From: Desulfobacterales bacterium | GTDB taxonomy: Bacteria; Desulfobacterota; Desulfobacteria; Desulfobacterales; JAHDSC01 | Direction: 5' to 3' | Assembly (NCBI GenBank): GCA_018432925.1 | Contig: JAHDSC010000062.1 | Location: 1 to 64,000 of the forward strand | DNA length: 64,000 nucleotides | Notes under the pieces: model-generated | The model's input: the letters and a program-made list of their open reading frames with translations, nothing else | Databases searched by the model: none | Told to the model about the DNA's origin: nothing | Program-made: the position numbers and the translations under genes | In this document: piece by piece, positions 1 through 64,000 of the stretch | Position numbering within the stretch: the first letter of the stretch is position 1 | How the letters are laid out: every line of letters starts with the position of its first letter

Positions 1-62
1 TTATGTTGGACCATGACGAATTCACATACAGCGTCCGGACCTACCGTTTTATACAAGAATAA
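1..62 (+). CDS. Possible 3' end of gspI (partial)
   Basis: The window opens inside a reading frame (bases 3-62) that encodes a short tail ending in ...TYRFIQE and stops at TAA 60-62. It lies directly upstream of gspJ, where the minor pseudopilin gene gspI is expected, and a Tyr/Arg-rich strand of this sort would suit the C-terminus of GspI. Only about 20 codons are visible, so this is inferred from position and not shown by a domain. Confidence 0.35.
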   Translation, partial: MLDHDEFTYSVRTYRFIQE

Positions 63-117
63 AAAAAGACGGATAAGCTCAAAGAATGCGCTGGGGAGAT
101 CAAAGTTCAATATCATG

Positions 118-825
118 TCCGGGATAAGAAACAACCATCCAAACAGTTACAAGAAGAAGATGGAATACGGATTTACACTGATTGAAATTCTGATTTCAAT
201 CTTCATTTTTGCTATCGTTTTAACTACTATTTTCGGCTCTTACCGGTCGGTACTGTCAAATGCCGAAACCATTGAGGTGGATACAAAATTTTACGAAATG
301 GCACAACATTGCCTTCATCGAATGATATCGGATCTGCAATCGATCCATATCGCGGCCCCTGCCGAATATTCCCCTCCCGGTTTTAATAATCCACCGGACC
401 CTTATCGGATTGCAGGAGATACATCGACGGTTGGAGGTAGTGATTTTTCGAGACTCCGATTCACCTCTTTGGCACATACACCGATCGGGAAAAACCGAGG
501 GATCGGAATTGCAGAAATCGTCTATTATGTTCAGCCTGACGGCGAAAACAATTTTTCACTCAAACGCTCAGACCGCATAGATCCTTACGAGCCTTTTGAG
601 GAAAAAAAAAGCGACCCCGTGCTCTGCAAACATGTTAAGTCGCTGATATTCAAATACCTGGATCAAGAGGGAATGGAATTTGAATCCTGGGACTCCGATT
701 CCGAAGAATTCAATTATGCCACTCCGCGAGCCGTCCGCATTAAACTTGAAATCGAAAATGAATCAGCCCCTCTTTTTTTCGAAACAATGGTATGCCTGCC
801 GGTATTCAGGAATGAAATGGGATAA
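118..825 (+). CDS. gspJ: Type II secretion minor pseudopilin GspJ
   Basis: This is a minor pseudopilin of the type II secretion system, part of the pseudopilus tip in the periplasm. A prepilin leader ends in Tyr-Gly, followed by the processed N-terminus FTLIEILIS with the conserved Glu at +5 and a 20-residue hydrophobic helix. The prepilin peptidase GspO/PilD should cleave after the Gly. The soluble part (about 200 residues) has GspJ length and ends in a strand-rich region. The start is uncertain: the frame is open to ATG 13, but ATG 118 (19-residue leader) or ATG 160 (4-residue leader) fit a prepilin better, and none has a strong ribosome-binding site. It is followed 10 bases later by gspK, so the two are co-transcribed. 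Confidence 0.85.
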   Translation, partial: SGIRNNHPNSYKKKMEYGFTLIEILISIFIFAIVLTTIFGSYRSVLSNAETIEVDTKFYEMAQHCLHRMISDLQSIHIAAPAEYSPPGFNNPPDPYRIAGDTSTVGGSDFSRLRFTSLAHTPIGKNRGIGIAEIVYYVQPDGENNFSLKRSDRIDPYEPFEEKKSDPVLCKHVKSLIFKYLDQEGMEFESWDSDSEEFNYATPRAVRIKLEIENESAPLFFETMVCLPVFRNEMG

Positions 826-835
826 TGGGTGCATC

Positions 836-1909
836 ATGCTGAAGAAAATGATGCGGAGCAACCGGGGAATCGCTCTTCTGATAACCTTGACGATTATTAC
901 GGTCCTTATCACGGTAGCATTGGAATTAAACAAAAAGGTTCGTTCAGCCGTTATTTTTTCGGCGACTTCTCGTGATACCCTGACTCTCACTCAAATGGCC
1001 TCTTCCGGAATTCATGCGGCGATGGCAATGCTTGTAAAAGATAAAATGGAATCAAACGTGGATTCTTTGCAGGAAGACTGGGCGAATTCGGAAAAAATCA
1101 ACGAAATTCTGCAATCTTTTCCATTTGAAGACGGAAAAATAACGGTAAAAATCAGTGATGAACTCGGAAGAATCCAGGTCAACGCGCTGGTAAAATTCCC
1201 CGAAGGGCGGGAATTTAATCAACCGCAAATGATCCTGTGGGAACGTTTCTTGAGACTGATAGCCGATCAGCATGAATCCCAGGAAAATTTTGAGCCGAAC
1301 ACAATTATCGATCCGCTGAAAGATTGGCTGGACTCGGGAGACGATGAAGCCATCACGGGCTTGAACGGAGCGGAATCCGAATATTACCAAGATCTTGTTT
1401 CTCCCTATCCATGCCGTAACGGTCCGATTCCTTATATTGGAGATCTTCTTCGAATCAAGGGAATTACAAAAGAATTTTATTACGGCACTGGCGACTCACC
1501 CGGTATCGTCGATTTAACGACCGTTTACGGCATATCGGATATTTGGGGAAATGTCGCTTCATATGAAGGGAAGATAAATATAAATACCGCCGAGCTTCCT
1601 GTGTTGGCATCTTTTTTGCAAATAGAAAACCGCGACCTTGCTCCGTTCATTTATGATTATCGAAAAGAAACCCAAGATTTAAGCTATATTCACGATCTGT
1701 CCGATCCGAATTGGTACAGGAAAATACCGGGCTTTGAGGACCTTAAAATCGACACCCGGCTGATCCGGACATCCAGTGATTTTTTCCGTATTGAAGCCAC
1801 TGCGGACCTACACGAAATTACAAAAACAATCATTACAGTGGTAAAAAGGGAAAAAACCGGTCAAACGGGAAAATGGTCATGCAGGGTCTTGTGTCGGCAG
1901 GCGGAATGA
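836..1909 (+). CDS. gspK: Type II secretion minor pseudopilin GspK
   Basis: GspK is the large minor pseudopilin that caps the pseudopilus tip together with GspI and GspJ. The N-terminus is a basic leader ending in Arg-Gly followed by IALLITLTIITVL. It lacks the Glu at +5, as is usual for GspK. The body (about 357 residues in all) carries the family signature INTAELPVL at about residues 245-255, part of the helix-hairpin-like alpha domain that sets GspK apart from smaller pseudopilins. ATG 836 puts the leader at 11 residues. ATG 812 would overlap gspJ by 14 bases and is the alternative. Confidence 0.88.
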   Translation: MLKKMMRSNRGIALLITLTIITVLITVALELNKKVRSAVIFSATSRDTLTLTQMASSGIHAAMAMLVKDKMESNVDSLQEDWANSEKINEILQSFPFEDGKITVKISDELGRIQVNALVKFPEGREFNQPQMILWERFLRLIADQHESQENFEPNTIIDPLKDWLDSGDDEAITGLNGAESEYYQDLVSPYPCRNGPIPYIGDLLRIKGITKEFYYGTGDSPGIVDLTTVYGISDIWGNVASYEGKININTAELPVLASFLQIENRDLAPFIYDYRKETQDLSYIHDLSDPNWYRKIPGFEDLKIDTRLIRTSSDFFRIEATADLHEITKTIITVVKREKTGQTGKWSCRVLCRQAE

Positions 1910-2184
1910 AATATATTGTGTTATTTTATGTCTTGCTCTTCAATCGATTCATTGGAAAACGTAAGATACGTCCGTCGATTGAAAAGAAAGAATCGCCGCG
2001 GGGAACCGGAAGGCATCTTCAATCATGCACATTCAATTCCTCCGAAGGACTTCTATGCAAGTCTATTCTCTTGCCGTTCCAGGATACCGGCACCGCGGTC
2101 TGCTTTGCCCGGAGCGCTGATTAACCTCAACCCGGCCTTAAAGACATGGTTTTTGACAACGCAATAAAATATTACTTAAAAATT
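1910..2184. other. Spacer between gspK and gspL
   Basis: About 275 bases with no convincing gene inside the type II operon. Short frames exist but have no ribosome-binding site or protein-like composition. No terminator hairpin was seen, so transcription probably runs through. Confidence 0.4.
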
Positions 2185-3621
2185 ATGAGCAGATCGATTC
2201 TCGGACTCGATATTCGGAATGATGCCGTATCGGCCGTTCTGTTGAATCACAGCCTAAAAGGAAATTCTATCGAAGCCCATATACATGTCCCGGTATCCGG
2301 CAAAGACATGGAGGAAGGAATCCGGGCGGCACTTAAAATAATCGTTGAAAAACTGGATATCACGCATGCCGTGTGTATCGCGTCCTTTCCTTCCGATCGG
2401 ATATCATTCAGAAATCTCAGCGTTCCGTTCAAGGAACAAAATAAAATCAGGCAAATGCTGCCTTTTGAACTCGAACCGACCCTACCGTTTCCAATCGATG
2501 ATCTTTTAATAGATTTTATGACTGTAAAATTATCCGATCATACCGATCTGATTACAGCGGCTGTCGAAAAATCCGCTATTCAATCCTATTTGGAGACGCT
2601 TGCCTCGTTTCATATCGACCCTGAAATCGTCACACCGTCCGGTTTTTCAACGGTGCTCAGCCTGGTCCGACTTTCCGATTTGTCTAAAAACACCTTGATC
2701 GTCGACATCGATAATCAAAAAAGCACCATCTTCGCGATTGCATCGGGGCAGATATCTCTTGTTCGTTCCCTTCCGATTGAAACGTCCGTTTCGCCCAGAG
2801 CAGAATTACTTTGCGCCAATATACAACGTACGATTTCAGCATTTGAAGAAATGTCCGGCTTTAACTTCAAGCCGGATGAGATCCGGGTTACCGGATGCGG
2901 ATTAAATGACTTGGGCCTTGATCAATCCATGCCCCGGATGTTGGGAATCCCGGTACGGAGAGTGGATCTGCTCCATGATACCGGCATTCCCCTAAAAGAA
3001 CGTCCGTCCTCTTGGGAACCGGTACAAATGGACAATGCATTCGCTCTGGCCCTCTTAAAAACCGAAGGGATCCAAGGGCTTAACTTTCGCAGAGGCCCTT
3101 TTGCGGCAAAACAAACCTGGGCGGAGCAAAAAAAAAGCATCATTAAAACAGGTGTTCTTGCATTTCTCGTCCTGATCCTGGCATTCTTTCATATCATTCT
3201 CGACAATCATTTTATGGAGACAAAGTTGAACCGGTTGAATCATCAGATGAATGATATTTTGAGAAATGCATTTTCGGATGTGAAAAAAATCGTCGACCCG
3301 CTGCAGCAGATGAGAATCAAAATACAAGATTCGAACAAATTTGCAGTGATCCCCGGAGAACCCGATAAAAATATACGAAACATTGACATACTGAATCACA
3401 TCAGCCGCCTCATACCGGATCAGACGGATGTTGAATTGACCGGTATTGTTATCGGAAAGGAAAGCGCCGTGATTTCGGGAACAACCGACACATTTAATTC
3501 CGTGGATGATATGAAAAACCGGCTGGAACAAAATGAATTTTTTAAAAAAGTTACGATCAGTTCCGCAAACATCGACAGGTCTGGAAACCGGGTCAATTTC
3601 AAGCTCAAAATCGACCTCTAA
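2185..3621 (+). CDS. gspL: Type II secretion inner-membrane platform protein GspL
   Basis: GspL links the cytoplasmic ATPase GspE to the inner-membrane platform. The N-terminal 300 residues have an actin-like/PilM fold, starting with a beta-strand SRSILGLDIR and including a phosphate-loop-like LIVDIDNQKST at about 170-180. A single membrane segment follows at about residues 321-343 (VLAFLVLILAFFHIIL). The periplasmic part ends in a ferredoxin-like fold, seen as the ELTGI...ISGTTDTFNSV...FKKVTIS pattern typical of GspL/PilN C-termini. The start is taken at ATG 2185; an in-frame ATG at 2146 would add 13 residues. It precedes gspM, its expected binding partner. Confidence 0.82.
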   Translation: MSRSILGLDIRNDAVSAVLLNHSLKGNSIEAHIHVPVSGKDMEEGIRAALKIIVEKLDITHAVCIASFPSDRISFRNLSVPFKEQNKIRQMLPFELEPTLPFPIDDLLIDFMTVKLSDHTDLITAAVEKSAIQSYLETLASFHIDPEIVTPSGFSTVLSLVRLSDLSKNTLIVDIDNQKSTIFAIASGQISLVRSLPIETSVSPRAELLCANIQRTISAFEEMSGFNFKPDEIRVTGCGLNDLGLDQSMPRMLGIPVRRVDLLHDTGIPLKERPSSWEPVQMDNAFALALLKTEGIQGLNFRRGPFAAKQTWAEQKKSIIKTGVLAFLVLILAFFHIILDNHFMETKLNRLNHQMNDILRNAFSDVKKIVDPLQQMRIKIQDSNKFAVIPGEPDKNIRNIDILNHISRLIPDQTDVELTGIVIGKESAVISGTTDTFNSVDDMKNRLEQNEFFKKVTISSANIDRSGNRVNFKLKIDL

Positions 3622-3698
3622 CGGCAGCGAAACGTTTCGCTTGCATTCCGTTCAGCCGGTCGAATTCATTACCTGTCAAACTTTTGAGGCCCGCGCTC

Positions 3699-4226
3699 AT
3701 GACATTAAAGATAAATCGTCGTGAAAAATACGCAATTTACGTTGCCACAGGATGCGTGTTTCTTTTTGTTCTATTCCAGTTTATTGTTTTTCCGATTTTC
3801 GAAAAAAGAACCCATCTGAAAAACAGCCTTCAGGTCAAAACAAAAATGCTGGAGGAAATGCATATCCTCAAATCCGAATACGAGGCCATCAAGGAAAAAA
3901 ACGAATGGTCAGAGGCACGTTTTTCAAAAAGGAAAAAGGGCTTTACGCTTTTTTCCTTTCTTGATGAGCTTGCCGGCGAAGCAGATGTAAAAAAACATAT
4001 CACCTATATGAAGCCTTCAAAATCCGCGCAACCCAACAGTAAGTATCAAATTTCAATGGTTGAGCTGAAACTTCAGCAAATCACTTTAAAACAGCTTGCC
4101 GATTATCTTTACAAGGTTGAAACATCGGAAAACATGGTAAGTATAAGCAGGCTTTCCATTCAAAAAACAGGAAAGGAAGAAGGGTCTATCAACGTGGTTT
4201 TGCAGGTCGAAACTCTTGAAATCTGA
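3699..4226 (+). CDS. gspM: Type II secretion protein GspM
   Basis: GspM is a small bitopic inner-membrane protein that stabilises GspL. The order is a short basic cytoplasmic tail (INRREKYAIY), one membrane helix at about residues 14-33, a coiled-coil stretch (about 35-70, rich in Lys/Glu) and a C-terminal alpha/beta domain ending in VVLQVETLEI. Its length of 175 residues is typical. ATG 3699 is chosen because it gives a short cytoplasmic tail; the frame stays open to an ATG at 3684. It sits directly after gspL, the usual order. Confidence 0.8.
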   Translation: MTLKINRREKYAIYVATGCVFLFVLFQFIVFPIFEKRTHLKNSLQVKTKMLEEMHILKSEYEAIKEKNEWSEARFSKRKKGFTLFSFLDELAGEADVKKHITYMKPSKSAQPNSKYQISMVELKLQQITLKQLADYLYKVETSENMVSISRLSIQKTGKEEGSINVVLQVETLEI

Positions 4227-4515
4227 AAAGCGGAATACCTCCATCGGTTACTGAAACGGGCCCGGACCGGCTCCAGGTAAACACGGGCCGAAAATAAACG
4301 GACGCGGGGACCAGGAGGGTTGAGCCGAAAAAGCGGGGGTAAAGAGAGAAACCCATTGAAAGCAGTTCGTTTTGCTCCGGGCGAAGCGAAACCAATCGAA
4401 AATCACCGAAAACGGCCATTGATGGGTCAAATACAGTGTGTCGATACCAAGCGACCCTGCCTGTGTTCCGCAACCGGATGAAAGGGATTTTTATTCCGAC
4501 GGCGGTAAAAATTTT

Positions 4516-5391
4516 ATGGCTATGAATCCCATTAAGAAAAGGATCCTGTTTCTCATATTTTTCTTTTCAGTTACTGCTTTTTTTTTATACGTTCTGTTTC
4601 CTTCAAATGTCATGAAAAAATATATCACCTATCATCTAAACAAAATTCGTTCGGATTTCAGTGTATCCATCGACGATGTCAAGACGTCGTTTCCCTTCGG
4701 CATACGGCTTCATGATGTCGATTTTTACCATCTGAACATGCCGCTTATGAATTTCAAAGAAATAAAAATTTCCCCCAAGATCTTACCTCTTTTCAAACTC
4801 AAAACCGCTTTTTCCCTTCAAGGCAGAGCCTATGAGGGTTTTCTATCCGGTATTGCCGATTTCAGCCGGAAACAATCGCAACGCCGGATTACAGTCGACG
4901 TTCGCCTGTCCGATATCCAAATAAGGAATATACCTGCGCTGCAAAATCAATTCAGCCATAAAGTCCGCGGAATACTCCAGGGCGAGATCAACTATTGCAG
5001 AGACGGGGGAAAGGAAGGCACCGCAAAGGCCGAATTTTTCATATCTGACGGCGGAATCGAACTACTGACCCCGGTTTTCAGTATGAAAGACTTCACCTTC
5101 GAAAAAATAGATACCCATGTGATCTTTGAAAATCAGAATCTTCAAATCAGAAAATGTGTTATGAAAGGAATGCAAATGGATGGAAAAATCGACGGAACCA
5201 TCCTTTTCAAATATCCCGGTCGAAACAGTTCGCTGGATCTCAATGGAGCCTTGAATCCTCATCCATTATTTCTCGAGAGCCTGCGGAAAAATGCACCTGC
5301 AAGTTTTTTTCTAAAAAAAAGGGACGGGAAAAACGGGTTGGAGTTTCGAATTGAAGGCACGGTTGATCATCCGGAATTTTCTTTAAATTAG
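4516..5391 (+). CDS. gspN: Type II secretion protein GspN
   Basis: This is a membrane-anchored periplasmic protein of the GspN family, an accessory component in some type II systems, including those of Desulfobacterota. It has one N-terminal membrane segment (about residues 8-28, LFLIFFFSVTAFFLYVLFP) followed by a beta-strand-rich AsmA-like periplasmic body (about 260 residues), with the family pattern PFGIRLHDVDF...KISPKILPLF near residues 58-95. The start ATG 4516 follows a GGCGG element; an ATG at 4522 is also possible, and the frame is open to 4438. About 290 bases of GC-richer spacer separate it from gspM, with nothing identified. Confidence 0.75.
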   Translation: MAMNPIKKRILFLIFFFSVTAFFLYVLFPSNVMKKYITYHLNKIRSDFSVSIDDVKTSFPFGIRLHDVDFYHLNMPLMNFKEIKISPKILPLFKLKTAFSLQGRAYEGFLSGIADFSRKQSQRRITVDVRLSDIQIRNIPALQNQFSHKVRGILQGEINYCRDGGKEGTAKAEFFISDGGIELLTPVFSMKDFTFEKIDTHVIFENQNLQIRKCVMKGMQMDGKIDGTILFKYPGRNSSLDLNGALNPHPLFLESLRKNAPASFFLKKRDGKNGLEFRIEGTVDHPEFSLN

Positions 5392-5424
5392 TTTTTATTT
5401 TTAATAAACTTTTTATTTTTTAAC

Positions 5425-6267
5425 ATGATGAAACGATATCTTATTATTTTAGACATCCTGCTGATAACCGCCGCGGTTTATTTGGGCGTAATTATATTTT
5501 ACATGATCGCAACAGAGAATCTGGATACGGTTGAAACGGCAAAATCGGCCGTCAAAAAAATGACGCCTGTCGAAGAAACAACTCCACATTCTCTGTCTTT
5601 TTACCAACCGATTATTGAACGCAATCTTTTCAAAACAAAAATAGAAACCGGTGAAAAATTCAACCGAATCAATGTCGAAAATTTGAAACAGACGGATCTA
5701 AAACTCAAACTCTGGGGGACGGTTACAGGCGGCAGGAACAAAGCCTATGCCGTTATTGAGGAAACAGAAGGCGGAAAGCAGAACCTTTTCAGGGTCGGGG
5801 ACTCCATTCAAAGCGCCACGTTAGCAATTATACTGAGAGAAAAAGTCGTTTTGAATGTTAACGGAATGGACGAAATATTGGAAATGGAAAAAACAACCGG
5901 TGCCGGAAACCTCAGTCCTTCTCCCGAAACATCTGTTCCTTCAACTTCTCAACAGATTCCTTTAGAGCGTTCCCAAATAGAAAATGCCGTTCAGGACCCA
6001 AACAATCTCATGTCTGAAGTCAGTATACATCCCTATATTCGGGACGGAAAAGCGGAAGGCTTTATTTTAACCCAGATCAAACCGAATTCCGTCTTCAGAA
6101 AAATGGGGTTGAGAAACGGAGATATCATCGTCGGCGTCGATGGAGAAAAAATCGAATCGGTGGACAATGCGCTGGAGTTTTACGAAAAATTGAAATCGTC
6201 CTCCAACGTCAAACTTGAATTGAACCGGCGGGGACAGCCTCAAACAATCGATTACAGTATTGAATAG
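5425..6267 (+). CDS. gspC: Type II secretion protein GspC (PDZ-containing)
   Basis: GspC connects the inner-membrane platform to the secretin GspD. The sequence shows a short cytoplasmic start, a membrane helix at about residues 5-28 and a homology region at about 85-150 (LKLWGTV...YAVIEE...FRVGDSI), which contacts the N0 domain of GspD. A C-terminal PDZ domain follows at about 190-280, with its carboxylate-binding region and the GLRNGDIIVGVDG core. The length of 280 residues is normal. It comes just before gspD, as in most systems, although here gspC follows gspN and does not lead the operon. Confidence 0.88.
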   Translation: MMKRYLIILDILLITAAVYLGVIIFYMIATENLDTVETAKSAVKKMTPVEETTPHSLSFYQPIIERNLFKTKIETGEKFNRINVENLKQTDLKLKLWGTVTGGRNKAYAVIEETEGGKQNLFRVGDSIQSATLAIILREKVVLNVNGMDEILEMEKTTGAGNLSPSPETSVPSTSQQIPLERSQIENAVQDPNNLMSEVSIHPYIRDGKAEGFILTQIKPNSVFRKMGLRNGDIIVGVDGEKIESVDNALEFYEKLKSSSNVKLELNRRGQPQTIDYSIE

Positions 6268-6338
6268 CTTCCGCCCGGACTCAATTATTTTTATTTCGGA
6301 TTCGGAAACTATTTCGAAACGATAAAAGGCACAAATAG

Positions 6339-8354
6339 ATGAAATCCTACTTCATTCGTTCAAAAACAATCAACGGGCTCTTTCTTTGCATTTTTCTGAT
6401 GATGACCGCGTACTTGTCTGCGGCTGAGGGGGCCGGAAATTCAGACCCGGAAACGGACCTGTCAAATATTCATCGAACATCAAGCGATGAGTCGGAATCG
6501 ACACGTTTTGTATCGATAGATTTTAATAACGTCGATATCAACGTTCTCATTAAATTTATCAGTGAACTGACAGGAAAAAATTTCATCGTCGATCAGCGGG
6601 TAAAAGGCAAAGTCACCATTATCTCTCCTTCGAAAATTTCGATCGAAGAAGCTTACCGGGTCTTTGAATCCGTGCTGGAAGTTCACGGGTTCGCCGCTGT
6701 AAGAGCCGGTGAAGTCATTAAAATCCTTTCATTACCGGATGCCCGGACAAAAAATATCGAAACGAAAATAAGAGAAGAAGCAGGATCTCCCGAAGATAAG
6801 ATCGTCACTCAATTGATCCCATTGAAGTATGCCGACGCCGATGAAATCAAACGTCTTTTTGCACCGCTGGTTTCAAAAAGCAGCGTCATATTATCTTATC
6901 CTCCGACAAATACGCTGGTCATAACCGATGTGTCTTCAAACATCGATCGACTGGTTCGAATTCTGAATATAATTGATATCACCGGTGTCGGTCAGGAACT
7001 GTCGATCATTCCTCTTGAATTCGCGGATGCCACGAAACTGGTCAAAATTCTGGAGTCCGCCTTTCAGACAACGCAAAAATCTGCAAAAGGAGACACGCTG
7101 AACCAGGTCAAATTCATCGCCGATGAAAGAACCAATACCATTGTGGTTACAGCCAGCGAGGATGACACAGTAAGAATCAAAAAGCTCATCACCCTGCTGG
7201 ACAAAGAAACCCCTCGCGGCAAGGGTAAGATTCGAGTCTACTATCTCGAATATGCCACCGCTGAGGAGCTTGCCAAGGTTCTTCAGGAACTGCCCAAGAG
7301 TCAGAGTTCTCCCTCTGAAGGCAAAGCAACCGCCCCGGTTGTCTCGGAAAAAGTCAAAATCACGGCGGATAAAGCGACGAACAGCCTCATTATTATGGCG
7401 GATACAGACGATTATCTGGTGATCGAGGAAATCATAAAAAATTTGGATATTCCAAGGGCCATGGTTTTTATTGAAGCGCTGATCATGGAAGTCACGGTGA
7501 ATAAAGAACTGGAGCTTGGAACCGAGTGGCAGGTCGGTGGAAAAACAACCGTTGATAACAAAAACGCACTCGTTGAAGGAACGTATATCAACGAGGGTGT
7601 TTTGTCGCCGCCCGTTTCGTCCGTTCCGTCTCCAGGCGGTTTTTCCTTCGGAATCTTCAGCGAAAATATCACCATCGGAGGTATCAGTTTCTCGAACATT
7701 TCAGCAATTGCAAGGGCATTTAAAAACGACAGCGATTTTCACATTCTTTCGACGCCGCAAATTTTAACCACGGACAATGAAGAAGCAAGAATCACGGTGG
7801 GAGACAACATCCCTTTCCAAACGCGTTCGACCGTTGATGAAAGCAATAATACATTCAATTCCTATGAATACCGGGATGTCGGGAAAATTCTTAAAATTAC
7901 GCCGCATATCAGCAAGGATCGCCTCGTTCGCCTCGCCATTTCACTGGAAGTCACCTCCGTGACCAGCGCCGTTGGCGATTTGCAGCCGACAACCTCCAAG
8001 CGAACCGTCGATACGACCGTCATTGTGCAAGATAATCACACGGTCGTCATTGGGGGGCTCATCGACGATATCATTGATAATTCGGAAAACAAGGTCCCCT
8101 GTCTGGGTGAAGTTCCCATCCTGGGATGGCTCTTCAAATCGATGAATAGCAAGGATAACAAGACCAACCTTTACGTCTTCATAACGCCCAGGGTCATCAA
8201 AAGTCCTGAAGAAGCCGACGAGGTCTACCGAAAAAAGAAAGATGAAATTGACAATGTCACAGGAGGCGGAACCGGGAAAGACTCCATCAAACTGTATAAA
8301 AAAACTCCGAAAGATGCGCCATCCGATTCCGAACCATCCGCACCTGCAAGTTAA
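6339..8354 (+). CDS. gspD: Type II secretion outer-membrane secretin GspD
   Basis: GspD is the secretin that forms the outer-membrane channel. A signal peptide spans residues 1 to about 30. The N0 domain (about 55-130, SIDFNNVDINVLIKFI) is followed by the N1-N3 repeats (about 150-350), each with the NTLVI/NTIVVT-type strand. The secretin core (about 373-625) includes IEALIMEVTV, the ILTTDNEEA gate region, VVIGGLIDD and VPILGWLFK near its end. A short Pro/Ser-rich tail (about 640-671) may be the S-domain region. The length of 671 residues is usual. No pilotin gene was recognised nearby. Confidence 0.95.
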   Translation: MKSYFIRSKTINGLFLCIFLMMTAYLSAAEGAGNSDPETDLSNIHRTSSDESESTRFVSIDFNNVDINVLIKFISELTGKNFIVDQRVKGKVTIISPSKISIEEAYRVFESVLEVHGFAAVRAGEVIKILSLPDARTKNIETKIREEAGSPEDKIVTQLIPLKYADADEIKRLFAPLVSKSSVILSYPPTNTLVITDVSSNIDRLVRILNIIDITGVGQELSIIPLEFADATKLVKILESAFQTTQKSAKGDTLNQVKFIADERTNTIVVTASEDDTVRIKKLITLLDKETPRGKGKIRVYYLEYATAEELAKVLQELPKSQSSPSEGKATAPVVSEKVKITADKATNSLIIMADTDDYLVIEEIIKNLDIPRAMVFIEALIMEVTVNKELELGTEWQVGGKTTVDNKNALVEGTYINEGVLSPPVSSVPSPGGFSFGIFSENITIGGISFSNISAIARAFKNDSDFHILSTPQILTTDNEEARITVGDNIPFQTRSTVDESNNTFNSYEYRDVGKILKITPHISKDRLVRLAISLEVTSVTSAVGDLQPTTSKRTVDTTVIVQDNHTVVIGGLIDDIIDNSENKVPCLGEVPILGWLFKSMNSKDNKTNLYVFITPRVIKSPEEADEVYRKKKDEIDNVTGGGTGKDSIKLYKKTPKDAPSDSEPSAPAS

Positions 8355-8417
8355 CGGAAAGAAACGAAGGGGGCATAAATCCCAAGACTCCCCTGACGAT
8401 TGGATAACTTCGGCAAC

Positions 8418-10175
8418 ATGATACAAAAATCGCTTTCACAGATTTTGAGAGACAAGTTCGGTGTTTCAGAAGAGGAGCTTCTGGAAGCTAATGATATCGG
8501 CAAGGAAAAAGGCGGTCGCACCGGAGAGATACTGTTACAGAAAAAAATCATTTCTGAAAAACAACTCCTCGAGGCTTTAAGCGTCCAGTATGATATTCCC
8601 TTTTGGCCTGATCTCCCGTTGAATAATATCGGAAACTCTTTCACGCAACGGGTACCGATCCAATTTCTGAAAAAATACGCAATGGTTCCCTTGGTCGCTG
8701 ATCATAATTCTGAGATTCCGCTTCCCATTCAGAAGTCATCCACTCAAAAAGAGGAAGGGAGTCACCCCGCCGGATGCACCATCGCCGTACATGATCCTTC
8801 TCTCTTTCAACCCCTCGACGATCTGGTGAGAATTCTCGAACTGAAGGAATATCAAATCGTTCTGTCCACAAAGTCTTCCATCATCTCGGCCATTAACATT
8901 GCCTATGATCTAAGCAGGGATTCCGCCGAACAACTGGTTCAGGACATGGAAGAAAACGGAACTTCAATTATCAGCAAAATTGATGATACGGCGGATCTTC
9001 TGGATGATACCAGTGACGCGCCCATCATTAAACTTGTAAACCATATTATTTCTCAATCCGTAAAAGCCGATGCAAGCGATATCCATATTGAACCCTATCA
9101 GAACAATTTCAAGGTCCGATACCGAGTGGACGGGATCCTGTATGACCTTCTTACACCTCCGAAATGGATTCAGCCGGCATTGATCTCCAGAATCAAGGTT
9201 ATGGCGAAACTCAATATCGCGGAAAAACGCCTTCCCCAAGACGGACGTTTAGATGTCAAAATCGGCGATCATACCATCGATGTCAGGGTTTCAACTCTTC
9301 CGACCACTTTCGGGGAGCGCGTGGTGCTCAGACTGTTGAACAAAACCAACACGTTGTTCCAGCTTTCCGATCTGGGTTTAAGTTCCGAAAAACTGGAGTT
9401 GTTTGAACATCTGGTCCAATCCCCAAACGGAATCATCCTGGTTACGGGACCGACCGGAAGCGGCAAGACCACCACTCTATATGCCATTTTATCGTCCATC
9501 AATACCCCGGATATCAATATTATTACCATTGAAGATCCCGTGGAATACCAGATCAAAGGAATCAGCCAGATACAGGTCAATCCCAAAATCAACCTTACAT
9601 TTGCAAGGGGCCTCCGGTCTATTGTAAGGCAGGACCCCGATGTGATACTGGTCGGAGAGATTCGGGATCAAGAAACTGCCGAAATAGCGGTACAGTCCGC
9701 TCTGACGGGACATCTGGTTTTTTCAACACTTCATACCAACGACTCTGCAAGCGCCATCACCCGTCTTGTCGACATCGGTGTCGAACCCTTTTTAATCTCA
9801 TCATCGGTCCTTGCGGTCGTTGCGCAACGACTCGTCCGCATGCTTTGCAGCAACTGCAAGCAGCCTTACATTCCGGACGACATCGCTCTGAAAAGCCTGG
9901 GAATCACTCTGGATCAAACCAAGAGCCGTAACCTTTTCAAGGCAAAAGGATGTGAAAAATGTTTTCACAGCGGTTACCGAGGACGGATTGGTATTTTCGA
10001 AATAATGCTTTTGGACCCCTCTTTAAAAAGTTTGATTCTGAAAACCTTTGATTCTCAACAGATAAAAGAGGCGGCTCGTAAAAAAAACATGGTTACTTTA
10101 CGCCAAGACGGCATAGAAAAAGTTTTACAAGGCCTTACCACGATAGAGGAGGTAATTCGAGTTACACAGAGGTAG
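8418..10175 (+). CDS. gspE: Type II secretion ATPase GspE
   Basis: GspE is the hexameric cytoplasmic ATPase that powers pseudopilus assembly. The order is an N-terminal T2SSE_N domain (about 1-150), a linker, then the ATPase domain with Walker A GPTGSGKTT at about residue 345, an Asp box, Walker B DPDVILVGEIRD at about 406 and the His box with LHTNDS. A four-cysteine zinc motif follows, CSNC at about 476 and CEKC at about 511, typical of GspE/PilB. ATG 8418 is used; an in-frame TTG at 8400 is an alternative, and neither has a clear ribosome-binding site. In this operon gspE follows gspD, while gspF and the major pseudopilin gspG must lie upstream of the window or elsewhere. Confidence 0.95.
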   Translation: MIQKSLSQILRDKFGVSEEELLEANDIGKEKGGRTGEILLQKKIISEKQLLEALSVQYDIPFWPDLPLNNIGNSFTQRVPIQFLKKYAMVPLVADHNSEIPLPIQKSSTQKEEGSHPAGCTIAVHDPSLFQPLDDLVRILELKEYQIVLSTKSSIISAINIAYDLSRDSAEQLVQDMEENGTSIISKIDDTADLLDDTSDAPIIKLVNHIISQSVKADASDIHIEPYQNNFKVRYRVDGILYDLLTPPKWIQPALISRIKVMAKLNIAEKRLPQDGRLDVKIGDHTIDVRVSTLPTTFGERVVLRLLNKTNTLFQLSDLGLSSEKLELFEHLVQSPNGIILVTGPTGSGKTTTLYAILSSINTPDINIITIEDPVEYQIKGISQIQVNPKINLTFARGLRSIVRQDPDVILVGEIRDQETAEIAVQSALTGHLVFSTLHTNDSASAITRLVDIGVEPFLISSSVLAVVAQRLVRMLCSNCKQPYIPDDIALKSLGITLDQTKSRNLFKAKGCEKCFHSGYRGRIGIFEIMLLDPSLKSLILKTFDSQQIKEAARKKNMVTLRQDGIEKVLQGLTTIEEVIRVTQR

Positions 10176-10234
10176 CACGAAAACAGTATGAATAAATCGC
10201 TTCGAAATACGAAAGCAACAACGCTGACTTAAAA

Positions 10235-10612
10235 ATGAAAAGAAAAAAAAGCCATTCCCACCGAATTGTTTTATTTCTAATTCTCAGCATGGCTTGCAAC
10301 ATTGCATTCGCCCAGGAGAATCGGATCGATAAGGGAAGTACTGATTCGGGAATCCTTTTTCCCATCCGATTATTCAGAAACGTTCTTTCCGGCGCGGATG
10401 GAGATCGTTGCCCGATGTATCCGTCCTGTTCGCAGTACTGCATCTCCGCCGTCCGAAAACATGGATTCATAAAGGGCTGGATAATGTCCTGCGATCGCTT
10501 GCTCCGGTGTGGAAGAGATGAAATCAAGCGTTCCGATGCCATTTTGCTGAACGGCGAAAAACGTTGCTATGATCCGGTAAGTCATAACGATTTCTGGTGG
10601 TACCAGCCATGA
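10235..10612 (+). CDS. YidD-like protein with N-terminal signal/anchor
   Basis: The C-terminal 80 residues match the YidD (membrane protein insertion efficiency factor, DUF37) pattern: RCPMYPSCSQYCISAV, then KHGFIKGWIMSCDRLLRCG, with the conserved cysteines. Canonical YidD is a short cytoplasmic protein encoded between rnpA and yidC. This one instead has a hydrophobic signal or anchor segment at about residues 10-26 ending in AFAQ, and sits after gspE. Its stop overlaps the next start (ATGA at 10609-10612), so translation of the two is coupled. A role in membrane-protein insertion is inferred from the family only; the exported form suggests a specialised variant. Confidence 0.75.
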   Translation: MKRKKSHSHRIVLFLILSMACNIAFAQENRIDKGSTDSGILFPIRLFRNVLSGADGDRCPMYPSCSQYCISAVRKHGFIKGWIMSCDRLLRCGRDEIKRSDAILLNGEKRCYDPVSHNDFWWYQP

Positions 10613-11571
10613 TTTTTTTTCCCCGAAATTTCTTGCCGCTTCAATCGAAAATTCGTTTTCTTTTTATTTTTTCCTTGGTTTTCATCGTTCCGGCAGTTTG
10701 TTCCCAATCCTACGCCCTCCCTCTTCTTAAAATTGATGCCGAGGAACAGTTCAATTTTGCGGAACATCATTTTTCAAACGGTGAATTTGAACAAGCCATC
10801 AACGAATACCATCGATTTATTTATTTTTTCCCGGAAGATGGGAGAGTTGAGATCGCAATGTATAAAATCGGAATGTCTTATTTGAGCACCAAACGTTTCA
10901 AGGCGGCCATTGATTCTTTCCAGACGCTTATAGACAAATACGTGGAAACCGATCTGTCCGTAAAATCTTACTGGATGATCAGCCGATGCCATATGGCTCT
11001 TAACCAACCCGGTTTTGCAGTTGCCAATCTTCACAACATTATTGCCATCATCGATAAAGTCGAAGTAAGGGACGAAGCGTATTACAGAATCGGCTGGATA
11101 TACCTTGAAACGGCCTCGTGGGAAAATGCCCGTTTATATTTTAAAAAGATAAGCCTTGAAAACCAAAGTAAATACAGGCTGAAAATGATATCGGAAGAAC
11201 TGGAAAAAGAAAAACAGATCGCCCGAAAAAACCCGAGGCTGGCGGGATTTTTATCGATTCTTCCAGGCGCGGGGCAATTTTATTGCGAAAGGTATCAGGA
11301 TGCGCTGGTGGCTTTTTTTCTGAACATCGGCCTTATTGTTGCTGCCTGTGAATCTTTTGATAAGGAAATGTATGCTCTCGGGGGCGTCATTAGTTTTGTT
11401 GAATTGGGTTTTTATGCGGGCAATATTCATGGCGCAGTTTCAGGGGCACATAAATACAACAAAGTAAAGGAGACGGATTTTATCGAAAAATTGAAACAAA
11501 ACACCCGGATCAATTTTTTATCCGATCATAAAAACGAAAGCATTATATTTTCTTTTCAATATTGCTTTTGA
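10609..11571 (+). CDS. TPR protein with C-terminal hydrophobic GAGQFY domain
   Basis: A 320-residue protein. A signal or anchor peptide (about 13-32) is followed by tetratricopeptide-like repeats (about 40-190, repeated A-E-Y/F spacing such as FNFAEHHFSNGEFEQAINEYHRF). A C-terminal hydrophobic region at about 215-275 contains the PGAGQFYCERYQDAL motif, seen in TM2-like and DUF5683-like small membrane domains. It begins inside the stop of the YidD-like gene and so belongs to the same transcript. It is probably an inner-membrane protein with a periplasmic TPR part. The function is not known from sequence; scaffold or assembly factor is a guess based on TPR content. Confidence 0.6.
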   Translation: MIFFPRNFLPLQSKIRFLFIFSLVFIVPAVCSQSYALPLLKIDAEEQFNFAEHHFSNGEFEQAINEYHRFIYFFPEDGRVEIAMYKIGMSYLSTKRFKAAIDSFQTLIDKYVETDLSVKSYWMISRCHMALNQPGFAVANLHNIIAIIDKVEVRDEAYYRIGWIYLETASWENARLYFKKISLENQSKYRLKMISEELEKEKQIARKNPRLAGFLSILPGAGQFYCERYQDALVAFFLNIGLIVAACESFDKEMYALGGVISFVELGFYAGNIHGAVSGAHKYNKVKETDFIEKLKQNTRINFLSDHKNESIIFSFQYCF

Positions 11572-12061
11572 TACCACTTCCAAGCTTTTATATTCGAATC
11601 GATAGCCGCCGATCCCATACGTTTTTTAGAATAAAGAAAGGAATCTAAATTTTTCAGTCCATACCGACCTCCCGGTTCATTGAATCACCTCGCCCCGCTT
11701 ATCCGAAGCGGGAAATGCCATAAAGCATAGAGGCGGCCTTGAAAAACCGTCCGATGTTCTCCCATTTTATGCTTTGCTTCCTACCCTATGGATTCACTTC
11801 TTGTATATTTTTAAAATCAACGGATGCTTTTTCCCGGATTTTTTCGGGAATTCTTCACAAAAAAAGATTTTTTACAAACCCGTTTTCCCGATATGCAAAA
11901 TGAGAATGGGGTTTTTCCCTATAAAAATTGAGACTTATCCCTATATACAAAACAAAATAAATGGTGATATTTAAATTACGAACCAAGGATGCAATATAGG
12001 TGGTGCCGGAACAGGTCGCAGATCTAAAAAAATGCCCGTCGATGAGGAAAAGGAGAAAATC
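11572..12061 (+). other. Non-coding stretch after the type II secretion cluster
   Basis: About 490 bases of AT-rich sequence without a convincing gene. It holds a short hairpin with stem CCCGCTT/AAGCGGG near 11,694-11,712, without a strong T-run, and direct/inverted copies of AAAGCATA/TATGCTTT. One of these may stop the upstream operon, but the evidence is weak. Confidence 0.35.
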
Positions 12062-12256
12062 ATGATTTCATCACCTTGCAAAAACTGCCCCAAAAGAAAT
12101 CAACCGAAGGATAAGTGTTTGAAGGAATGCCGGCTGCTCCAGGCAATCCAGGATATTCACATATCGATCAAAGAGGACGGGGAGGATTGGTTTACCCCTG
12201 CAATCGACTATGCCGAGGAAGGACGATTCAGCATAAACAGCAGACAGGCTTGCTGA
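12062..12256 (+). CDS. Small cysteine-rich protein, putative zinc-binding
   Basis: A 64-residue protein with four closely spaced cysteines (C6, C9, C19, C23: pattern CxxC-x9-CxxxC) in a Lys-rich setting, then an acidic C-terminal half. The ribosome-binding site AAGGAG lies 8 bases before ATG 12062, which decides the start over the upstream in-frame ATG at 12032. The cysteine spacing suggests a small zinc site. It is not recognised as a named family. It stands alone in a sparse region and its function is unknown. Confidence 0.55.
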   Translation: MISSPCKNCPKRNQPKDKCLKECRLLQAIQDIHISIKEDGEDWFTPAIDYAEEGRFSINSRQAC

Positions 12257-13057
12257 TGCCGCATGTCCGATTTCCGCATGAATGATAGCCGATTCAACAC
12301 CATACCGCGGGCGGCAAAATATTCGGAAAGACAAACCTCTGCTGAAACGTCTGATGGGGATTGGTTGATTGTGATATGATTTTTCGTATCCTTGAAAACG
12401 TGAATCAACAACAATCCCCAAAAACAAAAACTCTCCGCCGATAGGAGCCGGTGTTTTCAAGCGAAAGAACTTCTTTTCGATACCATGATTCGCTCTCCAA
12501 GCCGGCGGCAATCACGATGGATACGATCCATATTGCGGTTCAAAGACAATCCGCCTTTCTATTTCTTCCCTGAATTATAAAAACGTGCCGATTTCTATTT
12601 TGACTTATTAAAATTTCAGCGCCGATTTCCCTCTGCTCTTCCTTCTATCAAGGCTCACAATTCTTTAAGGAGCGTTTTTCCAAAGCCATCCGAGTCTGGT
12701 TTCCATTCAATTCATAAACGGCCTTCTCACCCCATCCCTGCAATAATCTTCACCATTCCCTTTGCGCCCGCAAATGCCTTCCTCGCATTGTTCCAGTTTT
12801 TAACCTCACGAAAAAATACAAATTTCCGACTGGAAAACGTCTGTAATCGTTTTTGCCCAAAAATTTTGGGATTTTCACATTTTTAATGTCTGAATTCAGG
12901 CCGTTTCTAGTTCGATAAGAAAAACCATTTTCCCGAAATCACTACTGCCGCCGATATACATTTCTTTTTGTTGGCTCTGATTTGGGAAATATTAAACTTG
13001 AATCCATAATCTTAAAAGAGTAAATAGTTTTTGAAATCAAGATTGAAAAATGGAGCT
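12257..13057. other. Long spacer without recognised gene
   Basis: About 800 bases, AT-rich, with only short frames that lack ribosome-binding sites. No tRNA cloverleaf, terminator or repeat was recognised. Confidence 0.4.
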
Positions 13058-13804
13058 ATGAAAGGATTCAGGAGAAAAAACATAACGGTTCAAAAAGGTA
13101 TTGAAACAAACCGATGCCTGTCCTGCGGAACAAGCGTAAACATGGGAAAGCGCCGATATTGCTCCATAAATTGCCGGCAGAAACTGCGCTATCAGCTCGA
13201 TATGAGAACCGGATTACTGAAAGCACTGAATACGCGTTATGCCGCCTTTTATTTTACCGAAACCATGCTCGTTTTGGATATTCTGCCTTATGATTCGGAT
13301 GATATATTCAGTTTTATTTACCCGCGTTCGCAAGATAAAAAACCGGCTGCTGATTTCGGCAGAATGGCCGACAAATTAGGAAATGCCTGGTGGGCTGAAA
13401 AAAGACGAACCAGTCGACGCTATCTGGCTTCAAGTTGTTTATTGGAAAAAGCCTTGAAGAATAATATATGCACACATTCGCTTAAACCGTTGGAAATAAA
13501 AAAGCCGGCCATCAACGGAAAATCATTGATTTATCTGAAGCTCGGCAAGTCGGAATTGGAATCTTCGGAATTGAATCAAACGATTAAGAGCGCCTATCGA
13601 AAACAGGCAAAAAAACATCACCCGGACCAGGGAGGCGATGCAGCTTTTTTCAGAAAGATACATCAGGCTTACGAAGAAATGATCATTTGGGCAAAGAATC
13701 CGACTTTCGTAAGGCGCCGTGGATTTCCAGACAAATGGTTCTACGATAGCCGAAAAAACAAGTGGACGCAACCCACGCCGGTCCAGACAAAGCCGTCTAT
13801 TTAA
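13058..13804 (+). CDS. J-domain protein with N-terminal zinc-finger-like motif
   Basis: A 248-residue protein. Near the N-terminus are four cysteines (C20, C23, C35, C39: CxxC-x11-CxxxC), consistent with a small zinc site. The C-terminal part has a J domain: the basic helix IKSAYRKQAKKHHPDQGG carries the HPD tripeptide (about residues 187-190), and the following helix is FFRKIHQAYEEMI. The middle (about 50-150) is not recognised. J domains stimulate the ATPase of an Hsp70, so this is probably a specialised DnaK co-chaperone; it lacks the Gly/Phe and CxxCxGxG modules of DnaJ. ATG 13058 is chosen because GGAG precedes it; a TTG at 13031 is the alternative. Confidence 0.7.
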   Translation: MKGFRRKNITVQKGIETNRCLSCGTSVNMGKRRYCSINCRQKLRYQLDMRTGLLKALNTRYAAFYFTETMLVLDILPYDSDDIFSFIYPRSQDKKPAADFGRMADKLGNAWWAEKRRTSRRYLASSCLLEKALKNNICTHSLKPLEIKKPAINGKSLIYLKLGKSELESSELNQTIKSAYRKQAKKHHPDQGGDAAFFRKIHQAYEEMIIWAKNPTFVRRRGFPDKWFYDSRKNKWTQPTPVQTKPSI

Positions 13805-14233
13805 CGGATTTCGTGATTTCGATTTTCTTAACGATTCATCGCCGGTTCCCAGAAATACCATCGCATAACGTCCGATTCCAGCCTTTTTCCACCTGAGGCC
13901 AGGCCCACATTTCGACGGCTTCGTAAAAAAACATCCCTATACGCCTCGCTTCAGGCTCCATCATTACGAGGTGCTGCAATACGGACGGCTTCATTTCTTG
14001 AAATTCGTGCCCCCCGGCTCTGAAACCTTTTTCAAAGTCGTTTTCATTATCATACAGTTTTGAGACTTTTTATTGTTTTGTCACATTTTGCTCTTCAAAA
14101 TACGCAACGTATTTCCGCGAAGAAAATTATCCGCTTCTTTGAACCGGACCGAAATGGAGCATTATTAAAATATATCGAATCGAAAATGAGCGGCTGAAAT
14201 ATCATGAATAAGCATTTGGCGTCGGAGACGAGG
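13805..14233. other. Spacer upstream of the trxA promoter
   Basis: About 430 bases without a convincing gene. It contains a stretch starting CGACGGCTTCGTAAAAAA near 13,913. That stretch resembles the dispersed intergenic motifs of desulfobacterial genomes, but this is recalled only loosely and no second copy was found in this window. Confidence 0.3.
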
Positions 14234-14262
14234 TTGACAATAAATCCGTATAATATTATAGA
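14234..14262 (+). promoter_or_regulatory. Sigma-70-type promoter of trxA-trxB-bamD
   Basis: A -35 box TTGACA (14234-14239) and a -10 box TATAGA (14257-14262) are separated by 17 bases. The -35 is perfect. It lies about 90 bases before the trxA start and is the best promoter by eye on the + strand. Confidence 0.7.
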
Positions 14263-14352
14263 TGAGAGGAAATATAGGAAAGAGAGGGGTGCAGAAAAAG
14301 ACCGTTCCTGAATACAAAATAGTTTCCATTAACTTATCAAGGAGGAAATATC

Positions 14353-14679
14353 ATGGCAGAAGGTCTTTTGGAAATTGACGAGAGCAGCTTTGACGTAGAG
14401 GTATTGCAAGCGACAAAACCGGTTCTGGTGGATTTCTGGGCCCCGTGGTGTGGCCCATGTAAGGCAATCGGGCCCGTTATCGAAGAGTTGGTTTCTTCTT
14501 ATGGCGATAAAATGAAGTTCGCAAAATTCAATATCGATAACAACCCCAACGTTCCTCAAACATACGGGATCAAAGCAATCCCCACCCTGCTTTTTTTTAA
14601 AGATGGAGAACTTGTTGAAAAAATTACAGGGCTGGTTGCAAAGGCAAAGCTCGAAGAAACGATAAAGAAGGTCATATAG
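14353..14679 (+). CDS. trxA: Thioredoxin
   Basis: A 108-residue thioredoxin with the active site WCGPC (W32, C33, C36) after the strand VLVDFWAP and the cis-proline strand AIPTLLFF. It reduces disulfides in cytoplasmic proteins, using electrons passed on by the reductase encoded next door. The start is fixed by a strong ribosome-binding site AAGGAGGA, spaced 7 bases from ATG. It is the first gene of the trxA-trxB-bamD transcript, 11 bases before trxB. Confidence 0.97.
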   Translation: MAEGLLEIDESSFDVEVLQATKPVLVDFWAPWCGPCKAIGPVIEELVSSYGDKMKFAKFNIDNNPNVPQTYGIKAIPTLLFFKDGELVEKITGLVAKAKLEETIKKVI

Positions 14680-14690
14680 AGAATTTTTCA

Positions 14691-15620
14691 ATGAAAAGAC
14701 CTGATTATGATCTGGTGATCATCGGGGGAGGTCCCGCTGGGCTTACTGCGGGACTCTATTCCGCAAGGGCCCGGTTAAATGTTATACTGATCGAAAAAAT
14801 GGTGCTTGGCGGACAGATCCTCGTAACCGACTGGATTGAAAATTATCCCGGGTTTCCCGAGGGAATCAGCGGAGCTGATTTTGTGCAAAGAATGACCGAG
14901 CAGGTAAAACGGTTCGATCTCAAGATCGAAACCAATTCGGTAATTTCCATGGACCTGTCAAAGCCGGTCAAGAAAATCAATTTAAGTGATAAAACGATCA
15001 CCGCGTACGCCATTATTATCGCAACCGGAGCTTCTCCTCAAAAATTGGCGGTTCCTGGTGAAGACACTTTTTTTGGCAAAGGCGTATCATCTTGCGCCAC
15101 TTGTGACGGGCCATTTTTCCGGAACTGCATTCTCGCCGCCGTTGGGGGGGGTGATACAGCCGTTCAAGAGGCGGTGTTTCTAACCAAATTTGCAAAAAAA
15201 GTCTATTTGATCCACCGGAGGGATCAACTCAGAGCAGACAAGATTATTCAGGAACGCGCCTTTTCCAATGAAAAAATAGAAATCATTTGGGATTCCGCGG
15301 TAACTCGCATCGACGGTTCGGAAGGTGTTGAAAAAATATCCATAAAAAATCTGAAAACCGGGGAAACAAAGGAAATCCTCGTAGACGGTTGCTTTATATG
15401 GGTTGGTGTTTCGCCGAATACCGATTTCATCGACAATGCCGTCAAACAGGACGAGAACGGCTTTATTATTACAAATTTAAAAATGGAAACCTCGGTACCC
15501 GGGGTATTTGCCGCCGGCGACGTACGCAACACCCCCTTGCGCCAACTGACGACTGCGGAAGGGGACGGCGCGATTGCCGCATACTCGGCGGAACATTATA
15601 TTCACACAGTGGAAAAATGA
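14691..15620 (+). CDS. trxB: Thioredoxin-disulfide reductase
   Basis: A 309-residue FAD/NAD(P)H-dependent reductase that recycles thioredoxin. The N-terminal FAD Rossmann motif is GGGPAGLTAG (residues 12-21). The redox-active CATC (C135, C138) and the second dinucleotide motif with VGGGDTAVQEA follow. The C-terminal FAD motif is GVFAAGDVRN. Its stop overlaps the bamD start (ATGA), so translation is coupled. Direct adjacency to trxA gives a complete thioredoxin system. Confidence 0.97.
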   Translation: MKRPDYDLVIIGGGPAGLTAGLYSARARLNVILIEKMVLGGQILVTDWIENYPGFPEGISGADFVQRMTEQVKRFDLKIETNSVISMDLSKPVKKINLSDKTITAYAIIIATGASPQKLAVPGEDTFFGKGVSSCATCDGPFFRNCILAAVGGGDTAVQEAVFLTKFAKKVYLIHRRDQLRADKIIQERAFSNEKIEIIWDSAVTRIDGSEGVEKISIKNLKTGETKEILVDGCFIWVGVSPNTDFIDNAVKQDENGFIITNLKMETSVPGVFAAGDVRNTPLRQLTTAEGDGAIAAYSAEHYIHTVEK

Positions 15621-16276
15621 AACGCCATTTCATCATCTGCTTCATTTTTTTGTTTCTTTGCTCAGGCTGCGCATGGTTTCAGAGTCGAGAAGAAAAATCG
15701 GCAGTCGAACTTGCCAGTGACGGAATGGATGAATTTAAGAACGGAAATTATCGAAACGCGATCGAATCCTTTGAGAAACTGAAAAATTGGTATCCATTTA
15801 GCAAATACAGCATATTGGCAGAACTAAAGATCGCGGATTCACACTATATGCTGCATGAATACGAAGAAGCCATCTTCGCCTATGAAGATTTTGAAAATCT
15901 GCATCCCAGAAATGAGGCGATTCCTTATGTGATTTACCAGATCGGACGTTGCTATTTCGAGCAAATCCTTACCGTGGACCGGGATCAGACATCCGCTCAA
16001 AAAGCGCTGGACACATTCAGACGATTAGAAAGGCAATTCCCTTCCGATCCTCATACAATAAAAGCTCAGTCACATATCAAAGAATGCCTTGCAAGTCTTG
16101 CGGGACATGAACTCTATGTCGGGATGTTCTATTACAAAAGCAAGCGTTATGAAGCAGCCTTGAAACGCTTCAAGGCGGTTATTTTGAACTATCCCGATGT
16201 CGGAATTCATCATGAAGCCCTAAAATATATTTCCCTGTGTGAAACCGAGTTGAAAAAATCCGCGTCGGCGGAATAG
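15617..16276 (+). CDS. bamD: Outer-membrane assembly lipoprotein BamD
   Basis: A 219-residue lipoprotein with a signal peptide ending in the lipobox LCSGC (Cys18), followed by TPR-like repeats. The family opening is ELASDGMDEFKNGNYRNAIESFEKLKNWYPFSKYS, and later repeats include IPYVIYQIGRCYFEQ. BamD works with BamA in inserting beta-barrel proteins into the outer membrane, relevant here to the secretin and the giant autotransporter. It overlaps trxB by four bases and shares its transcript. Confidence 0.9.
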   Translation: MKRHFIICFIFLFLCSGCAWFQSREEKSAVELASDGMDEFKNGNYRNAIESFEKLKNWYPFSKYSILAELKIADSHYMLHEYEEAIFAYEDFENLHPRNEAIPYVIYQIGRCYFEQILTVDRDQTSAQKALDTFRRLERQFPSDPHTIKAQSHIKECLASLAGHELYVGMFYYKSKRYEAALKRFKAVILNYPDVGIHHEALKYISLCETELKKSASAE

Positions 16277-16283
16277 AAAAAGC

Positions 16284-16312
16284 TTTACACATTCAGAAAT
16301 ATGGCGTATTAA
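16284..16312 (+). promoter_or_regulatory. Probable promoter of rpmB
   Basis: TTTACA (16284-16289) and TATTAA (16307-16312) are separated by 17 bases, about 80 bases before rpmB and just after bamD. It matches the sigma-70 pattern moderately. Confidence 0.45.
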
Positions 16313-16394
16313 GATCAATTTTTAATAACAGACATCATATTGCAACTATCTGGAAGTTTGTCTGAAAATTGAACCATTTGAAGGAAAAACAATC

Positions 16395-16586
16395 ATGTCT
16401 AGAATGTGTGAAATATGCGGCAAGAAACCGCTCGTTGGAAATAATGTCAGCCATGCCCACAATTTAACAAAACGCCGCTTTAATCCAAATCTCCAGAAAA
16501 TAAGGGTTTTGAAGGACGGAAGAGTCAGAAAGATGCTGGTCTGCACCAGCTGTATAAAGGCGGGTAAGGTGGTCAAAGCACCTTGA
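16395..16586 (+). CDS. rpmB: 50S ribosomal protein L28
   Basis: A 63-residue ribosomal protein of the large subunit. It starts [12 protein letters not shown] and has the core [18 protein letters not shown]. Two CxxC pairs (C5/C8 and C50/C53) mark the zinc-binding (C+) form of L28. Its end is only 9 bases from the end of the convergent rsh gene, so the two 3' ends must share or overlap their termination signals. Confidence 0.97.
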
Positions 16587-16595
16587 ACTCTGAAT

Positions 16596-18749
16596 TCAGG
16601 GTGAAGTGTCCACACGATGAACTTTCTGAACATGCCGAACTTTCTTTACCGCCGACATCACGCGGTTTAAGTGCTCGGTATTTTCAACAGCGATTGTAAA
16701 AAATTCATCGACGATTTCGTTTGGCCTGGTTTCACTTTTTGCATTCAGGATATTTGCGCCGGTTTTACTGATTTCAGTCGCGACATCGGCCAGCAATCCA
16801 ACCCGATCATAGGAACGCACGCATATCTTAACGGGATATGTTTCTTTAACCTCCCTGCTCCACTCCACGTCGATCTGCCTTTCAGGATTCATTTTTAAGG
16901 CGTTGATACAGGTTGTGCGGTGTATGGTAACGCCATGGCCTCTGGTTATGTAACCTGTTATCGAATCGCCCGGCACCGGTTGGCAGCATTTTCCAAATCG
17001 TATGAGGATATCATCAATTCCCTTTACGATTACGCCTGTTTTAGGTTTCTTTTTTCGGACCCGTTCGATTATCTTGTTTAATATGGATCCGACCGCTTCT
17101 TCGGATTCGGATTGCGGGACAAACTTGCGAACGATCTGCAAAGGCGTAATTTTACCGTAACCAATGCTTGCAATCAGATCCTCCGTGGTTTTAAAACCGA
17201 GTTCTGCTACAACTTCCGCCATTTTTTCCGACTTCGACAAGACATTGAAGTTAAGGCGATACTTGCGGAAAGCCTTTTCACATATCTCCCGCCCCAGTTG
17301 AATGCTTCGGTCTTTTTCCTGAGTTTTTATCCATTGCCTGATCTTGGATCGAGCCTTGACGGTCTTAACGAACTTTAGCCAATCCTTGCTTGGGGTGTGT
17401 CCCTTCGTCGTTACGATTTCAACGATATTTCCGGTTTTCAGCTCATACTGCAGTTGAACCATGTGCCCATTGACTTTGGCTCCCGTGCACTGGTGTCCGA
17501 CTTCCGAATGTATGGAATAGGCAAAATCAACGGGAGTGGCGCCTTTTGGAAGGGATTTTATCTCTCCCTGAGGGGTAAAAATATATACTTCATCCGGGTA
17601 AAGATCGATTCGGACATTTTCCAAAAATTCATCCGGATCCCTGAAATTTTCCTGATTTTCAACCAGGTTCTGAATCCAGGCAAATTTTTTATTGATATTA
17701 TCATCCGCGCTTTTACCCTCCTTGTAGCTCCAATGTGCAGCGATACCGGATTTGGCGACCTTATCCATTTCCCAGGTCCGGATCTGTATTTCGATACGTT
17801 CTCCAACCGGTCCGATAACGGTTGTGTGGAGGGATTGATACATGTTGGGCTTCGGCATTCCGATATAATCCTTGAATTTTTTGGCAACCGGTTTCCATAG
17901 GGAATGGATTAAACCCAACGCTTCGTAACATTGTGGTATGGTGTCAAGAATGATTCGGAAGGCAATAATATCGTAGACATCTTCGAATGCGAGGTTCTGA
18001 GCAACCATTTTCTGAAAGATGCTGTAAAAGTTCTTGTACCTTCCCAGAACTTCGCATTTCATATTGTTTTCATCCATCTTCTTTTTAATATAACTCTTAA
18101 CGCTTTCGATGTAATTTTCTCGATCCTCTTGATCCTTGCTAACGAGATCTTTGATCTTTTTAAATTCTTCCGGCTGTAAATGCATGAAGGAGGCGTCCTG
18201 GAGCTCCTTTTTTATCCAGTAAATTCCTAAACGCGCAGCAATCGGCGAGTAAATATCGAGTGTCTCTTGAGAAATCTTTCTCCTTTTTTCTTCGCTTTTG
18301 TGATACTGCAGCGTTCTCATGTTGTGAAGCCGGTCAGCCAGCTTGATCAAAATCACGCGGATATCGTCCGCCATGGCAAGAATCATTTTTCTGATACTCT
18401 CCGCCTGGCGGGCTTGAGAAGTCGGAAAAGGCAGCTTGCTGAGCTTGGTGACCCCGGATACAATATGACAGATTTCCTGACCGAACATGTCATTGATCTC
18501 TTGCGATGTGGCATGGGTATCTTCAATCACATCGTGCAGCAACCCGGCTGCGATACTCACGACATCGAGACCCATGTCTGAAAGAATGCCGGCCACTTCA
18601 AGAGGATGAGACAGGTAAGGTTCTCCGGATAGGCGCACCTGTCCCTCATGAACCCTGGCTGAATACACATAGGCTCGCTCTATGATATCCATATCCGCCT
18701 CCGGGTTGTACGCGGCGATCTTTTCTATTATGTCATTGATCCGAATCAT
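16596..18749 (-). CDS. Bifunctional (p)ppGpp synthetase/hydrolase (RelA/SpoT)
   Basis: A 717-residue RSH protein of the stringent response, making and degrading (p)ppGpp. The order is an HD hydrolase domain (HPLEVAG with H48; catalytic HD at residues 72-73), a synthetase domain with GRYKNFYSI and MPKPNMYQSLH, a TGS domain (DEVYIFTPQGEIKSLPKGATPVDFAYSIHSEVGH) and a C-terminal ACT domain. The loop KFKD before the MPKPN segment is basic, as in bifunctional (RXKD-type) enzymes, and the HD residues are intact, so hydrolysis should also work. The start is ATG 18749, before IRINDIIEKI; the frame stays open further but into unrelated sequence. It follows proS on the same strand at 85 bases. Confidence 0.95.
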   Translation of the reverse strand: MIRINDIIEKIAAYNPEADMDIIERAYVYSARVHEGQVRLSGEPYLSHPLEVAGILSDMGLDVVSIAAGLLHDVIEDTHATSQEINDMFGQEICHIVSGVTKLSKLPFPTSQARQAESIRKMILAMADDIRVILIKLADRLHNMRTLQYHKSEEKRRKISQETLDIYSPIAARLGIYWIKKELQDASFMHLQPEEFKKIKDLVSKDQEDRENYIESVKSYIKKKMDENNMKCEVLGRYKNFYSIFQKMVAQNLAFEDVYDIIAFRIILDTIPQCYEALGLIHSLWKPVAKKFKDYIGMPKPNMYQSLHTTVIGPVGERIEIQIRTWEMDKVAKSGIAAHWSYKEGKSADDNINKKFAWIQNLVENQENFRDPDEFLENVRIDLYPDEVYIFTPQGEIKSLPKGATPVDFAYSIHSEVGHQCTGAKVNGHMVQLQYELKTGNIVEIVTTKGHTPSKDWLKFVKTVKARSKIRQWIKTQEKDRSIQLGREICEKAFRKYRLNFNVLSKSEKMAEVVAELGFKTTEDLIASIGYGKITPLQIVRKFVPQSESEEAVGSILNKIIERVRKKKPKTGVIVKGIDDILIRFGKCCQPVPGDSITGYITRGHGVTIHRTTCINALKMNPERQIDVEWSREVKETYPVKICVRSYDRVGLLADVATEISKTGANILNAKSETRPNEIVDEFFTIAVENTEHLNRVMSAVKKVRHVQKVHRVDTSP

Positions 18750-18834
18750 CTGAATTGCATTGGTAACGATGAATGATTCTCCGTAAAAAAGAATAAAATG
18801 AAACCCCGAATCCGAAACCGGAAATCCGTTACGA

Positions 18835-20355
18835 TCAATAAGCCTTCGCAAAAACAACCCGGCGAGAGCTGGGTCTTCCGCAAAATATACATTTTCCTTT
18901 TTCGCTGTCACTGTCAAACGGAATGCAACGAATCGTAACGCTGAGATCCTCCTTGAATTTTGACTCGCATTCCTCTGACCCGCACCAGTGAGATAATGCA
19001 AAACCTCCGTGAATTTCAGGTTTTTCCTGATTTTCCGGAGTAAAAAATTCGTAAAATTTTTTCTTGTCGTCGATACGTTTTGTATGCGCTTCTCTGAATG
19101 ACACCGCCCGCTCAAAGAGACCTTGTTGAATATCATCGAGAAGATCCGTGATTTCACCGACAAAACGATCTTTTTTTATTGATATCTTGTCCTTATGGCT
19201 CTTGTCTCTTCTGCCGACAAAAACGGATTCGTCGCCGATGTCTCTTATACCGATTTCAACACGCAACGGTATCCCTTTTCTGATCCAATCCCACCCTCTG
19301 GCGCCCCCGATCTCACGATCATCAATCTCCACATCCAATTTCCGGTAATGGTATGATTTTTCCTTTAATTCCTTTGCCAGATTTTCCGTATACTCCATCA
19401 CTCTGGACCGGTCTTCCGGCTTACGGATAATCGGTAAAAGCACGATATGCGCGGATGCCACTCTGGGAGGAAGAATGATCCCGTCATCGTCTCCATGGGT
19501 CATGACCAATCCTCCAATGAGCCGGGTGGATGATCCCCAGGATGTCGTCCATGCGAATTCCTCGATTTCTTCCGCATTCTGAAACTTGATTCCGGATGCT
19601 CTTGCGAAATTTTGCCCCAGGAAATGGGATGTTCCCGACTGAAGCGCTTTCCTGTCCTGCATCATGGCTTCGATTGACAATGTATCGATCGCTCCCGGGA
19701 ATCTTTCGGAAGGCGTCTTGCTTCCCTTGATCACCGGCATTGCCAGGTATTCTTCAGCAAATCGGGTATAAATTTCGAGCATCATTTGCGTTCGCTCGAT
19801 GGCCTCTTCTTTGGTAGCATGCGCCGTATGGCCTTCCTGCCATAAAAATTCGCTGGTTCTCAAAAATATCCGGGTCCGCATCTCCCATCGAACCACATTG
19901 GCCCATTGGTTAATCAGCATTGGAAGATCCCGATAACTGTTGATCCAATTTGAAAATGAATCTCCTATGATCGTTTCCGAAGTCGGGCGAACGATTAAAG
20001 GTTCATTCAATGGACCTGCCGGCTCAAGCCTCCCGTCAGGCCCTTTTTCAAGTCTGTGGTGGGAAACAACCGCACATTCCTTTGCAAAGCCTTCGACATG
20101 CTCGGCCTCTTTTTCGAGGAAACTCAAAGGGATAAAAAGAGGAAAATACGCATTCTTAACCCCTGTCTGTTTGAACATATCATCCAGTACCCGCACCATA
20201 TTTTCCCAAAGCGCATATCCCCATGGCTTTATCACCATACAACCTCTTACCGAGGATCTTTCAGCCAACTGCGAAGCTTTGACCACCTCCTGATACCATT
20301 CCGGATAATCTTCAACCCTTGTCGGTGTGATGGCTGTTTTTTCTTGTGCTTTCAT
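18835..20355 (-). CDS. proS: Prolyl-tRNA synthetase, archaeal/eukaryotic-type
   Basis: A 506-residue class II aminoacyl-tRNA synthetase that charges tRNA-Pro. It is the short ProS type 3: no inserted editing domain, and a C-terminal zinc-like domain (CGSEECE... and CIFCGRPS) ending in the typical ...AKAY. Class II motifs are visible, for example the RPTSETII motif-2 strand and the motif-3 GSSTRLIGGLVMTHGDD. ATG 20355 is supported by AAAGGAAC upstream. It lies between ispG and rsh, all on the minus strand, probably one transcript. Confidence 0.95.
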   Translation of the reverse strand: MKAQEKTAITPTRVEDYPEWYQEVVKASQLAERSSVRGCMVIKPWGYALWENMVRVLDDMFKQTGVKNAYFPLFIPLSFLEKEAEHVEGFAKECAVVSHHRLEKGPDGRLEPAGPLNEPLIVRPTSETIIGDSFSNWINSYRDLPMLINQWANVVRWEMRTRIFLRTSEFLWQEGHTAHATKEEAIERTQMMLEIYTRFAEEYLAMPVIKGSKTPSERFPGAIDTLSIEAMMQDRKALQSGTSHFLGQNFARASGIKFQNAEEIEEFAWTTSWGSSTRLIGGLVMTHGDDDGIILPPRVASAHIVLLPIIRKPEDRSRVMEYTENLAKELKEKSYHYRKLDVEIDDREIGGARGWDWIRKGIPLRVEIGIRDIGDESVFVGRRDKSHKDKISIKKDRFVGEITDLLDDIQQGLFERAVSFREAHTKRIDDKKKFYEFFTPENQEKPEIHGGFALSHWCGSEECESKFKEDLSVTIRCIPFDSDSEKGKCIFCGRPSSRRVVFAKAY

Positions 20356-20406
20356 ATTGTTCCTTTCTAAAAGGCCGGGGACCGAAGACAGGCAATCAGG
20401 CAATTC

Positions 20407-21492
20407 TTAACCGTTTCGTCCCTTCATCTGCTCGTATTTTTCAACCTCTTGCAGCAAAACGTCAACCAGTTTCTCCTGAGGAAAACTCTTTACCACTTTT
20501 CCCTTCTTGAAAAGTATCCCTGCACCGTCCCCGCCCGCAATTCCGATGTCGGCTTCTTTGGCTTCCCCCGGGCCGTTGACGGCGCATCCCATGATCGCAA
20601 TTTTCAGGGGCATCGTCTTTAAAAAAATGGCTCTCTCAACTTGCTCGACGATTTCGAACAGGTTGATTTTGCATCGACCGCAGGTAGGGCAGGATATAAT
20701 TTCAGGCCCACGCCGCCGGATATCCAGCGCTTTCAGAATTTCAAATCCCACCCGGACTTCTTCAACGGGATCCCGGGTCAGAGAAACCCGAATCGTATCA
20801 CCGATCCCCTCCGCAAGAAGCATCCCGATTCCCAGAGAAGATTTTACGATTCCTGAATAAAGCGAACCGGCCTCGGTGACACCCAGATGAAGCGGAAAAT
20901 CGATCCTGGAAGAAAGGAGCCGGTAGGCATCCAGGGTGCGATCCACATCCGAGGCTTTAATGGAAACTTTTATCTGCCCGAAGTCCAGTGACGTTACCCG
21001 TTCGATATGCCGGATCGCGCTCTCTACCATCGCTTCCGCACATGGTCCGTTATATTTTTTTAACAGGTCCTTTTCAAGGGATCCCGAATTCACTCCGATG
21101 CGGATGGGGACGTTATAATCTTTTGCACATTCAACGACCGCTTTTACTTTTTTTTCGCTTCCGATATTTCCCGGATTTAATCTCAATCCGTCAGCCCCTG
21201 CTTTTGCCGAGGCGATCGCCAAACGATAATCAAAATGTATATCCGCAATCAGGGGAATTGAAATTTTTTCTTTTATGGACGAAATTGCCGCCGCAGCTTC
21301 CGTATCCGGAACCGCAACCCGAACAATTTCGCAACCCGCCTCTTCCAGGCGTTTAATCTGGGATACGGTTGCCGGAACATCCTGAGTTGCCGTATTCGTC
21401 ATGGATTGCACGGCAACAGGCGCCATTCCACCGATTTTTACATTTCCGACATGGATTTGACGGGTATTTTTCCGCTTTATTAAAAATGACAT
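20407..21492 (-). CDS. ispG: 4-hydroxy-3-methylbut-2-enyl diphosphate synthase IspG
   Basis: A 361-residue iron-sulfur enzyme of the MEP isoprenoid pathway, which reductively converts MEcPP to HMBPP. The N-terminal TIM barrel starts KIGGMAPVAVQSMTNT. Cluster cysteines sit in CPTCGRC and later in IMGCAVNGPGEA, followed by ADIGIAGG. The start ATG 21492 before SFLIKRKNTRQIHVG matches family N-termini; the frame extends upstream without homology. It is the first gene of the ispG-proS-rsh group, 51 bases before proS. Confidence 0.96.
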   Translation of the reverse strand: MSFLIKRKNTRQIHVGNVKIGGMAPVAVQSMTNTATQDVPATVSQIKRLEEAGCEIVRVAVPDTEAAAAISSIKEKISIPLIADIHFDYRLAIASAKAGADGLRLNPGNIGSEKKVKAVVECAKDYNVPIRIGVNSGSLEKDLLKKYNGPCAEAMVESAIRHIERVTSLDFGQIKVSIKASDVDRTLDAYRLLSSRIDFPLHLGVTEAGSLYSGIVKSSLGIGMLLAEGIGDTIRVSLTRDPVEEVRVGFEILKALDIRRRGPEIISCPTCGRCKINLFEIVEQVERAIFLKTMPLKIAIMGCAVNGPGEAKEADIGIAGGDGAGILFKKGKVVKSFPQEKLVDVLLQEVEKYEQMKGRNG

Positions 21493-21854
21493 GGCAGGTA
21501 ACCACCAACATACCGGTTTTTCTGATTTTCGCCCATAAACGCCCCTGTCCCGCAAGGCAATTTTTCACAATATTATATTATATTTATCATCCCGCCACAA
21601 ATTATTTTTAAAGGAAAAAATCGGAGGGAAGAGGGAATTTTCATCGACAATCCTCGAATCGAGCGGAATGGAGAATTTCGCTATCGCCGGGAAATGAAGC
21701 GAACTATGGATGATCTTTCATCCATCTCAAGCAGAAGATCGTTCTCGGGCGAATTGTCGAACCGGGCCGATCGAAAAGCGGATTTCGATCGTTTGCTTTA
21801 TATGGATAGAGGATTTTGAGTTGATCGGCGGGGAAGGAGGCAGGAATTGAAACG
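21493..21854. other. Spacer between ispG and the catalase terminator; base-composition boundary
   Basis: About 360 bases without a convincing gene. The upstream 21 kb is AT-richer and the following block clearly GC-richer, so the composition changes within this spacer. The ispG promoter should lie here on the minus strand but was not pinned down. Confidence 0.4.
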
Positions 21855-21890
21855 ACAAGACCCCATGGTATGAGATCCTTGGGGTCTTGT
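21855..21890 (-). terminator. Perfect 11-bp hairpin downstream of catalase
   Basis: The stem ACAAGACCCCA (21855-21865) pairs with TGGGGTCTTGT (21880-21890) across a 14-base loop. It lies about 190 bases after the catalase stop. The T-run is short on both strands (TTTT on the + side, TTTC on the minus side). A near-identical hairpin sits at 24564-24599 after the autotransporter gene. Confidence 0.55.
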
Positions 21891-22082
21891 TTTCAGCCGG
21901 AACGGGCAAACCCACGAATTCAATCAAACCTTTCGTTCCTTATCATGGCATCAGTCGTCGGATTCTCAACCCGCCTCCCGGTTGTACCGTAAGAACCGGG
22001 CAGTGGCGAAACATCCGCTTCGCCGGAGATCGTGGAGGGTGCAAATGGAGGTTCGTGCTCCGGGCATACATACACATGCAAG

Positions 22083-23594
22083 TCATTTGCGTGTTGCCGC
22101 TACGCGCTCTTCCTGGGACATGGCGGCAAGGCGTTCGACTTGTTCCATATCGAGCCCGAGGCCATTACCGACGCGCCGGCCGTAATCCGCGTCCGCTTTG
22201 TAAAACAGGGCGGTCTGCCGGAGTTGAATACGCTTCTGCGCATTCTTCAGATGCGATACAATGTTATTCACCAGATGCTCTCGATCCACGTCGGTCATAA
22301 CCTTGCGATAAAGATCACCCGGCTGAACAAAGTCCACATCGCCAAGTGTGTATGCATGACGGGCCGCCATTCCGGCCACGTCGATAGGCGGGGGAGCCAC
22401 CTCGGGATTCGGATCCGGACCTCCGAAGCTGTTCGGCCAGTAGTTCGGTCCACCCCCACCGTTGTTGTCGAACCGCATGTGGCCGTCCCGCTGATAGCTG
22501 TTCATGGCGCAGGCCTTGGGAGCATTGATCGGAAGAAGATGGTAATTCGAGCCGAGTCTGTGACGATGCGTGTCATGGTAGCTGAATAGGCGGCCCTGCA
22601 GCATTTTGTCCGGTGACGGGCCGATTCCGGGAACGAAATTGCCGGGCGAGAAAGCCGCTTGTTCCACCTCTGCAAAATAGTTCTCCGGATTCCGATTCAA
22701 CACCAATCGGCCGACATCCATGGGCGGAAAGTCACCATGCGGCCAGACCTTCGTAATATCAAAGGGATCGAAACGGTAATCCTTCGCCTGCTCCGGGGTC
22801 ATGATCTGGACTTCAAGCCGCCAGGACGGAAAATCCCCCTTCGCAATCGCCTCATAGAGGTCGCGGGTGGCAACATCCGGATCGATGCCGCGCATCTGTT
22901 CCGCTTCCGGGCCCGAAAAATTCCGAATCCCCTGCTCGGTCTTAAAATGCAGCTGCACCCAGTAGTATTCACCTTTTTTGCTGTACCACATGTAGGTATG
23001 GCTGCTGTAACCGTTCATATTCCGGAAACTGCTTGGCGTGCCACGGTCGGAAAAGAGGATGGTAACCTGATGGATGGATTCCGGGGTCAGGGAAAGAAAG
23101 TCCCAGAACATATCCGCATCCTTGAGGTTGGTCGCCGGATTCCGTTTCTGGGTATGAATAAAGTCCGGAAACTTCAGCGTATCCCGGATAAAGAATACGG
23201 GTGTGTTGTTCCCGACCATGTCATAGTTACCCTCTTCCGTATAGAATTTCAGCGCAAACCCTCGGGGATCACGCTCCGAGTCGGCGGAACCTTTCTCTCC
23301 GCCGACGGTGGAGAACCGCGCGAAAACCTCGGTTTTCTTTCCCACCTCCGAAAGGAACCTGGCTCGGGTATACTTGGTTACGTCATGGGTCACTTCAAAA
23401 TAACCGTGCGCACCTGCACCTTTGGCGTGCACCACGCGTTCGGGAATCCGCTCTCGGTCGAAATGAGACAGCTTATCCAGCAGGTGTATATCCTGCATGA
23501 GGATCGGTCCCTTCGGGCCCGCGGTCACCGAGTTCAGATCATTATCGACCGGCATTCCGAATCCGGTGGTCAGGGTTTTCTTATCGTCCGTCAT
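22083..23594 (-). CDS. katA: Monofunctional haem catalase
   Basis: A 503-residue clade-3-type small-subunit catalase that converts hydrogen peroxide to water and oxygen in the cytoplasm. The distal His is H56 in [13 protein letters not shown]. The distal Asn region is [13 protein letters not shown], and the proximal haem-ligand Tyr is in [17 protein letters not shown] 23594 is supported by AAAGGAGAC, 6 bases upstream; the frame extends six codons further to 23612. It probably protects an otherwise anaerobic cell. It has no carboxy-terminal extension, and GC content is higher than in the genes upstream of 21.6 kb. Confidence 0.96.
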
Positions 23595-23613
23595 GGTAAT
23601 GTCTCCTTTCAAA

Positions 23614-23862
23614 TCATTTTATTTTTTTGTTTGTGTTCTGTTTTATTTGCGCATTGCGCGCAGATGCCTCTAATCCGTACTTGCATTTTTTCATGGCACC
23701 CAATTCCTTGTAATACTCCTGAATATCAGGCAGATCGAACCATGCACTGTAAAAATCGATGGGTATGCCGCAACTCGAATACATCAATCGAAGAGAAAAT
23801 GCCGACATTGGCATCAAACCTTGTTCGAGAATTAATTCAAGCGCCTGTGCCCTCTCTCTCAC
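23614..23862 (-). CDS. Hypothetical small protein upstream of katA
   Basis: An 82-codon frame starting at GTG 23862 (or ATG 23814, or 23808) and ending 19 bases before the catalase start. The protein is partly hydrophobic ([33 protein letters not shown]) with a Lys/Asn-rich tail. No family is recognised and the ribosome-binding site is weak. It may be a real small gene co-transcribed with katA, a decayed remnant, or a chance frame in the katA leader. Confidence 0.3.
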
Positions 23863-24563
23863 AAAATAACAGACAATCCGAACCGCTGGCCGGCATGTAT
23901 CAATGCAGGATTTTGTAGGATGATGAAAACGAAAACTCCGTAACTAACCCAAACCATGGGTTGATAAAGAATCGCGCGAGGCAAACCGCCGCGATAATAC
24001 GATAACGGAACCGTTATCCGGCGTTTTCCAATCCGAGCGGATTTAACGAAAGCGATATAAGGTTTCTGAAAACGCCGTTTACTCGATCTTTGAATATATC
24101 ATGATGTGTAATAAGCACCGGAGAAAACATTCGATACCAGGTTACGTTCCTCCGGCAGGACATAAACATGAGATGAAATCAAGAAGTCGATGTTCGCATG
24201 ATTCTTTTTTTGAGGAAAATCATAAGATTGAAAAATCTCCAGTGGTTGATGGGTTATGGAGTTTTTCCGTGAAGCAATTCATGCGTTGCTTCGATTCTTT
24301 TCAAAAAAACTCTTCTCCGAGAATCCTTCGTATGCCTGAATCGCTCCTGTTTAAACAATTTACTACAATCCCCTTTTTTTCGTCAAGTTGATTCTGTTAT
24401 AGGCAGGTCAATCTCTATTGCCGACGGGCTTTTCACCCATCCACAAAGTGAATCGGATCGGTATCGTAATGCATCCATTCAACCTGGAACTTGCGCACAG
24501 ACCGGACTTGCAGCAAATTGACATGGAAACGGACACATCTGCTGAAAGGTCGGACATAAAATA
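23863..24563. other. Spacer without recognised gene
   Basis: About 700 bases. A 96-codon + strand frame at 24101-24391 has low-complexity, unprotein-like composition and no ribosome-binding site. Nothing else was identified apart from the hairpin at its end. Confidence 0.35.
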
Positions 24564-24599
24564 ACAAGACCCCGATGGAATCAACCCACGGGGTCTTGT
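24564..24599 (-). terminator. Rho-independent terminator of the autotransporter gene
   Basis: A perfect 11-bp stem, ACAAGACCCCG (24564-24574) with CGGGGTCTTGT (24589-24599), and a 14-base loop. In the minus-strand RNA it is followed by TATTTTAT. It lies about 80 bases beyond the autotransporter stop. Its stem matches the hairpin at 21855-21890 in all but one pair. Confidence 0.75.
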
Positions 24600-24680
24600 G
24601 CTAAGTAGAAACCGCTGAAATCGGCGGAATAAATTCAGGCTTCTTTCTTCGCGATTCCGTGCGGAGAGCCTTCGGAAAGA

Positions 24681-27600
24681 TCAGAACCTGTACATGATCT
24701 CCCCGATGATACCGTGGGCGCAATAATCGTCGCGCAGCTCTCCGTTGTATCTTAGGGAAGTACCGAGTCCACCCTTATGCTGAAAGCTCAGGCCCGCACC
24801 CAGTACGAGGGCGTTCTGTTCCGCATCCTGCCCCTCGATACGGAAGGCCACGTTCGGCGAACCCGCAAAAGAGGTCGTGATAATCTGATCGTCGATATCA
24901 TAGTCATATTTCCACCCAACACTTACTTCAGGAAGAAAACGGCCGTTTTGAGTGGAAAATTCCCTGCTCAGGCGCAGTCCCAACTCGGATACGAGAAAGT
25001 CGGTCTGACGATCGCCGATTCGTAAGTTGAGGTCATCCGCTCCGGATTCCTCAAAGCTCTCCTCTTCAAGGCGCGCATACTGCAAGGAACCAAAAAATCG
25101 CAGCATCCAGGCATTCAAAGGAACAGTATACCCGGCTCCGAGGAAGGCGGACCATACGTTTCCGTCGTAGTCGCTGTTGGCGTTGCGACGTATGCCGCCG
25201 ATTTGAATCACCCGATCATTGTTATAATCGTTTACGCCGCAGGTTAATGCGCCTTCCGCATAGAAGCGATCCTTGAAAAACATCCCGTACAGTGATCCAT
25301 AGGTACTCCTGATGTCACCGTCACCCCGATTGCTGTCCAGGTTTATGTCGGTGTAGGAATATCCGATGTTGATGCCGGCGAGCAACCAGTCGGTCAGAAG
25401 ATAATCCAATCCAAGCGTTGCGCCTCCCATCCAGTAGTCATAGCCGGTGTGTGCCACATCCCCGTCCTGATCTCCCCACTGACGAAAACCCTGCAACCAC
25501 AGGTCGTATCTTCTGGGCTCGGAAGTTCGTTCCCTGACGCTCAAAAACCGACCAAGTTCGGCATCCGATCCGTTGTAGGCCAGAAGCGGATGATCCGAAC
25601 CCGACTCAACAGGGGACGAGCTTTCACGAACATGATTCATCCGCTGCTGCAGCACCTGGACATAGTTACGGACATTGGCAAAGGTTACCTGAGCGCCTTT
25701 GTCGTAAAGATCGGGACTCAGGCTTGAAAATGCCTCACTGAATTCATCCCCCGATAAAAGCTGGATCTCGCCCAGCACCAGTGAGAGGTCTCCGGTTGCG
25801 GAAGGTGCAATCTGGTCCAAGTATCGCGCAATCTTCAGTTCTACGTCATTTGTAGCCACCGTGGTGAAACTCTTGGCTTGCACCTCCACTTCCACGATGT
25901 CGGATGTGTCGTCTTCGAGGTAGTTGGTTCCGAAGCTCAACAATGCGGTGGGTTCTGGAAGAAGTTCCGCGCTGAACCTGTCTCCCTCCATGTAGTTGCC
26001 CGCCTCCAGGACATCAAAAGTGATTCCGTTAATGTAGACGCCCGGTCCCCTGAACACCCGCAAGGTGCCTCCAAGGTCCGTGTCGCCGGCGAAAACGAGT
26101 TTTCCGTGGGTTCCGTCGCCGTTTATCCGGATTTCGAAAAGCCCGTCATCGGCAAACCGGTAGCCGTCTCCATATCCGTCGTTGATCGCGAGTGTTCCCT
26201 GGTGGACGGTGATGCGATGCATGGTAGTCAGATCAGCCAGGGTAAAGGTTCCGGCTCCCTGTTTGGTGGCGGTTTCAAAGGCCAGAAGATCGACATCGAC
26301 CGCACCTTCTCCGTCAAAGATGAGATCGTCGGTTCCCGTCCCCGCATCCACGGCCCGGGTTACCCCGGCACCGCCGATAAACATCAGCGAATCATCGTCT
26401 ATTCCGAGATCAATGCTCCCGTCCACCAATGACCCATCGCCGAGAATGACCTCATCGTTGCCGTCGCCGGAGGTGATACCGATGCCGGGCACCGGGTCGG
26501 CGTCGTTCGACGAGACGGTGGTGATGATGCTGCCGTCGTTCCGGATGGTATCATCTCCTCCACCGGTATCAATCCCTGCAGCAGTCGCTGTAAAACTCTG
26601 TCTTACGCTCGATCCCGAGGCGCTGGTAACCGCTTCCGCCTCGACCCGGATGGTGCCTTCGTTTCGAACAACGTCATTTCCGTCGCCCGTTACAATTCCA
26701 CCGGCCTCGGCCCTTGCCTCTGCCTCCGCCGCCGCCGCTCCGCAGTAAGAAGCCGCCGTCGTATCCGCATCGGCACTGGCTTTTACGACAAGCTGCCCCG
26801 AATTTTCCACAATCGCGTTACCGTTTCCCAGTTCGATCCCCTTGGCAACCGCCGTCGCAACCGCCGACGAGCTTCCGTCTCTCGCAGCAGAAAACGTGTA
26901 TTGATCGGCCGGAGTGATGACTTCTCCCTCATCGTCTACCTCCAGCGCCTTCAGGTCACCGGGAAGTCCCTGGGTCAGGGTGATCGTGCCGGTGCCGGAA
27001 TCAAAGGCCTCGATGCGGGTGTAAAAATCCGCGTTGTCACCCGTAAGGAAACGGACCCATTTCCCGACCACGTTGCCCGAGGGTTGACCGATGAGGGATG
27101 CGTCCACGAACGTTGTCGATCCGCTCGCGCTGTCTCCCGTAACGGTCGAAGTATCGTCCGGTGATCCGATTACGGCTCCCCGGGCATAGGAGGTTGAATC
27201 CGCCGAGGCCTCTACCCGGATGATTCCGCTGTTAAAAACGTGATCTTCCTCGTCCCCCGCCTGCACGCCCCAACCATATGCCTGGGCTATTGCATCCGCG
27301 TCCGCGTCGGTTTCAGACCGATCATACTCGGCTGCGGCCGTCGCAGCAACGGTCGACTGTGAGGATACCAGGAGATCACCTGCGTTGAAAGCCACATTGT
27401 TCCCTTGGCCAAGATCCAGGCTCCAGGCAATAGCATCGGCAATGGCATCGACCGAATTCGTCGTCGAGGAAAAAAAGACGGCCGTTACGCCATCCACATC
27501 TGCCGTGGAGACCGCTTCGGCATGAATGGAACCCTCCTCGGCATTGAAAAACTCATCATCACCGGAACCCATATCGACCCCCAAAGAATCGCTGGAGGCC

Positions 27601-30600
27601 TCGAAAAAAAGATTCTGCTCGGCGTTTCCGAAGACCACATACACTCGATCCGTGGATGAGACACCGGCCGTGGATTGGGTAAGGATATCGCCATAGTTGC
27701 CGAATGAGTCACCGGACTGCCCCCCCCTCATGCCGACAGATACCGCATCTGCTCTTCCTCTTGCCTGGATATCCGCCTCCCCGAAATTGAGGGACCAACG
27801 GGTAGCGTCGATGGCGCTGTTCGCCGCGACATCGATTGTACCCAGATTGATAATGGTGTCGCTTCCCCCGCCCAAGGTGTAGATATCGCCTATCAAGATT
27901 CCCCCGGAAGGAAGCGATTCTGCCAGGGTAAACGTTCCCGTTTCAGAATCAAATGCTTCCACGGTGGTGAGAAAACCGGCAGACGCGCCTGATTGGATAA
28001 GGACCGGCCGGCCGATGATTGCCGCCGGATCTTCCCCCTTGCGTGAGATATCGGTAAACGTGTTGGTACCCCCGTTACTGGAGTCCGAGACACATGCCCG
28101 GTCGCTCCCCTCGATGCCGACGGCATCCGCTCCGGATGCGATACGGGTATCCACATCGATATTTCCGCCGAGGGTGACGGTGACCGATTCAATCAAGTTG
28201 TTGGCCGAAACGGAGACCGAACCCGAATTCACGATCTCGTCATCGCCGCTGCCTCCCACCATTCCCTTTGCCCGGACCGAAGCGGTTGTAGAGGCATCCA
28301 CTGTCGTACGCCCTCCGACGGTTACGGTTACCTCGGTAATATCTGCCTCCTTGTCTCCGTAGTCATAGATGGTATATGTGGCGCCCGGGGACAGATCACA
28401 GGTGAGCGGGTCTCGTAAGGTTAACCGTCCGGTCAGCGGATCGAACGCCATGATCTGAGTAAAGAAATCCGGATTCTCTCCTCCAGAGATACGAATCCAC
28501 TTGCCTTCCAGTTCCTGGGCAGATTCCGTGACGAGTGATTGATCGACCAGTGTCCGTAATCCACTGCCCGCCTGTTCCGAAACAGTCGACGCAGTCTCCG
28601 GACCTCCGGCGAATACAAGTACGTTTCCTTCATTGTTGATGGTATCGTTACCTTCACCGCCCGTGAGGCCCGTCGCACCGGCGTTAAGCAGGATTCCCAC
28701 TTTTCCATCAACGTTTCCGCCGCTGCCGAAGGTTCGAGTCGCCGAAACGACACGAGGGGCGGCTTCCACGAAGACCGTGTCCGTATTCGCGATTTCATCG
28801 TCGCCGGCACCGGTGTCGACCCCGCTCGCATGGGCCAGGGCCAGAGTTCTGGCATCTGAGTAAGCCGGTCCCGAGCCGCTCACCGTGAGAGAATGAACGG
28901 TCACCGTCCCGCCTGCCTCGACGGTTACCAGGCTGGTGTTCATTATTTCGTCATTGCCTGATCCCGCCGTGATCCCCTTGGCGCAGCTGTCGGCGGCTGC
29001 GAAATTGGATGAAGCGGCCACGGTGTGTGCGTCACCAAAGATGGAATCCGCGAGGGCAATAGTAGTTGAACGCACGGTCGTATCGGCAGTCGCTGTTGCG
29101 TTGACAGCGCCATCGTTTTCGATGATATCATTTCCGGCATCGCCGCTGATCCCCGTTGCCGCGGCTTTACCCTGTGCTGAGGACGCAGTGAATGCAGCGG
29201 CATACGCATCTCCAAACGTGGAATCCGAAATGGACACTGAGGAAGATGCGACGATAAGTGTGCTTTCGGCGATTGAATCAAGATACCCCACGTTTTCGAT
29301 CATGTCGCTATCGCCTCCGCCCGTGATGCCTGTGGTGAATGCGGATCCCTCGGCACCGGCGGTCGCAAACGCAGCGCTTCTCGCGCTCCCGAACGTTGCG
29401 TCCGCATTGGAGTATGAGCTTGAGGATACCGTGCCGTCCGATGTGGCTGTCACCATAAGAGCGCCGTTGTTGATGATCACGTCCATACCGTCGCCGCCGT
29501 CCATTCCGGTGGATTCCATCCGCCTGACAGCCGAGGCATCGGATACGGCCTTGCTCGAGGCGCTCCCGAACGTGACGTCCGCATTCACATTAGAAGTTGC
29601 CGAAACCGAACCGGTGGAGGTGGCGTCCACAGTGATGAGGCCCGCGTTGGTGATCACGTCCATGCCGTCGCCGCCGTCAATTCCGGTGGCCTCCCCGGCC
29701 ACGTCGGCCGAGGCATCGGATACGCCCTTGCTGGATACACCGCCGAAGACCACGTCTGAATCTACATTCGATGTGGAAGTAACCGAGCCGTTGGCCGTGG
29801 CGGTTACCGTGAGGGTGTTACTGCTGGTTATCGTATCATTGTCGGCACCGCTTTCGATTCCTGTTGCATCGGCCCTCACCGTTGCGGAGGCATCGGATAC
29901 GGCCTTCCCGGCAGCTGAACCGAATGCGGTTATACTGTCGGCAGTGGAGGTCGATTCAGTGGTTGCCGAGGTAGTAGCGGCTACGGTAATCGGGCCATCG
30001 CTGATGATCACGTCCGCATCGGTCTCATTGGAATCCATGCCTGATTCTCCACCCCGTATGCCGATAGCGGCGGCAATTACATCGGTCGCGGCGCCCGCCA
30101 CGGATTCTCCCGAACTCGCTCCTGCAATATTGAACCCCGTGTTGGTTGCCGAGATGGCTTGGGTAGAAGCACCGGAATAAGCGTTCAGAGACATGGCCAC
30201 CGTACTGTGAATATAGTCGTCTCCCTCACCGCCGTCGATTCCAATAGCAAGAGAATCAGCGACTGTTTCCGTTTTTGCCCGCGCCTCCTGTACATTCACG
30301 CCGAGGCCAAGTCCGGTGACGGTCGAGGAACGCGACGAACCGGTCACAAAAGAATCCGCGGTGACGTCAAGCGTACCCCCGGCCGTGATGATGTCACCGC
30401 CAGTGCCGCCGTCAATGCCTCGTGCGATGGTCTCTGCTGTCGATGAACTGTCTGCCGAGGCCGACTGAAGTGCCGCTCCGACGGATAAGATGTTGTAGTT
30501 ACTCGCAGTGCTTACCGCCGTACTTTTCGAGCGTGCCTTGACGGCGATTGCGTTATCGGTCGTGATCTCATCGCCATCTCCACCGCCGTCGATTCCCGTG

Positions 30601-33600
30601 GCAAGCGATGTGGCGAGTGCGGAGGCATCGGACTCCGCTCCTCCTTCCGAGGCCCCCAACGTCAGGGAAACCGAGGTGGTTTCGCCTATGCCCACGGCTT
30701 CGGAACTCGAAAAAGCGTTGATAGGACCGGCGTTGAAGATCCGGTCTCCGCCTCGGCCGGTTTCTATACCGGCGACAGTCGTCATCGCCGTGGCTGAAGC
30801 GTCTGAGGAAGCATCACCGAAACTCCCGCCGATGGTGATCCCGATATCAATCGTTTCACTTGCTGCTCTGGCTTTGGCCATTGCATCCGTCTTTGCCGGA
30901 TCGGAAAAGTCACAGCCCACGGTAATGCTGCCGGTGTTGATGATGTCGTCATTGCCGGAACCGCCCCTGATGCCGGCGGCTGTCACAACCGCGGTAGCCG
31001 ACGTGTCTGAGGAAGACTCGCCCAGACTGGCTCCGGCGGTCACTGAGATATCTACGGTAGTGCTCCTGGAATCGGCATTTGCCATGCCTCCCGTCCCCAT
31101 GGGATCGCCTCCGACGGTAATGTCACCGGAGTTGATGATCCGGTCATCGCCCGACCCGCCGCTTATGCCGGCGGCTTCCGCCTCGGCCAGGGCGGAGGCG
31201 TCTGAGGAGGCTTCACTCATATTCAGCCCTGCGGCGATACCGACGGTCACGGTCGTGGATTCGGCCCCGGCATCGGCCATCAGGCCCATTGTTTCGAGCC
31301 CTCCGACGGTAATTGCCGCCGTATTGGTGATATCGTCGTCATCGCCACCACCTTCGATACCGGTGGCAATCGCACGGGCGGTGGCGGATGAGTCGCCCAC
31401 ACCGATCGTGTCGGCCGCTCCCGCTCCTATGGTAACGCCTACCGAAGTACTGTCGGATCGTGCCTCCGCTTTTGCGGTGGATTTGATTTCGCTGGCGTTG
31501 TCGATGGTGTCGTTTCCGAAACCGCCATCGATACCGGCCGAACAGGCAATGCTCGAAGCGGAAGATTCAGCCACTGCGGCACCGCTCGCCATACCCACGG
31601 CACCGGTTCCCTGGACCGAAACGCTTTCCGCGTCGGTAAGCGACCTGGCACACGTCGATATGGGGTTAGCCGAGGAAGTGATCGTATCGTCGCCTTCGCC
31701 GCCATATATGCCGATGCTCTGCGATATCGCCTCCGCGGAACTGTCGGCAACCGATTTGCCCTCCGCCAGGCCCTTCATGGCTCCGGCCAATCCTACACCG
31801 ACGGCGGTTGCCTGTGCATCCGCGAGAGAATTGATATCGATCTCACCTTCGTTGATGATGGCGTCATCATTTCCTCCGCCGTCGATCCCGGTCGACCGGG
31901 CAAGCGAGACGGAGCTAGAATCGCTCAATGCGGCTCCCTCGGCCTCACCCTCCGCAGCCACCGTTATTCCCACGGTAACCGCGACGGTGTCTGTGTCGGC
32001 ATGAGCGGCAGCCGATATCTTTCCCCGGTTGGTAATCTCATCCATGCCGTCATCGCCGCTGATCCCGGTTGCCTCGGCTTCGGCCGTGGTAGTGGCTTTG
32101 CTCAGCGCTTCTCCACCGGCCTGGCCCCGCAAGGTCCCCGCGACCGTTACGGAGACCGCCGTACTGGTCGCATCCGCATCCGAAAAGAGTCGGATCAGAC
32201 CGCTGTTGTCGATGATGTCGTCGTCATCACCGCCCTCAATACCCGTAGCCTCGGAATTCGCCGTTGTGGAGACGTCACTCAGAGACGATCCTTCGGCTGT
32301 GCCATTGAGGCCAACAGTAACTTCTGCGGCAACTGCCACCCCCTCGGCATGAGAATCCACGTCTGCTGTAATGCCGGCCGTGTTGGTGATAATATCCGAA
32401 CCGCCTGCACCGTCGATCCCGGTTGCCTCGGCTCCGGCCGTGGTAATGGCTTTGCTCAGTGCCTGCCCCTCTGACGAGCCGTTGAGGTTGCCGGTGATGT
32501 CCAGTGAAGCGGCAACCCCTATCGCTTTTGCATCGACTTCATCTTCCCCGAGTTCCTGTTTCATCAGGATGATGGCTCCTTCATTGGAGATGATGTCGTT
32601 TCCTTCACCCCCGTCGATACCGATGGCTGTCGAAAGAGCCGTTGCGCCGGCGTCGCTCATCGACGATCCTTCCGATTCGCCGACCATGTTGCCTGATACA
32701 TTTAAAGATGCCGCGATACCGTCCGCACTCGATGACGGCAAAAGTTTTATGATCCCGCTATTGGCAATGTCGTCATTATCTCCGCCACCATCGATTCCGG
32801 TTGCCTCGGCTTCGGCCAGGACCGTGGCATTACTCGCAGCGGTACCCGTGACGTCGCCGGCGGCAACCCCCTTGATGGCCACGTTTCCCGAAACATTCAG
32901 GCTCGCAGAGACACCTAGGGCACTCGCATCGACTTCGTCGACTCCCGTATCCTGATCCATCAGGGTGATGTTGCCGCTGTTGCGGATCTTGTCCTTCCCG
33001 CCGTCACCTTCGATACCGGTGGCAATCGCCCGGGCGGCCACGCCGGTGTTGCTCGCCGCAGAGCCGGAAACGTCCGCGGTTGATGCGCCTTTGAAACTGA
33101 GTGCGGCTGAGACATTGAGTTCTGCCGTCACCCCCGTGGCATCTGCTGTCGAGAGAAGGCGAATATCTCCTTCATTGTCGATCTGGTCATCACCCAGACC
33201 CCCATCAAGTCCCAGCGCCGTTGCCCGGGCGGTTACACTGCTGTCGCCGATCGCCCCGCCTTCTATGTCCGCCTGTGCATTTCCATTGATGGCGAGAACC
33301 GAGGTAAAATTCAAGCCGGCGGCCACACCTGTCGCGGAGGAACCCGCCTCAAGCCCGACAATGTCTCCCGTATTGATGATCGTATCATTTCCTTCACCGG
33401 CCGCGATTCCAACAGCAAGCGAGTCCGCCCTCACATCGGCCTTGCTTACGGCTTTACCCGTGGCGTTCACCTTTGCATCATCCTTGAATGACACACCCGC
33501 CGTGGTGCTGAGGGACGCCGCAACTCCGGTTACATCGGATTTCGCCGATAGCGAAGCGATGTCCCCCTCGTTGATAATCGTGTCACGGCCTTCACCACCG

Positions 33601-35666
33601 TCAATCCCCACGGCCGCTACTTCCGCCGTGACGCTGGTGTCGCTCAAGGCCGCTCCTGAGATATCCCCTTCGTTTTCACCCTTGAAAGCAACGGATCCGG
33701 CAATATCCAGGGAAGCGGCTACGCCTGTCGCGGTTGAGTCCGATGTAAGATTGATGAAGTCGCCGGTGTTGGTGATCTCGTCATCCCCCGCGCCACCCTC
33801 GATAGCAACGGTAACGGCCTGGGCGGTGACCTTGGCGTCACTGATTGCCGCACCCGAGACATCCACATTTGCGCCTCCTTGAACAGCCAATCCCGCCGCC
33901 ACATTCAGGGAAGCCGCTACCCCCGTGGCGTCCGATTCCGCCCGCAGGAGATTGAAGTTGCCGTCGTTTACGATGATATCGTTTCCATCGCCACCGTCAA
34001 TTCCTTTGGCTCCTGAATACGATGCCGTATCGGCATCGCTCAGTGCCGTTCCCTCGACTTCTCCGGATACGTCACCCTTAAAAGCAACGCTTCCGGCGAT
34101 ATCGAGGGAAGCCGATACTCCGGTAGCGTCTGAATTGCTTAGGACTGCAACGAAGTTGCTCGTGTTGCCGATGATGTCGTTTCCCGCATCGCCTTCGATT
34201 GCCGTAGCCGCAGCCATGGCCGTCACACTGCTATCGCTGAGGGCCTGTCCCGCGGCATTGCCTTCCGAGTCACCCTTGAATGATCCTGTGGCAGCAATAT
34301 TCAGAGAAGCCGATACTCCCGTGGCATTCGCTTCCGCCTGAAAAAGGTCGAGGCCGCCCTCGTTGTTGATGGTATCGTTACCGTCACCACCGACCATTCC
34401 CGTGACCGTTGCCGCCGATTTGACATGGGTGTCACTCGCCGCTTTACCCTCGACGTCACCGGTCGCTTTCCCTTCGAAAGTGGCGGACCCGGCTATATCC
34501 AGTCCGGCGGCGACCCCGACGGCATCCGATTGGGCAACAAGGCGGATGGCTCCACCATTGCCGATATCGTCCGCGTCGCCCCCGCCGTCTATCCCGGTAG
34601 CCACGGACGCAGCCGTTACGCCGGCGTCACTCAGTGCGGCGCCGGTGGCGTTTCCTCCTTCTTTGATAGACAGACCAACATTCAAATCCGCACTGACGGC
34701 AGTTGCATCTGAACCAACTGCCGCAAAAATGCCGCCGTAGTTGGTGATTGTATCGCTTCCAAGTCCGCCTTCAATCCCGATGGCCGTAGCATTCGCTACG
34801 GCACTGGAGTCGCTGAGTGCGGAACCCTCCGATTCGCCTTCCAGCGTTCCCGCAACCTCCAGACCGACACTCACCGCCGTTGCACTCGCATCAACCGCAT
34901 CGTCGCCGGCCCCATTCATCAAGGTGATTGTGCCTTCATTGACAATCGTATCGTCACCGGCCCCACCATCGATTCCGGTGGCCGTTGCATCGGCCGTCAC
35001 GCTCGCGTCACTTACCGCCTTGCCTTGCACATCGCCTTTCATCGTTCCGGCCACATCCAGGGAGACCGCCGCACCGGTCGCCTCGGAGGATGAAAAAAGC
35101 GTGATGGCACCACGGTTGTCAATATCGTCGCTGTCATCACCTCCGTCAATCCCGGTGGCCATGGACGCAGCCGTTACGCCGGCGTCACTCAATGCCCCAC
35201 CTTCGGCTGTGCCCTCCGCGGTAATTCCGATGTCCACACTCACTCCGACAGCGGTTATATCCGCCGCGGCATTCGCAACGATTTCCCCAAAATTGATTAT
35301 TCCATCGGTTCCGGCCCCCCCGCTGATCCCCGTTGCTTCCGCACTCGCCGAAACCCCGGAGTCACTCAAAGCGGTTCCCGAAGCGTCTCCTGCTACGGCG
35401 CCATCAATGATCCAAGAAACCCCAAGTGCTTCGTCGGATATGTAATCTTCCGCATGGATCGATGCCCAACCTTCTATCATGATAATATCGTTACCCGCAC
35501 CTCCGATGATCCCGTCGCAGTTAAAATCCAAGGTGATGACATCATCTCCTGGTGTGCCGTAAATCGTGTCGGCATGTACCGTCACTTGAGTAACGGGAAA
35601 AATGGTAAAAAGAGAAGTAAAAACCACCAGGACAGATGCGATCAGCAAGACGTGGCGGCGACACAT
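24681..35666 (-). CDS. Giant repeat-rich autotransporter adhesin (3,661 residues)
   Basis: A very large type V secreted protein. The signal peptide spans residues 1 to about 32 (VLLIASVLVVFTSLFTIFPVTQ, then VHA). The passenger (about 40-3060) is built of about 45 solenoid-like units of 55-75 residues. Each has a block such as ATGIDGGAGDDTIVNEG, which resembles a single RTX calcium loop (GGxGxDxI), followed by Ala/Val/Gly/Asp/Ser strands. Three inserts of about 75-85 residues interrupt it. A junction region (about 3150-3360) leads to the C-terminal beta barrel (about 3375-3661), which ends in an aromatic residue (MYRF) as barrel proteins do. Secretion would use Sec and then BAM, with bamD nearby. 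AGGGAGGAAAACGAT before ATG 35666 fixes the start; the frame is open to 35909 through the riboswitch. The passenger is acidic and almost free of Cys. Adhesion is inferred from architecture and from the c-di-GMP riboswitch. Confidence 0.9.
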   Translation of the reverse strand: MCRRHVLLIASVLVVFTSLFTIFPVTQVTVHADTIYGTPGDDVITLDFNCDGIIGGAGNDIIMIEGWASIHAEDYISDEALGVSWIIDGAVAGDASGTALSDSGVSASAEATGISGGAGTDGIINFGEIVANAAADITAVGVSVDIGITAEGTAEGGALSDAGVTAASMATGIDGGDDSDDIDNRGAITLFSSSEATGAAVSLDVAGTMKGDVQGKAVSDASVTADATATGIDGGAGDDTIVNEGTITLMNGAGDDAVDASATAVSVGLEVAGTLEGESEGSALSDSSAVANATAIGIEGGLGSDTITNYGGIFAAVGSDATAVSADLNVGLSIKEGGNATGAALSDAGVTAASVATGIDGGGDADDIGNGGAIRLVAQSDAVGVAAGLDIAGSATFEGKATGDVEGKAASDTHVKSAATVTGMVGGDGNDTINNEGGLDLFQAEANATGVSASLNIAATGSFKGDSEGNAAGQALSDSSVTAMAAATAIEGDAGNDIIGNTSNFVAVLSNSDATGVSASLDIAGSVAFKGDVSGEVEGTALSDADTASYSGAKGIDGGDGNDIIVNDGNFNLLRAESDATGVAASLNVAAGLAVQGGANVDVSGAAISDAKVTAQAVTVAIEGGAGDDEITNTGDFINLTSDSTATGVAASLDIAGSVAFKGENEGDISGAALSDTSVTAEVAAVGIDGGEGRDTIINEGDIASLSAKSDVTGVAASLSTTAGVSFKDDAKVNATGKAVSKADVRADSLAVGIAAGEGNDTIINTGDIVGLEAGSSATGVAAGLNFTSVLAINGNAQADIEGGAIGDSSVTARATALGLDGGLGDDQIDNEGDIRLLSTADATGVTAELNVSAALSFKGASTADVSGSAASNTGVAARAIATGIEGDGGKDKIRNSGNITLMDQDTGVDEVDASALGVSASLNVSGNVAIKGVAAGDVTGTAASNATVLAEAEATGIDGGGDNDDIANSGIIKLLPSSSADGIAASLNVSGNMVGESEGSSMSDAGATALSTAIGIDGGEGNDIISNEGAIILMKQELGEDEVDAKAIGVAASLDITGNLNGSSEGQALSKAITTAGAEATGIDGAGGSDIITNTAGITADVDSHAEGVAVAAEVTVGLNGTAEGSSLSDVSTTANSEATGIEGGDDDDIIDNSGLIRLFSDADATSTAVSVTVAGTLRGQAGGEALSKATTTAEAEATGISGDDGMDEITNRGKISAAAHADTDTVAVTVGITVAAEGEAEGAALSDSSSVSLARSTGIDGGGNDDAIINEGEIDINSLADAQATAVGVGLAGAMKGLAEGKSVADSSAEAISQSIGIYGGEGDDTITSSANPISTCARSLTDAESVSVQGTGAVGMASGAAVAESSASSIACSAGIDGGFGNDTIDNASEIKSTAKAEARSDSTSVGVTIGAGAADTIGVGDSSATARAIATGIEGGGDDDDITNTAAITVGGLETMGLMADAGAESTTVTVGIAAGLNMSEASSDASALAEAEAAGISGGSGDDRIINSGDITVGGDPMGTGGMANADSRSTTVDISVTAGASLGESSSDTSATAVVTAAGIRGGSGNDDIINTGSITVGCDFSDPAKTDAMAKARAASETIDIGITIGGSFGDASSDASATAMTTVAGIETGRGGDRIFNAGPINAFSSSEAVGIGETTSVSLTLGASEGGAESDASALATSLATGIDGGGDGDEITTDNAIAVKARSKSTAVSTASNYNILSVGAALQSASADSSSTAETIARGIDGGTGGDIITAGGTLDVTADSFVTGSSRSSTVTGLGLGVNVQEARAKTETVADSLAIGIDGGEGDDYIHSTVAMSLNAYSGASTQAISATNTGFNIAGASSGESVAGAATDVIAAAIGIRGGESGMDSNETDADVIISDGPITVAATTSATTESTSTADSITAFGSAAGKAVSDASATVRADATGIESGADNDTITSSNTLTVTATANGSVTSTSNVDSDVVFGGVSSKGVSDASADVAGEATGIDGGDGMDVITNAGLITVDATSTGSVSATSNVNADVTFGSASSKAVSDASAVRRMESTGMDGGDGMDVIINNGALMVTATSDGTVSSSSYSNADATFGSARSAAFATAGAEGSAFTTGITGGGDSDMIENVGYLDSIAESTLIVASSSVSISDSTFGDAYAAAFTASSAQGKAAATGISGDAGNDIIENDGAVNATATADTTVRSTTIALADSIFGDAHTVAASSNFAAADSCAKGITAGSGNDEIMNTSLVTVEAGGTVTVHSLTVSGSGPAYSDARTLALAHASGVDTGAGDDEIANTDTVFVEAAPRVVSATRTFGSGGNVDGKVGILLNAGATGLTGGEGNDTINNEGNVLVFAGGPETASTVSEQAGSGLRTLVDQSLVTESAQELEGKWIRISGGENPDFFTQIMAFDPLTGRLTLRDPLTCDLSPGATYTIYDYGDKEADITEVTVTVGGRTTVDASTTASVRAKGMVGGSGDDEIVNSGSVSVSANNLIESVTVTLGGNIDVDTRIASGADAVGIEGSDRACVSDSSNGGTNTFTDISRKGEDPAAIIGRPVLIQSGASAGFLTTVEAFDSETGTFTLAESLPSGGILIGDIYTLGGGSDTIINLGTIDVAANSAIDATRWSLNFGEADIQARGRADAVSVGMRGGQSGDSFGNYGDILTQSTAGVSSTDRVYVVFGNAEQNLFFEASSDSLGVDMGSGDDEFFNAEEGSIHAEAVSTADVDGVTAVFFSSTTNSVDAIADAIAWSLDLGQGNNVAFNAGDLLVSSQSTVAATAAAEYDRSETDADADAIAQAYGWGVQAGDEEDHVFNSGIIRVEASADSTSYARGAVIGSPDDTSTVTGDSASGSTTFVDASLIGQPSGNVVGKWVRFLTGDNADFYTRIEAFDSGTGTITLTQGLPGDLKALEVDDEGEVITPADQYTFSAARDGSSSAVATAVAKGIELGNGNAIVENSGQLVVKASADADTTAASYCGAAAAEAEARAEAGGIVTGDGNDVVRNEGTIRVEAEAVTSASGSSVRQSFTATAAGIDTGGGDDTIRNDGSIITTVSSNDADPVPGIGITSGDGNDEVILGDGSLVDGSIDLGIDDDSLMFIGGAGVTRAVDAGTGTDDLIFDGEGAVDVDLLAFETATKQGAGTFTLADLTTMHRITVHQGTLAINDGYGDGYRFADDGLFEIRINGDGTHGKLVFAGDTDLGGTLRVFRGPGVYINGITFDVLEAGNYMEGDRFSAELLPEPTALLSFGTNYLEDDTSDIVEVEVQAKSFTTVATNDVELKIARYLDQIAPSATGDLSLVLGEIQLLSGDEFSEAFSSLSPDLYDKGAQVTFANVRNYVQVLQQRMNHVRESSSPVESGSDHPLLAYNGSDAELGRFLSVRERTSEPRRYDLWLQGFRQWGDQDGDVAHTGYDYWMGGATLGLDYLLTDWLLAGINIGYSYTDINLDSNRGDGDIRSTYGSLYGMFFKDRFYAEGALTCGVNDYNNDRVIQIGGIRRNANSDYDGNVWSAFLGAGYTVPLNAWMLRFFGSLQYARLEEESFEESGADDLNLRIGDRQTDFLVSELGLRLSREFSTQNGRFLPEVSVGWKYDYDIDDQIITTSFAGSPNVAFRIEGQDAEQNALVLGAGLSFQHKGGLGTSLRYNGELRDDYCAHGIIGEIMYRF
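26440..35560 (-). repeat. About 45 tandem 55-75-codon repeats in the autotransporter passenger
   Basis: The repeat hallmark is A-T/V/I-G-I-D/E/S-G-G-x-G-x-D-x-I-x-N-x-G, seen about 45 times from the N-terminus to about residue 3060. It is accompanied by variants of ALSDSSVTA and VAASLDIAGS. Neighbouring units are similar enough at the DNA level (for example the two units near 29,470-29,710) to allow recombination and array-length change. The repeats also generate long antisense frames that are not genes. Confidence 0.85.
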
Positions 35667-35741
35667 ATCGTTTTCCTCCCTTTGCTTCAAAAAGGCGGGG
35701 TTCGGGGAATCTTCCCTTCCCTGGTTTGAAATACACGGCAT

Positions 35742-35780
35742 GAAAAAAGCCGGGTCACCTTTAACTTCGGCAACCCGGCT
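35742..35780 (-). terminator. Riboswitch expression-platform terminator
   Basis: A perfect 8-bp stem: minus-strand AGCCGGGT (35780-35773) pairs with ACCCGGCT (35755-35748) and is followed by TTTTTC. The 5' arm lies inside the c-di-GMP aptamer, so aptamer and terminator are mutually exclusive. The autotransporter start is about 75 bases further on. Confidence 0.85.
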
Positions 35781-35841
35781 GTCTGCTTCCAGACCCATGG
35801 CTTTCCGTCCCACCCTCGCGGATGGTTTGGTTTTATCGAAG
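35765..35841 (-). ncRNA. c-di-GMP-I (GEMM) riboswitch
   Basis: Read on the minus strand, the aptamer has a closing stem CTTCG (35841-35837)/CGAAG (35769-35765), then AAACCATCC with a GCGA tetraloop and GGGTGGGACGGAAAGCC. A second hairpin GGGTCT/AGAC follows, then CCGGGTTGCCGAAG. This is the GEMM-I layout, including the GNRA loop and the GGGAC-AAAGCC joining segment. One base differs from the common form (GGACGG where GGACGC is usual). Ligand binding should keep the terminator at 35742-35780 from forming, so c-di-GMP is predicted to switch the autotransporter on. Confidence 0.88.
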
Positions 35842-35852
35842 CATAAGAAACG

Positions 35853-36000
35853 CAAAAAGCCCCGAACGGAGCGGTCAGACACTCCGTCGAGGCTTATTGG
35901 GTACAACATCGGGATAAAACATTATCCCTCGGTAAGCTATATGCTGGAAACCGGACCAATTGGTAAACCGGGTCCGGACCATGTTATGCAGGTTCAGCAA
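35853..36000 (-). ncRNA. Unidentified structured leader RNA upstream of the c-di-GMP riboswitch
   Basis: The minus-strand RNA has several strong hairpins in a row. The palindromes GGTCCGGACC (35971-35980) and ACCAATTGGT (35955-35964) can also pair as CCGGACC/GGTCCGG. GGGATAA/TTATCCC (35911-35928) comes next. A 9+5-bp stem AAGCCTCGACGGAG/CTCCGTTCGGGGCTT follows and runs into TTTTTGCG (about 35853-35896), a terminator-like end. There is too little room between that hairpin and the GEMM aptamer for a separate promoter, so this may be an extra attenuator in the same leader. No known riboswitch class was recognised. Confidence 0.5.
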
Positions 36001-36658
36001 TAGCGAATACATTATTTAGAAAACTTAGTTAAAAAATCATTAAAACAAATTTTAAAAAGGCGAATCATCCGCGATGTAAGGCTTCCGCAAGTAATCGCTC
36101 GTTACTTTCGGTTACAGGGTCAGCTTTCGCTTTTGAGAATGACGGTGCCATTTCTGAACTGCTTTGTACCAAACTTGGTGGAATGGTTCCTCGGTTCTCC
36201 TTAGATTTTCGAATTACCGGGCATCCTCCCGCTGACCTTGATCCAGATTACGGCATATCCTCCATCTAATTTTTGCATATTTAATCGGGTACTTATTGAA
36301 CTGCCACTGATTGCAAGCAAATCATATGCCATATTTGGCGCCTTGAATCTTTTTCTAATGATTCTGGATGGTTAAGAAATTCATAGATATTCATATTGCC
36401 GAAATAAGGAATTTTTTACATAAGTTATATGTGCTTATATGTATTCATTTACATAGGTTATCCGACCGGATGATGAGTTTATAGAAAAACAGGATACTTG
36501 GAATGAAAAAATCTATTTATGCCCTTCTGAAAGTGCAAAACTTGTTTCGGTAACACCTTGAAGATGGCATTCCTCGCGTTACGAGCCTTCGGCCTTTACC
36601 TCGCTGCGGCTGCATGCAAGAAAAAACGCTGCTATCAAACAACCGATCAACCTCGTTT
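36001..36658. other. Spacer without recognised gene
   Basis: About 660 bases, AT-rich in part. It presumably holds the promoter for the adhesin leader (AT-rich stretch 36,005-36,060 on the minus strand), but no clear -35/-10 pair was found. No open frame with a ribosome-binding site was seen. Confidence 0.35.
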
Positions 36659-37030
36659 TCATTCTTTGTTTCCTCCTTTTTTGAATTTTGAGATCAAATA
36701 GTCTTTTAAAGCAACCGCCTGATTATACCGGATGTCTCGAGCGGAAAAAAGGAGGGTAAGTCGTCCTTTTGCCGCAAGCTCAAAAAACTGATCGGCTACA
36801 TGCGGTTTCCCGTCGAGTTCGGAAAAATAATGCTCTTTGAACGTTACCCACCGGGATGGATCATGACCGAACCATTTTCTCAGGGCGGAACTCGGCGCCG
36901 CATCCTTTATCCAAAAATCCGCCCGCAGTTTCTCTTTTGTCATTCCCCGGGGCCATATCCGGTCGACAAGGATGCGAATCCCGTCTTCCTTTTCGTGCGC
37001 ATCATACACTCGTTTCGTTTGAATTTTCAT
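36659..37030 (-). CDS. DUF488 (YeaO-like) family protein
   Basis: A 123-residue protein matching the DUF488 pattern throughout: KRVYDAHEKEDGIRILVDRIWPRGMTKE, then DFWIKDAAPSSALRKWFGHDPSRW, then LTLLFSARDIRYNQAVAL. The biochemical role of this widespread cytoplasmic family is not settled. It sits about 105 bases downstream of the flavoprotein gene on the same strand and could share its transcript. Confidence 0.85.
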   Translation of the reverse strand: MKIQTKRVYDAHEKEDGIRILVDRIWPRGMTKEKLRADFWIKDAAPSSALRKWFGHDPSRWVTFKEHYFSELDGKPHVADQFFELAAKGRLTLLFSARDIRYNQAVALKDYLISKFKKGGNKE

Positions 37031-37134
37031 GCAATCCCTAAAACATTTTCGCTTTTCTTATCTTATCCGTGGATTTGGCGTCCGATACGATAGCGCTCTT
37101 GGCGCCTCGGCAACGTTTTTGCTCCGATCCGATC

Positions 37135-38313
37135 CTATGTGAAACCGTTTTCCTTGTGCTTCTGCGCGATCGCGCCGGCCAGCCGATCCAGGGCACCGAA
37201 ATCGGCCTCGGAAGGAACCCCCTTGCACAGAACAGGCGCCAGTACTTCCACTTTCAAATTGGGAACCATTCCCGCGAGTATTTCCACAGTCTTTCCCCCC
37301 CATCCGTAGGATCCGATGATGGAAAGAAACTTGGCCTTGGGCCTCAGGGCATTGGCCAGAAACGTTGCATAAGCGGCCAGGGGATGCGGCCCTGCCAGGA
37401 CCGTCGGCGTGCCTACGACAACGGTCGCCGCATCGACCAGCGCCATGGCAAGTTTTCCGATATCGGTGACCGCCAGGTTGAACCGTTCGACACGAACCCC
37501 GTTCCCGACAATGGCGGCGGTCAGATGATCAACCATTTGCATGGTGCTGCCGTGCATGGACACAAAGGGTAAAACAACCAGATTGTGAGGATCGCCGGCT
37601 ACCCAATCCCGGTAGGCATCCATAATCCAGGCCGGTTGATCGTAAATCTGACCGTGACTGGGTGCGATCATTTGAATGTCATACCCCTTAAGCTTCTGTA
37701 TATTCTTTTCAATGATGCTGCGAAAAGGCATCATGATCTCCGCGAAGTACCGTTTTGCGGCTTCGTAAACCCGGCCCGGATCGTTTACGAAAAGATCGGA
37801 GGTCGCGATATGAGAACCAAAAAAATCGCAACTGAACAGAATTTTCTCTTCTTCCAGATAGGTCACCATTGTTTCCGGCCAGTGTACCCAGGGGGTATAA
37901 ATGAACTGGAGGGTCTTGCCTCCGAGAGACAATGTCTCGCCGTCTTCAACGGTGACAAACCTGGTTTCGGGGATTCTCAGATGATCGATGAGCAGCCCTT
38001 TGGCTTTGGGGCTCACCACCACTTTCGCTTCCGGAAAGCGCTCCAGCACGCGGGGGATGGATCCGGAATGATCCTGCTCCGCATGGTGAGAAACGATAAA
38101 GTCAATTTTGGGAACCTCGGACAGTTCCGCCATCCAGTTTTCGGCCATGGGCGGATCGACCGTATCCAGCAAAGCGGTCTTCTCGGTCCCTTCAATCAGG
38201 TATGCATTATAGCTTGTACCGTCCGGAAGCGGAATGAGTGAGTCAAAAAGACGTCTGTCCCAGTCGACGGCACCCAGCCAGAAAATCTTTTCCCTTATTT
38301 TTCTCTTTTTCAT
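37135..38313 (-). CDS. FprA-type flavo-diiron protein
   Basis: A 392-residue A-type flavoprotein that reduces oxygen (to water) or nitric oxide in anaerobes. The N-terminal metallo-beta-lactamase-like domain keeps the di-iron ligands: H77xE79xD81H82, the later VHWPETM and CDFFGSH segments, and PSHGQIY. The C-terminal flavodoxin domain (about 250-392) should bind FMN. It lacks rubredoxin or flavin-reductase extensions, so electrons must come from a separate rubredoxin or reductase. GGAGGTATTACC precedes ATG 38313. It fits the oxygen-defence theme with catalase and thioredoxin. Confidence 0.93.
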   Translation of the reverse strand: MKKRKIREKIFWLGAVDWDRRLFDSLIPLPDGTSYNAYLIEGTEKTALLDTVDPPMAENWMAELSEVPKIDFIVSHHAEQDHSGSIPRVLERFPEAKVVVSPKAKGLLIDHLRIPETRFVTVEDGETLSLGGKTLQFIYTPWVHWPETMVTYLEEEKILFSCDFFGSHIATSDLFVNDPGRVYEAAKRYFAEIMMPFRSIIEKNIQKLKGYDIQMIAPSHGQIYDQPAWIMDAYRDWVAGDPHNLVVLPFVSMHGSTMQMVDHLTAAIVGNGVRVERFNLAVTDIGKLAMALVDAATVVVGTPTVLAGPHPLAAYATFLANALRPKAKFLSIIGSYGWGGKTVEILAGMVPNLKVEVLAPVLCKGVPSEADFGALDRLAGAIAQKHKENGFT

Positions 38314-38632
38314 GGTAATACCTCCATTTTTTGTGAGTAAAACGTTTTTTGGGGACTCCTGCGATTGAAACTGTTTTATTCTTGCCGGTCTTCAAGCGCA
38401 CGGTTCCTTGTCATAAATCAAGGCGAGATTCGTTTGCTGCCGTGCATGAAGCTGCGTTTTTTTAGAATCGATTTGGAAATTTTCCAGAGGATCCGGGATT
38501 CAACCGGAACGAAAAATTTTTCCGAAGAAGCCCATGAAGTATTCCGAAGATGAAAAGACGCGCCCCGGCACGAATATCGGAGTCGGGGGATTTACCCTCT
38601 CATCCGACAAAACCATCCCGGCGTTTGCGGTT
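38314..38632. other. Spacer between flavoprotein and methyltransferase
   Basis: About 320 bases. It probably holds the promoter of the flavoprotein gene on the minus strand. No box pair, hairpin or credible small gene was recognised. Confidence 0.3.
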
Positions 38633-39694
38633 TTATACCCTGATTTTCCAGCAGCGGTGGATGGTTTTTCGTTTGCTGCGGTAGTCTTCGGGGATGGTGG
38701 CGGCGGTGATTTCAGCCGCCTCGGAAACGCCGAGCTTGTCCAGGCGTGGAATAAACCCCTGGTGATTGGTGGAAAAAAAAACGGTGGCGCCTTTGCGCAT
38801 CAGCGCCATGACGGCGGTTAAAAGGGCCGGATGATCCCGCAGGATGTCGAAATCCGAATCCCGATCCCGGGTAGTGGAATACGACGGAGGGTCCACGACC
38901 GCAAGGTCGAACCGCTGATGACGAGCTCCGGCGCGCTTTAAAAAATCGAACGTATGCGCATGGACCAGGGTATTGTCCGCCCTGGAAATCCCATTGAGAT
39001 CGAAATTCCGGCGGGCCCAGTTGACCGCGGTTTCCGCCCGGTCAACCGAAACGGTGGTACGGGCGCCGCCTTTGGCCGCATAGCAGGTGAAGGTCCCGGT
39101 ATAGCAGTAGAGGTTGAGAAAATCCTTCCCCGCCGCCGCTTCCCGTACCATCTGACGCGTGTTGCGATGATCGGAGAAAAGACCGGTATCCACATAGTCA
39201 TAGGGGTTTACGTAGAAGCGAAGGTCCCGTTCCGCCACAATGATCTTTCGATCGGTAAAATCCAGTCGCCGATATCGCCTGCCGCCTTGAAATCCGGCAC
39301 GCCTTTCCTTGAGATGCAATTTTTCGGGAGGGACCTCCAAGACCCCGGCAACCGCCGCCCCCATAATGGGGAGCCACTCGGAGGTGGACTGGTTGCGCGT
39401 GTACTCCCCGATCACCAGATGACCGGCATACCAATCCACAACCGCCCGTATTTCAGGAATGTCCCAGTCATACAGTCTGAAAACCTCGATGTTTTGCCGG
39501 GCAAAACGCCTGCGAAGCTGGCGATAACGCTTCATCACCTTGTTAGCCAGCATTTCGGCCTGGCGGCGGTATTTGTCCGCCCTTGCAGTATTCATCATTT
39601 CCATCGGTTCGCTGCGAATCATCATTTTCCTCATCACCGGAACCGATCGGTCGCCGCATAGGGCGACATCGATGACGGCCCGCCTTTTTTCCAA
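38633..39694 (-). CDS. RlmK-like class I SAM-dependent methyltransferase
   Basis: Up to 353 residues. The sequence follows the C-terminal (RlmK) half of the E. coli fusion enzyme RlmKL, which makes m7G2069 in 23S rRNA: EMLANKVMKRYRQLRRRFARQNIEVFRLYDWDIPE, then VDTGLFSDHRNTR, the SAM motif FLNLYCYTGTFTCYAAKGGA, and the catalytic-type motif VVDPPSYS. It lacks the THUMP and RlmL half, so this is a stand-alone RlmK-type enzyme. The start is uncertain: ATG 39694, or ATG 39634 or 39625; the latter has AGGAAA in front. The homology begins near residue 37 of the long form. Confidence 0.82.
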   Translation of the reverse strand: MEKRRAVIDVALCGDRSVPVMRKMMIRSEPMEMMNTARADKYRRQAEMLANKVMKRYRQLRRRFARQNIEVFRLYDWDIPEIRAVVDWYAGHLVIGEYTRNQSTSEWLPIMGAAVAGVLEVPPEKLHLKERRAGFQGGRRYRRLDFTDRKIIVAERDLRFYVNPYDYVDTGLFSDHRNTRQMVREAAAGKDFLNLYCYTGTFTCYAAKGGARTTVSVDRAETAVNWARRNFDLNGISRADNTLVHAHTFDFLKRAGARHQRFDLAVVDPPSYSTTRDRDSDFDILRDHPALLTAVMALMRKGATVFFSTNHQGFIPRLDKLGVSEAAEITAATIPEDYRSKRKTIHRCWKIRV

Positions 39695-39832
39695 AAACGC
39701 CGTGGCTGTCCCCGGGTCCAGATTGTACCGAAACGGGTTCTGTCAGCCCCTGCTTGCCGGCGCAAATCCATACGCCATGGAAACATTCTTCCGGTCGGTT
39801 CCCCTCGGCTCCTGCAAATGATATCGATCATC

Positions 39833-42451
39833 TCATTTCGGCGGCATAACGATTCCGTCGTTTTTCTTCTTCAACCTCCGAATCCGATTTCTCCCATGCG
39901 GGGAATCATCGGATCGTTTGTTTAACTTCCAAATCAGATGCTTTGACATATCAACCGGAACGGGTTCCGCCTTCCATATGTCCCGACAGTATTCCCGTAC
40001 AGCGCGATCGGACGAGAATTTTCCCATTCGGGCCGTGTTCAGGATCGACATCCTGGTCCAACGATCCTGGTCCCGGTACGCCGTTTCGACCTTGGCCTGG
40101 CAGTCGATGTATGACTGAAAATCCGCCAAGACCATGTACTCGTCCCGTTCCATCAGTGCATCCAAAAGGGGCTGGAAACGTTTGAGATTTCCCCGCGAAA
40201 ACAGTCCGCTTCGAATGCTTTCAATGACTCCTCGCAGTCGCGGATTTGAGTCGTAGAAATCAGAGGGTCTGTACCCGCGTGATTTCATCTCCCGCACTTC
40301 CGCCGTGGTGAGCCCGAATAGAAAAAAATTTTCTTCCCCGACTTCCTTTCTGATCTCGACGTTCGCACCGTCCAGCGTACCGATCGTAAGGGCACCGTTC
40401 ATGGCGAATTTCATGTTTCCCGTCCCGGAGGCTTCTTTTCCCGCCGTTGAAATCTGCTCCGACAGGTCCGCCGCCGGATATATTTTCTGCGCATTCGTAA
40501 CATTGAAATCGGGGAAAAAGATCACTTTTAGTCGGCCACGTACATCCGGGTCGTTATTGATCACCTCCGCCACGGAGGTAATCAGCTTGATGATCAGTTT
40601 TGCCATGAAATACCCGGGTGCAGCCTTCCCTCCGAAAATGAATGTCCGGGGGAGGATATCCATCCCCGGGTTCGCCTGGATGCGTCGATAGAGATCGATG
40701 ATGTGAAAGAGATGGAGGTGTTGCCGTTTATACTCATGAAAACGCTTCACCTGTATATCGAAGAGGCTGTCCGGGTTTACATTGATCCCGGTCTTCCTCT
40801 CGATACGCAAAGCAAGCCTTTTCTTGTTTTCACGCTTCACCCGACGCCACTCGGATAGAAACTCAGGATCATTCGCAAAGCCCTCGATTCCGCGGAGCTC
40901 ATCCAGGTTCTTGATCCACCCATCACCGATTTTCCGCGTAATCAGGTCCGTCAGACCCGGATTGCTCAGAACGATCCAGCGACGCGGCGTGACGCCATTG
41001 GTCTTGTTGCTGAACCGGTCCGGGTGGATCTCGTAGAAATCCCGCAGAACCGTATCTTTCAGAAGCTCGGTGTGTAATTGCGCAACACCGTTCACCGCAT
41101 GACTTCCCATACACGCCAGGTGCGCCATCCGAATCGAACGCTCTCCGGTTTCGTCAATCAGGGAAAGCCTTGCAACCCGTTCTTCATCGCCGGGATACCT
41201 TTTTCTCAATTTGTCGAGAAACCTTCGGTTGATCTCGAACAGGATCTCGAGATGCCGCGGAAGGAGCAGTTCAAACAACCGGAGAGGCCATTTCTCCAAA
41301 GCTTCCGGTAAAAGCGTGTGGTTTGTGTAACTGAAAGTGTTCCTGGTAATGTGCCATGCCTTTTCCCACTCCATCCGGTGGTCATCCACCAACAGACGCA
41401 TGAGCTCGGCGATCGCGATGGAAGGATGGGTGTCGTTGAGTTGGACGGCATAGGTCTCGTGAAATGAGTCAAGGCTTTTCCCTCTGACAAGGTGGATCCG
41501 GATCATATCCTGGAGTGAACAGGAGACAAAGAAATACTGCTGTTCCAGTCGAAGTCGCTTGCCGGGAAGTTGCTCATCGTTCGGGTAAAGCACCTTGGTC
41601 ACGTTCTCGGATACGATTTTTTCCTCAACCGCACGGTAATAATCCCCGTGGTTGAAAGCCTGGAGATCGAAAGACTCCGTCGCTTCCGCCTTCCAGAGAC
41701 GAAGGGTGTTGCAGGAATTGACCCGGTAACCCAGCACCGGCGTATCATAGGCGATCCCCCTGACAATATGATGCGGAATCCAGCGAACGCGATAACGTCC
41801 TTGATCGTCGAAATCGGATTCGGTGCGGCCGCCGATTTTGACATCACAAAGGATTTCCGGACGAACGATTTCCCAGGGATTGCCGAACCGGAGCCACTTA
41901 TCCGTCCGTTCCACCTGCCATCCGTCGCGCAGCTCCTGTTCAAAAATGCCGAACTCATATCGTATCCCGTATCCCATGCCGGGGATTTCCAGGGTGGCCA
42001 AGGAATCGAGATAACATGCCGCAAGCCGACCGAGCCCCCCGTTGCCGAGCCCCGGTTCGGCTTCCATTTCAAGCAGTTCCTCCATATCGAAACCGGCGAT
42101 CTTCAGGGCATCGCATACTTCATCGTAGATACCGAGGTTGATCAAATTGTTGCCGAGCTGGGGACCCATGAGAAATTCAGCCGAAAGGTAGCAGACAATC
42201 CTGAAATCTTTATCCAGGTATGCGTGAAGTGCATGCGCGGCTCGAAACATCATTCGGTCCCGCACGGTATAGGCAAAGGCCATGTACCGATCATTCATCG
42301 TGGCGATCGAAGGCATGCCTCTTCCCTGCACGCAGATAAGATTTTCCACGTAGGCGCGCCACATCTCTTTCGGCGATAGTCCGCCCCGAACATCTCGGAG
42401 TTCCGTTTTATCATCGGCAGCGTGCGCTTTGTGAGCAGGTTTTCTACCCAT
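39833..42451 (-). CDS. glgP: Glycogen/maltodextrin phosphorylase
   Basis: An 872-residue GT35 phosphorylase that releases glucose-1-phosphate from alpha-1,4-glucans. Diagnostic stretches are CYLSAEFLMGPQLGNNL, EPGLGNGGLGRLAACYLDSLATL, the KRFHEYKRQ region and the PLP-binding EASGTGNMKFAMNGALTIGTLDGANVE with its Schiff-base Lys. ATG 42451 is chosen over a GTG 12 bases upstream because GGAGG lies 6 bases before it. No other glycogen gene lies in the window. A promoter candidate sits about 150 bases upstream. Confidence 0.96.
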   Translation of the reverse strand: MGRKPAHKAHAADDKTELRDVRGGLSPKEMWRAYVENLICVQGRGMPSIATMNDRYMAFAYTVRDRMMFRAAHALHAYLDKDFRIVCYLSAEFLMGPQLGNNLINLGIYDEVCDALKIAGFDMEELLEMEAEPGLGNGGLGRLAACYLDSLATLEIPGMGYGIRYEFGIFEQELRDGWQVERTDKWLRFGNPWEIVRPEILCDVKIGGRTESDFDDQGRYRVRWIPHHIVRGIAYDTPVLGYRVNSCNTLRLWKAEATESFDLQAFNHGDYYRAVEEKIVSENVTKVLYPNDEQLPGKRLRLEQQYFFVSCSLQDMIRIHLVRGKSLDSFHETYAVQLNDTHPSIAIAELMRLLVDDHRMEWEKAWHITRNTFSYTNHTLLPEALEKWPLRLFELLLPRHLEILFEINRRFLDKLRKRYPGDEERVARLSLIDETGERSIRMAHLACMGSHAVNGVAQLHTELLKDTVLRDFYEIHPDRFSNKTNGVTPRRWIVLSNPGLTDLITRKIGDGWIKNLDELRGIEGFANDPEFLSEWRRVKRENKKRLALRIERKTGINVNPDSLFDIQVKRFHEYKRQHLHLFHIIDLYRRIQANPGMDILPRTFIFGGKAAPGYFMAKLIIKLITSVAEVINNDPDVRGRLKVIFFPDFNVTNAQKIYPAADLSEQISTAGKEASGTGNMKFAMNGALTIGTLDGANVEIRKEVGEENFFLFGLTTAEVREMKSRGYRPSDFYDSNPRLRGVIESIRSGLFSRGNLKRFQPLLDALMERDEYMVLADFQSYIDCQAKVETAYRDQDRWTRMSILNTARMGKFSSDRAVREYCRDIWKAEPVPVDMSKHLIWKLNKRSDDSPHGRNRIRRLKKKNDGIVMPPK

Positions 42452-42603
42452 GCCAACCTCCACTCGTCATGAAAAAAAGTTTGAGTCATGATATCCACCG
42501 GATATCTTCCATGAAAGGCAGAAAAAGCATTCCGTCAAGGAATGTGATGAGGATGTGATCGAAAAACAGGGAACGCACCCAGGCGGAAATGATTGTAGAA
42601 TGC

Positions 42604-42630
42604 ATTATAGCATTGTTTCCATCGATTCAA
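42604..42630 (-). promoter_or_regulatory. Extended -10 promoter candidate for glgP
   Basis: On the minus strand TATAAT (42609-42604) is preceded by TGC, giving an extended -10 (TGnTATAAT). The -35 is weak (TTGAAT at 42630-42625, 15-base spacing, or TTTTGA shifted two bases, 17-base spacing). The spacer 42452-42804 between glgP and the efflux operon holds nothing else recognised. The efflux operon's own promoter was not found. Confidence 0.55.
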
Positions 42631-42804
42631 AAATGTTTTTAACCCGCCTTCTTACAAATGTCCCGGCCGACTTGAAATCGAGCAACCTGTCGAATCCATT
42701 CTGATAATCTGACCTGTACGAAAAAATTCTTGCAGCCTTTGAGAAAGACGGATACGATAATTTCATTCATACGGCGCAACGCCTGAGAAAAGGGAGACTT
42801 GCCG

Positions 42805-44022
42805 ATGGGTCCGAACGGCAAAATGGATCCTTTACGATTCGCTCGATCTCGGATTGCCCCCATCATCGCAGTGGTGGCCTTACTCACCCCGGCATGCCGA
42901 AGCGAAAAGGGTGCATCGACGCCGTCATTGCCGGCTGTCTCGGTCATGGAAATCGTCCAGCGGGATGTGCCGGTTTTCTTCGAGTATGTTGCGCAAACAC
43001 AGAGTTCCCATCTCGTAAACATTCAGGCACGGGTAAGCGGATTCCTCGACAAGCGTATGTACACCGAGGGCGCCCTGGTCAAGGAGGGCCAGGTACTTTT
43101 TCAGATCGATGCCAAACCGTTCCAGGTCCAGCTTGATCAGGCAAAAGCCGCCCTTGCCAGGCAGGAGGCCGCCCTTGAAACAGCCCGCCGGAATCTTGCC
43201 CGCACCAAACCCCTTACGGAACGAAACGCCCTTTCCCGGAAGGACCTTGACGATGCGACCGGCAGGTACCAGTCCGCCGCCGCCGCGGTGGAACAGGCCA
43301 AGGCACAGGTCGAAACGGCAAGGCTCAAACTTTCCTATACGACGATCCGGTCTCCGGTCACCGGTGTCAGCAGCTCGGCCCGCCAGGCAGACGGCACCTA
43401 TATCAACCCCCAGAACAGCCTCCTTACGACCGTCGCGGTTCTCTCTCCGATTTGGGTAAATTTCAGCCTGTCCGAGAACGATATGCAAAAGTACCGGAAT
43501 CAAATCGCCAGGGGGCGGTTGCGTCCGCTCAAAAACAATGAATATGAGGTTGAAATCATCCTTGTGGACGGTTCAGTCTATCCTCATACGGGCCGGATGA
43601 CGTTCGCCGATCCGTCCTATAATCCCCAGACCGGAACGTTCCTCGTCCGGGCAAGTGTGGATAATCCGGACGGAGTATTGCACCCGAACCAGTTCGTCCG
43701 GGCGCGCCTGAAAGGCGCAATTCGACCCGGGGCGATTCTGGTGCCCCAACGCGCGGTGCAACAGGGCTCGAAAGGCCACTTTGTCTGGGTAGTGGGAAAG
43801 GAAGGAAAAGTCGAGTTACGACCCGTAACGGTTGGGGAATGGCATGGAGACGATTGGTTCATATTCGAAGGCCTGAAAAGTGGCGAGCAGGTTGTGGTTG
43901 ACGGGGGTCTCATGCTCAGTCCAGGCGCAACCGTCTCTACCGAACCATATGGTGTCGATCATGCATCAGGAACAGCCGACCCGATCGAATTGAAAACCGA
44001 TGCGGCAAAGGGTTACAAATAA
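42805..44022 (+). CDS. RND efflux periplasmic adaptor lipoprotein (AcrA/MexA type)
   Basis: A 405-residue membrane-fusion protein joining the RND pump to the outer-membrane channel. The signal peptide ends in LLTPAC, with a possible lipid-modified Cys31. A biotinyl-lipoyl-like half motif lies in VNIQARVSGFLDKRMYTEGALVKEGQVLFQID. The hairpin coiled coil (about 105-175, many Ala/Glu/Arg) is followed by the second lipoyl half TTIRSPVTGV, the beta-barrel domain, and the membrane-proximal VPQRAVQQG...VVDGGLMLSPGATV. ATG 42805 has AGGGAG eight bases upstream; TTG 42799 is the alternative. It is the first gene of the three-gene operon, 14 bases before the pump. Confidence 0.93.
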   Translation: MGPNGKMDPLRFARSRIAPIIAVVALLTPACRSEKGASTPSLPAVSVMEIVQRDVPVFFEYVAQTQSSHLVNIQARVSGFLDKRMYTEGALVKEGQVLFQIDAKPFQVQLDQAKAALARQEAALETARRNLARTKPLTERNALSRKDLDDATGRYQSAAAAVEQAKAQVETARLKLSYTTIRSPVTGVSSSARQADGTYINPQNSLLTTVAVLSPIWVNFSLSENDMQKYRNQIARGRLRPLKNNEYEVEIILVDGSVYPHTGRMTFADPSYNPQTGTFLVRASVDNPDGVLHPNQFVRARLKGAIRPGAILVPQRAVQQGSKGHFVWVVGKEGKVELRPVTVGEWHGDDWFIFEGLKSGEQVVVDGGLMLSPGATVSTEPYGVDHASGTADPIELKTDAAKGYK

Positions 44023-44036
44023 AGGAGACATGATCC

Positions 44037-47000
44037 GTGTTCTCCAGGTTTTTTATTGATCGACCGATCTTCGCCACCGTTATTTCGATCCTCATCTGCC
44101 TTGCGGGAATCGTCTCCATGACCGCTCTGCCGGTCGAACAGTATCCGACGATTACACCCGTGCAGGTTACGGTATCGGCGGTATATCCCGGTGCCGATTC
44201 CCAGACCCTTGCCGATTCCGTTGCAGCGCCGATCGAAGCACAGATCAACGGCGTGGACAACATGCTCTATATGACTTCGACGAGTTCCTCGAACGGACAA
44301 TTGATGCTCACCGTCTATTTTACGCTGGATACCGATCCGGACATCGCACAGATGCAGGTCCAGAACCGTGTCAATCTCTCCCAGCCTCAGTTGCCCGAAG
44401 CCGTGGTTCAACAGGGTGTTTCCGTACAGAAAAAGGCCTCGTCCATCATGATGCTGATCGGGATCTTTGCGGAGGCGGAGCGATACAGCAGTGAATATAT
44501 TGCGAATTACGCAAATGTCTATGTCCTTGATGCAATCAAGCGGGTGCCGGGTGCCGGCCAGGCCCAAATCATGGGGATCGCCGATCAGGCAATGCGCATC
44601 TGGATGGACCCGGACCGGATGGCTTCTCTGGGAATCACCACCAGCGACATTCAGCAGGCCGTTCGAAGTCAAAATGCCATGTACGGAACCGGGCAGATCG
44701 GGCAGGAGCCAACGTCCGGACCCGTAGAGTTGACGATTCCGGTGGTCCCGCAGAGGCCGTTTACCGAACCGTCGCAGTACGAAAATATCATTTTGCGATC
44801 GAACCCCGACGGCAGCGGGATTGTTCGATTAAAGGATGTGGCGCGTGCCGATGTGGGTCTGAAACAATATGTGACCGAAAGCAAGTTGAACGGCAGTCCC
44901 GCGACCTTTATTGCGGTTTACCAGCAGCCGGGGGCAAATGGACTCGATGTATCGAAGGCCGTACGCAAGACTCTTGAAGAGATGAAGCCCTATTTTCCCA
45001 GCGGCCTGGACTACATGATCTCCCTCGACACCAATGACTTCGTACGGCTATCGATCAAAGAGGTGGTTCACACTTTGTTTGAGGCGATCCTGCTCGTCAT
45101 ATTGGTTGTCTACATCTTTCTTCAAAGCTTCCGCACCACCATCATCTGCTCCGTTGCCGTCGTGGTCGCCCTCGTCAGCACATTTACGGGGATGCTTGCG
45201 TTGGGTTTTTCCATCAACCTTCTCACCCTCTTCGGTCTGGTTCTTGCGATCGGAATGGTGGTGGACGACGCTATCGTTGTGGTTGAAAATGTTGAACGCA
45301 ACATGGTCCGATTTCATCTGGTTCCAAAAGATGCCACGATCCGGGCCATGGGGGAGATCTCCGGTTCCCTCGTCGCGGTCGTGCTGGTGATGGCTTCGGT
45401 TTTCATCCCCGCCGCATTTCTGCCCGGCACCACGGGCCAGCTTTACAAACAGTTTGCGATCACCATCGTTATTTCGGTAGCGGTCTCCGGATTCGTGGCC
45501 CTTACCCTTACACCCGCCATGTGCGGGGTTTTTCTGAAACACGCCACGGCTCCCACGCACGGAATTTTCGCCTGGTTCAATCGTCAGGTCGATGCCGTCA
45601 CCCGTGGCTTTGGTCACGCCGTAACGTTCGTCATCAAACGGATGATAATCGCCTTCCTCGTCCTGGCCGTCCTTGCCTGGGCGATCATCCATCTCTTCCG
45701 CGTCATTCCGGCAAGCTTTGTTCCCAACGAGGATCAAGGATATGTCATGGCAGCGATCATCATGCCGGACGGCGCAAGTCTCAACCGCACCGGGGTTGTT
45801 TCCGATCGTGTGGAAGGTTTCTTCAAAAACATTCCCGGCGTTGAAACCCGCACCCAGATCACGGGCTACAGTCTGCTCGACAGCGGATACAAAACGAATG
45901 CGGGGACATTTTTCGTGACGCTCAAACCCTTTGAGGAGCGCTATTCCTCGGGAAAAAAGGCACGAACGGAAAACGCCCGGGCTGTGTTGGCCGAACTGAA
46001 CAAGGAGGCAAGGGGGATACGGGAAAGTCTGGTGATTCCCATGGCGCCGCCTCCGATCCCGGGGATCGGAACAACCGGCGGTTTTGAATTCTGGATCCAG
46101 GATACCGAGGCGGGTAAACCTGCCGGATTGGAGGAGATTACCCGTCAATTCCTCCGCAAGGCTCGCCTGCGTCCGGAACTTGCCGGTTTGAATACCACGT
46201 TCCGGGCAACCACCCAGCAGTTGAGCGCGGAAGTGAACCGCGAAAAGGCCGATCTTCTCGGCGTATCGGTTCAGGATATCTACAGCACCATTCAGGCGCA
46301 GTTCGGGTCTCTCACGGTCAGCCAGTTTAACGAATTCAGCAGAGTCTGGTGGGTGATTCTACAGTCCGAACCGAAATACCGTCAAGACCCCGGGGATCCG
46401 GCGCGCCTGTACACGAGATCGAACCGGGGCGAAATGGTCCCTCTCTCCGCTCTTGTCACCACCCGATGGGTGACGGGACCGGATCTTCTCCCGCATTTCA
46501 ATGGCTTCCCCGCCGCCAAGATAAACGGGAACGCCGCTTTCGGATACAGCTCCGGCCAGGCGATTACGGCCATGGAAGAAGTTGCGAAGGAAGTTCTTCC
46601 GAAAGGTTACACCTATGCGTGGTCCGGACTCGCCTTCGAGGAAAAAATATCCGGAGGAACCTCCATGTCGGCGTTCGTATTCGGCCTCATCATCGTCTTT
46701 CTCGTGCTTGCCGCGCAATATGAATCATGGACCCTGCCGGGTTCCGTGATGATGGCGGTTCCCTTCGGAGTTCTGGGCGCCCTGACGGCCAACTGGCTGC
46801 GGGGTCTCGAAAACGACGTCTACTTCCAGATCGGTCTTCTCGTTCTGATCGGTCTGGGAGCAAAAAACGCGATTCTGAGGGTTTCCTTCGCCGTTGAACT
46901 GCGCAGAGAGGGCAAGTCGATCATGGATGCCACGATCGAGGCGGGCGAACAAAGGTTGCGACCGATCCTCATGACCTCCCTTGCTTTCGCCTTCGGCGTA

Positions 47001-47243
47001 CTGCCCCTGGCATTGGCCATGGGTGCGGGCGCCAACGCCCGGCATTCCATCGGAACCGGGATCATCGGCGGCATGATCGGAGAGACCACCTTGGCCATGC
47101 TCTATGTACCGCTGCTGTTCTACCTCTTTGACCGTATGACCGAACGATCCATTGCGAAGAAAGAAGCAACCCCCGGTGACAAAATCCCCGCGGAAAAAGG
47201 GATGGAACAAAATGTTCGGTCCGGACACACGGAGGACGGATGA
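44037..47243 (+). CDS. RND multidrug efflux permease (HAE1/AcrB type)
   Basis: A 1,068-residue proton-driven inner-membrane pump. It starts with GTG 44037, preceded by AAAGGAGAC. The first helix is FIDRPIFATVISILICLAGI. The proton-relay acidic pair is in GMVVDDAIVVVENVERN (TM4), and the relay Lys is in GLGAKNAIL (TM10). Two large periplasmic loops each carry porter and docking subdomains, for example the drug-pocket loop PGAGQAQIMG. The C-terminal end is Lys/Glu-rich and cytoplasmic. Its stop lies one base before the next start. HAE1 pumps export hydrophobic or amphiphilic compounds; the substrate cannot be told from sequence. Confidence 0.96.
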   Translation: MFSRFFIDRPIFATVISILICLAGIVSMTALPVEQYPTITPVQVTVSAVYPGADSQTLADSVAAPIEAQINGVDNMLYMTSTSSSNGQLMLTVYFTLDTDPDIAQMQVQNRVNLSQPQLPEAVVQQGVSVQKKASSIMMLIGIFAEAERYSSEYIANYANVYVLDAIKRVPGAGQAQIMGIADQAMRIWMDPDRMASLGITTSDIQQAVRSQNAMYGTGQIGQEPTSGPVELTIPVVPQRPFTEPSQYENIILRSNPDGSGIVRLKDVARADVGLKQYVTESKLNGSPATFIAVYQQPGANGLDVSKAVRKTLEEMKPYFPSGLDYMISLDTNDFVRLSIKEVVHTLFEAILLVILVVYIFLQSFRTTIICSVAVVVALVSTFTGMLALGFSINLLTLFGLVLAIGMVVDDAIVVVENVERNMVRFHLVPKDATIRAMGEISGSLVAVVLVMASVFIPAAFLPGTTGQLYKQFAITIVISVAVSGFVALTLTPAMCGVFLKHATAPTHGIFAWFNRQVDAVTRGFGHAVTFVIKRMIIAFLVLAVLAWAIIHLFRVIPASFVPNEDQGYVMAAIIMPDGASLNRTGVVSDRVEGFFKNIPGVETRTQITGYSLLDSGYKTNAGTFFVTLKPFEERYSSGKKARTENARAVLAELNKEARGIRESLVIPMAPPPIPGIGTTGGFEFWIQDTEAGKPAGLEEITRQFLRKARLRPELAGLNTTFRATTQQLSAEVNREKADLLGVSVQDIYSTIQAQFGSLTVSQFNEFSRVWWVILQSEPKYRQDPGDPARLYTRSNRGEMVPLSALVTTRWVTGPDLLPHFNGFPAAKINGNAAFGYSSGQAITAMEEVAKEVLPKGYTYAWSGLAFEEKISGGTSMSAFVFGLIIVFLVLAAQYESWTLPGSVMMAVPFGVLGALTANWLRGLENDVYFQIGLLVLIGLGAKNAILRVSFAVELRREGKSIMDATIEAGEQRLRPILMTSLAFAFGVLPLALAMGAGANARHSIGTGIIGGMIGETTLAMLYVPLLFYLFDRMTERSIAKKEATPGDKIPAEKGMEQNVRSGHTEDG

Positions 47244-47244
47244 C

Positions 47245-48726
47245 ATGCGCTCCCTTGTGGTCCTGACATTCGTTGCATTGCTCGGAGGCTGCATGGTCGG
47301 CCCCGATTACGCGCGACCGGATTTCGATCTGCCGGCCGCCTTCCAGTACAAGGATGCGGAGGCCCGGGAGACCGCCGATATCGACTGGTGGGAACAGTTT
47401 CAGGATCCGATGCTCGATCGACTGATCACCGAAGCCCTCTCCAACAACCGGAATATCGGGATCGCCGCCGCGAACATCGAACAGGCCGCTGGAGTGCTCA
47501 TGCAGGCCCGCTCCCCGCTCTTTCCCCAGGCAGGATACAGCGGAACCGGAGCAAGAGAGCGCGCAAGCGAGGCTGAAGACTCACTGTTTTCTTCGATCCT
47601 GTCGAATCCCCGGAATTCATACCAGGCATTTGCCGGCGCGAGCTGGGAGATCGACCTGTGGGGCCGCATCCGACGGCTTTCCGAGTCGGCCCAGGCCGAA
47701 CTGTCGGCAACCGAAGAGGCATGGCGCGGGGTGATTCTCTCCCTCGTGTCTTCCGTGGCCTCCAATTACATCCAACTCCTTGGCCTCGACGAACAGCTCC
47801 GGATATCCGAAGAGACCCTCGCGACCTACGCGGAGTCGGTCAAACTCTTCGATCTTCGCTTCCAGTATGGACAGGTGTCCCAGATGACCCTTGAACAGGC
47901 CCGTTCCCGGTACGAAACAGCGGCGGCGGCGATCCCGCAGATCGAATCTCAGATTGCACAGGTCGAAAATTCCCTTTCGATCCTGCTCGCTCGAAATCCG
48001 GAGCCTGTCGAGCGCGGAAAAACGATTCATCAATTGCACCTTCCCCCGGTCCCCCCGGATCTTCCATCCGATCTTCTCGTAAACCGCCCGGATATACGAC
48101 AGGCGGAACAGAATCTCATCTCTGCCAACGCCCGGATCGGAGCGGTCAAGGCTCTCTACTTCCCCACGATTTCCCTGACCGGGGCCTTTGGATTTGCGAG
48201 CATGGAACTTCATAACCTCTTCGAGAGGCCTTCCCGTGCCTGGAATTACGCCGGTTCGATAACCGGACCGATCTTTACCGGAGGAGCAATCCACGGCCAG
48301 GTGAAACAGGCCGAGGCAATCCGGAAGGCGGCGCTCCTGAACTATGCGCAGACCGTTCAGAACTCTTTCGCCGACGTAGAAAACGCCCTGGTTGCCCGGA
48401 AAAAGCTTGTTGAGCAGATCCGGGCACAGGAACGGCTTGTGAAGGCAAACAGGGAATATGTACGCCTTGCCCGGCTCCAGTATGAAGGGGGATATCTGCC
48501 CTATTCAACGGTGCTTCAGGCCGAACAGCAGCTTTTTCCTTCCGAACTCGATTATTCCCGCTACCGGACCTCGCTTTTCATTTCACTGGTCAATATCTAT
48601 AAGGCCATGGGTGGCGGATGGATAACGGAGGCGGAACGATTGACCCTTCAGAAAGGAACAAACGAGGATACCGGCCGGGTCCATTTTTTGACGACACCAC
48701 CCGCGTCCAATGAATCCATTCATTGA
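47245..48726 (+). CDS. Outer-membrane efflux lipoprotein (NodT/OprM family)
   Basis: A 493-residue TolC-like outer-membrane channel completing the tripartite pump. The lipobox LLGGC gives lipid-modified Cys16, followed by MVGPDYARPDFDLP, the standard family opening. Two repeats of long helices and barrel strands follow, with LLVNRPDIRQAEQNLISANARIGAVKALYFPTISLTG (about 275-320) as the signature. The start ATG 47245 is set by GGAGG inside the end of the pump gene. The operon ends here; the next gene is convergent and no strong terminator was seen between 48,727 and 48,953. Confidence 0.93.
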   Translation: MRSLVVLTFVALLGGCMVGPDYARPDFDLPAAFQYKDAEARETADIDWWEQFQDPMLDRLITEALSNNRNIGIAAANIEQAAGVLMQARSPLFPQAGYSGTGARERASEAEDSLFSSILSNPRNSYQAFAGASWEIDLWGRIRRLSESAQAELSATEEAWRGVILSLVSSVASNYIQLLGLDEQLRISEETLATYAESVKLFDLRFQYGQVSQMTLEQARSRYETAAAAIPQIESQIAQVENSLSILLARNPEPVERGKTIHQLHLPPVPPDLPSDLLVNRPDIRQAEQNLISANARIGAVKALYFPTISLTGAFGFASMELHNLFERPSRAWNYAGSITGPIFTGGAIHGQVKQAEAIRKAALLNYAQTVQNSFADVENALVARKKLVEQIRAQERLVKANREYVRLARLQYEGGYLPYSTVLQAEQQLFPSELDYSRYRTSLFISLVNIYKAMGGGWITEAERLTLQKGTNEDTGRVHFLTTPPASNESIH

Positions 48727-48953
48727 AGAACCCGGCGGCAGGCTGCGGGATTCCGTTCGCTGTTTCCATTCCGTTTGTTCTGTCCGGAAGGGATTCGGTT
48801 TGTATCCTCCGAAACCGCTCGTCGTCGGATGATCCGCTATTGGTAAGCCCATCCATGAAGAGTCGTTGAGCAGATTTCGCATCCGTGCAGGGACGGTAAC
48901 GGACCGTTCCCCGCGGGCCGAATCCGGCGGAAAGTATCATTTCCCTCGATCCG

Positions 48954-51638
48954 TCATGCCGGTGAAGAACTGTGTCTCGACCTCTTGATTACCTTTTCGA
49001 TTTCCACCGCCAGAAATACGACGGTTGAAAGCAGAATCGTAATGACAAATTCTCCGGCGGTGAGCGGTTCGGTCTTGAAAATGGGGTTCAAAAACGGCAC
49101 ATATATGGTGGCCATCTGAAGAACGAAGGTCAGCAAAACCGCCCCGAGAAGCGGTTTGTTGGACAAAACCCCCTGCCTGAAAAAAGATTCCTGTTCGGAT
49201 CGAATGGCCAGCACGTGCCCCATCTGACTCAAACAGAGAACGGTGAATACCATGGTTTGCCAGTGGGTCTGACTGCGGTCGATGAACAGGGCCTGGGTCA
49301 TGATGGAAACGGCTCCCATGAGCAGACCGACCCAGACGATGTGCCCGCCGAGACCTTTGGCGAAAATGCTTTCCTTCGGGTCCCTGGGAGAACGGCTCAT
49401 GATGTCTTTCTCCCCGGGCTCGGCGGCCAGGGCCAAACCGGGCAGACCGTCGGTCACCAGGTTGATCCACAGGATATGGATCGGCAGCAGCGGAATGGGC
49501 AGACCGAGGAATGGCGCCAGAAAAATGGTGAAGATCTCGCCTGAATTACTGGTCATGGTGTATTTGATGAACTTGCGAATGTTGTCAAAAATACGCCGGC
49601 CTTCCCGGACGGCCTTGACGATGGTGGCGAAATTGTCGTCCAGAAGAATCATGTGGGAAGCTTCCTTGGACACATCGGTTCCGGTAATCCCCATCGCCAC
49701 CCCGATATCCGCCCGTTTTAAAGCCGGCGCATCGTTGACCCCGTCCCCGGTCATCGCCACAAAATGCCCCTTATTCTGAAGCGCCTCAACGATCCTCAGC
49801 TTCTGTTCCGGGGCGACCCGGGCGTAGACCCGTATCCTTTCCACCCGGTGTTGGAATTCCTCCGGCGGAAGCTGGGCGAGCTCTCGACCGGTAATGACGG
49901 CCTTCCCATTCTCTCGAATAATCCCGACGCGTCTGGCAATCACCTCGGCTGTCAGCAGGTGATCTCCCGTAATCATCACCGGCCGGATACCCGCGGACCG
50001 GCATATGGCAACCGACTCCACCGCCTCCGGCCGGGGTGGGTCCATCATTCCGACCATCCCGATCAGTACCAGCCCTGTTTCCGCCTGTTCCGAAGTCAGC
50101 GGATCGGGAACCGCATCCCGGATCCGCATGGCGAACCCCAGGGTCCTCAGGCCGTCTCCGGCAATCCGATCGGCGGTCTCCAAGACTTTCGAACGGTCGA
50201 TTTCTTCCATGCCCTTGTGGAATAAGGTTTTTTCGGATCGCTCCAGAATTTCCTCAACCGCGCCCTTGGTGAAAGAAACGATCCGGCCGTTTTCCCAGGG
50301 ATGGAAAGTGGTCATGAGTTTTCGGTCCGAGTCAAACGGAATTTCGGCCAGCCTGGGGTATTTTTCATCCAGCCTCTCGCGGATATATCCTTTCTCTTGG
50401 GCCAGATCGAAAAGGGCCGTTTCGGTCGGATCGCCGATCACACCGCCGGAGGCATCCAGTCTGGCATCATTGCAAAGTGCCAGTGCAATCAGCAGCAGAT
50501 CGAAGGGCTCCCTGCCGGTCAGTGAACCATCCACGGCTTCCTCCCGGGTCGGGAGAGTCAATTCATCGGTCCGGTGCTGCCGCCCGCCTGCATAAACCTT
50601 TTCCACGGCCATGCGGTTCAAGGTCAATGTCCCGGTTTTGTCGGAGCAGATGTAGGTAACCGATCCGAGGGTCTCCACCGCCGGTAGCTTTCGGATCAAT
50701 GCCTGCTGCTTGACCAGCTTCTTGGCACCCAGAGCCAGTGAGATGGTAATAACGGCGGGAAGGGCCTCCGGAATCGCAGCCACCGCCAGAGAGATCGCTG
50801 TAAGAAGCATCAGGAGCGGAGGCTCTCCCCGAAGGAGACCGGCCAGAAAAACGATCACGCAGATGGCCAGAACCGCGTAAGCAAGCTTCTGCCCGAAAGA
50901 TGCAAGCCGTTTCTGAAGAGGAGTCCGCCCCTCATCCTGGTCCTGAAGCAGGGCGGCGATCCGTCCGAGTTCCGTCCGCATCCCGGTTTCCGCCACCAGG
51001 CCCTGACCTCGGCCGTAGGTGACCAGGGTTCCTTTATAGGCCATGTTTTTCCGGTCTCCGATGGCCGGGTCCGCTTCCGGAAGCGCCGCGCTGTCCTTCT
51101 CCACCGGCACGGATTCACCGGTCAACGCCGCTTCATCGATTCGAATCCGGACCGCTTCCGTCAGCCGGATATCGGCAGGCACCACGTTGCCGGCCTCAAG
51201 GATCACCAGGTCCCCGGGGACCAGCCGCTCGGCGTTCATCGATTCGGGCCGCCCGTCCCGGATAACGTTCGCCGAAGGGGCTGCCAGCTTCTTCAGGGCG
51301 GCCATGGCTTTTTCGGCCCGATATTCCTGGACGAAACCAAGAACGGCGTTCAACAGCACAATCACGGCGATGGCGATGGTGTCCGAAATCTCTCCGATCA
51401 CTCCGGCTACGATAGCGGCGGCGATCAGCACCAGGATCATGAAATCCTTGAACTGATCCAGAAACATCATCCATAAGGATTTGCGCTTCTTTTCGATCAG
51501 TTCGTTGGGGCCATAACGCTCGAAACGCCGGTGGGCCTCCTCGGAAGTAAGACCCGTGCCGGATGATCGCAGCTTCTCCGGAACCTCTTTTGGATCCAGC
51601 TGGTGCCATTTAATCGATCCGTTTCCCTTTGCACTCAT
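48954..51638 (-). CDS. P-type cation ATPase, Ca2+/Mn2+ type (P2A-like)
   Basis: An 894-residue P-type ATPase that pumps a divalent cation out of the cytoplasm. The actuator motif is TGES at about 173-176, the phosphorylation site DKTGT at about 333-337 and the hinge TGDGVNDAPALK. The TM4 metal site is AAIPEALPAVITI, TM5 has SNSGE, and TM6 has NLVTDGLPGLAL. This matches the SERCA/PMR1 arrangement (NLVTDGLP, N and E in TM5), so Ca2+ or Mn2+ is expected. It lies about 220 bases downstream of the Tim44-like gene, behind a yybP-ykoY Mn2+ riboswitch, so Mn2+ is the likelier signal. ATG 51638 is used; TTG 51647, closer to GGGAG, is possible. Confidence 0.9.
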   Translation of the reverse strand: MSAKGNGSIKWHQLDPKEVPEKLRSSGTGLTSEEAHRRFERYGPNELIEKKRKSLWMMFLDQFKDFMILVLIAAAIVAGVIGEISDTIAIAVIVLLNAVLGFVQEYRAEKAMAALKKLAAPSANVIRDGRPESMNAERLVPGDLVILEAGNVVPADIRLTEAVRIRIDEAALTGESVPVEKDSAALPEADPAIGDRKNMAYKGTLVTYGRGQGLVAETGMRTELGRIAALLQDQDEGRTPLQKRLASFGQKLAYAVLAICVIVFLAGLLRGEPPLLMLLTAISLAVAAIPEALPAVITISLALGAKKLVKQQALIRKLPAVETLGSVTYICSDKTGTLTLNRMAVEKVYAGGRQHRTDELTLPTREEAVDGSLTGREPFDLLLIALALCNDARLDASGGVIGDPTETALFDLAQEKGYIRERLDEKYPRLAEIPFDSDRKLMTTFHPWENGRIVSFTKGAVEEILERSEKTLFHKGMEEIDRSKVLETADRIAGDGLRTLGFAMRIRDAVPDPLTSEQAETGLVLIGMVGMMDPPRPEAVESVAICRSAGIRPVMITGDHLLTAEVIARRVGIIRENGKAVITGRELAQLPPEEFQHRVERIRVYARVAPEQKLRIVEALQNKGHFVAMTGDGVNDAPALKRADIGVAMGITGTDVSKEASHMILLDDNFATIVKAVREGRRIFDNIRKFIKYTMTSNSGEIFTIFLAPFLGLPIPLLPIHILWINLVTDGLPGLALAAEPGEKDIMSRSPRDPKESIFAKGLGGHIVWVGLLMGAVSIMTQALFIDRSQTHWQTMVFTVLCLSQMGHVLAIRSEQESFFRQGVLSNKPLLGAVLLTFVLQMATIYVPFLNPIFKTEPLTAGEFVITILLSTVVFLAVEIEKVIKRSRHSSSPA

Positions 51639-51860
51639 GGTTTTCAATGCTCTCCCTCAGACGGCCATAGGTCCCTCAAACAGGCGATCATGCGGCTGAA
51701 AAAATATGGGGCTTCAATCGGTGGATGCGCAAATATGTTTTTCCCGAGCTCGTCTTGTCGGTTTTTCAGACTCGACAAAAATATGTTTCCTTGCCGGAAG
51801 CCACCTATATGCGATCCGCGAAAATCCGCCGGAACCGGGACCTGAAGCAAAACGAGGCGT

Positions 51861-52724
51861 TTATTGCTCCACCTGCTGAATTCCCTCCAGTATCCAGAAG
51901 GATTCCGGGTTCGCCCGGTCCCGGCTGAAATGCCAAAGTTCACGGACTTGTTGGGTAAACTCGTCTTCATTTTCGCGCAGCAGAACATCGTAGAGTACCG
52001 AGGCGATGATTTGGCTGCCGGTGTCTCGTACCTCTAAAATGCTCGGGTTGATCCGCAGCAGCTCGGTTTTGCCGGGTACGGGATCATCCTCGGCCTGCTG
52101 TCGGATTTCGCTGAAGACTTCGGCTGAAGTAAACGAACGGATGTCATCGAGGTCCCGTTTGTCCCATGCACCCTGGAGTCGGACATAGATGGTATTGGTC
52201 CCTTTGAGAAACTCCTTCGCGTCGAACCCCGGCGGCAGAGACGGCTGCTGAAAGGCAGCAGCGGCTTCCTCCGTCGGTGTGTAGTTCGCACGACCCCATG
52301 CCTGGGCAGGGTCGCGTTCAAACCGCATGGCGTCTCCCTCGGATGACGATGCCGCAGTCACGCGTCGGGCGTGCAAAAACCGAAAAAGAAGAAAAAGACC
52401 GCCCCCCACCAGCAACAGGTCCGGCAATCCGATACCGCCGAACGCGCCGCCGAAAAGCAAGGAGCCGATCAGGCTGCCCATGAGCAATCCGCCCAGCATT
52501 CCTCCCCAGCGGCCTGCCGGCTGCCGGGCCGTCTGACCTGGTTTTGTCGAAGAGGCGGCAGAACCCTGCGAAGGAGACGGCGCGCTTCGCTGATAGCTCG
52601 GTTTGCTTCCGAAAAACCTACCTCGTCCCATACGAGCCGCCTCCGCCGTGTCATGCCATAAATAAAGCAGACAGAGTGTAAAGCTGAAAAACATCAGGAT
52701 GGAAAATCCGGTCTTTTTGTTCAT
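51861..52724 (-). CDS. Tim44-like domain membrane protein
   Basis: A 287-residue protein. An N-terminal signal/anchor (about 7-29) is followed by a Ser/Pro/Gln-rich low-complexity stretch (about 38-70). A Gly-rich hydrophobic region comes next (about 73-118, GGMLGGLLMGSLIGSLLFGG then LLLVGGGLFLLFRFL). The C-terminal Tim44-like domain (about 160-287, FLKGTNTIYVRLQGAWDKRDLDDIRSFTSAEVFSEI) resembles bacterial Tim44-family proteins of unknown role. It is the first gene behind the manganese riboswitch, with the P-type ATPase next, suggesting a partner role in metal stress or membrane maintenance. That link is inference. Confidence 0.8.
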   Translation of the reverse strand: MNKKTGFSILMFFSFTLCLLYLWHDTAEAARMGRGRFFGSKPSYQRSAPSPSQGSAASSTKPGQTARQPAGRWGGMLGGLLMGSLIGSLLFGGAFGGIGLPDLLLVGGGLFLLFRFLHARRVTAASSSEGDAMRFERDPAQAWGRANYTPTEEAAAAFQQPSLPPGFDAKEFLKGTNTIYVRLQGAWDKRDLDDIRSFTSAEVFSEIRQQAEDDPVPGKTELLRINPSILEVRDTGSQIIASVLYDVLLRENEDEFTQQVRELWHFSRDRANPESFWILEGIQQVEQ

Positions 52725-52792
52725 GGTCTTTATCTATCCTTTAATTTCAATTGTTAATGATCGGCGTAAAACAATGGACGTGATCGTGCCAT

Positions 52793-52840
52793 AAAAAAAA
52801 AGCCTTTATCCGCGGTACGGATGCGTACTGCCGATAAAGG
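52793..52840 (-). terminator. Expression-platform terminator of the Mn2+ riboswitch
   Basis: On the minus strand CCTTTATC (52840-52833) pairs with GATAAAGG (52810-52803), with an inner GTAC/GTAC pairing, followed by C and nine T's. The 5' arm CCTTTATC is also the 3' strand of the aptamer's closing stem, so the two structures exclude each other. Confidence 0.88.
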
Positions 52841-52950
52841 TCTTGCAATTTCGACACGATTGTCTCAACCCCGCATCCGGATGGCCGATACCATCGTGCT
52901 GACGAATCGCGGGCCGGCATGAAGAAATTGCCGGTGCTACTCCCCTGTAT
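52834..52950 (-). ncRNA. yybP-ykoY manganese riboswitch
   Basis: The minus-strand RNA has the class hallmarks in order. First is ACAGGGGAGTAGC (GGGGAGTAGC at 52945-52936), then a CCGGCA/TGCCGG hairpin. The second loop TCGTCAGCACGAT, a GGGGTTGAGAC segment and the closing CAAGACCTTTATC follow. Stem P1 pairs the segment before GGGGAG with CCTTTA. Mn2+ binding should hold P1 and prevent the terminator at 52793-52840, so it is an ON switch for the Tim44-like/P-type ATPase pair. Members of this class usually precede TerC, MntP or P-type ATPase genes. Confidence 0.85.
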
Positions 52951-52958
52951 TTGTCGCA

Positions 52959-52987
52959 AGATTATGAAAAGGCCCCTCGCCTGTCAA
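52959..52987 (-). promoter_or_regulatory. Sigma-70 promoter of the riboswitch transcript
   Basis: On the minus strand a perfect -35 TTGACA (52987-52982), 17 bases, then -10 TAATCT (52964-52959). The expected start of transcription falls at about 52,952, just before the aptamer, as a riboswitch leader requires. Confidence 0.75.
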
Positions 52988-53285
52988 TACAAATCTGACG
53001 GATCCGAATTTGATCTCTTGCCGGTTCGGTTATTTATCATACCAGGTGTTTCCGATGAAGCTTCCTGAAATCCAAAGCGGCTGACCGTTTGCCGGTTTTT
53101 GTTCCCCGGTGAAGCAAATAATGAAATTATGAATTCCGTCTTTTATAACACTGCCTTATCCGGTGATTTCGGAAAGGACAGGATATTTTCGGTAAGCGTG
53201 CGCAACCGATGTGCTGCCGGCGCATCGATTGGTGGATTACCCTGCTCCATCATTTGATTCCATGAAAAATCGGCGGCCTGATTTA

Positions 53286-54599
53286 TCAATCAACCGCCCC
53301 GAAGTCACTCGGCTCGGAAGGACTTCGGTCGATTTCGATGAGCACTTTGTCGATGCGGTTGCCGTCCATATCGACGACCTCGAAACGAGCGTCCCCGTGT
53401 ATGAAACTCGCGCCGGTCTCGGGTATTCTTCCCAGATTTTCCAGCACGAAACCCGCCAGCATCTTCACGTCCTTTCCCATGCCGATGCCCGTGACGGCTT
53501 CCACCTCGTCGGTCGGACACATCCCGTCGGCCAGCCACGATTCGTCATTTCTTTTCAAGATCCCTGGTCCGGGTTCTTCGCCCTGTTCCGGAAGGTCCCC
53601 GGCGATTGCCTCGATCACATCGGTAAGGGTTACAAGCCCTTCCGTTGCGCCATATTCATCCACCACGACGGCGAAATGAACTTTCTCCTTTTTAAAACGA
53701 TTGAGAAGTTTGAGGACCGATGTGCCCTCGGGAATGGAAAGCAGGGGCGTCATCCGCTCGGTAAGAATGATATCGGCGCAGCGCAGTGCCTCGGGAAGAA
53801 GATCCTTGGTGTGAACGACGCCGACGGGGCGATCCACTGTTCCGTCGCAGACAAGCAAGCGCGAAAAACGATTCGACTCGACCATATCCAGAATCGTGCT
53901 TCGGTCGGATTCGGCGTCGACCCAAACAATCCGGGAGCGCGGCGTCATGATAACCCGGACCGGTCGATCCGCCAGGCGGAGCACGCCTTGAATCATTACC
54001 TGTTCCTGCGGGAAAAAAACGCCCGATACCGTCCCCTCGGCAATCAGCGACTTGATCTCTTCCTCGGTTACGGATGTTTCCCGGGTACTCGGCAAACCCA
54101 ACGCGCTCAGCACCCTCTCGGTCGATACATGAAGCAACCATACCGCCGGAGCGGCGACCTGGGAGAGTCCCCGCATCGGCCCGGCTGCCAAACAGGCGAT
54201 CCGTTCCGGTTGGGCCAGCGCGATTCGCTTCGGCACGAGTTCACCCACGACCAGCGACAGGTACGTTATGCATACGACCATGACGCCGATACCCACGGCA
54301 ATGCCGTGCGGCGAAATCGAAGGAAACGTATTGAGCCATCCGCCGAGCCGCTGCCCCAGGGTCGCGCCGCTGAATGCACCGGCGAAGATGCCGACCAGCG
54401 TGATGCCGATCTGGACCGTGGAAAGGAACCGGCTCGGATCGTGGATGAGACGGAGAGCGGCCCTCGCGCCACGGCTGCCCTGTTTGGCCAGATCTTCGAG
54501 GCGGCTTTTCCGAGAGGATACGACGGCAAGTTCGGACATGGCGAGCAATCCGTTGATCAGGGTCAGAAGGACGACGGCAAGTATTTCAAGATACAGCAT
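53286..54599 (-). CDS. CNNM/CorC-type membrane protein with CBS domains (HlyC/CorC family)
   Basis: A 437-residue protein. An N-terminal DUF21/CNNM transmembrane domain (about 1-195, several hydrophobic helices starting LEILAVVLLTLINGLLAMSELAVV) leads to a CBS-domain pair (about 205-330, containing PRSRIVWVDAESDR and VVVDEYGATEGLVTLTDVIEAI). A C-terminal CorC_HlyC domain (about 350-430) follows. The family is linked to Mg2+/Co2+ homeostasis; older haemolysin names are misleading. It lies upstream of the Mn2+-riboswitch unit on the same strand but is separated by that unit's own promoter. Confidence 0.88.
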   Translation of the reverse strand: MLYLEILAVVLLTLINGLLAMSELAVVSSRKSRLEDLAKQGSRGARAALRLIHDPSRFLSTVQIGITLVGIFAGAFSGATLGQRLGGWLNTFPSISPHGIAVGIGVMVVCITYLSLVVGELVPKRIALAQPERIACLAAGPMRGLSQVAAPAVWLLHVSTERVLSALGLPSTRETSVTEEEIKSLIAEGTVSGVFFPQEQVMIQGVLRLADRPVRVIMTPRSRIVWVDAESDRSTILDMVESNRFSRLLVCDGTVDRPVGVVHTKDLLPEALRCADIILTERMTPLLSIPEGTSVLKLLNRFKKEKVHFAVVVDEYGATEGLVTLTDVIEAIAGDLPEQGEEPGPGILKRNDESWLADGMCPTDEVEAVTGIGMGKDVKMLAGFVLENLGRIPETGASFIHGDARFEVVDMDGNRIDKVLIEIDRSPSEPSDFGAVD

Positions 54600-54957
54600 G
54601 AGAGTCTTTCCGGATGAAGTCTGGAGAAAGTGATGTTTCCGGGGTTTCCCGGTTACCTCCGTTTACGACTTCATAGCCGCTTGGGAGGAGATTTGCAATG
54701 AATTCCATCACCCGCGACCGGTCCTCGCCATGATGGACTTCGCCAAGCTCTTTTTGACCGGTATTTCGGCCGCCCGTGTGCAACTCTTTGTAAACCGTTC
54801 TCCATTCTCCGGCTGTTCACCGAAAACCCATGGAAACCGGGAAAAAATGTCGGGGAGATTGTCCGGTGGTAGGGGAATAATTCATGAAGCGTTCAAATCA
54901 AAAAAACTCCCCGATCCTTGAGGTAGATAGAAAAGTCAGCGCCGCGATTGTTAAAAA
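54600..54957. other. Spacer without recognised gene
   Basis: About 360 bases with no gene, hairpin or repeat recognised. It should hold the promoter of the CNNM/CorC gene. Confidence 0.3.
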
Positions 54958-55197
54958 TCAGTGTCCGCCTACTTCCTCAAACGGTTTCCCCTCATCCTTT
55001 CCGAGCCATTTCACAATACCGGTCGCCGTATCGATTACAAACAGATCCGGAATATTCCCCCTGTTTATTACACACAATCGATACCGGCCGACCTGAGACG
55101 ATTCGTTATTCTGACTCGCTCCGGTGAAAAGAAAGAATGCAAGTGCAATCATAATAACCAACAAGGCAAGTTTGATATTGAAAAAATTATTTTTCAT
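54958..55197 (-). CDS. Small exported or membrane-anchored hypothetical protein
   Basis: A 79-residue protein: basic start (KNNFFNIK), a hydrophobic segment at about 9-27 (LALLVIMIALAFFLFTGAS), then a short soluble domain (RYRLCVINRGNIPDLFVIDTATGIVKWLG) that reads like two beta strands of a beta-propeller or PQQ-like blade. ATG 55197 is preceded by GGGGACGGG; ATG 55218 is possible. No named family is recognised. It may anchor to the inner membrane or be secreted. Confidence 0.5.
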   Translation of the reverse strand: MKNNFFNIKLALLVIMIALAFFLFTGASQNNESSQVGRYRLCVINRGNIPDLFVIDTATGIVKWLGKDEGKPFEEVGGH

Positions 55198-55379
55198 TTT
55201 CAACCCGTCCCCTTTCATAAAATAATAAAAATGGATAAAGATCGGAATGGAAGAGCCCCGCGGTAAGCTGTGGGAAATGCCCTTGCTGCTGCGGTTCAAA
55301 GCAATCCATATTTTTAAACCATCGTTTTACTTGGACCTCAAAGTGTTACAGTCGATGGGGCGATGCTTTTTCAACCCGA

Positions 55380-55619
55380 TTATTTTTTGGAAAGATTCCG
55401 TGCAAATCCCGCCATGCCGACAAGTCCGGCGCCGAAAAGGAACATCCTGGCAGGTTCATGAATAAAAATCCAATGGAAAAGTATCGCCGGATATAATGTG
55501 ACTACCGTAACAATGAAAAACGTAACGAGACAAAAAAGTAAAATCCGAGTTTTTTGTTTAAAAGCGAAATAAAAAAAATTGCCGGGGGGAAAAGTAGTTT
55601 TTATGTTCAACGCTTCCAT
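55380..55619 (-). CDS. Small protein with PEP-CTERM-like sorting tail
   Basis: A 79-residue protein with a membrane helix at about 25-50 (ILLFCLVTFFIVTVVTLYPAILFHW). Its C-terminus reads EPARMFLFGAGLVGMAGFARNLSKK. That is close to the PEP-CTERM pattern (PEP-x-x-hydrophobic helix with GxGLxGxAGxxR, then basic residues), but the first Pro is His (HEPA). GGAGG precedes ATG 55619. PEP-CTERM tails are processed by exosortase, which is not encoded here. With so little sequence before the tail it may be a stand-alone membrane peptide or a decayed protein. Confidence 0.55.
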   Translation of the reverse strand: MEALNIKTTFPPGNFFYFAFKQKTRILLFCLVTFFIVTVVTLYPAILFHWIFIHEPARMFLFGAGLVGMAGFARNLSKK

Positions 55620-56426
55620 ATTCCATTCCTCCTTGATTTTCCAATTGGGTACATAATTTTGGATCAATGATTTCTTAAAAAGGGAAGGAAAGAACAGGAA
55701 AGGACAGGACAAACGAATGATTCGGATTCCCTGTTTTTTAACAAAGACAATTTTTGAAAAAAGAGACGATAGTTTATTCTATTCTTTTTCTTATGGTTGT
55801 CTATAAGTGGTAAGACTTATTTTTTTAGGGAAAGTTCCCGATCAACGTTGAGCTTTTCAACCTAATTTATAGATTAATTGAGATTGTTTGAATAAGAAGC
55901 GACCTTTTTTTAAGCAAGATTGATAAGGCGGGACCACAATGGCATAGAATCGGCTCGGCCCTTTCGGCCATTTGAAAACCAGCGGTTCGGCCGCATGAAA
56001 GCTTTGAAAACGGAATCGTCTTTCGATGGAAAAAGGTTCAGCCACAAAATTCTTCATTGTCCGTCGAAATGAGGATCTGTCTTCCCGGCGATTGCGCTTA
56101 TCATTTTGCATGCTGTCCGCTGATGGATATTTCATCCAATCCGGATGGCGTTCGAATTCACGATACGTCATGACAAGCTGTTTTATTTTCTGTATATCAA
56201 AGGGGATAACAATCTGATATAAGGTAAAAACCGTATTTGGTGTTGAAATTGAAAGTAATACATGGGGCCGCCTCCGCGCCCTCCGCATCCCTGTCCAGTC
56301 ATCGACTGGAAATCTTACCGTAAGCCGATCGGGGATTCAGAAGCGCTGGAACGGGTGTTCGGGATTCCGCTGACGATCCGTCGATGATCCGAGGGAACAA
56401 CAACCTTTACAAATATTGAGTTTGCC
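55620..56426. other. AT-rich spacer
   Basis: About 800 bases. A 143-codon minus-strand frame at 55857-56288 has no ribosome-binding site and no recognised domain; it may be a decayed gene. No RNA gene or terminator was recognised. Confidence 0.35.
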
Positions 56427-57443
56427 ATGTCAAAATTTTCTTTGGACGTTTTAAAAAGGTGCGTGTATCCATTCGTCGAAACAAATGATCCGGATGTTAT
56501 CCTGGGGGCTGCCTTCGGTGAAGATGTTGCATTGACCCGGGTCGGAGGCGATATTCTCGTTTCTCATGTGGATCCAATCGTCGGCGCGATTGAGAACATC
56601 GGTTGGCTGGCCGTACACGTGGCCTGCAATGATATCGCAACCACCGGAGCCCCTCCCCGCTGGATTTTGCTGCTGGTCCTGGTTCCCTCGATGGATGACG
56701 AGGACCTATTGAAGCAAATCATGCGCGATGCCCATCGGGCGGTCGGAGAGGTGGGAGCTTCCATCATTGGCGGACACACCGGTTATTCTTCCGGGCTATC
56801 TCGACCGCTGGTCGCCGTCACCGCTCTCGGATTCGCATCCGAACGAAAACTTTTGCGGACCTCCGGTGCCAAAATCGGTGACCATGTGCTGGTTACCAAA
56901 GGAATTGCAATGGAGGGAACCGCCATTCTGGCTCACGATTTCAGCGACGTGGCACAAGCGTTGGGGTTGGGAAAAGAGGAAGTAGACAAAGCGAAAGACC
57001 TGATCCATGAGGTGAGTGTTCTTCCTGAGGCGTTGGCGCTGGCAAAGCACGGAGCAACAGCCATGCACGATGTTACCCGGGGTGGGCTCTTGGAGACCCT
57101 CCTGGAAATCTCCATTCCATCAAACATCGGTATCGAGGTGGATACCTCCCGGTTGCCGATCCACCCGGTTGTCGATAGTTTCGCCCGGGCGTTCCGGTTT
57201 GATCCGCTTCGGATGATTTCTTCCGGGACATTGGCCGCAACCGTTCCGCCCGAAAGCCTGGCGGAGGCAACGGCTGCCTTGAACGAAATCGGGGTGCTTT
57301 GGGCCGATGTGGGGCAAGTCACGGACGGGGCGGGTGTACGCATCTTGAGCAGGGGAAAAACCGATCACTATCGCCAAATTCTGTGCGAACAGGATGAGTT
57401 GGCTCGCATGTGGACCCTCTACCCACGAAATGAGAAGTCATAA
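56427..57443 (+). CDS. AIR synthase-related protein (HypE/ThiL/SelD fold)
   Basis: A 338-residue protein of the PurM-like ATP-binding superfamily: GAAFGEDVALTRVGGDILVSHVDPIVGAIENIGWLAVHVACNDIATTGAPPRWILLLVLVPS at the N-terminus, GAKIGDHVLVTKGIAMEGTAILA mid-way and AMHDVTRGGLLETLLEI in the second half. It resembles hydrogenase maturation protein HypE but lacks the C-terminal PRIC cysteine, so it cannot carry out HypE's cyanide-transfer step. No hyp genes lie nearby. The substrate is unknown; such stand-alone members are often annotated only as AIR synthase family. Confidence 0.8.
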   Translation: MSKFSLDVLKRCVYPFVETNDPDVILGAAFGEDVALTRVGGDILVSHVDPIVGAIENIGWLAVHVACNDIATTGAPPRWILLLVLVPSMDDEDLLKQIMRDAHRAVGEVGASIIGGHTGYSSGLSRPLVAVTALGFASERKLLRTSGAKIGDHVLVTKGIAMEGTAILAHDFSDVAQALGLGKEEVDKAKDLIHEVSVLPEALALAKHGATAMHDVTRGGLLETLLEISIPSNIGIEVDTSRLPIHPVVDSFARAFRFDPLRMISSGTLAATVPPESLAEATAALNEIGVLWADVGQVTDGAGVRILSRGKTDHYRQILCEQDELARMWTLYPRNEKS

Positions 57444-57758
57444 GAGGCACGGGACCCGTTTCATTGGACACCTTTCGCTGGGGTTCGATAGGCTGAACGG
57501 ATGAAAAGGCCGATTTGCAGCTTTCAGAATTGAACAAATCACGCCGGCATGGTGATGGATCAACATGATCGATTGAAAAAAGAAAATTCAAAAAACCGGA
57601 CGTTCTCATCTTCAATCATCCGATCCCCGATGCGACGTGGCATTCTCGTCGACTCGGGCATCGGGTGACTCCTCCGGCCAATCAGATTCCTTCGCTGATC
57701 AATACTGGAAAATTGTCCTGTTGGTCCGGTTTATGTCCCGTTTCAACGTGGGCGGCAT
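57444..57758. other. Spacer without recognised gene
   Basis: About 315 bases between convergent genes. GC content rises here towards the accessory block. No hairpin with a T-run was recognised. Confidence 0.3.
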
Positions 57759-59237
57759 TCATGTCCTGTTTGTCTTCATTACGTCCTGTTTACCAGCCAG
57801 AACATAGTGGGCGCTTCGACCCGTCGCGCCGATTCTGCGCAGGACCCCCTTTGATACCAGTTCCTCAAGGTCCCGCGAGGCGGTGCGGATGATGGCCCCT
57901 GTCAACTCACGGTAATCTTTGTTTGAAATCCGGGCATGCGCTTTCACATGGGCGACGGCTTTTATTTGTCGTTCGTTGAGATCCAGACGCGCCATCACCT
58001 CCTCGGTCAGCCAGTTCCGCCAAATGGTGGTTACGAACTGACCGGCCCGTTCCTCGAAATTAGGAGACGGAAGTCCGGCCTCGCTGCAGCGCTCAATCAT
58101 GTCCAGCGTGCCGCTGCCGGCTTTTTCGATGTAACGGGTTAGATAAAGCATCTCTGCAATCAGGGGATTGCGCGGAATGGAGGCGTGGGGCTCTCTGAGG
58201 CGTTCCGGTGTGAGGGATGGCGGAAGCTCGCCCGGATTCCAGACTTCAAGCCGGTCGGCAAAGAGCATGACCTGTACGCCGGCGTTGCTGGTGTAGTCGC
58301 GATGGGCCACGGCGTTGACGATGGCCTCGGTCACGGCCTCTTTTGGCAGTTCATATGTCGCCGGGGCCTGCACGCTCTCCGCGCGGGTTCCGATGTGTCT
58401 GTCGATTCTGGAAAGGACAAAATCGACCGCCTGATCCACCAGTTCAAAAGCCGTCCCCTTGTAGATCTGGTAGGAAGGAATGGGCTTACGGACCTTGGTT
58501 CCGTGAAAGTGCATGCACTTGACTTCCGAAGTCGGCAAAAAGCGCTGCGGCTCCTTGCCGAACAACAGCACGGCCGCATGGGTGGGGTTGCCGTCGTCCA
58601 GCAGGTTGAGATGGGCCAGAGCCTTCTCCCGGCCGGTTTTCGCAGGCAGGGGATAATTGCGTTCCCGCCTGGCCACTTCCAGAAAGGACTGGATTTTATC
58701 CTGCGGCAAATCGTTCAGGGTCGCCCGCGGACAGGCCGAGGCATCAAACGGCAGGGTGCGCAGGTCCCCGCTCTGTTCCATGTGCTCCACGAGGGCTGCA
58801 TACAGCGCAGCGGTCAGGTCGCTTGAATCGGCAATGCGACGGCGGATGAGCTGGGAGCCGGCCTTGCGGATCAGTTTGATCATTTTGGGATTGCGCGCCT
58901 TGTCATCCGCTCCCTTGGCGAAGATCAAGCGGGGTTTTCCTTTTTGGGATGCAAGGTCGAACTCTCGCTCCGTGGGGGAGATGCCCCCGGCATCCTCGGA
59001 ACCATACTCGTTTCCGAAGAGACCGACGTAGAGGTCACAATTTTCGACCTCGTCCAAGTACACGTCATCCGCATGCCGGTCGCTCGCCGGCAGGTCTTCA
59101 AAAAGGAAAACATCAAAGAACCGCCGGAGCAACGGATCGTTCTGAACGAACTCTTTGATAGCCCGTCGCTCTGCATTGAGTTCCTTCTGAACGCTGCTGA
59201 CAAACAGGGTCTTACGGTTGGATACCTTTTTCTTCAT
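57759..59237 (-). CDS. DUF4062 fused to a RecG-like/HATPase_c_4 regulator module
   Basis: A 492-residue fusion. The N-terminal part (about 1-140) is a DUF4062-like domain: KTLFVSSVQKELNAERRAIKEFV, then CDLYVGLFGNEYG and TEREFDLASQKGKPRLIF. The rest matches the C-terminal half of COG2865-type proteins: HAAVLLFGKEPQRFLPTSEVKC, the ATP-binding stretch EAVTEAIVNAVAHRDYTSNAGVQVMLFADRLEVWNPGELP (N-box type, about 300-340), IEKAGSGTLDMI, and a C-terminal winged helix (about 420-480). The usual AlbA_2/Schlafen domain appears replaced by DUF4062. ATG 59237 follows AGAGGAATCAGGG. Such fusions are common in accessory or defence islands; a sensor-regulator or defence role is inferred only. Confidence 0.78.
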   Translation of the reverse strand: MKKKVSNRKTLFVSSVQKELNAERRAIKEFVQNDPLLRRFFDVFLFEDLPASDRHADDVYLDEVENCDLYVGLFGNEYGSEDAGGISPTEREFDLASQKGKPRLIFAKGADDKARNPKMIKLIRKAGSQLIRRRIADSSDLTAALYAALVEHMEQSGDLRTLPFDASACPRATLNDLPQDKIQSFLEVARRERNYPLPAKTGREKALAHLNLLDDGNPTHAAVLLFGKEPQRFLPTSEVKCMHFHGTKVRKPIPSYQIYKGTAFELVDQAVDFVLSRIDRHIGTRAESVQAPATYELPKEAVTEAIVNAVAHRDYTSNAGVQVMLFADRLEVWNPGELPPSLTPERLREPHASIPRNPLIAEMLYLTRYIEKAGSGTLDMIERCSEAGLPSPNFEERAGQFVTTIWRNWLTEEVMARLDLNERQIKAVAHVKAHARISNKDYRELTGAIIRTASRDLEELVSKGVLRRIGATGRSAHYVLAGKQDVMKTNRT

Positions 59238-59756
59238 CCCTGATTCCTCTTGCCATACGGTGGTTGATCCCCCCAAACATCATCGGTTTTGTCATGGCGT
59301 TTACTTCCAGCCGGTAGCAGGCGACCTTCGTGACCTCCTGCCAGGGGAATCCGGCTGGGTCTTTGATCGGATCCTGCAGGATCGGATGGGTGATCACTGC
59401 ATCCCGGCGTGCCCGCGCTGCCACATGCTCCAAATCATGGTTGGCTCCGACGATGCCCACCGGGCGGATCCGCATCATCGCCCCATTGGCCTGGCTGTCC
59501 GGATCGGGACGGGCCCACAGACCGCCGGCGTGCGGGCCAGCAACAGCGCCATCTCGGAATCGTCGGTCGGTTGGCCGGCAATTGTGTTCCAGGTCCCTCC
59601 GTCGGCAAGTTCCCGGACGCCGTTCGGATATTCCCGTCGAATCTGTTCGGGCTTCTGAAGCTCAACCAGGCTTCCCAGCGCATCACCGGCGAGCTGTCCG
59701 AGCAGACAGCCTTGGGCCCGTTCCAACATCTCTGCCTGGCGCAAGGGACTAATCAT
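59212..59756 (-). pseudogene. Decayed ADP-ribosylglycohydrolase (DraG-like) gene
   Basis: The 5' frame (59756-59475) encodes a clear family start: ERAQGCLLGQLAGDALGSLVE, then the metal-binding GQPTDDSEMALLLAR. The downstream frame (to 59212) encodes ANGAMMRIRPVGIVGANHDLEHVAARARRDAVITHP, the next conserved block. The two are in different frames, and the roughly 50-80 residues normally between them are missing. Sequence after ITHP no longer follows the family. This is a deletion plus frameshift plus 3' truncation. Its 3' end overlaps the start of the DUF4062 gene. Intact relatives remove ADP-ribose from proteins. Confidence 0.8.
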
Positions 59757-60435
59757 CAGGCCCCCGGTGGGCAGTGGTGTCTTCGTCGACCCAATCCTCC
59801 TCGGTGTAGGACATGCCCTTTCTACCCGGTACTTTCCGAGTGGGTCCGGGCCGGTAAAAGAGGCAGCTTTTCGGACCGTAGCAGAAGGTCTCGAACCGGT
59901 ATCGTTTCCTGGACGGATTCCAATGGTCGATGATCATCTCCACCGGCATTCGACAGCCCCAGATACAGGTCGTGCATTTGGTGTCGTAGGTCCGGGCATC
60001 CAGACGGCGATGTCCACGGCTGCGATAGGTTTCCAAGTCAAACGGCTCACCATGGAACGGTGGACCAGCCGGAGGCTCACCTTCAGTATCTTTGAGTATC
60101 TTCAAACCGCTTGCCTTATAGAATCCTGCCGTCTCAAGCCGGGGATCAGGAACGGGAACCGCGTCCCCACTTGCATCCATGCCTGCGTGGAAACGATGCT
60201 TCGCTTGTGCGGCTTTCCCGAGCGCGACCTGGAATTCGCAGGGTTCATTACCGACTGTACCTTTAACCCGAAGCATATATCCCAGGTAGCTGTGACTCCG
60301 CTCGTCGAAAGACCGCACCAGCCGGATACGGGGCTGTACGGATATAATTCTTCCGGACCATGCCACCTTTTCCGTTATTGACTTCGGTTTCACCGTCAAC
60401 TCAACGCCTCTTTCTGATGATCGGTCTATCTTCAA
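59749..60435 (-). CDS. Hypothetical protein with C-terminal Cys cluster
   Basis: Up to 228 residues, not recognised as a named family. The N-terminal half is beta-rich (VAWSGRIISVQPRIRLVRSFDERSHSYLGYMLRV). The C-terminal third has six cysteines within about 45 residues (KCTTCIWGCRMPVEMII, then ETFCYGPKSCLFYRPG), likely a metal site. It overlaps the upstream SWIM gene by 35 bases if ATG 60435 is used; a TTG or GTG shortly after the SWIM stop (about 60,400-60,390, behind AGAGG) is a plausible alternative. Its stop overlaps the start of the ADP-ribosylglycohydrolase remnant, so the three were probably one operon. Confidence 0.6.
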   Translation of the reverse strand: MKIDRSSERGVELTVKPKSITEKVAWSGRIISVQPRIRLVRSFDERSHSYLGYMLRVKGTVGNEPCEFQVALGKAAQAKHRFHAGMDASGDAVPVPDPRLETAGFYKASGLKILKDTEGEPPAGPPFHGEPFDLETYRSRGHRRLDARTYDTKCTTCIWGCRMPVEMIIDHWNPSRKRYRFETFCYGPKSCLFYRPGPTRKVPGRKGMSYTEEDWVDEDTTAHRGPDD

Positions 60436-62308
60436 GGCTGTCCAAAACCTCCATCAGTCGGATCTTACGGGCATGGTGCTCCCTCAAGCTTTGCAGATAT
60501 TGGACCCACTCCTCTTGTTTTTTTTCTTTGGCCATGACTTTGGCGGCCTTGCGCAGGTATTTGCCCGCTTCCTTGTAAGCCTTTGGCTTGACTTGGGCGA
60601 TCAAGTGTTCCGCCTTGTTCTTCCAGATGGCTACCGCTCGATCCGGGGCATGGGTTTGAACGGCGGTGGCGATGGCATCGTCGTCAACGCCGTACCACCC
60701 GTATCTTTTTTTTGAGAGCTGGTCGTACCAATACAATATGCGTTCGGGCTTCTTCTCCAAAATGGCCAGTTCGATAAGTTCGCTCACCATTGGAAACTGA
60801 TTTTTGCGTCCCGATTCCGGTACATCCATGCCGGAGTCCGGAAGAGGCCAACCCTTCTGTTTCCAAGGCGGCTCGCCGTTTTCCAGGTACCGTAGCAGGT
60901 ACTCGCGCACCTCAGGCCATGCCTTGAGCTTGCCGACAGCCTTCTTGCAGTCCGTATACGTCTGTCGAGCGGGTTGGCGTATGAATTCCTCGGCCTGTAT
61001 CGCTGCAACCGCAAGCCAGTTCTTTTGTCTCGTTCTAATTTCCCGAAACCGATTGCGAAGTCTTGCTGCGGTTCCGGGCCATTTGTCTTTTATGGTGTGG
61101 AGTCCCTCTTGAATCCAGCGTTCGGCCTCCTCATAGCGCTGCGCCGAAACCAGGATATTGACCAAACGTTCATAGTTGCCGGTCTTTTTGGTTTCTGCCT
61201 CACAAAGCGCTATAATCTCATCATCTCGGCCGGCCTGCTCCAGGGCATGAACGGCCCAATCACCGAGCCGGTCACGTTCGTATCTGGGGCTGAAATCGTC
61301 AAAGCTCTTGGAAATTTTCATTTCCTTCAAACGCAACAGCAGACGGTCCGCAAGGCTATTCCATGCGGTTCTGGGGTGCTTGCGATGGAGGTATTCGGCA
61401 AAGACCTCACACATCTCATACTGGTCTTGGAGTTCGGCGTCCAATGCCCAGTTCAACTTATCCGCAACATCCAGCGACGACTTGTCCAATGCCTTGACGA
61501 TCACCGGCATGCAGGCGGCAACCTCCATCATGGTTTCGCCCTCGTCATGGCTTTCGGTCACCTGACGGATGCCGCTGGAAACCAGCTCCCGCCCCAGGGT
61601 TAGCACCTCGTCGGCATGACCGGCTTCCAGCAGTGTTTCAAGTTTCTTGCGAATCCCGGAATAGTCCGGCGTGTACCCTTCCCCCTGCCAATAATTCTGC
61701 CAGCCGGGATCATCGCCGATCTCTTGAATCTCTCGGCGCAGGCGTGTCACCAGTGTTTTGGTATTACCTGAGGTCAATTGCCGCCGGTCCGCAATCTCCT
61801 GGGCAACTTCGGGGTGCTGCTGCGCGATTTCGTTTATCAGATCGATCAGTTGCGCTTTTGTTTTGCCTTTCAGAAACCGGTCGATCTCCTTTTGCACATC
61901 CTCTGATACAGCCGTTTCCTCATCAATCTGCTCATCTTTCCAGTCATGATCTTCCAGCAGCTCCAACCGGGCATCGCCCCGGCTTGCCTTGGGAATGGAC
62001 CGGTTGTCTTCAATCCACTTGAGATACTCGATCACCACCGCCACCGCATGCTTGCAGTTCAGCTCAAAAGGGCAGGTGCAGATCGCTTCCGGCAGACCAT
62101 CGTCTTCCATGATGACCTTGGTGGCATAGCGCTGCGTACCATCCACCCAGGCAATCAAACCGTGATCTTCCGTTACGGCCAAATCACGAACACGTCCCTG
62201 ATGTTGATAACTCCTTCCCCTGGATGCGATCTTGGTTCCGGCCCATTCCTCGAGGTCGTTCCAGGTCAGATCCGCAAATCGATTCAACTTTGGTTTCTTT
62301 TTCGCCAT
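60401..62308 (-). CDS. SWIM zinc-finger protein
   Basis: A 635-residue protein. The N-terminal SWIM zinc finger (about 60-95) has the CxCx(n)CxH pattern in ICTCPFELNCKHAVAVVIEYL. The remainder (about 130-635) is helical with TPR-like character (EEAERWIQEGLHTI, KEAGKYLRKAAKVMAKEKKQEEWVQYL), typical of long SWIM proteins. SWIM fingers bind DNA or protein; the function of these long bacterial members is unknown. The start ATG 62308 gives a basic N-terminus (AKKKPKLNRF). It heads the SWIM-hypothetical-ADP-ribosylglycohydrolase string. Confidence 0.85.
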   Translation of the reverse strand: MAKKKPKLNRFADLTWNDLEEWAGTKIASRGRSYQHQGRVRDLAVTEDHGLIAWVDGTQRYATKVIMEDDGLPEAICTCPFELNCKHAVAVVIEYLKWIEDNRSIPKASRGDARLELLEDHDWKDEQIDEETAVSEDVQKEIDRFLKGKTKAQLIDLINEIAQQHPEVAQEIADRRQLTSGNTKTLVTRLRREIQEIGDDPGWQNYWQGEGYTPDYSGIRKKLETLLEAGHADEVLTLGRELVSSGIRQVTESHDEGETMMEVAACMPVIVKALDKSSLDVADKLNWALDAELQDQYEMCEVFAEYLHRKHPRTAWNSLADRLLLRLKEMKISKSFDDFSPRYERDRLGDWAVHALEQAGRDDEIIALCEAETKKTGNYERLVNILVSAQRYEEAERWIQEGLHTIKDKWPGTAARLRNRFREIRTRQKNWLAVAAIQAEEFIRQPARQTYTDCKKAVGKLKAWPEVREYLLRYLENGEPPWKQKGWPLPDSGMDVPESGRKNQFPMVSELIELAILEKKPERILYWYDQLSKKRYGWYGVDDDAIATAVQTHAPDRAVAIWKNKAEHLIAQVKPKAYKEAGKYLRKAAKVMAKEKKQEEWVQYLQSLREHHARKIRLMEVLDSLEDRPIIRKRR

Positions 62309-62312
62309 TGGT

Positions 62313-63007
62313 TTAGTTCCTAGGTGAAATAGTTGCCAATACGTCAGATTGGATCATTTGCTCCAAAGCATTTCTGTGAACAGCTCTTAGTCCTCGATCA
62401 ATAAAAACCCTTTCCTGGATTTCGGGCAAGCCGGGGGCTTTCACACCGCGTTCAAATTGGTGCCCCTGTGTCGTCCGGTCGTCAGCAGGAGAGGGGTTCG
62501 GATGCCCGGAAGGAAAGTTATGAGCCACAACAAATGCGCTTGCGGAAACTCGCAAGGCTTGCGCCATAATCCGGCGCACATAGACCGTTGAATGGGTTGG
62601 GATACCATCGGTAATGTTCTTTTCAGCAAGCAGCCGGTTCTGACCGTCCAAAAAAATGGCCAAAAAGCATTCCTGTCGTTTCCCTTCAAATCCTGGCGAA
62701 TGTAATCGGCTACCGCTGCGGCATTGTTAAAATTCTTGGACTGAGCAATTTGCTTGCGAACTCCTTTGCCAATTTCAATGGCGGCTTTCAGCTGTGCCGT
62801 CTTGGCGATACCCATGCCGGGAACAGAAAGGAGCTCCTCCACGTGGGCGCGATCGATTTCACTGATACCGTCAAACATGGAAATCAATGGACGGGCCAAT
62901 TCGCTCGCAAAAAGCATCCAACTTCGCCTTAACCAACCTGGAAGGATTTGCCTGACCATTTCACCGGTGATTACCCGTGGCATATTTTCCCCGAACTCAT
63001 GAACCAA
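62313..63007 (-). pseudogene. Frameshifted radC-like gene
   Basis: The 5' frame (63007 to about 62,690) encodes the RadC helix-hairpin-helix part (HVEELLSVPGMGIAKTAQLKAAIEIGKGV) and ends at VADYIRQDLKGNDR. The reading then needs a one-base shift at about 62,670 (GACAGGAATGC where GACAGGGAATGC would keep frame) to continue as AIFLDGQNRLLAEKNITDGI...SAFVVAHNFPSG. The JAMM motif HxH is changed to HNF, losing a metal ligand. The 3' end after PSPADD also drifts from the family. RadC-like JAB proteins are often in accessory regions; this copy is almost certainly dead. Confidence 0.85.
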
Positions 63008-63278
63008 ATCCTCCTGGCTGATTGCAAGCCGCGGTGCTCGACCGAATATATTCGCGTGTGTTATATTGTTCGCAAGGGAAAAACAAGGAAAAATCGAGAC
63101 TTGATCGAACCCGCCACCTCTACTGAATGAACCTGATTGTTGAAGCGGGAATCATGAATGAAAAATTATTCGGGGATTTAATAAAGAAAGCAGACCGGAT
63201 TTTATCCATAACCGCCGCATCGATAAAAACCATTCGAAGTCGAAAAGATAAAAAAAGTCAGCAGTCCAAAATCCGCAA

Positions 63279-63938
63279 TCAGTCCAACCCCTTTCTCTCC
63301 CGGTCAATGAACTCGAACGGCTCCACCGAATACGCGGCCAGGTCCTCGCGCCGGAACACCATCAGGCTCATTGGCGGGACCGCAATCTCACGCCAGCCTT
63401 TTTCCTCCGCCAGCACAGCGTCGAGGTATGCGGGGTCCGAGGCATAGAGGACGGCCTTGCGGCGGGGATGCCAGCGCAGTTCCAACGGCCTGTTACCCTT
63501 GAGCACGATGACGGTTTCCGGATCGGTCCGGCAGGCGATGACGGCGGTGATCTGCCCGCGGCAGCGCCGGAGGCGCGCCTTGAACCGCTCGATATCCATG
63601 GCACCGTCCCGCGCGGCGTTCGCGGCCAGGCGGAACAGAATCTCGCTGTCCACCTCGGCGAAGCGTCGGAGCTTCCAGCGCCGGAAGAGGTAATCGGCGT
63701 TGTAGATGGTGCCGTTGTGGGTGCCGATGACGTCCCCGGCCCGGATCGGGTGGTTGTTGCGATTGACCCGTTCATCCCCGCGGGTCCGCCAACGCGTGTG
63801 GCCGAGCAGAACCGTTGTACGGTTGTCGATACCGGCCAGGAGTTCGGCGAAGGCTTTGTCCGTGACAAACCGCTCGGCCGTCACCTGGCGCTTGAAGAGC
63901 CTGTGCCCGTTTTTGCAAGATTTACGGTTGGGAAGTGT
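63279..63938 (-). pseudogene. 5'-truncated class II glutamine amidotransferase
   Basis: The frame encodes LLGHTRWRTRGDERVNRNNHPIRAGDVIGTHNGTIYNADYLF, characteristic of class II (Ntn-type) glutaminase domains, and ends normally at residue 201 after EFIDRERKGLD. The catalytic N-terminal Cys (MCGI-type start) is missing. Upstream of GTG 63884 the frame stays open only to a TAA at 63939-63941, and the sequence there is not N-terminal-domain-like. Either the gene is disrupted just upstream of base 63,938 or the true 5' part lies beyond the window in another frame. Without the Cys nucleophile it would have no glutaminase activity. Confidence 0.65.
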
Positions 63939-64000
63939 TTATTTGAAGATTGGCAGGTTAGGCCCATGGACCGGGCGCAGTCCATTTTGTGGGTTTGGGT

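Follow-up and report, generated by a model that had tools for sequence, protein, structure and literature searches.

A GEMM-I riboswitch with a GEMM-Ib specificity base upstream of a giant autotransporter gene in a Desulfobacterales bacterium

The autotransporter gene and its leader

The stretch of DNA analysed here (positions 1 to 64,000 of contig JAHDSC010000062.1, 64,000 nucleotides; the window) carries a giant gene on its minus strand, which starts with an ATG at 35666, ends at 24681 (24681-35666) and encodes a protein of 3,661 amino acids. About the first 33 residues were judged by eye to form a predicted signal peptide, and residues 3389-3641 (24744-25502, minus strand) constitute a C-terminal autotransporter beta-barrel (PF03797, 203.8 bits, E 4.9e-60). 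The passenger (aa ~90-3300) consists of repeats with two periods, 59 and 66 residues, that bear GGxGxD-I motifs, and it is very high in Ala, Gly, Ser, Thr and Asp. Searches of the passenger against Pfam and NCBIfam gave no match, and no adhesive domain was matched; an AlphaFold model of aa 100-420 was uninformative (pLDDT 34.8). With type Va autotransporters the protein shares the signal peptide, the long repetitive passenger and the C-terminal barrel ending in YRF, whereas the unmatched passenger with its GGxGxD-I repeats of ~59-66 residues sets it apart. From these sequence features we infer export by the type Va route and action at the cell surface, and the protein plausibly has a role in attachment. 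The initial annotation had spoken of a giant autotransporter adhesin: the barrel supports the autotransporter class, while the word adhesin derives from the architecture only, an adhesive domain being unmatched.

A Shine-Dalgarno sequence, GGGAGG (35675-35680, minus strand), lies 8 nt before the ATG. On the 3' side of the gene, a terminator-like hairpin with a T-rich tail (AAGACCCCG / CGGGGTCTT; 24566-24597, minus strand), together with a catalase gene beyond it, suggests that the autotransporter gene forms a one-gene, monocistronic unit.

Upstream of the gene, cmscan found the sole Rfam riboswitch of the whole window, a match to RF03167 at 35840-35765 (minus strand; 64.4 bits, E 6.5e-13). The RF01051 model was also significant (35841-35766, minus strand; 63.8 bits), and both scores exceed the respective gathering cut-offs of 59 and 35. 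The proposal, made from the letters of the sequence, that a GEMM-I aptamer stands directly before the giant gene was thus borne out, as was the RF01051 search put forward as its check. The anticipated GNRA tetraloop, GGGAC joining segment and closing stem are all present, as a GCGA loop, the segment GGGAC..GGAAAGCC and a P1 stem (35764-35842, minus strand) in which GCUUCG (35842-35837) pairs with CGAAGU (35769-35764). When the aptamer segment was folded alone, it adopted the canonical GEMM-I structure with a P1 of 6 bp. Covariation also backs the aptamer pairs: in an alignment with 119 distinct relatives 96.5% of cells were paired as compared to 75.8% in shuffles. The riboswitch feature is real, well beyond chance.

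Key bases were assigned by alignment to relatives and to Vc2, with the sequence and numbering of the latter as the basis for positions 20, 21, 46 and 47. The specificity base at position 20 is A (35831), the GEMM-Ib type. C21 (35830) and C22 (35829) pair with G46 (35805) and G45 (35806), respectively, and position 47 is A (35804). Across the 119 relatives, pair 21-46 is C-G in 72 and G-C in 47, with no mispair.

No promoter was recognised for the leader, the promoter scan giving 1 site where 1.9 were expected. A hairpin that resembles an imperfect terminator and carries a T tract (35893-35855, minus strand) ends ~14 nt upstream of the aptamer and leaves little space for a promoter; the same arrangement occurs at an A20 locus of a second genome (L046 in G011). 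The ~766 nt upstream of the aptamer (35894-36658, minus strand) hold neither a clear gene nor an Rfam match.

Overlap of aptamer and terminator

Folding and an overlap scan revealed an intrinsic terminator (35748-35780, minus strand) with a stem of 12 bp, formed by a 5' arm at 35780-35769 (AGCCGGGTTGCC) and a 3' arm at 35759-35748 (GGTGACCCGGCT) and followed by a U tract (35743-35748). The folding energy of the terminator is -22.3 kcal/mol. Because its 5' arm coincides with the 3' strand of P3/P1 in the aptamer, a bound ligand is expected to prevent termination. An overlapping terminator with its 5' arm inside the aptamer had been foreseen, albeit with an arm of 8 nt, shorter than the one found.

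Left free, the whole leader folds with the terminator at -41.7 kcal/mol; a fold constrained to keep the aptamer reaches -32.2 kcal/mol. The z-score of the leader fold is -3.26, and one of 200 dinucleotide shuffles folded equally well. Upon stepwise extension of the transcript in silico, the aptamer fold prevailed at lengths of 82-92 nt, and the terminator took over at about nt 94. The two predicted structures are mutually exclusive by folding and overlap scan, which supports the ON logic originally suggested, in which the bound aptamer blocks termination. As modelled, the leader is a genuine transcriptional ON riboswitch.

The use of the aptamer 3' strand for the terminator is common among RNAs of the C21-G46 subtype, where it was found in 20/22 Geobacterales A20 RNAs, in all five Geobacterales G20 RNAs and in 25/49 RNAs from the order to which the window belongs. 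Among RNAs of the G21-C46 subtype, an aptamer-overlapping terminator is rare (6/49 in all).

In the mechanism that we propose, RNA polymerase would produce the aptamer first. Once a cyclic dinucleotide is bound, 3',3'-cGAMP being the most likely one, the aptamer 3' strand would stay paired in P3/P1, the terminator would be blocked by the bound aptamer and the 11-kb autotransporter gene would be transcribed. Without ligand, the aptamer 3' strand would pair with the downstream GGTGACCCGGCT, and transcription would stop ~77 nt before the start codon. Mutually exclusive aptamer and terminator structures have been described for the pilM leader of G. metallireducens, a cGAMP ON switch in which C75 is sequestered (PMC9262584), and the window leader has the same platform type.

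Recurrence of the pair and possible kinship of the RNA

Homologues of the barrel (E <= 1e-45) were detected in 9 of 389 genomes of the order and in further members of the phylum. A GEMM-I RNA lies just upstream of the giant autotransporter gene in the genome of the window and in three others (G069, G059 and G402). The leaders of these three are G20, and the A20 signature is confined to the window copy. Before the giant genes of G227, G288, G313, G086 and G587 and before two weaker homologues in G589, no GEMM-I RNA was found; the homologues of G051, G109 and G550 are truncated by contig ends, and that of G622 has a broken frame. Judged from these leaders, the pairing of a giant autotransporter with such a riboswitch recurs and its predicted ligand differs.

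When ~85,000 named species were searched for the pattern of A20, C21-G46 and a GCGA loop, at least 117 stretches were obtained, nearly all of them from Geobacterales/Desulfuromonadales among the matches listed. We aligned 125 aptamer matches from six Geobacterales genomes and from the window's own order and calculated a tree of 119 aptamers over ~78 columns. The window RNA grouped with 19 Geobacterales A20 RNAs with a support of 0.87, or 0.88 when position 20 was left out. Support for this 20-member group was 0.998 without the P1b columns, and the grouping was lost once the P2 hairpin was also removed. The tree is suggestive of a kinship of the window RNA with the Geobacterales A20 RNAs.

Ligand preference and candidate sources of cGAMP

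The ligand named in the initial annotation was c-di-GMP. The aptamer is indeed of the GEMM-I type, but the ligand assignment became doubtful, as position 20 carries the GEMM-Ib (cGAMP) determinant, A, instead of the G of canonical c-di-GMP-I RNAs. Geobacter A20 RNAs make up the cGAMP-selective GEMM-Ib class that binds 3',3'-cGAMP, and an A20G mutation shifts the selectivity of the Gmet_0970 RNA from cGAMP to c-di-GMP (PMC6456294). In tested cases, Geobacter RNAs combining A20, C21-G46 and a GCGA loop prefer cGAMP ~1200- to 1600-fold (PMC6456294, PMC8835794). A20 is not always exclusive, a response to both cGAMP and c-di-GMP being reported for the omcST riboswitch (PMC6456294). The window riboswitch is probably cGAMP-preferring, and on balance we favour a GEMM-Ib-type transcriptional ON riboswitch with 3',3'-cGAMP as its most likely ligand.

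With regard to the synthesis of this ligand, the genome (97.8% complete) contains seven GGDEF-domain matches, of which five are canonical, their selectivity residue being Asp, and two are divergent. The Ser-type Hypr GGDEF pattern was not found in it, and in the 14 A20 genomes of the order (389 genomes scanned) none was seen at a Ser codon; an apparent Ser-type match in G174 was rejected because it encodes Cys, Trp or stop. One of the two divergent matches is a HAMP-GGDDF protein (G000:C27:12359-13699; L062/L259). Its homologues in five Geobacter-group genomes agree with what is reported for GSU1937, which synthesises cGAMP and carries Ser together with a GGDDF motif (PMC8835794). Where the motif is readable, the selectivity residue is Asn in the homologues of the window's own order and Ser in the five Geobacter-group genomes. 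In-frame TGA codons considered in some of these homologues proved to be the terminal stop. The HAMP-GGDDF protein occurs in 4/14 genomes with A20 RNAs versus 28/375 genomes (Fisher p 0.021), a post hoc comparison that ignores phylogeny and serves as a lead only. Separately, a SMODS CD-NTase gene was noticed beside a gene for a small membrane protein (L078:838-2016 and 335-826, minus strand), an arrangement that resembles a two-gene CBASS defence unit.

It is possible, though we doubt it, that the leader is a c-di-GMP ON switch after all, in which A20 would weaken c-di-GMP binding without eliminating it. With five canonical GGDEF proteins and no Ser-type Hypr enzyme found, c-di-GMP is the sole cyclic dinucleotide whose synthesis in this cell is clearly provided for; G20 occurs in all five other GEMM-I RNAs of the genome and in the homologous leaders of G069, G059 and G402. 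Against this, A20, C21-G46 and the GCGA loop together are the feature set of the cGAMP-selective Geobacter RNAs. An element in decay, in which A20 abolished c-di-GMP recognition without gain of a physiological ligand, so that the leader would be mostly terminated, would agree with the lack of an identified cGAMP source and of a recognised promoter. We regard it as improbable, with the paired positions, the tetraloop, C21-G46 and a perfect 12-bp overlapping terminator all intact and the gene open across 11 kb. The top-scoring family, RF03167, might imply that the RNA belongs to the c-di-GMP-I-GGC variants and prefers another ligand; this appears very improbable, as RF01051 scores nearly equally and positions 20 and 47 are both G in the RF03167 consensus as opposed to A20 and A47 in the window, and a class assignment from the top match was rejected for the latter reason.

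The preferred cGAMP reading can be extended to a wider scenario, in which cGAMP signalling would operate outside the Geobacterales and would need no Ser-type Hypr enzyme. The cGAMP would come from the GSU1937-like Asn HAMP-GGDDF protein or from the CBASS-type CD-NTase, and the leader, unlike its homologues, would have exchanged c-di-GMP for cGAMP. Taken jointly, these steps are speculative and rather unlikely to hold in full.

Among known systems, the Geobacter GEMM-Ib riboswitches (Gmet_0970, GSU1761 pgcA, pilM) resemble the window RNA in A20, C21-G46, the GCGA loop, a short P3, a terminator made from the aptamer 3' strand and ON logic. They differ in that the window host stands outside the Geobacterales set found here and lacks a detected Ser-type Hypr cyclase, the window ligand being a prediction; moreover, their targets in Geobacter are cytochrome, pilus or polysaccharide genes and not a giant autotransporter. 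The c-di-GMP-I riboswitches Vc2 and B. thuringiensis Bc2/cap have the same aptamer architecture but the canonical G20. Bc2 is likewise an ON switch upstream of an adhesion gene, so that class I c-di-GMP riboswitches turning adhesins on are already known, and riboswitch control by c-di-GMP is also known for C. difficile surface proteins (PMC6366702). Our searches of open-access literature brought up no study devoted to a c-di-GMP or cGAMP riboswitch that controls an autotransporter, nor any dealing with cGAMP riboswitches of Desulfo- genera.

If the preferred reading is true, cGAMP control of a surface protein would reach beyond the Geobacterales and beyond electron-transfer genes, and homologous autotransporters of related bacteria would answer to c-di-GMP in some species and to cGAMP in another by virtue of one base. 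A change of ligand within a recurring regulatory connection could thereby be tested directly. The ligand cannot be read from the Rfam names c-di-GMP-I and c-di-GMP-I-GGC.

Tandem arrays of ~4-6 GEMM-I aptamers were additionally observed in related genomes (G010:C109:690-1206; G017:C75 and C79; G039:C102).

Follow-up and report, generated by a model that had tools for sequence, protein, structure and literature searches.

A recurrent link between Tim44-like genes and yybP-ykoY-type riboswitches in the Desulfobacterota, seen from a riboswitch-Tim44-ATPase locus

Why would a gene for a Tim44-like protein stand first in a unit with a cation pump? In the window (the whole 64,000-nucleotide stretch of Desulfobacterales DNA analysed here), a Tim44-like gene is followed by the gene for a P-type ATPase (Table 1). 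The original prediction was that a Mn2+ riboswitch lies upstream, that the ATPase is under Mn2+ control, and that the Tim44-like protein is a candidate partner of the pump. We looked at the leader, at the two proteins, and at the neighbourhoods of Tim44-like genes in other genomes.

Table 1. Features of the riboswitch-Tim44-ATPase locus in the window
Feature	Position	Strand	Basis or details
P2A-type cation ATPase	48954..51638	-	five P2-ATPase Pfam domains
222-nt gap, Tim44 stop to ATPase ATG	51639..51860	-	purine-rich GAGGGAGAG before the ATPase start
Tim44-like gene (287 aa)	52724-51861	-	PF04280 and predicted fold
Intrinsic terminator	52793..52841	-	stem 52841-52802, then nine T; -22.2 kcal/mol, z -4.8
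yybP-ykoY-type (Mn2+) riboswitch aptamer, divergent	52951-52833	-	homology model, covariation
Promoter-like site	52959..52987	-	TTGACA 52987-52982, weak -10
CNNM/CBS/CorC_HlyC gene	53286..54599	-	just upstream of the unit

A divergent riboswitch in front of the Tim44-like gene

Riboswitches of the yybP-ykoY family (RF00080) precede Mn2+/Ca2+ P-type ATPases such as mgtA of Streptococcus. The leader in the window lies outside the region of the original prediction (48954-52724) and directly in front of the Tim44-like gene. Judging by its architecture, it is a real riboswitch of the Mn2+ class, as had been proposed. Our covariance model R2, which was built from alignment A6 (33 homologous leaders, with the window excluded), scores it at 69.8 bits (E = 2.2e-16, with 64 kb searched). 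R2 also recovers sites in two genomes (G210 and G302) that pass the RF00080 cut-off, which establishes homology to accepted members. Four of the leaders in A6 (L054, L057, L064, and L065) were first noticed for standing before Tim44. Another model, R1, is not an independent test because its alignment (A5) contains the window.

The aptamer has L1 GGGGAGUAGC and L3 CGUCA, which we take to be the core letters of yybP-ykoY, and its closing stem (AUACAGG/CCUUUAU) has a single C-U mismatch. The closing stem, the junction, and two coaxial legs are present with covariation (28 pairs, 15 of them compensatory, across 13 leaders). For the aptamer alone, the minimum-energy form is not the canonical fold (z = -1.7). 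The closing stem and the 5' arm of the terminator have CCUUUAUC in common. In one relative (L053), the terminator is kept and the aptamer core is lost.

Rfam gave no riboswitch match in the window at the gathering score, a 601-nt scan of the leader returned only an unrelated microRNA family (E = 0.97), and RF00080 had no riboswitch match at E ≤ 10 in the organism's own genome. The RF00080 gathering score is a detection threshold and not a biological trait. Across the phylum, RF00080 is above its cut-off in 5 of 297 genomes and R2 has matches in 51 of 395, so the Rfam model misses many of the yybP-ykoY riboswitches of this phylum. RF00080 was too insensitive to serve as a detector here, and we used a sequence pattern together with models R1 and R2 instead.

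TTGACA is found 42-45 nt ahead of GGGGAGTAG in the window and in the four leaders that were noticed through Tim44. Two sequences could serve as the -10 element in the window: CATAAT (spacing 15) and TAATCT (spacing 17). This site is absent from the list of our consensus scan because its spacing or its -10 falls outside the scan's rule. A sequence scan of the 222-nt gap between the two genes found no terminator-like or promoter-like site on the minus strand, so it is plausible that the Tim44-like gene and the ATPase are co-transcribed. The core letters, the architecture of the legs, the overlap with the terminator, and the P2A ATPase are all shared with known yybP-ykoY ATPase units, but the window places a Tim44 gene first and its aptamer is too divergent for the Rfam model.

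The Tim44-like protein and the ATPase

The first gene had been described as encoding a Tim44-domain protein with a Gly-rich membrane region, and this is what we find. PF04280 matches with 56.7 bits (E = 3.9e-15; cut-off 29.6), and the protein consists of an N-terminal hydrophobic helix, a basic Gly/Ser stretch, a Gly-rich hydrophobic region, and the Tim44 domain. The predicted fold is confident from about residue 161, and its top match in the PDB is the C-terminal domain of human Tim44 (2cw9), followed by mL45 chains. By profile and predicted fold, the protein thus has the Tim44 domain in common with mitochondrial Tim44, mL45, and bacterial TimA. Unlike them, it has a Gly-rich membrane module and sits in a putative Mn2+ unit, and it scores far below the cut-offs of the TimA models (21.2 bits versus 200 for NF033778, and 26.3 versus 80 for NF033779). 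Apart from the TimA line, we know of no bacterial Tim44-domain proteins with a clear role. The Gly-rich module also occurs on its own in two riboswitch clusters (L248 and L254).

The ATPase (start at ATG 51638, with TTG 51647 as an alternative) belongs to the P2A type by its E1-E2, cation N-terminal, cation C-terminal, and HAD domains. The best NCBIfam model is PMR1-type TIGR01522 (740.5 bits, cut-off 798.3), and SERCA-type TIGR01116 gives 671.9 bits (cut-off 703.4). As the protein is below both cut-offs, we place it between the two types, which agrees with its description as SERCA/PMR1-like. The predicted Ca2+-type motifs (PEALP, SNSGE, and NLVTDGLP) are all present. The nearest solved relatives are the Ca2+/Mn2+ ATPases LMCA1 (lmo0841; E = 6e-202) and SPCA1 (E = 1.5e-168), which match over almost the full length; in M5, the SNSGE of the window's ATPase corresponds to GNLGA in LMCA1 and to STSIA in SPCA1. 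Of the 29 other pattern-found riboswitches of the phylum, 9 are followed by a homologue of the ATPase (47-77% identity) at a distance of no more than about 1.5 kb. The ATPase is therefore probably a Mn2+-responsive pump, in line with the original prediction.

Linkage across the Desulfobacterota

In the Desulfobacterota, Tim44-like genes are linked to the Mn2+-class riboswitch far above chance. A Tim44-like gene lies within 7 kb of 7 of the 30 pattern-found riboswitches, versus 0.086 expected (P = 1.3e-12, using rounded genome sizes and uniform placement). Only riboswitches found by the sequence pattern entered this calculation, because four rows of A6 were noticed through Tim44. Since three of the linked genomes belong to one genus, we also give the figure by genus (5 of 19, P = 9e-9).

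Starting from the Tim44-like genes, a riboswitch is near 11 of 105 places, in six families, and Tim44 is downstream on the same strand in 10 of the 11. At the other 94 places, there was no riboswitch in the flank that we examined. (Two Tim44 matches to one gene in G382 count as a single place, and a weak R2 match, L185, with E = 0.32, was excluded.) Tim44 is directly behind the riboswitch in the window, in four relatives, and in three further genomes.

One might expect the nearest orthologues to keep the unit, but they do not: the orthologues closest to the window's Tim44 within its order (in G030 and G089) have neither the riboswitch nor the pump. Nor did we see a link that is general across bacteria. 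In 185 gammaproteobacterial genomes, there were 14 RF00080 matches and 28 Tim44 matches, and none of the 14 riboswitches was linked to Tim44, although RF00080 may miss some riboswitches there. R2 had matches in none of 5 gamma-type genomes.

Neighbours of the Tim44-like genes

We classified neighbouring genes by their similarity to reference proteins, with a Pfam check on 20 proteins from related loci. M48 peptidase matches are presumably HtpX, and we take Bax1-I matches to be YccA. TerC and GDT1, which are known Mn2+ handlers, occur in the Tim44/riboswitch clusters, and sister elements of the window riboswitch precede TerC and GDT1 genes. HtpX is downstream of 8 of the 30 riboswitches; the presence of this membrane protease in the riboswitch set fits a coupling of Mn2+ homeostasis to protein export. 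In G224, the order is riboswitch-ZnR-ATPase-Tim44-CNNM, with an ATPase that is 68% identical to the window's, and the gene behind Tim44 is 44% identical to the window's CNNM/CBS/CorC_HlyC gene. The window's gene could possibly be another member of the Mn2+ neighbourhood.

A proposed role in Mn2+ overload

These genomic data are best read as placing the Tim44-like proteins in the Mn2+-overload response, with a mechanism that we infer. We think it rather probable that the window holds a Mn2+-overload unit in which the Tim44-like protein is a membrane adaptor in the same response. The transcript would begin with the divergent yybP-ykoY riboswitch, whose aptamer would bind Mn2+. From the anatomy of the leader and its class, we expect that at high Mn2+ the closing stem keeps CCUUUAU, leaving the terminator without bases that it also requires, and that transcription continues through Tim44 into the ATPase (a putative ON switch). 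The ATPase would export Mn2+, and possibly Ca2+ also, as suggested by homology and by its recurrent place behind the riboswitch. The Tim44-like protein would be a membrane-anchored member of this response and most likely an adaptor at the inner membrane, working alongside HtpX, YccA, and TerC-type exporters or metallochaperones. Its task may be to assist in metalating or clearing membrane and secreted proteins in Mn2+ stress.

Alternatively, the Tim44-like protein might have a general, metal-independent role (in insertion or lipid work) and come under Mn2+ control only via envelope damage, with no part in Mn2+ handling. The 94 Tim44 places without a riboswitch, the company of HtpX and YccA, and three loci (L062, L063, and L074) in which the Tim44 gene follows tRNA and SRP RNA genes would all fit. 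However, the linkage to TerC and GDT1, which are dedicated to Mn2+, is repeated, and we consider this explanation unlikely but worth keeping in mind.

The Tim44-like protein might instead be a dedicated accessory subunit of the P2A pump, bound to it within the membrane and adjusting its Mn2+ export. The two genes are adjacent in the window and in the G224 cluster, and they are within 7 kb of each other, in divergent orientation, in G104. But these are the only 3 of the 105 Tim44 places with an orthologous pump (at least 64% identity) within 7 kb, and the examined flanks of the 27 named loci contained no pump. Also, riboswitch-ATPase units mostly have no Tim44 close by, and Tim44 is accompanied as often by TerC (a TerC-family gene is within 7 kb at 7 of the 105 places). 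Of the adjacencies that the original prediction suggested surveying, that to riboswitches is borne out (11 of 105, and 7 of 30 in the reverse direction), while that to an orthologous pump is limited to the 3 places. The idea of a specific partner of this pump is not supported, and we rate a dedicated subunit as improbable. It looks like the partner of Tim44 is the whole Mn2+ regulon (TerC, GDT1, HtpX, YccA, and the pump) rather than the pump alone.

From the silence of RF00080, the C-U mismatch, and the lost core of L053, one might argue that the leader does not respond to Mn2+, being a yybP-ykoY relative that has decayed or that has another ligand. This is very improbable given the score from an independent model, the sister elements before TerC and GDT1, and the fact that the terminator, the covariation, and the letters of L1 and L3 are all intact.

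Implications

In B. subtilis, TerC proteins co-purify with SecY, SecDF, FtsH, and HtpX (PMC10550928). That secretosome (MeeF/MeeY) likewise brings together Mn2+-linked TerC, HtpX, and envelope quality control. No Tim44-like protein is named in the passages of PMC10550928 that we consulted, and the link described here is purely genomic. Our literature search for Tim44 with yybP-ykoY, with riboswitch, or with TerC returned no paper that links them.

More speculatively, the Tim44-like proteins of this phylum may be a Mn2+-induced branch of protein export and quality control that forms an assembly with TerC, HtpX, and YccA at the Sec translocon. We are doubtful of this extension, but if it is true, then the assembly would metalate or clear proteins at the translocon under high Mn2+, docking to the membrane complex would fall to the Gly-rich membrane module, and the system would be a bacterial counterpart, controlled by a metal riboswitch, of mitochondrial Tim44 at the import channel. 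More directly, the linkage ties a little-studied family of bacterial Tim44-like proteins to Mn2+ handling in a mostly sulfate-reducing group, and a testable physiological setting for the family emerges from the recurrence of Tim44 under a Mn2+-class riboswitch in the company of TerC, GDT1, and a P2A pump.

The riboswitch upstream of the Tim44-domain gene

The original prediction was a Tim44-domain gene and a SERCA/PMR1-like ATPase gene behind a Mn2+ riboswitch, and this arrangement is confirmed by the open reading frames, by PF04280, and by a match to a covariance model (R2) that we built from 33 homologous leaders, with the window's leader left out.

RF00080, the Rfam model for the yybP-ykoY class, gave no match to the window, to the leader at E ≤ 1, or to the genome as a whole at E ≤ 10. 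The leader carries GGGGAGUAGC, CGUCA, and GCAAGACCUUUAUC, letters that place it in the class. Among 27 Tim44 loci from named genomes (Desulfobacterales and Desulfovibrio, from which we take the phylum to be Desulfobacterota), GGGGAGTAG is present in four, each time immediately upstream of Tim44 (L054 from Desulfobacterales BIN27, L057 from an uncultured Desulfatitalea, and L064 and L065 from two Desulfovibrio MAGs). The pattern GGGGAGTAGCN{65,95}GCNAGACCTT has 30 matches in 28 of the phylum's 395 genomes, and the reversed pattern, used as a control, has one. The consensus fold of thirteen leaders, including the window's, contains 28 pairs, and 15 of these show compensatory changes. R2 finds the window's leader at 69.8 bits (E = 2.2e-16) and has 60 matches in 51 of the 395 genomes. 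R2 recovers sites in G210 and G302 that lie above the RF00080 cut-off, and also one in G173 at 41 bits, which links its matches to the class known for Mn2+. The class letters, the covariation, and the R2 match all bear out the predicted class. Both this riboswitch and the link of Tim44 to Mn2+ are on firmer ground than in the original prediction.

The leader has a strong terminator (-22.2 kcal/mol, z = -4.8), some bases of which also belong to the closing stem of the aptamer. If folded alone, the aptamer has a minimum-energy form that is not canonical (z of only -1.7). High Mn2+ would favor the aptamer, so that the terminator would not form and Tim44 and the pump would be made; the pump would then lower cellular Mn2+.

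We also noticed a decayed leader in L053, in which the promoter and terminator remain and the core of the aptamer is gone; the Tim44 gene behind it is 59% identical to the window's. The only Rfam match in the window at the gathering score is a c-di-GMP-I-GGC riboswitch (64.4 bits).

Coordinates of features in the window and in other loci
Feature	Location	Strand	Remark
CNNM/CBS gene	54599-53286	minus	upstream-most of minus-strand series
Promoter-like TTGACA	52987	minus	after CNNM/CBS gene, then RNA leader
Tim44-domain gene	52724-51861	minus	directly after RNA leader; PF04280 E 3.9e-15
P2A ATPase gene	51638-48954	minus	downstream of Tim44-domain gene
RND/outer-membrane efflux pair	44037-48726	plus	convergent to minus-strand series
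c-di-GMP-I-GGC riboswitch	35765-35840	minus
Decayed leader	L053:6797-6980
Tim44N (behind riboswitch)	L248:6992-7465, L254:6974-7423		signal-like helix, Gly/Ser stretch, Gly-rich membrane region; Tim44 domain absent
Zinc-ribbon protein	L140:1883-2137, L142:8785-9285, L179:8072-8320, L225:11125-11316, L254:6603-6893
UPF0182	L142:5022-7694, L154:3673-6351, L248:4198-6945
tRNA/SRP RNA before Tim44	L062:543-743, L063:2090-2289, L074:6566-6766

Linkage of Tim44 to the riboswitch and to the pump

Our Tim44 profile (A4) has matches in 97 of the 395 genomes. We examined 105 Tim44 places: the window, six others, and 98 with up to 7 kb of flank per side. Eleven of these have a riboswitch within 7 kb (the window, G224, G333 twice, G191, G363, G474, G301, G244, G445, and G104); Tim44 follows the riboswitch on the same strand in all but G104, which is divergent. 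Counting from the pattern-found riboswitches only, Tim44 is within 7 kb of 7 of 30 (expected 0.086; P = 1.3e-12), or 5 of 19 if counted by genus (P = 9e-9). Across the phylum, six families have Tim44 as a recurrent part of the Mn2+ riboswitch regulon.

The other 94 places have no riboswitch within the available flank, which contig ends shortened for many of the 98. The two nearest Tim44 orthologues from the window's order (G030 and G089) lack both the riboswitch and the pump; in G030, the preceding gene looks like coaBC. Among 185 genomes of gammaproteobacteria, none of the 14 RF00080 matches is near any of the 28 Tim44 matches. Separately, three genomes of one genus (G201, G279, and G419) have an R2 match and a Tim44 gene about 29 kb apart, and we excluded these from the linked count.

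Tim44 had also been proposed as a candidate partner of the pump, to be checked by a survey of adjacency. The survey upheld the link to the riboswitch but not to the pump: the orthologous pump is near Tim44 at just 3 of 105 places, and a distant P-type ATPase (32-36% identity) at three more. TerC is near Tim44 at seven. Given these counts, and the lack of a pump in G030 and G089, the pair is not conserved as such and the case for a specific partner is weak. Among solved structures, LMCA1 and SPCA1 are closest to the pump, and we agree that PEALP, SNSGE, and NLVTDG alone cannot distinguish Ca2+ from Mn2+.

Gene order behind the riboswitch (HtpX and YccA are our names for M48 peptidase and Bax1-I matches; ZnR, zinc-ribbon protein; Tim44N, N-terminal module only)
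Locus	Order
G224	riboswitch-ZnR-ATPase-Tim44-CNNM
G333	riboswitch-TerC-AI2E-GDT1-Tim44
G333, second	riboswitch-HtpX-Tim44N-ZnR-TerC-YccA
G191	riboswitch-ZnR-TerC-UPF0182-Tim44 (small ORF first)
G244	riboswitch-HtpX-TerC-Tim44
G474, G301	riboswitch-Tim44-TerC
G445	riboswitch-Tim44N-UPF0182
L054	riboswitch-Tim44-YccA-CNNM-ZIP

Other genes in the regulon

We classified genes around the 30 pattern-found riboswitches only. The first gene is HtpX at eight (L085, L086, L090, L091, L094, L095, L096, and L098; HtpX was also noted in L187 and L254), a TerC-family gene at six, and Tim44 at four (the window, G301, G363, and G474). At the G191 riboswitch, Tim44 lies further downstream, and two riboswitches were left unclassed. 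Nine of the riboswitches, not counting the window's, have a homologue of its ATPase nearby (47-77% identity to the window's). In the examples that we scanned, Pfam confirms TerC, GDT1, UPF0182, the zinc ribbon, M48 peptidase, and Bax1-I. TerC (PMC10550928) and GDT1 are established Mn2+ handlers.

Two other proteins recur. One, a small protein with a zinc ribbon (PF13453 in L140), is in Mn2+ riboswitch or TerC clusters, and the other, a UPF0182 membrane protein (PF03699, as checked in L142), is in several clusters with the Mn2+ riboswitch.

Searches of the literature that paired Tim44 with yybP-ykoY, riboswitch, or TerC returned nothing on this link, and one search for HtpX, riboswitch, and manganese gave, among the papers listed, none that reports this M48 membrane protease behind Mn2+-type riboswitches. 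The main text of a study of riboswitch regulons that includes Desulfovibrionales (PMC3766115) names neither Tim44 nor HtpX, and its supplements may list them. Tim44 is a new kind of gene within a known Mn2+ regulon.

A possible role at the export site

The window's Tim44 protein begins with a hydrophobic helix, which is followed by a basic Gly/Ser stretch and a Gly-rich hydrophobic region; the Tim44 domain is C-terminal. In L248 (G445) and L254 (G333), the matched protein has 149-157 amino acids and the N-terminal module only; Pfam has no match to the one from L254. An AlphaFold2 model of the window's protein (12-row alignment) has a mean pLDDT of 67.7; from residue 161 onward, the block means are 82-97. 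Foldseek places the C-terminal domain of human Tim44 first (E = 2.4e-4) and mL45 chains next. These relatives by fold, Tim44 and mL45, act at the import channel of mitochondria and on the membrane side of the ribosome, respectively.

In 3 of 20 scanned loci (L062, L063, and L074), Tim44 is directly behind genes for a tRNA and the bacterial small SRP RNA, an arrangement consistent with an export setting, though possibly due to chance. In Bacillus subtilis, TerC proteins are described as co-purifying with SecY, SecDF, FtsH, and HtpX, and as serving the metalation of exported proteins (PMC10550928). The company of TerC, HtpX, and YccA is the best clue to Tim44's role. A link to protein export is a bold suggestion, and the simplest joint reading is that Tim44 would serve, in cells under Mn2+ stress, as an adaptor where proteins are exported.

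Follow-up and report, generated by a model that had tools for sequence, protein, structure and literature searches.

We suggest that a minus-strand element running from position 52987 down to 52793 of the window (the whole 64,000-nucleotide stretch of Desulfobacterales DNA analyzed here) is a transcription-terminating Mn2+-type (yybP-ykoY) riboswitch, a reading to which we would assign a probability of roughly 0.87. Promoter, four-helix aptamer and terminator follow one another on this strand; in the direction of the RNA the order is TTGACA, the -10 region, P1.1, GGGGAGUAGC, P2, P3 with CGUCA in its loop, P4, GCAAGACC and CCUUUAUC, the last of which can act either as the closing strand of P1.1 or as the 5' arm of the terminator and is followed by nine U's. 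The parts that an earlier note on this DNA had named were all located in the sequence where it had placed them (Table 1), on the minus strand, which the note had left unmentioned; CAAGACCTTTATC has its end at 52833. As an RNA element this belongs to a known riboswitch class; its interest lies in a blind spot of the Rfam model RF00080 and in a recurrent Tim44-like target gene.

The promoter had been described as perfect, which holds for the exact TTGACA but overstates the rest: TAATCT agrees with TATAAT at three of six positions at the 17-bp spacing, and the alternative CATAAT agrees at five of six but with a spacing of 15 bp. It is thus a good, imperfect promoter, and a generic promoter scan reported nothing at the leader. 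An exact TTGACA lies 40-46 bases 5' of GGGG in all 21 order-level leaders, window included, and the hexamer is absent from the pattern with which leaders were collected; it also occurs in 16 of the 19 phylum-level leaders examined (20 of 37 matches were retrieved and 19 judged, with L230, which lacks the core pattern, left out). Just upstream of the switch and on the same strand lies a CNNM/CorC-type transporter gene (53286-54599; PF01595, PF03471), and CNNM/CorC-related genes are also found near the switches in L061, L096, L115, L181 and L182.

Table 1. Features of the putative riboswitch and its downstream genes, in window coordinates; PMC papers are cited from excerpts of their text.
Feature	Position	Strand	Basis
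-35 element TTGACA	52982..52987	-	sequence; conservation
-10 region: TAATCT 52959-52964 (spacing 17) or CATAAT 52961-52966 (spacing 15)	52959..52966	-	sequence
yybP-ykoY-type aptamer, helices P1-P4	52830..52957	-	R1 match; covariation
P1.1 5' strand, pairing with 52834-52840, one C-U mismatch 52947/52837	52944..52950	-	pair list; L. lactis homology
GGGGAGTAGC: top of P1.1, loop L1, start of P1.2	52936..52945	-	sequence; numbering of PMC9190785 and PMC6754395
Helix P2 (CCGGCA/TGCCGG)	52914..52934	-	covariation; pair list
P3.1, L3, P3.2	52870..52913	-	covariation; pair list; contact residues of PMC9190785
Helix P4 (GACA/TGTC), variable region	52853..52864	-	pair list
P1.2 3' strand, AAGA of L1, shared strand CCTTTATC	52833..52847	-	sequence; covariation; pair list
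Intrinsic terminator CCTTTATC...GATAAAGG, -19.9 kcal/mol, nine T 52793-52801	52793..52840	-	sequence; fold; conservation
First gene: Tim44-like membrane protein, 287 aa, PF04280 E 3.9e-15	51861..52724	-	Pfam
Second gene: P-type cation ATPase (PMR1/SERCA/LMCA1 group)	48954..51647	-	ORF; Pfam; NCBIfam; structure relatives

Relatives were collected with the pattern GGGGAGTAG, 62-92 bases, AAGACCTTT, in which 18 bases are fixed; because the window itself matches this pattern, the 18 bases do not count as independent support. Of the order's 389 genomes, 20 matched the pattern, compared with 4 that matched its reversed form, and by eye 16 of the 20 order-level matches share the aptamer layout; L022, L024, L028 and L041, with coding or unrelated-looking sequence, were dropped from the order-level set. 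A scan of named genomes contributed at least 120 stretches. Altogether 135 leaders end in CAAGACCTTT, and 130 were left once four had failed a loop filter (of these, L101 and perhaps also L044 could be genuine) and L022 had later been removed. Alignment A1 joins 12 of the 16 order-level leaders to 8 named-genome leaders and the window, 21 sequences of which 20 are distinct, and leaves out L033, which duplicates the window, as well as L031, L032 and L035 (compact form); alignment A2 is A1 without the window and without the duplicate L110. A mixed alignment of beta/gamma and Bacillota leaders, A3, aligned poorly, and no model was derived from it.

R1, a covariance model trained on 19 relatives and not on the window, matched the 64 kb of the window once, at 74.6 bits and E 3.7e-17. 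Across 67 sources, it scored leaders of Bacillota, Nitrospirota and Desulfobacterota-type bacteria at 38-69 bits; among these, yybP-ykoY leaders of Bacillota, some of them below the cut-off with RF00080, reached 38 to 59 bits. Leaders of beta/gamma origin scored 19-33 bits, except L074 at 41.7, and E. coli mntP gave no R1 match, so that by R1 the kinship to the proteobacterial branch is weak. Among 14 unrelated-looking control loci that match the collecting pattern, one R1 match appeared, at 18.2 bits and E 0.13. A viral scan returned 16 loci, six of which were used as R1 controls; of all 16, L168, L169 and L176 at a minimum look by eye like true aptamers.

The covariation in A1 points to a four-helix fold. 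In this alignment 96.7% of cells are paired, both sides change in 14 of the 27 pairs, and the covariation score is 0.438, compared with 0.200 for shuffled alignments (0 of 500) and at most 0.165 when the structure is slid. The covarying helices are P1.2, P2, P3.1 and P3.2; P4 is present in the window, and P1.1 is paired and hardly varies, as is to be expected of a helix that lies largely inside the search pattern. With the R1 match, the conserved promoter and terminator and the partner genes described below, this bears out the earlier assignment to a yybP-ykoY-like aptamer. The leader folds more stably than all 200 of 200 shuffles (z -4.3). Taken alone, the window's aptamer favors another structure, at -40.3 kcal/mol versus -37.0 kcal/mol for the best fold with the consensus helices, a difference of about 3 kcal/mol, and the aptamer fold hence rests on comparison; docking or metal would be needed to make it stable.

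The same note had proposed RF00080 as a check on the assignment, and this is where its expectation failed: RF00080 has no match in the 64-kb window, none in a 601-base stretch even at E 10, and none in the window's own genome at E 0.001. In the relatives set, 58 genomes with the window's own among them, nothing exceeded the cut-off; among the weak matches in that search, one (G042, L004) is a real relative. We do not take the missing match as refuting the riboswitch, given the low sensitivity of the model: E. coli mntP scores 41.6 bits, under the gathering score of 45, and three Paenibacillus/Alkalihalobacillus leaders score 27.4, 29.3 and 32 bits, all below 45. The printed consensus line of RF00080 (Rfam 15) has no P1 pairing. 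We regard its gathering score as a detection criterion and not as a defining feature of the class; the curated model misses genuine Mn2+-type switches, and the lack of a match does not amount to the lack of a switch. Elsewhere in the window, a c-di-GMP-I-GGC riboswitch (RF03167, 64.4 bits) was found on the minus strand at 35765-35840, where it overlaps the start of a 3742-aa ORF (24681-35909); by eye this ORF seems to encode a surface protein of repetitive sequence whose C-terminus is barrel-like, and the true start of the ORF is probably the later MCRRHV.

That one segment would serve both the closing stem of the aptamer and the terminator with its nine-T tail had also been claimed, and the pairing supports this: the arms of the terminator are CCTTTATC (52833-52840) and GATAAAGG (52803-52810), and the two pairings of the former are mutually exclusive. 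The arrangement, a hairpin starting from GACCTTT and followed by a T-run, is kept in all 21 order-level leaders, window included, compared with 83 of 402 shuffled downstream sequences, GACCTTT being retained, that pass the hairpin test; across all leaders tested, 106 of 134 pass it. In L. lactis, according to the available text of PMC11087558, Mn2+ stabilizes P1.1 and the terminator is thereby prevented. By analogy with such homologs, we infer Mn2+ as the ligand, an ON direction and loop docking for the leader described here. Transcription would start from the TTGACA promoter, the emerging leader would fold into the four-way junction of the aptamer, and L1 and L3 would dock around Mn2+, stabilizing P1.1, which in turn would hold the strand CCTTTATC. 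With little Mn2+, CCTTTATC would instead pair downstream, form the terminator with its nine U's and stop transcription; with ample Mn2+, RNA polymerase would read on into the Tim44-like gene and, probably, into the gene for the P-type ATPase, which, judging from gene order, would export metal. Both Mn2+ selectivity and Mn2+-dependent expression of the leader are predictions of this model.

The Tim44-like protein scores 26.3 bits against the NCBIfam Tim44/TimA adaptor model, under its cut-off of 80, and the best NCBIfam model for the ATPase is PMR1-type, at 740.5 bits under a cut-off of 798.3; among proteins of solved structure, those closest to the ATPase are lmo0841 (LMCA1), a Ca2+-ATPase of Listeria, and the type 2C (SPCA1) Ca2+-ATPase. 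The gap of about 213 bases between the genes could be read as a sign that the switch controls the Tim44-like gene only and that the ATPase is transcribed separately, and three genomes (G151, G315 and G126) have a Tim44-like gene first with no ATPase after it. We nonetheless consider such separate control rather unlikely: no minus-strand promoter or terminator was reported in the gap, from which co-transcription is deduced, the switch operon of G517 has an ATPase and then Tim44, and 13 of 122 leaders have an ATPase as their first gene. On gene order, then, the ATPase is probably read through from the switch.

These 122 leaders are the ones, out of 130, that are followed within 450 bases by the start of an ORF of 80 aa or more, and representatives of their first-gene clusters were checked against Pfam. 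The largest clusters are TerC (51), GDT1 (UPF0016; 16) and P-type ATPase (13), partners that are typical of the yybP-ykoY class; smaller ones are M48/HtpX-like protease (6), Tim44-like (4) and TFIIB-type zinc ribbon (4), with Na/Ca-exchanger-like (6) and Spo0M-like (5) named by eye, and the remaining clusters have two members or one. An M48/HtpX-like membrane protease stands first after the switch in L105, L224, L226, L228, L230, L233 and L235, from several Geobacteraceae-like and other genomes. Small TFIIB-type zinc-ribbon proteins come first in L035, L053, L106, L113, L188 and L240, and in L106, L188 and L240 a P-type ATPase lies further on, beyond the zinc-ribbon gene. In L186 (G042) the P-type ATPase behind the switch is split over several frames, either a broken gene or an assembly error.

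In L. lactis numbering, P1.1 includes A3-A5, G6 and G7, and the Mn2+ site comprises G9, U39, C40, A41, U44 and C45, as given in the accessible part of PMC9190785; A10 of L1 is placed from an excerpt of PMC6754395. In the window, the equivalents of G9 (52942) and A10 (52941) lie in loop L1, and L3, CGTCAGCAC at 52896-52904, holds those of U39 (52902), C40 (52901), A41 (52900) and C45 (52896); all six are kept, and position 44 is A, versus U in L. lactis. Four relatives (L215, L216, L217 and L218) have CGACA or CGCCA instead of CGTCA in L3, and some of these carry CCAGACC in place of CAAGACC, loop changes that may possibly reflect an altered metal preference. Variation of this kind at the U39 equivalent, together with the likeness of the window's ATPase to Ca2+ pumps, would fit an aptamer of this family that works by the same mechanism but responds to another divalent metal (e.g., Fe2+, Ca2+ or Cd2+), and the review PMC7266159 states that the ligands of some yybP variants are probably other divalent ions. 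We regard such retuning as improbable for the leader in the window, which retains the L. lactis Mn2+-site positions except 44 and belongs to a set whose partner genes are of the Mn2+ class. That the leader might be just a constitutive attenuator or simple intrinsic terminator, its aptamer likeness a chance motif match, would agree with the silence of RF00080 and with the divergent lone-sequence fold, but we reject this with near certainty on the strength of the R1 score, obtained with the window outside the training set, the covariation, and the promoter-aptamer-terminator layout conserved in 21 of 21 leaders.

With the Mn2+-type switch as the preferred reading, we note that a Tim44-like membrane protein appears repeatedly as a less expected target of such switches in Desulfobacterota-type bacteria. 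PF04280 is present in 16 of the 20 switch-bearing genomes of the order, and in 10 of these 16 the gene lies on the same strand at most 4 kb downstream of the switch, either as first gene (G000, G126, G151, G253, G288, G315 and G361) or after TerC (G131, G236 and G386); the link is absent in the other six, G203 being masked either way by a contig end. Of another 30 phylum-level genomes with the switch, 14 carry PF04280; three of these (G517, G537 and G626) show the same-strand link within 4 kb downstream and 11 do not; in G484, Tim44 is 5.7 kb away. The links expected by chance number 0.009 for the order set and 0.013 for the phylum set, in genomes that are not independent of one another. The linked genomes span six families of the order and two others, and their gene orders vary: G537, for instance, has HtpX-TerC-Tim44, and G517 has zinc ribbon-ATPase-Tim44. 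Within the 58 genomes searched, the Tim44 protein most similar to that of the window is encoded in G030 (54% identity); neither a GGGGAGTAG nor a AAGACCTTT motif was found around its gene, and G030 is also not among the R1 matches.

In B. subtilis, the available text of PMC10246235 describes TerC as metalating exported enzymes at the Sec translocon and as co-purifying with HtpX, which suggests, without proving it, a shared membrane role for the Tim44-like protein. We therefore put forward, tentatively and at somewhat less than even odds, that the Tim44-like inner-membrane proteins of Desulfobacterota-type bacteria are regular, hitherto unreported members of Mn2+-riboswitch regulons, part of an Mn2+-controlled membrane module with TerC, HtpX and P-type ATPases; this module would perhaps load exported proteins with metal, or control their quality, at the Sec translocon. 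In an open library of 5.39 million papers we found no report that links a Tim44-like protein to manganese or to a riboswitch, and none of a manganese riboswitch in Desulfo- organisms. The uncharacterized bacterial Tim44-like family gains from this a testable context, that of metal-controlled expression beside TerC.

Compared with the yoaB riboswitch of L. lactis, the window differs at position 44 and in its first gene, Tim44-like where yoaB presumably encodes a P-type ATPase, and the sequences and lengths of P2, P3 and P4 probably differ as well. A Streptococcus Mn-sensing riboswitch, reportedly described by Martin in 2019, is said to belong to an Mn2+/Ca2+ ATPase; this too would be a Mn2+-type switch with a Ca2+-type P-ATPase in its operon, albeit in another phylum, and in the window the ATPase comes second, after the Tim44-like gene. 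E. coli mntP, of the yybP-ykoY class (RF00080), shares the GGGGAGUAGC and GUCAACA loops with the window but is missed by R1, which finds the window; its switch is translational, according to the abstract of PMC11647493. NiCo and M-box are metal-sensing leaders likewise, and their Rfam models have no match in the window or the 601-base stretch; NiCo is also four-way but, in the excerpt of PMC6754395 available, is described as being without the L1-L3 docking interface. With the L. lactis yoaB riboswitch, on the other hand, the element described here has in common the contact bases of L1 and L3 (PMC9190785, in part) and a 3' strand of P1.1 that is also part of an intrinsic terminator (PMC11087558 and PMC6754395, in part).
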